Source: Bdellovibrionales bacterium | GTDB lineage: Bacteria > Bdellovibrionota > Bdellovibrionia > Bdellovibrionales > UBA1609 | Direction: 5' to 3' | Assembly (NCBI GenBank): GCA_026713205.1 | Contig: JAPOOY010000291.1 | Location: 1 to 8,546, forward strand | Length of the DNA stretch: 8,546 bases | Shown: positions 1-8,546 of the stretch, piece by piece | Numbering within the stretch: the first letter of the stretch is position 1 | How the letters are laid out: every line of letters begins with the position of its first letter | Position numbers and translations under genes: made by a program | Notes under the pieces: generated by a model | What the model was told of the DNA's origin: nothing | The model's input: only the letters and a program-made list of their open reading frames with translations | The model's database searches: none

Positions 1-466
1 ACCTGAGAGAGCCATTTAAATCCAATCGCCAGCGGCAGTGAGGAAGAGCCTGGCTACCTTCTTGTAATTTTTTAATTTGGTTTTGAAATCCTTTGGGCTG
101 AACTTTTACTTTTATAATCCGGTAGCCTGCCTCCTCCACCTGCTCCCAATGGGAAAAAGAGCTGACATCCTCAATCAGGAAATGGCTGTCAGGAATTTTC
201 AAGCCATAAAACAAACTTCGGTTTTCTTTTCGGGCCAGAGCATCACAAAGAGCGATCTTTTTTAATTGAGAAAGACGAGCGCTTTCTTTTCCCTTTCTAA
301 AATCCTCCAACTGCTTTTCCAGTGACTTCTCCCCAAACCGAGGCCAGGGAAGAAAATCCGCATAACCCTTCAAATCCGGCTGAAACTCAAACAAGAGTAA
401 GACGCCCTGAAGAAAGCTGGATCTATTCTTAAATTCCAGTTGATAAGGGCTGATATAAACCTTCAT
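1..466 (-). CDS. menC: o-succinylbenzoate synthase (MenC-like, enolase superfamily), N-terminal part, truncated by the window edge
   Basis: The gene reads leftwards from ATG 466-464 and is open to the edge, giving 155 visible residues. The start MKVYISPYQLEF, the GYADFLPWP segment near residues 34-42 and the spacing that follows fit the N-terminal capping domain of enolase-superfamily OSBS proteins. At 119-121 is KVK, the Lys-x-Lys pair whose second lysine is the catalytic base in OSBS. At 147-151 is RLDLN, the first metal-binding Asp (Asp149). The other metal ligands lie beyond the edge. The family converts SHCHC to o-succinylbenzoate in menaquinone synthesis. No clear Shine-Dalgarno precedes the ATG. 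The first codons and the upstream DNA are duplicated at 1691-1706 and beyond. A related dipeptide epimerase or other muconate-subgroup enzyme is possible, since the discriminating C-terminal half is missing. Confidence 0.72.
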   Translation of the reverse strand, partial: MKVYISPYQLEFKNRSSFLQGVLLLFEFQPDLKGYADFLPWPRFGEKSLEKQLEDFRKGKESARLSQLKKIALCDALARKENRSLFYGLKIPDSHFLIEDVSSFSHWEQVEEAGYRIIKVKVQPKGFQNQIKKLQEGSQALPHCRWRLDLNGSLR

Positions 467-547
467 AAAAACCAAGATACACCAATTTAATAAGAAATTT
501 TAATTGATTATTGCCCGACTTAAACAAAGCAACAGTAAAACTTTCCT

Positions 548-572
548 AAAAGAGTGAATTTTTTTCTCTTTT
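548..572. promoter_or_regulatory. Conserved inverted repeat AAAAGAG/CTCTTTT (copy A)
   Basis: A perfect 7-bp dyad, AAAAGAG (548-554) and CTCTTTT (566-572), has an 11-nt T-rich centre. It lies about 13 bp upstream of the candidate -35 element. The same dyad with the same spacer occurs in copy B (1789-1813). It could be an operator or a transcribed hairpin. Function is not known; only the symmetry and its conservation are seen. Confidence 0.4.
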
Positions 573-584
573 CCTGTAAAGACA

Positions 585-611
585 TTGACACTCTTTCTTT
601 CTTAAGATAAT
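585..611 (+). promoter_or_regulatory. Candidate sigma70-type promoter of the first winged-helix repeat gene
   Basis: A perfect TTGACA (585-590) is followed after 15 bp by GATAAT (606-611). The spacer is shorter than the ideal 17 bp, so the exact -10 is uncertain (TAATGA at 17 bp is an alternative). The equivalent site in copy B reads TTGAAA-15-GCTAAT, a weaker match. Confidence 0.4.
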
Positions 612-679
612 GAAAGACAGAATCTATATGTAAGAACCTTCAGAAAGAGAGAGGAAGAGAGGAAATTTAGAAGATGGAT

Positions 680-1327
680 ATGAAAAAGAAAAAAATTCTT
701 ATTTTATGGGGTTTGCTCTTTATGAGCCTGTCCCCTGTATCTCAAGCGGTGAAGGAAGAATGTAACCCTTTCCTTTTTCAAACAGCAGAACAAGAGGAAC
801 AAACTCATAGGATTTGGTGGATAGAGAAAAGAAGAGACTTTCAAACAGCAGAACAAGAGGAGCAAACACACAGGGGAAGAGGTATTGAGTTGAGAGAGAG
901 GAGGAAAGAGAAGGTCTTCGCTTTGATTAGAGATAATGAAGAGAGAGATATAGGAAGAGGAATCCTAGTTAGAATTACAGGTTGGTCAGAATACATAATA
1001 TATCAAATAATTACCGAATTAATACAGGAACAGAAAGTAATAAGAGTGTTTAGAGGCCCTAATACTTTCTATTCTGTTTTTAAAAAAGGAGAAACTCCTG
1101 TTAGCCGCGAGGAACAAAAAAAACAGAGAAAAGAAAGGGTCTTCGCTTTGATTAGAGATAGTGGGCATATAACAGTAAAAGACTTAATTAAAATTACAGA
1201 TTGGCCAGAATCCAGAGTATATCAACTAGTTGCCGAGTTAGAACAGGAACAGAAAGTGATAAGAGTGAGAAAATACGGAATTCATTGGATGTGGTTTCTA
1301 CAGGAGAACACTCTTCCGGCTAAATAA
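680..1327 (+). CDS. Exported protein with tandem winged-helix-like modules, paralog A (shortened, probably decaying)
   Basis: This 215-residue product matches no family I can name. Residues 1-23 form a Sec signal peptide: lysine-rich start, hydrophobic core ILILWGLLFMSL, likely cleavage after VSQA. A single cysteine follows at 28. A 12-residue segment, FQTAEQEEQTHR, occurs twice with a 21-residue period (33-44 and 54-65). Two helix-rich modules follow (about 76-138 and 151-208). Each has VFALIRD, a GWSE or DWPE turn before a helix like VYQLVAEL, then EQKVIRV resembling a wing strand. This pattern resembles winged helix-turn-helix folds; that is an inference. The start at 680 is preferred over ATG 674 because the upstream DNA aligns without gaps to the start of paralog B and leaves AGAAG at 6 nt. 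The stop is followed by a frameshifted further module, so the gene has probably lost its C-terminus. Confidence 0.7.
   Translation: MKKKKILILWGLLFMSLSPVSQAVKEECNPFLFQTAEQEEQTHRIWWIEKRRDFQTAEQEEQTHRGRGIELRERRKEKVFALIRDNEERDIGRGILVRITGWSEYIIYQIITELIQEQKVIRVFRGPNTFYSVFKKGETPVSREEQKKQRKERVFALIRDSGHITVKDLIKITDWPESRVYQLVAELEQEQKVIRVRKYGIHWMWFLQENTLPAK
776..874 (+). repeat. In-frame 36-bp direct repeat encoding FQTAEQEEQTHR
   Basis: Copies at 776-811 and 839-874 differ at three bases and are 63 bp apart, so the reading frame is kept. Paralog B lacks this insertion, which indicates that it arose after the gene duplication. Confidence 0.85.
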
Positions 1328-1503
1328 AAGGTTTTGAATTTAATTAGATATTCTGAACCTATAAAGATAGAAGATATAGTTAAAATTATAGGTTGGTCAG
1401 AAACCACAGTATATATAAAATAATTACCGAATTAGAACTTGAACAGAAAGTGATGAGAGTGATTGAAAACGATGGTTCCTATTATAAGGCGCTTTTTTTA
1501 TGA
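1328..1503 (+). pseudogene. Decayed further winged-helix-like module of paralog A
   Basis: Directly after the TAA of paralog A the same frame continues as KVLNLIRYSEPIKIEDIV then KIIGWSETTVY, a clear match to the preceding modules. It then stops at a TAA. A shift of frame at about 1415-1422 restores IITELELEQKVMRV and ends at TGA 1501-1503. The gene therefore once had another module, lost through a nonsense codon at 1325-1327 and a small insertion: TATATAAAATAATTACC here against TATCAAATAATTACC in the first module. Confidence 0.8.
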
Positions 1504-1603
1504 CTAAATTAAAATCCCAAAAATAACTTTTCTCTCACCTGCGTACTAACTGAATCCGATCTGGAGATATTACTTCTCAACAGAGGTTCAAATCAATATT
1601 TAG
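1504..1603. other. Unassigned spacer between the decayed module and the rho remnant
   Basis: About 100 bp show no gene, RNA or hairpin that I can support. The last 25 bases (about 1587-1611) resemble the DNA just beyond the rho stop codon (around 2936-2957), so the right end belongs to the duplicated rho flank. The rest shows no match within the window. Confidence 0.5.
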
Positions 1604-1658
1604 TTACTCATACTATTCATAAAACCCTTGTTGGTTTTAGCTGATTACTATCTACAAC
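1604..1658 (-). pseudogene. Remnant of the rho 3' end left by tandem duplication
   Basis: Read on the minus strand, this encodes SAKTNKGFMNSMSN and a stop at 1606-1604. The intact rho ends [14 protein letters not shown]. Further into rho the remnant continues with CTATCTACAAC (1648-1658), matching CTATCCACAAC at 3021-3031 after loss of about 25 bp. It has no start, no upstream rho body and no function that can be supported. Confidence 0.88.
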
Positions 1659-1660
1659 TC

Positions 1661-1706
1661 CTCTTTTCAAATCCTCTAGTCGCTTTCCCACTGATATAAA
1701 CCTTCA
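1661..1706 (-). pseudogene. Remnant of the menC 5' end with an internal deletion
   Basis: On the minus strand the sequence begins ATG AAG GTT TAT ATC, the same MKVYI as menC. It then jumps to DNA resembling the menC region around 290-327 (GGAAAAGCAGTTGGAGG in menC, GGGAAAGCGACTAGAGG here). About 120 bp between these parts are missing. Together with the adjoining rho remnant it marks the duplication junction near 1659-1662. Confidence 0.7.
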
Positions 1707-1788
1707 TAAAAACCAAGATACACCAATTTAATAAGAAATTTTAATTGATTATTGCCCTGCTTAAACAGAACAATAGTAAGATTTTCCT

Positions 1789-1813
1789 AAAAGAGTGAAT
1801 TTTTTTCTCTTTT
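1789..1813. promoter_or_regulatory. Conserved inverted repeat AAAAGAG/CTCTTTT (copy B)
   Basis: The same dyad as in copy A, with identical arms (1789-1795 and 1807-1813) and an identical spacer, upstream of paralog B. Conservation may reflect only the recent duplication. Confidence 0.38.
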
Positions 1814-1825
1814 CCTGTAAAGAAA

Positions 1826-1852
1826 TTGAAATTTTTTCTTTTTTAAGCTAAT
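1826..1852 (+). promoter_or_regulatory. Candidate promoter of paralog B
   Basis: TTGAAA (1826-1831), a 15-bp spacer and GCTAAT (1847-1852) sit where copy A has TTGACA-15-GATAAT. It is a weaker match and may be less active. Confidence 0.28.
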
Positions 1853-1904
1853 GAAAGACAAACATTAGGGCCTTTAGAAAGAAGGGGAAATTTAGGAAAT
1901 TAAT

Positions 1905-2816
1905 ATGAAAAAGGAAAAACTTCTCATTTTATGGGGCTTGCTCTTTATGAGCCTGTCCCCTGTATCTCAAGCGGCAAAGGAAGAATGTGACCCCTCTCTC
2001 TTTAGACAAAAAAAAGAAGAGGTTTTGAGGTTGTTAAGAGAAAATCCGCGTATAAACAGGAAAGAACTGGCGAAAAACATCAATGAACCAACAAGCACAG
2101 TACATAAAATACTTTTAGAAATAAGAAAAGAAAGAAAAGAAAAAGTCGTGGAGTTGATTGGAAAACATAAGGGGATAACAATAATACAACTAATGGAAAT
2201 TATTGGAGTATCAGAAAAGCTAATAAATACCCTAATTCACGAATTAAAAAATGAAGGACGAATAGAGAGAGCTTCAGGAAGAGAATATAATGATTTTTAT
2301 CGTATTCTTGAAGAAGGAGAAATCCCCTCTAGCTTGGAAGAACAACAAAACCAGAAAACGGAAAGAAGAAAACAGAGAGAACAAAAAAAAGAAAGAATCG
2401 TGGAGTTGATTGGAAAATATAAAGGAATAACAATCAGAGAACTGGCAGAAAATATTGAAGTGTCAGAGGGATTAATAAGTAAAATGATTGCCGAATTAAA
2501 AGATAAAGAACGAATAGAGAGAGTGGGGGGAAGCACAAATGATGGCTTTTATCGTATTCTTGAAGAAGGAGAAACCCCCCTTAGCTTGGAAGAACATAGA
2601 AAACAGGAAGAAGAAAATAGAAAGAAGAAAGCAAAAAAAGTCGTGGAGTTAATTAAAAAACATAAGGGGATAACAATAAAAGAGCTGGCGGAAAATATGA
2701 GAGTGTCAGAAAAGGCAATGGGTAGAATAATTCGCAAATTAAAAGATGAAAAACAAATAGAAAGAGTGGGTGGATCTGGATCTAGTGGTTTTTATCGTGC
2801 TCTTGAAAAAAGTTGA
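1905..2816 (+). CDS. Exported protein with tandem winged-helix-like modules, paralog B (intact)
   Basis: The 303-residue product belongs to no family I can name. AGGA at 1894-1897 lies 7 nt before the ATG. Residues 1-23 are a signal peptide nearly identical to that of paralog A (core LLILWGLLFMSL, cleavage likely after VSQA). The only cysteine is Cys28, in the shared motif KEEC. Residues 35-75 form a first helix-turn-helix-like unit (EVLRLLRENPRINRKELA, then STVHKILLEI). Three longer modules start near 76, 161 and 243. Each has (V/I)VELI, KGITI, an (N/I)xxVSE turn, a recognition-like helix, then RIERV and FYR(I/A)LE, resembling a wing. Linkers repeat E(I/T)PxSLEE and are rich in Lys, Arg and Glu. 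The pattern resembles MarR- or LexA-type winged helices, which are normally cytoplasmic. A membrane-anchored regulator is an alternative to a secreted protein. Confidence 0.75.
   Translation: MKKEKLLILWGLLFMSLSPVSQAAKEECDPSLFRQKKEEVLRLLRENPRINRKELAKNINEPTSTVHKILLEIRKERKEKVVELIGKHKGITIIQLMEIIGVSEKLINTLIHELKNEGRIERASGREYNDFYRILEEGEIPSSLEEQQNQKTERRKQREQKKERIVELIGKYKGITIRELAENIEVSEGLISKMIAELKDKERIERVGGSTNDGFYRILEEGETPLSLEEHRKQEEENRKKKAKKVVELIKKHKGITIKELAENMRVSEKAMGRIIRKLKDEKQIERVGGSGSSGFYRALEKS
2130..2813 (+). repeat. Three tandem module repeats (about 245-255 bp) within paralog B
   Basis: Units start near 2130, 2385 and 2631. Aligned landmarks GTCGTGGAGTTGATT (2145), ATCGTGGAGTTGATT (2397) and GTCGTGGAGTTAATT (2640) are 252 and 243 bp apart. 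TTTTTATCGTATTCTTGAAG-like blocks recur at about 2294, 2546 and 2789. Units within this gene resemble each other more than the units of paralog A. Confidence 0.88.
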
Positions 2817-2830
2817 AATACTCTTTCAAC
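2806..2830 (-). terminator. Intrinsic terminator of rho, overlapping the 3' end of paralog B
   Basis: On the minus strand GTTGAAA, a 5-nt loop and TTTCAAC form a perfect 7-bp stem followed directly by six T residues (the complement of AAAAAA at 2806-2811). It lies about 118 bp beyond the rho stop. The left arm and T tract fall in the last codons of paralog B. On the plus strand the T tract is poor, so it would terminate paralog B only weakly. Confidence 0.72.
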
Positions 2831-2947
2831 CGTTCTAATAAGTAAAAACATGATAAATTTTATGAGCATCAAAAATGAGAGCAATTTTCCGCTACCTAGG
2901 CCTGATTTCATACGAAAATGCCCTTTTCCGAAAAATTCAAACCGGCT

Positions 2948-4444
2948 TTAATTACTCATATTGTTCATAAAATCTTTATTGGTTTTAGCGGATTTGAGCT
3001 TATCCAGTAGAAATTGAATGCTATCCACAACATTCATGGGAGAAAGGACTTTCCTTAAAATAAAAAGGCGGTTTAAATCTTCCTTCGGAACCAGGAGATC
3101 CTCTTTTCGTGTTCCGGATTTATTGATATCCATGCAAGGGAAAATCCGTTTTTCCATGAGCTTCCTGTCTAAATGTATCTCTGAATTTCCTGTTCCCTTA
3201 AATTCTTCAAAAATAACCTCATCCATACGCGAACCCGTATCCACAAGAGCCGTGGCAATAATTGTCAGGCTTCCCCCTTCTTCCACATTTCTGGCCGCTC
3301 CAAAAAATCGCTTGGGTTTATGAAGGGCATTGGAATCCACCCCTCCGGAAAGAATCTTTCCCGACGGAGGAATCACCGTATTGTAGGCACGGGCCAGACG
3401 GGTGATGGAATCCAATAAGATAACAACATCATATTTATTTTCCACCAGCCGTTTGGCTTTTTCTATCACCATATCCGCCAACTGAACATGACGATGGGGA
3501 GGCTCATCAAAAGTGGAGGACACCACTTCCCCTTTCACATTTCTGGCCATGTCTGTTACTTCCTCAGGCCTTTCATCAATTAAAAGGATAATGAGGGCCA
3601 CTTCCGGATGATTGGTGGAAATGGCATTGGCAATATTTTGCATCAGCATTGTTTTTCCCGTTCTCGGCGGCGCCACAATCAAGGCTCTTTGCCCTTTACC
3701 CAAAGGAGCCATTAAATCCACCACACGGGTTGTGTATTCCGAAGGCTTCCATTCCAAACTGAGACGCTCTTCAGGATAGAGGGGAGTTAAATTGTCAAAA
3801 AGATTTCGGTCTTTATTTTTGTCCAGGGATTGAAAATTCAATTGATCAATTTTCAAAAGGGCAAAATATCTTTCCTTTTCCTTTGGTGAGCGAATGGTCC
3901 CGCTGATGGTATCCCCTGTTCTCAATCCAAATCGGTGGATTTGAGCCGGACTGACATAAATATCATCCACTGCGGGAAGATAGTTGTAATCCGGGGAACG
4001 AAGAAACCCATAGTTATCCGGTAAAATTTCCAGCACACCATTCCCAAAAATATCCCCCAGTTGTCCGGCCCTTTTCAAAATTTCAAAGACCATATCCTGA
4101 CGCTTTAAGCCTCCGGGACTTTCTATTTTTAATTTATGCGCCAGTTTTATGAGAGAGTTAATATCCTTGGACTTAAGGTTTTTAAGCTCCAGTTCCTTTT
4201 TTTCTTCAGCAGTGAGTTTAATATCCGATAAATCCACCGGTTTGGATGATATTTCGGGAGGACGCTCCCCGGCTCCATTATTATGTTTGGGGCGCTCCTT
4301 ATTATAACCGTTGCGATTGCTGTAGTTGCCATTCCGGTTATAATTGTTGCCATTTTTACGGGAAGAAGCATTCTTCTCCCTGGAAGAAGATCTCCCTCCA
4401 GAATAGGGCGAACCGGTTGTCTTTTCTTTATCAAAATCAGGCAT
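2948..4444 (-). CDS. rho: Transcription termination factor Rho with N-terminal Asn/Gly/Arg-rich extension
   Basis: This is a hexameric RNA-dependent ATPase that ends transcription; 498 residues against 419 in E. coli. Residues 1 to about 80 are an extension rich in Asn, Arg, Gly, Ser and Tyr (28-60 especially). About 85-125 is the N-terminal helical domain, and 131-200 is the cold-shock/OB primary RNA-binding domain with NYGFLRS and DDIYVSP. The ATPase core carries Walker A APPRTGKT (258-265, Lys264), LLIDER (287-292, Glu291), Walker B VVILLD (340-345), the Q-loop segment [16 protein letters not shown] (366-381), the R-loop SGTRKEDLL (443-451) and the arginine finger Arg427 in the GTGN motif region. 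All key residues are present. No in-frame Met exists between 1 and 118, so the extension is real unless a non-ATG start is used. No clear Shine-Dalgarno is seen. It is convergent with paralog B. Confidence 0.98.
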
Positions 4445-4514
4445 AAAAACACATGGATTTAATATATTGAGAGTTTTGATCTATTTTTTGGTGATTCCTT
4501 AAGAACTTAATTCC

Positions 4515-4543
4515 AGAATAAAGGGGAACTTCTTACCTGTCAA
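4515..4543 (-). promoter_or_regulatory. Sigma70-type promoter of rho
   Basis: On the minus strand a perfect TTGACA (4543-4538), a 17-bp spacer and TATTCT (4520-4515) are seen. Transcription would begin near 4508 and give a leader of about 65 nt before the rho ATG. Confidence 0.65.
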
Positions 4544-4632
4544 CATAAAAAAATCACTTTTTTTTCAAATCCTTATGACATTGCCCTTCCAGGCCAAAAG
4601 GAGTGGAAGATGAGACTAATTAAGGTATAAAA

Positions 4633-4678
4633 AAGCTAAAGTCACCCAAAAAAAGACTTTTGCCGCTTAATTTTTTTT
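4633..4678 (+). terminator. Bidirectional intrinsic terminator or attenuator upstream of the exported-protein operon
   Basis: AAAGTC (4638-4643) pairs with GACTTT (4655-4660) and is flanked by AAGC (4633-4636) and GCTT (4665-4668). A run of eight T (4671-4678) follows on the plus strand, and AAAAAA before it gives a T run on the minus strand. The loop is A-rich. It could insulate the rho promoter or attenuate rightward transcription. Confidence 0.5.
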
Positions 4679-4789
4679 CAGTACGGTGGAAAAATTTACA
4701 TATCAAATAAATTTTCAGGCCTTTATTTGCGATAAAAAGATATTTCAGGAATACTCTTTTTACAATCATAAACAAGGGAGTGTTGTGCC

Positions 4790-4876
4790 ATGAAAAAGAA
4801 ACCTGTTATCAAAAAAACAACAAACAATTTTATAATGTATAAAAGCAGCTCTTATATAAACGATAAAACGATATGA
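4790..4876 (+). CDS. 28-codon leader peptide overlapping the start of the downstream gene
   Basis: The ORF has a good Shine-Dalgarno AAGGGAG (4774-4780) 9 nt before its ATG. It encodes a small basic peptide beginning MKKKPVIKKTTNN. Its TGA (4874-4876) overlaps the ATG of the next gene (4873-4875) as ATGA, a classical arrangement for translational coupling. The downstream gene has no Shine-Dalgarno of its own, so ribosomes finishing this ORF may initiate there. No homology is recognised. A TATAAT at 4831-4836 could instead be a promoter inside the ORF, in which case the peptide would not be on the main transcript. Confidence 0.5.
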   Translation: MKKKPVIKKTTNNFIMYKSSSYINDKTI

Positions 4877-5790
4877 AAAAAACTTACTTGACTGCTGTCA
4901 TTTTTCTAATCTCCTGCCTTTGTTATAAAGGCAATGTAGAGGCCGCGACACAACCTCACCCTTCTTTTGTCATTATTTTTGATGCGCTTGAAACGGGAGA
5001 TAGAAAGACTTTCCAGAAAGAACTAAAAAGATTACTCCTTCAAGGCTCCTTTAAGGAATTTGTAGATGTTATGACAAGCGCCACCCCTTCCGGTGAAACA
5101 ATCTTTCATGGTTTCGCAACAGTTAAAAAAAACAAAAAAGGCTTTGCGCAGGATTTACAGACTCTCTTGCAACTGCTGTCTTTTCCCATGAGAGAAGTCC
5201 CCAAACCAAACTCTTACACCTTGGCCGGAGTAAGAATCTCCATTTCAAACCTGGAAGAAAAAACCATTACCCAAGCTTTTCTGGCTGGAGATTTGCTGTC
5301 TGTGGCGCTTGAATTAGATAAGCTGAAAAAAGGGTCTGCCATTGATGCCCTATCTGTTATCCACGGAAAAACCTCTTCCGGAAAGACTTTTTATGGTTTG
5401 ATAGAAGATATTTTTAAAGCCTTTACCTCTCAAAATAAGTGGGAAGAAGTCCTAAGTGAAATCAATGAAGCCCAAACCACTTTTATCAATTTACCTTTCC
5501 AGGAAAATAATGAAGGATTAAAACCCATTGAAATGGCTGACAAAAAAAGAAATAAAAGAATCTATAAAGTTTTTCAGAACAAACATACCCTGCAAAAAAA
5601 CAACACCCCACGAAAACTGGTAAAAACCACAGTAGGTTTTCTGTCAGCCGCATTGGCGGCATGGTGGATCACTGATTTTGATGTTTATGAACTCCTGACG
5701 GTTGTCACATCAGGAACATTCGGAGTCGTAGTGGGAGATAAATGTTATAATGGCTTTCAAAAACTCCGTTCCGGCAGAAAAGGAAATTGA
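4873..5790 (+). CDS. Exported protein with diverged ankyrin-like modules and C-terminal membrane segment
   Basis: The 305-residue product is of unknown function. The N-terminus is a signal sequence, with likely cleavage after VEA (residue 24). A lipobox-like LISC (12-15) makes a lipoprotein possible. Two similar modules follow, offset by 96-97 residues. In 36-79, FDALETGD, then KELKRLL, GS and TPSGETIFHG are seen. In 135-175, QAFLAGD, then LELDKLK, GS and TSSGKTFYG correspond. Residues 213-234, EGLKPIEMADKKRNKRIYKVF, resemble the terminal helix pair of ankyrin repeats, so an ankyrin-type solenoid is plausible but diverged. Residues about 250-266 and 271-288 are hydrophobic, either one hairpin or two membrane helices. 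A basic tail RSGRKGN ends the protein. A strong terminator lies 46 bp downstream, so the gene is the last of its transcript. Confidence 0.72.
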   Translation: MKKTYLTAVIFLISCLCYKGNVEAATQPHPSFVIIFDALETGDRKTFQKELKRLLLQGSFKEFVDVMTSATPSGETIFHGFATVKKNKKGFAQDLQTLLQLLSFPMREVPKPNSYTLAGVRISISNLEEKTITQAFLAGDLLSVALELDKLKKGSAIDALSVIHGKTSSGKTFYGLIEDIFKAFTSQNKWEEVLSEINEAQTTFINLPFQENNEGLKPIEMADKKRNKRIYKVFQNKHTLQKNNTPRKLVKTTVGFLSAALAAWWITDFDVYELLTVVTSGTFGVVVGDKCYNGFQKLRSGRKGN

Positions 5791-5836
5791 TGTGCTTTCA
5801 TGAAAAAACTCAGTATCTAAACTAGAGGAGATATTC

Positions 5837-5862
5837 CTTCAACTTGAATTTTGAAGTTTTTT
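5837..5862 (+). terminator. Intrinsic terminator of the ankyrin-like gene
   Basis: CTTCAA (5837-5842) and TTGAAG (5851-5856) form a 6-bp stem with an 8-nt loop, followed at once by six T residues (5857-5862). It is oriented to end the transcript of the preceding gene. Confidence 0.75.
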
Positions 5863-5900
5863 AAACAAGAGCAAGCTTACACCCTTCATGAAGTATATAA

Positions 5901-5978
5901 GGTTAAAAAGTTCGGAGATGCGTGTTACCATAAAGCGGCTGATAGCCGCTATTGTGTCAAGCCGCATTCACTTTTCAT
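5901..5978. repeat. Dispersed palindromic repeat, copy 1
   Basis: About 78 bp align to 8468-8546 with roughly three quarters identity. The core hairpin is AGCGGCT-GAT-AGCCGCT (5934-5950). Outside it CATA and TGTG can pair, ATGCG pairs with CGCAT, and AAAAGT at the left pairs with ACTTTT at the right end. The element lies between the terminator of the upstream gene and the promoter of the radical SAM gene. It could be a REP- or MITE-like element or a transcribed structure. Confidence 0.8.
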
Positions 5979-6041
5979 AAAAGGCTCATTTTTTGTAAGT
6001 GGAAAACCTCAAAATCCAAACAGAAGGGTATATCTTCTTTT

Positions 6042-6070
6042 TTGCCATGAAAGACAAATATAGGTATAAT
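6042..6070 (+). promoter_or_regulatory. Sigma70-type promoter of the radical SAM gene
   Basis: TTGCCA (6042-6047), a spacer of exactly 17 bp and a perfect TATAAT (6065-6070) are seen. Transcription would start near 6077, giving a leader of about 80 nt before the ATG at 6156. Confidence 0.7.
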
Positions 6071-6155
6071 TCTGTAAGAAGGATTTTGTTTGAGTGTTCA
6101 AATTCACACGGTTAAAAAAATAACTTCCCCCTCAGGGATTAAGCAGACATTATAA

Positions 6156-7235
6156 ATGTATCAATTTTCTGAAATTACAACTGTCCATCTGGAAATCACC
6201 TCTAAATGTAATGTTTCCTGTCCCATGTGTCTCAGGAACATTTCCGGTGGAGCGGTCAATCCCCAACTTCCCCTGGTGGAATTAAGCCTTGAAGACATTA
6301 AACACCTTTTTCCTCTCTCCTTTTTAAAACAGCTTAAGCGGCTTTATATGTGTGGAAACTACGGAGACCCTATGGTGGCCCGGGATACTTTGGAAATCTT
6401 CCAGTTCATAAGGGAGATTCAACCTTCCATTCACCTGTCCATGTTCACAAACGGATCCGGCAGAAAAACCTCCTGGTGGAAAAAGTTAGGCGCCGTTGTG
6501 GATCAGGTGCATTTTGCCATTGACGGACTGGAAGACACCCTCCCCATTTATCGTCGGCAAGCCAATTTTAAAAAAATCATGGAAAGCGCGGAAAGCTACA
6601 TCTCCGGCGGGGGAAAAGCGATATGGGATTATATTGTATTCCGCCATAATGAACACCAAGTGGAAGAGGCCGGAAAACTAGCTGAAGACATGGGTTTTGA
6701 TCAGTTTGTGGTAAAGAAAACCGGACGATTTTTTAGCAACCAGAAAAATCAGGTCAAAACTTCTCAACAAGTGCTTAATAAAAAGGGAGAAGTGGAGTAT
6801 CTGTTGGAACCACCGGAAAATGCCCAATACCAAAACCGATCTCTTCAAAAAGAAGAACAACTTTCAAAAGAGTACGGAAGCATTCACAATTACCTTAATC
6901 AAACAGAAATCCAATGTCGGGTTTCAAAGGAAAAAAACCTTTATGTGAGCGCGGAGGGATTTGTGTTTCCCTGTTGCTGGATCGCCAATCAGCTTTACCC
7001 CTGGTATTTTAAGAAACGATCCAGCCAAATCTGGAAATTTATAGATCAGCTTCCAGAGAAGGAAAACAGCCTGAATGGCAAAATACATCCCATTAAAAAA
7101 ATTGTTCAGGGAGATTTTTTTCAAACTCTTGTTCCGGAAAGCTGGAGTAAGAAAGACATTACTAAAGATAAACTGCGGGTTTGCGCAAAAACCTGTGGGA
7201 AAAAATTCACTTCATTTGATGATCAATTTAAATAA
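6156..7235 (+). CDS. Radical SAM protein with SPASM-like C-terminal cysteines
   Basis: The 359-residue enzyme has the radical SAM cluster motif Cys18-x3-Cys22-x2-Cys25 (CNVSCPMC) directly after the first strand HLEIT. It also has GNYGDP (67-72) and FTNGS (97-101), typical of SAM-binding strands in this barrel. Cys254, Cys273, Cys274, Cys343 and Cys347 resemble the auxiliary-cluster cysteines of SPASM or twitch domains, seen in enzymes that modify peptides or sugars. The substrate cannot be read from the sequence, and no precursor peptide or partner enzyme lies beside it. A stop codon directly precedes the ATG, so 6156 is the earliest start; no close Shine-Dalgarno is seen. The gene is convergent with the VKOR-DsbA gene and overlaps it by 13 bp. 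Confidence 0.88.
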   Translation: MYQFSEITTVHLEITSKCNVSCPMCLRNISGGAVNPQLPLVELSLEDIKHLFPLSFLKQLKRLYMCGNYGDPMVARDTLEIFQFIREIQPSIHLSMFTNGSGRKTSWWKKLGAVVDQVHFAIDGLEDTLPIYRRQANFKKIMESAESYISGGGKAIWDYIVFRHNEHQVEEAGKLAEDMGFDQFVVKKTGRFFSNQKNQVKTSQQVLNKKGEVEYLLEPPENAQYQNRSLQKEEQLSKEYGSIHNYLNQTEIQCRVSKEKNLYVSAEGFVFPCCWIANQLYPWYFKKRSSQIWKFIDQLPEKENSLNGKIHPIKKIVQGDFFQTLVPESWSKKDITKDKLRVCAKTCGKKFTSFDDQFK

Positions 7236-8398
7236 TCATAAAGAGCTTGCAAACCAAAACCTAAATGACCTCGTCCTCTCCACAACTTTCCATTGATAAA
7301 AAATGAGGGCGTGCCGGGGATAAGAGCCTTATTTCCTGTTTGTACCGTTTGGTTTAAAGTGTTTTCCGTTTCAGGACTTTTCATACAATCTGAAAAATCC
7401 TGTGAGTTCAAAGAAGCCCCTTGAATGAGATCTGCCATCAAATCAGCTATTTTCTGTTCCTGTCCACGACTTTCAATCCACTGCTCCTGTTTATCAAAAA
7501 TTAAATAATAAACATCCACTCCTTTCTTTTGTTTTTCTCCGCAAATCAAGGCTTTTGTGAGCCGACAGGACAGACCTAAGGGTTCTGATTTTATTTCCGG
7601 ATTGCAGGAATCATCTAAAGGATAGGAATAAAAATGAAAAGAAACCTTGGGATGTGTTTCTAAAAACTGATGGACTGAAGGAGAAACACTCTTACAGTGA
7701 GGACAAAGGAAATCCGCAAATTCCACAACGATCATCTGAGACGATTCCGGACCCATACGAAATACAGGGGGGTGCTCAAAAGAAATAGGTTCAGCTATTT
7801 GCCAGTCAATAAAGGCGGCTTCATTCTCCTCTTCCAGGCTTTTTATATCAAAAGCAACAACAAAACTTATATGAGTGAAAAGCGCGGCGCCGGTAATAAG
7901 GCCTGCCAGAATATAAGAGATGCGATCTTTAAAGAGTCTTCCAAAGGTGTGGAAAGATAGGTTTTTCCAAAAAACCGGAACTAATGCGCCGATAGAAAAA
8001 CCGGAGAGCAAATAAGTGGCCCAGCAAAGGGGACAAGTCAGTCCCATAATAAGAGAAACAGCTATCATCAAAAGGGAAGCGACCCCTATGGCGCCAGCCA
8101 GAGAAAAAGAAAGATTTTTCCAAAAATCATTTAAACCAAGTAATCTTAAAAGAAAAAGCCCCAGCAAAAGAGTTAAAGCCAAATTAAAAGCAAAACCCCA
8201 ACTGGAAAGGGAGACTCCAAAAACCCGAGACCAGGAAGACAGAAGAGCGGGATCACAATTTATTTGCTCACTAATATGGCAGAGCTGACTCTCTTTAGCC
8301 TGACCGGATTGAAGCTCATAAGATCGTTTTGCCAAATACAAGTGAATGCCTGTGGAAAGCAGGGAGGCTAAAAGAGCAATTTTTATCCCTATTTTCAT
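7223..8398 (-). CDS. VKOR-DsbA fusion, thiol-disulfide oxidoreductase of the cell envelope
   Basis: The 391-residue protein joins a quinone-reducing VKOR domain to a DsbA-like thioredoxin domain. About five membrane helices are visible (4-22, 68-88, 97-120, 123-145, 162-184), which would place the C-terminal domain in the periplasm. The VKOR part has the loop pair Cys40 and Cys48 and the active site CPLC (122-125). The thioredoxin part has CPHC (232-235) after FADFL and the cis-Pro at TP (363-364). The family oxidises exported proteins and is re-oxidised through VKOR to menaquinone or ubiquinone, replacing DsbB. Four further cysteines (265, 278, 286, 338) lie in the DsbA part. The start at 8398 is fixed by AAGGAG (8410-8405) with 6-nt spacing. 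Its 3' end overlaps the radical SAM gene. Confidence 0.95.
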   Translation of the reverse strand: MKIGIKIALLASLLSTGIHLYLAKRSYELQSGQAKESQLCHISEQINCDPALLSSWSRVFGVSLSSWGFAFNLALTLLLGLFLLRLLGLNDFWKNLSFSLAGAIGVASLLMIAVSLIMGLTCPLCWATYLLSGFSIGALVPVFWKNLSFHTFGRLFKDRISYILAGLITGAALFTHISFVVAFDIKSLEEENEAAFIDWQIAEPISFEHPPVFRMGPESSQMIVVEFADFLCPHCKSVSPSVHQFLETHPKVSFHFYSYPLDDSCNPEIKSEPLGLSCRLTKALICGEKQKKGVDVYYLIFDKQEQWIESRGQEQKIADLMADLIQGASLNSQDFSDCMKSPETENTLNQTVQTGNKALIPGTPSFFINGKLWRGRGHLGFGLQALYDYLN

Positions 8399-8404
8399 TT
8401 CATA

Positions 8405-8410
8405 CTCCTT
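8405..8410 (-). promoter_or_regulatory. Shine-Dalgarno site of the VKOR-DsbA gene
   Basis: AAGGAG on the minus strand lies 6 nt before the ATG at 8398 and decides that start over an out-of-frame ATG at 8403 that stops after two codons. Confidence 0.85.
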
Positions 8411-8467
8411 CTGTTAAAATTTTGTAGTTTTCAGCAAGGTTAAGATAAGCCCTTAAGAGGAGAATAG

Positions 8468-8546
8468 GGTCCAAAAGTTCAAACATGCGTTTTGCCACAA
8501 AGCGACTTTCAGTCGCTACTGTGTCAAAGCCGAACTCACTTTTGAC
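8468..8546. repeat. Dispersed palindromic repeat, copy 2 (at the window edge)
   Basis: It matches 5901-5978. The core hairpin is AGCGACT-TTC-AGTCGCT (8501-8517), with outer CACA/TGTG pairing. It begins about 70 bp upstream of the VKOR-DsbA start and may extend beyond the window. Like copy 1 it lies upstream of a gene start. Confidence 0.8.

What the first reader, a model, noticed from the sequence alone, without database searches (positions are those of the whole stretch)
680..2816. Exported proteins built from tandem winged-helix-like modules
Both paralogs pair a convincing Sec signal peptide with repeated modules that look like winged helix-turn-helix DNA-binding domains, a fold normally found in the cytoplasm. 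The bodies are very rich in Lys and Arg. Possible roles are a secreted nucleic-acid-binding protein, an effector acting on a host or prey nucleoid, an extracellular DNA binder, or a membrane-tethered regulator. This is the best candidate here for an undescribed family.
Basis: partly seen in the sequence, partly recalled or inferred. Interest (0 to 1): 0.8.

Follow-up and report, generated by a model that had tools for sequence, protein, structure and literature searches.

The report
Exported winged-helix arrays without their helicase
Two neighbouring genes of a bacterium, apparently a relative of Bdellovibrio, encode proteins predicted to be exported and built from repeated DNA-binding-type modules; they share their export signal and modules with a predicted-exported helicase of the same genome, and they likely bind the DNA or RNA of a cell that the bacterium preys on or lives in.

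Summary
ORFs 674-1327 (start probably 680) and 1905-2816 begin with near-identical Sec-type signal peptides; AlphaFold2 gives the second three winged helices plus a wingless HTH. ORF1 matches its residues 1-44 and 576-670 and lacks the core between: the window pair are helicase-less members. The helicase occurs in 7 of 98 genomes searched, all in the window's family. Of 86 relatives with at least 110 residues before Walker A, 67 carry an N-terminal hydrophobic segment, against 1 of 74 distant SF2 helicases. Their C-termini show internal repeats in 89 of 92 testable cases; types include winged helix, INT_rpt and, in a few, sigma-32-like. In 18 INT-type arrays variation peaks at two positions, as a recognition code would. 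I propose exported nucleic-acid-binding effectors acting in prey or host cells; export, target and binding are untested. The paper searches listed no such exported helicases.

The parts
450..619 (+). Upstream block of ORF1, duplicated upstream of ORF2
   Evidence: 92% identical to 1691-1860; 536-800 also aligns to the region upstream of and including the start of the helicase gene C168 (69%); a TTGA(C/A)A...GATAAT-like block is shared in an alignment of four genes, but the generic promoter scan found no excess
680..1327 (+). ORF1: predicted exported protein with two winged-helix modules; helicase-less relative of C168
   Evidence: the ORF listing (first ATG at 674); matches residues 1-44 and 576-670 of the C168 protein, core absent
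680..748 (+). Signal peptide of ORF1 (cleavage after SQA is my assignment)
   Evidence: rule-based test; 94% DNA identity to 1905-1973
776..874 (+). Duplicated FQTAEQEEQTHR segment (776-811 and 839-874) at the place where the helicase core is missing
   Evidence: direct repeat D8, 92%; alignment
899..1081 (+). ORF1 winged-helix module 1
   Evidence: 56% identity over 97 aa to the C168 module region
1130..1300 (+). ORF1 winged-helix module 2
   Evidence: DUF7343 3.7e-7; 41% over 69 aa to the C168 module
1322..1503 (+). Decayed third module after the ORF1 stop codon (frame broken)
   Evidence: repeat families D2 and D7; three-frame translation shows module remnants in two frames
1691..1860 (+). 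Upstream block of ORF2 (copy of 450-619)
1905..2816 (+). ORF2: predicted exported protein with one HTH and three full winged-helix modules
   Evidence: Pfam HTH_24 in 4 stretches; AlphaFold2 model, mean pLDDT 76.6, pTM 0.41
1905..1973 (+). Signal peptide of ORF2
   Evidence: rule-based test; helix 3-17 and low-confidence stretch 14-27 in the model
1992..2165 (+). ORF2 module 1: HTH without wing
   Evidence: helices 30-46, 52-58, 63-87, no strands; HTH_24 36-70
2130..2306 (+). ORF2 module 2: winged helix
2379..2558 (+). ORF2 module 3: winged helix
2622..2801 (+). ORF2 module 4: winged helix

Best explanation
The window holds two tandem copies of a gene whose products are predicted to be exported by Sec and to consist mainly of tandem winged-helix modules; they share signal peptide, upstream region and modules with an SF2 helicase of the same genome that is likewise predicted to be exported, and they likely act by binding nucleic acid inside a prey or host cell. 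Shown from sequence: the shared N-terminus, the HTH modules, the missing helicase core in ORF1, the shared upstream region, and internal repeats in the C-termini of most helicase relatives tested. Predicted: the winged-helix fold and cleavage of the signal. Inferred: Sec delivers the protein to the periplasm, a secretin-type system releases it, and in the recipient cell the array grips DNA or RNA; members with the helicase would remodel or translocate along it, members without it (this pair) would only bind and block.
For: Own-genome paralogue C168: same N-terminus, SF2 helicase (Helicase_C 1.6e-15, ResIII 1.9e-12), winged-helix C-terminus. ORF1 matches its residues 1-44 (55%) and 576-670 (56%) only. 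The export signal is a family trait: strict rule 43 of 86 relatives with at least 110 aa before Walker A, against 0 of 73 distant SF2 helicases at their first start (6 of 73 at any of the first six starts); hydrophobic 13-mer within the first 60 residues 67 of 86, against 1 of 74 controls, and 2 of 86 in an internal stretch of the same proteins. The same test on 13 loci from the 7 genomes passes in 11, at the first or an early start; several of these are the same proteins as in the 86, so this is not independent. Motifs I, II, III and VI are kept in the 18 aligned helicases. C-termini have internal repeats above shuffles in 89 of 92. INT-type repeats: 18 arrays, 101 units, positions -20 and -5 differ in 74% and 69% of within-array pairs, median column 28%; in 5000 label shuffles no column reached 69% (highest 66%). 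Window-type modules: exposed recognition-helix positions differ in 87% of pairs, buried ones 35%, others 58% (12 modules). One branch carries a sigma-32-like domain (118 bits, residues 621-894 of P0005). Four secretin matches in the own genome.
Against: No secretion or binding data of any kind. Signal peptides were judged by rules written here, not by a trained predictor; 43 of 86 fail the strict rule and 19 of 86 the hydrophobic test (by eye some start too late, others look like signals the rule misses, e.g. P0055). Exposed positions elsewhere in the winged helix also vary (columns 11 and 17 at 0.88 and 0.92), so variability in the recognition helix is weak evidence for changing DNA targets. 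The 18 INT-type arrays include close paralogues (e.g. P0012 and P0013) and were chosen by a motif. ORF1 and C180 show decay, so some copies may be dying genes. Array-only members are rare: beside the window pair only P0002 and P0003 came out of the roughly 8000 candidates scored in each of two searches, plus C180 and a one-module relative in G002. The own genome's 5 ankyrin matches are no more than in larger relatives (0-5).
Confidence: 0.45

Rival explanations
1. Membrane-tethered or periplasmic regulators: the N-terminal segment stays as an anchor and the modules bind the bacterium's own DNA or incoming DNA at the envelope (uptake, defence or biofilm DNA).
For: Winged-helix modules resemble MarR/IclR/ROK regulators; PADLOC models for CARF/Csa3 regulators hit the modules.
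Against: A Lys-rich n-region should put the body outside the inner membrane whether or not the signal is cleaved (positive-inside rule, general knowledge); the wider family keeps a complete ATP-dependent helicase behind the signal, and the periplasm has no ATP (general knowledge); PADLOC hits cover only the generic wHTH or RecA folds.
Confidence: 0.2
2. Extracellular or biofilm DNA-binding proteins that scaffold or scavenge DNA outside the cell, with no entry into another cell.
For: Predicted exported, basic (pI 9.1-9.4); tandem modules would give multivalent DNA binding.
Against: Does not explain the helicase motor, the sigma-like domain or the focused variability at two repeat positions in the relatives.
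Confidence: 0.15
3. The N-terminal segment is not a working signal and the proteins are cytoplasmic DNA-binding or helicase proteins.
For: The recognisable domains (helicase, sigma-like, wHTH) are normally cytoplasmic.
Against: Hydrophobic N-terminus in 67 of 86 relatives, against 1 of 74 control helicases; also in both helicase loci of the 4.1 Mb genome G035.
Confidence: 0.1
4. Dying gene copies without function, left by duplication of a helicase gene.
For: Decayed third module after ORF1; C180 copy with in-frame stops; C148 copy with only part of the helicase; ORF1 lacks the core.
Against: ORF2 is an intact 303-aa frame with three well-predicted winged helices; P0002 and P0003 are intact array-only members elsewhere; the upstream block is 92% kept while the bodies diverged.
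Confidence: 0.1

Closest known systems
TAL effectors (Xanthomonas, Ralstonia)
   Same: Secreted repeat arrays; repeats that differ mainly at a few positions (recalled for TALEs; seen here in the INT-type relatives)
   Different: Enter by type III secretion (recalled), not Sec; tandem 34-residue repeats (start of abstract of PMC6461438 in the listing); no helicase; window modules are winged helices
Nucleomodulins and secreted RNA-binding proteins (e.g. the Listeria protein of PMC6907008; only the start of its abstract seen)
   Same: Bacterial secreted proteins that act on nucleic acids
   Different: No winged-helix array or SF2 helicase mentioned in what was seen
MarR/IclR/ROK-type winged-helix regulators
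   Different: Those have one such domain and a ligand or dimer domain (general knowledge); here three or four in tandem behind a signal peptide
SelB C-terminal winged helices and the RNA polymerase III chain 8iue_P (RPC6, chain name recalled)
   Same: Tandem winged helices; the two best Foldseek matches (E 4.0e-7 and 6.3e-7)
   Different: TM-scores about 0.2, so the arrangement differs or is not well predicted; signal peptides not known for them (recalled)
SF2 helicases RadD, RIG-I-like, type III Res subunit
   Same: Helicase fold and motifs of the relatives
   Different: N-terminal hydrophobic segment in only 1 of 74 control SF2 loci, and that one marginal

Membership tests
Winged-helix DNA-binding domains (HTH_24/MarR clan) | Three helices plus beta-wing, profile match above the curated cut-off | tested here: met
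   ORF2 HTH_24 72.2 bits (cut-off 21.9) and a model with three full winged helices; ORF1 DUF7343 30.3 bits (cut-off 27.6) but HTH_24 16.2, below cut-off, and no model
Family of predicted-exported SF2 helicases with C-terminal repeats (defined here) | Shared signal peptide and mature N-terminus with a helicase member | tested here: met
   ORF1 residues 3-45 match C168 residues 1-44 at 55%, ORF2 residues 1-38 match at 59%
Family of predicted-exported SF2 helicases with C-terminal repeats (defined here) | Helicase core present | tested here: not met
   No helicase family among the Pfam hits shown for either ORF (for ORF2 the best 25 of 79 shown); core absent in the alignment. Hence 'helicase-less relatives', not helicases
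Sec-exported proteins | Positively charged n-region, hydrophobic core, A-x-A-like site | tested here: met
   Rule-based only
Sec-exported proteins | Actual export and cleavage | not testable with these tools
   Needs experiment
TAL effectors | About 34-residue repeats | tested here: not met
   ORF2 repeat spacing 252 and 243 nt, i.e. 84 and 81 aa
Z-alpha (Z-DNA binding) domains | Asn and Tyr in the recognition helix (recalled); Trp of the wing not tested | tested here: not met
   Module 2 aligns to Z-alpha at E 0.066 with Asn matched but His at the Tyr place; modules 3 and 4 have Ser/Ala and Gly/Arg there
Nucleomodulins | Reach the host nucleus and alter it | not testable with these tools
   No localisation data; host unknown
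Anti-phage defence proteins | Whole-protein match to a defence model | tested here: not met
   PADLOC hits of ORF2 and five helicase relatives cover only generic wHTH, RecA or sigma stretches

The most novel reading that the evidence does not exclude
A Bdellovibrionales lineage has evolved its own programmable effector system: a Sec signal peptide in front of interchangeable arrays (winged helix, INT_rpt-type repeats with one or two hypervariable contact residues per repeat, or a sigma-32-like domain), usually driven by an SF2 motor, exported to rewrite gene expression in prey or host cells. The window pair are the motor-free, blocking form.
Probability: 0.25. Interest if true: 0.95.

Novelty: categorically new. 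Interest (0 to 1): 0.78.

Why it matters
No exported helicase family with modular DNA- or RNA-recognition arrays appears in the titles and abstract starts listed by the paper searches. If the arrays bind in a sequence-dependent way, they would be a new class of secreted sequence reader beside TAL effectors, and would show that predatory or symbiotic Bdellovibrionota attack the nucleic acids of their partner with tailored proteins. It is directly testable: window ORF2 is small and its frame is intact.

Tried and rejected
Taken as a simple pair of unknown proteins: rejected after the C168 paralogue. Z-DNA binding by Z-alpha-like modules: rejected. Phage or mobile origin: the viral scan with the helicase alignment gave 36 loci, all weak (best 2e-11, 26%); ORF2 itself was not searched in the phage or plasmid collections. 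Defence system: only generic hits. Search of genome contigs with P0002 found nothing. PF14882 by profile in 58 related genomes rang in only 1 at E 1e-5, and not in the own genome, so my calling the repeats of C148 and C193 'INT-like' is by eye; 20 of the 120 helicase relatives listed carry PF14882 in their precomputed domains (my count; some domain lists are cut). NCBIfam names for the window's modules (GlpR, Sul7s etc.) are far below their cut-offs and were not used. The promoter scan showed no excess of sigma-70 sites (5 found, 6.4 expected); the shared upstream block rests on alignment only. The pattern found 14 modules; the two from P0017 and P0022 were left out, and most modules of those proteins and all of P0020 and P0033 were missed by the pattern. 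In one search the minus-strand loci were first read on the wrong strand; one search repeated them on the right one.
Full report
What is in the window. The window is contig C292 of a fragmented 1.5 Mb genome (302 contigs, 85% complete), GC 38%. Genes: part of an o-succinylbenzoate synthase, the two ORFs of the finding, Rho on the minus strand, a further ORF with a signal-like N-terminus (4873-5790), a radical SAM protein and a VKOR-DsbA fusion. ORF1 is 674-1327 (likely start 680), ORF2 is 1905-2816. The 170 bp block before each is 92% identical and the first 69 bp of coding sequence 94%, while the proteins share 41% over ORF2 residues 1-207, signal included: upstream region and signal peptide are kept, the bodies are not.

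Relatives in the own genome. The N-terminus recurs in four places: both window ORFs, C180 and C168. C180 is a winged-helix array broken by stops and cut by the contig end. C168 is 670 aa to the contig end: signal peptide, EEDCSPSLF, SF2 helicase, then a winged-helix module; contig C173 begins with more of the same module and may be its continuation (inference). ORF1 aligns to C168 at residues 1-44 (55%) and 576-670 (56% over 97 aa), with the core absent. The DNA from 536 to 800 also aligns to C168's upstream and start (69%), and a block with TTGA(C/A)A and GATAAT-like words is common to the four genes aligned. So the window genes are helicase-less relatives of a predicted-exported helicase. 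The helicase form is found in several genera of the family, whereas array-only forms were found only here, in congener G002 (one module) and on one unidentified contig, so loss of the core is the likelier direction (inference). Two further own-genome relatives: C193 (signal-like N-terminus, helicase, repeats) and C148 (signal-like N-terminus, part of the helicase, two INT-like repeats by eye).

The wider family. A protein search with C168 gave 125 relatives, 120 listed, from a capped set of candidates; the two with an organism name are Bdellovibrionales MAGs. Of 114 loci found in genome contigs, 80 were kept: the six strong ones are all Bdellovibrionales MAGs (bins IP30b, IP30a, RHO3), the other 74 are distant SF2 helicases at E 8e-10 or worse. 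Of 98 genomes searched (own included), 7 have the helicase, all in the window's family; two of these (G024, G041) match at only 27-30%. The strict signal rule is met by 43 of 86 relatives with at least 110 residues before Walker A (34 of 120 dropped; 8 of those also pass) and by 0 of 73 control SF2 helicases at their first start; 6 of 73 controls pass if any of six starts may be used. The plainer hydrophobic test gives 67 of 86 against 1 of 74. Of 13 loci in the seven genomes 11 pass at the first or an early start, and the two failures still have a short hydrophobic N-terminus by eye; several of these loci are the same proteins as in the 86. Helicase motifs are kept in the 18 aligned (invariant columns), and the AlphaFold2 model of C168 (pLDDT 77.6, pTM 0.69) matches RadD, MDA5 and LGP2.

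C-terminal repeats. Of 92 C-terminal regions of 120 aa or more, 89 have internal similarity above shuffles. Not all are regular arrays: the sigma-like P0005, P0007 and P0011 score low, and P0005 and P0011 show no period. Clear arrays run from 54 to 81 residues per unit in the examples printed. Types: winged helix (P0017, six HTH_24 stretches), INT_rpt (P0008, P0013), and a sigma-32-like domain in P0005 (118 bits to RpoH over 621-894). For INT-type arrays with at least four units (18 arrays, 101 units, chosen by a P[SA]xPxxxY motif, so those columns are fixed by choice; close paralogues included), within-array differences peak at -20 (0.74) and -5 (0.69), then -1 and -2 (0.57, 0.55), against a median of 0.28; in 5000 shuffles of column labels no column exceeded 0.66, and 91% of residues at -5 are polar or charged. 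In 12 winged-helix modules of the window type, exposed recognition-helix positions average 0.87, buried ones 0.35, others 0.58, and the wing tip 0.91-0.94; some other surface positions vary as much, so this is only suggestive.

Lifestyle. Flagellin was found in 0 of 6 of the window's genome, its three congeners and two more small genomes, and in 6 of 6 larger relatives (2.3-3.9 Mb); the four of the genus are only 85-89% complete. Ankyrin matches number 5, 9, 33 and 75 in the genus, the own genome's 5 being no more than in larger relatives (0-5). Four secretin matches are in the own genome. This points to a host-bound or prey-bound life of the genus. Two sponge Bdellovibrionota MAGs of 1.24 and 1.67 Mb lack motility genes, and one has 12 ankyrin domains (PMC9944714, passages read); 13 Bdellovibrionota MAGs came from reef sponges, the seven species including Rhopaloeides odorabile (PMC8163846, passages), which may be the source of the RHO3 bin (inference). 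A family UBA1609 of Bdellovibrionales in sludge keeps pili and adherence genes of Bdellovibrio (PMC10469934, passages); whether it is the window's family is unknown. Whether the window's organism lives in a sponge is unknown.

Mechanism. A signal peptide in front of an intact ATP-driven helicase makes sense if the protein ends in a cell with ATP and nucleic acid, that is prey or host. The sigma-32-like branch hints at bacterial RNA polymerase as a target, hence prey; the ankyrins of the genus hint at a eukaryotic host. I commit to nucleic-acid-binding effectors, with the window pair acting by binding alone. Export, delivery and binding are all untested.

Novelty. Searches for 'secreted helicase' (0 papers), Bdellovibrio or Bdellovibrionales with secreted helicase or DNA-binding terms, PF14882 (one paper, where the family is a table entry), nucleomodulin with helicase and Bdellovibrio with TAL effector showed nothing of this kind in the listed titles and abstract starts; the full texts in those lists were not read, and searches listed only part of what they found (15 of 111 and 8 of 18).

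Noticed in passing
window 5831-5975 and 8402-8546; L014:5872-6022: Dispersed intergenic repeat with a short palindrome (the two window copies match the L014 copy at 70% and 75%); a translation in L020 suggests a copy in the congener G002.
   Followed up: partly
window 4873-5790: Further predicted exported protein (305 aa, no Pfam hit; passes the signal rule); one relative at 31% in congener G001 and a weak one in C185 of the own genome.
   Followed up: partly
P0005, P0006, P0007, P0009, P0011, P0016, P0071, P0121: Eight helicase relatives list sigma-70 region 2 and/or 4 in their precomputed domains; P0005 matches RpoH over 621-894 with 118 bits. An exported sigma-like domain would be remarkable.
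   Followed up: partly
P0008, P0012, P0013, P0047, P0055, P0063 and others: INT_rpt-type arrays with two hypervariable positions per repeat, looking like a recognition code.
   Followed up: partly
L052, L055, L057 (G031:C223:3424-12872); P0060, P0069, P0074, P0077, P0086: Helicase paralogues in tandem: three on G031:C223; five listed proteins show the same longest-contig length of 276,999 bases.
   Followed up: no
P0003: The end of the signal peptide appears twice (SPASQGA, then PPVSQAAKEEC after an inserted stretch), as if the N-terminus had been partly duplicated.
   Followed up: no
L015:2742-3464 and L021:1809-3263: Two proteins of the genus end in a similar winged helix; the L015 one carries the RecG-type HATPase_c_4 domain. 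A possible source of the modules.
   Followed up: no
L020:4369-5223 (G002:C43): Congener protein of 284 aa with a signal-like N-terminus, a Cys and one C-terminal winged helix of the same type.
   Followed up: partly
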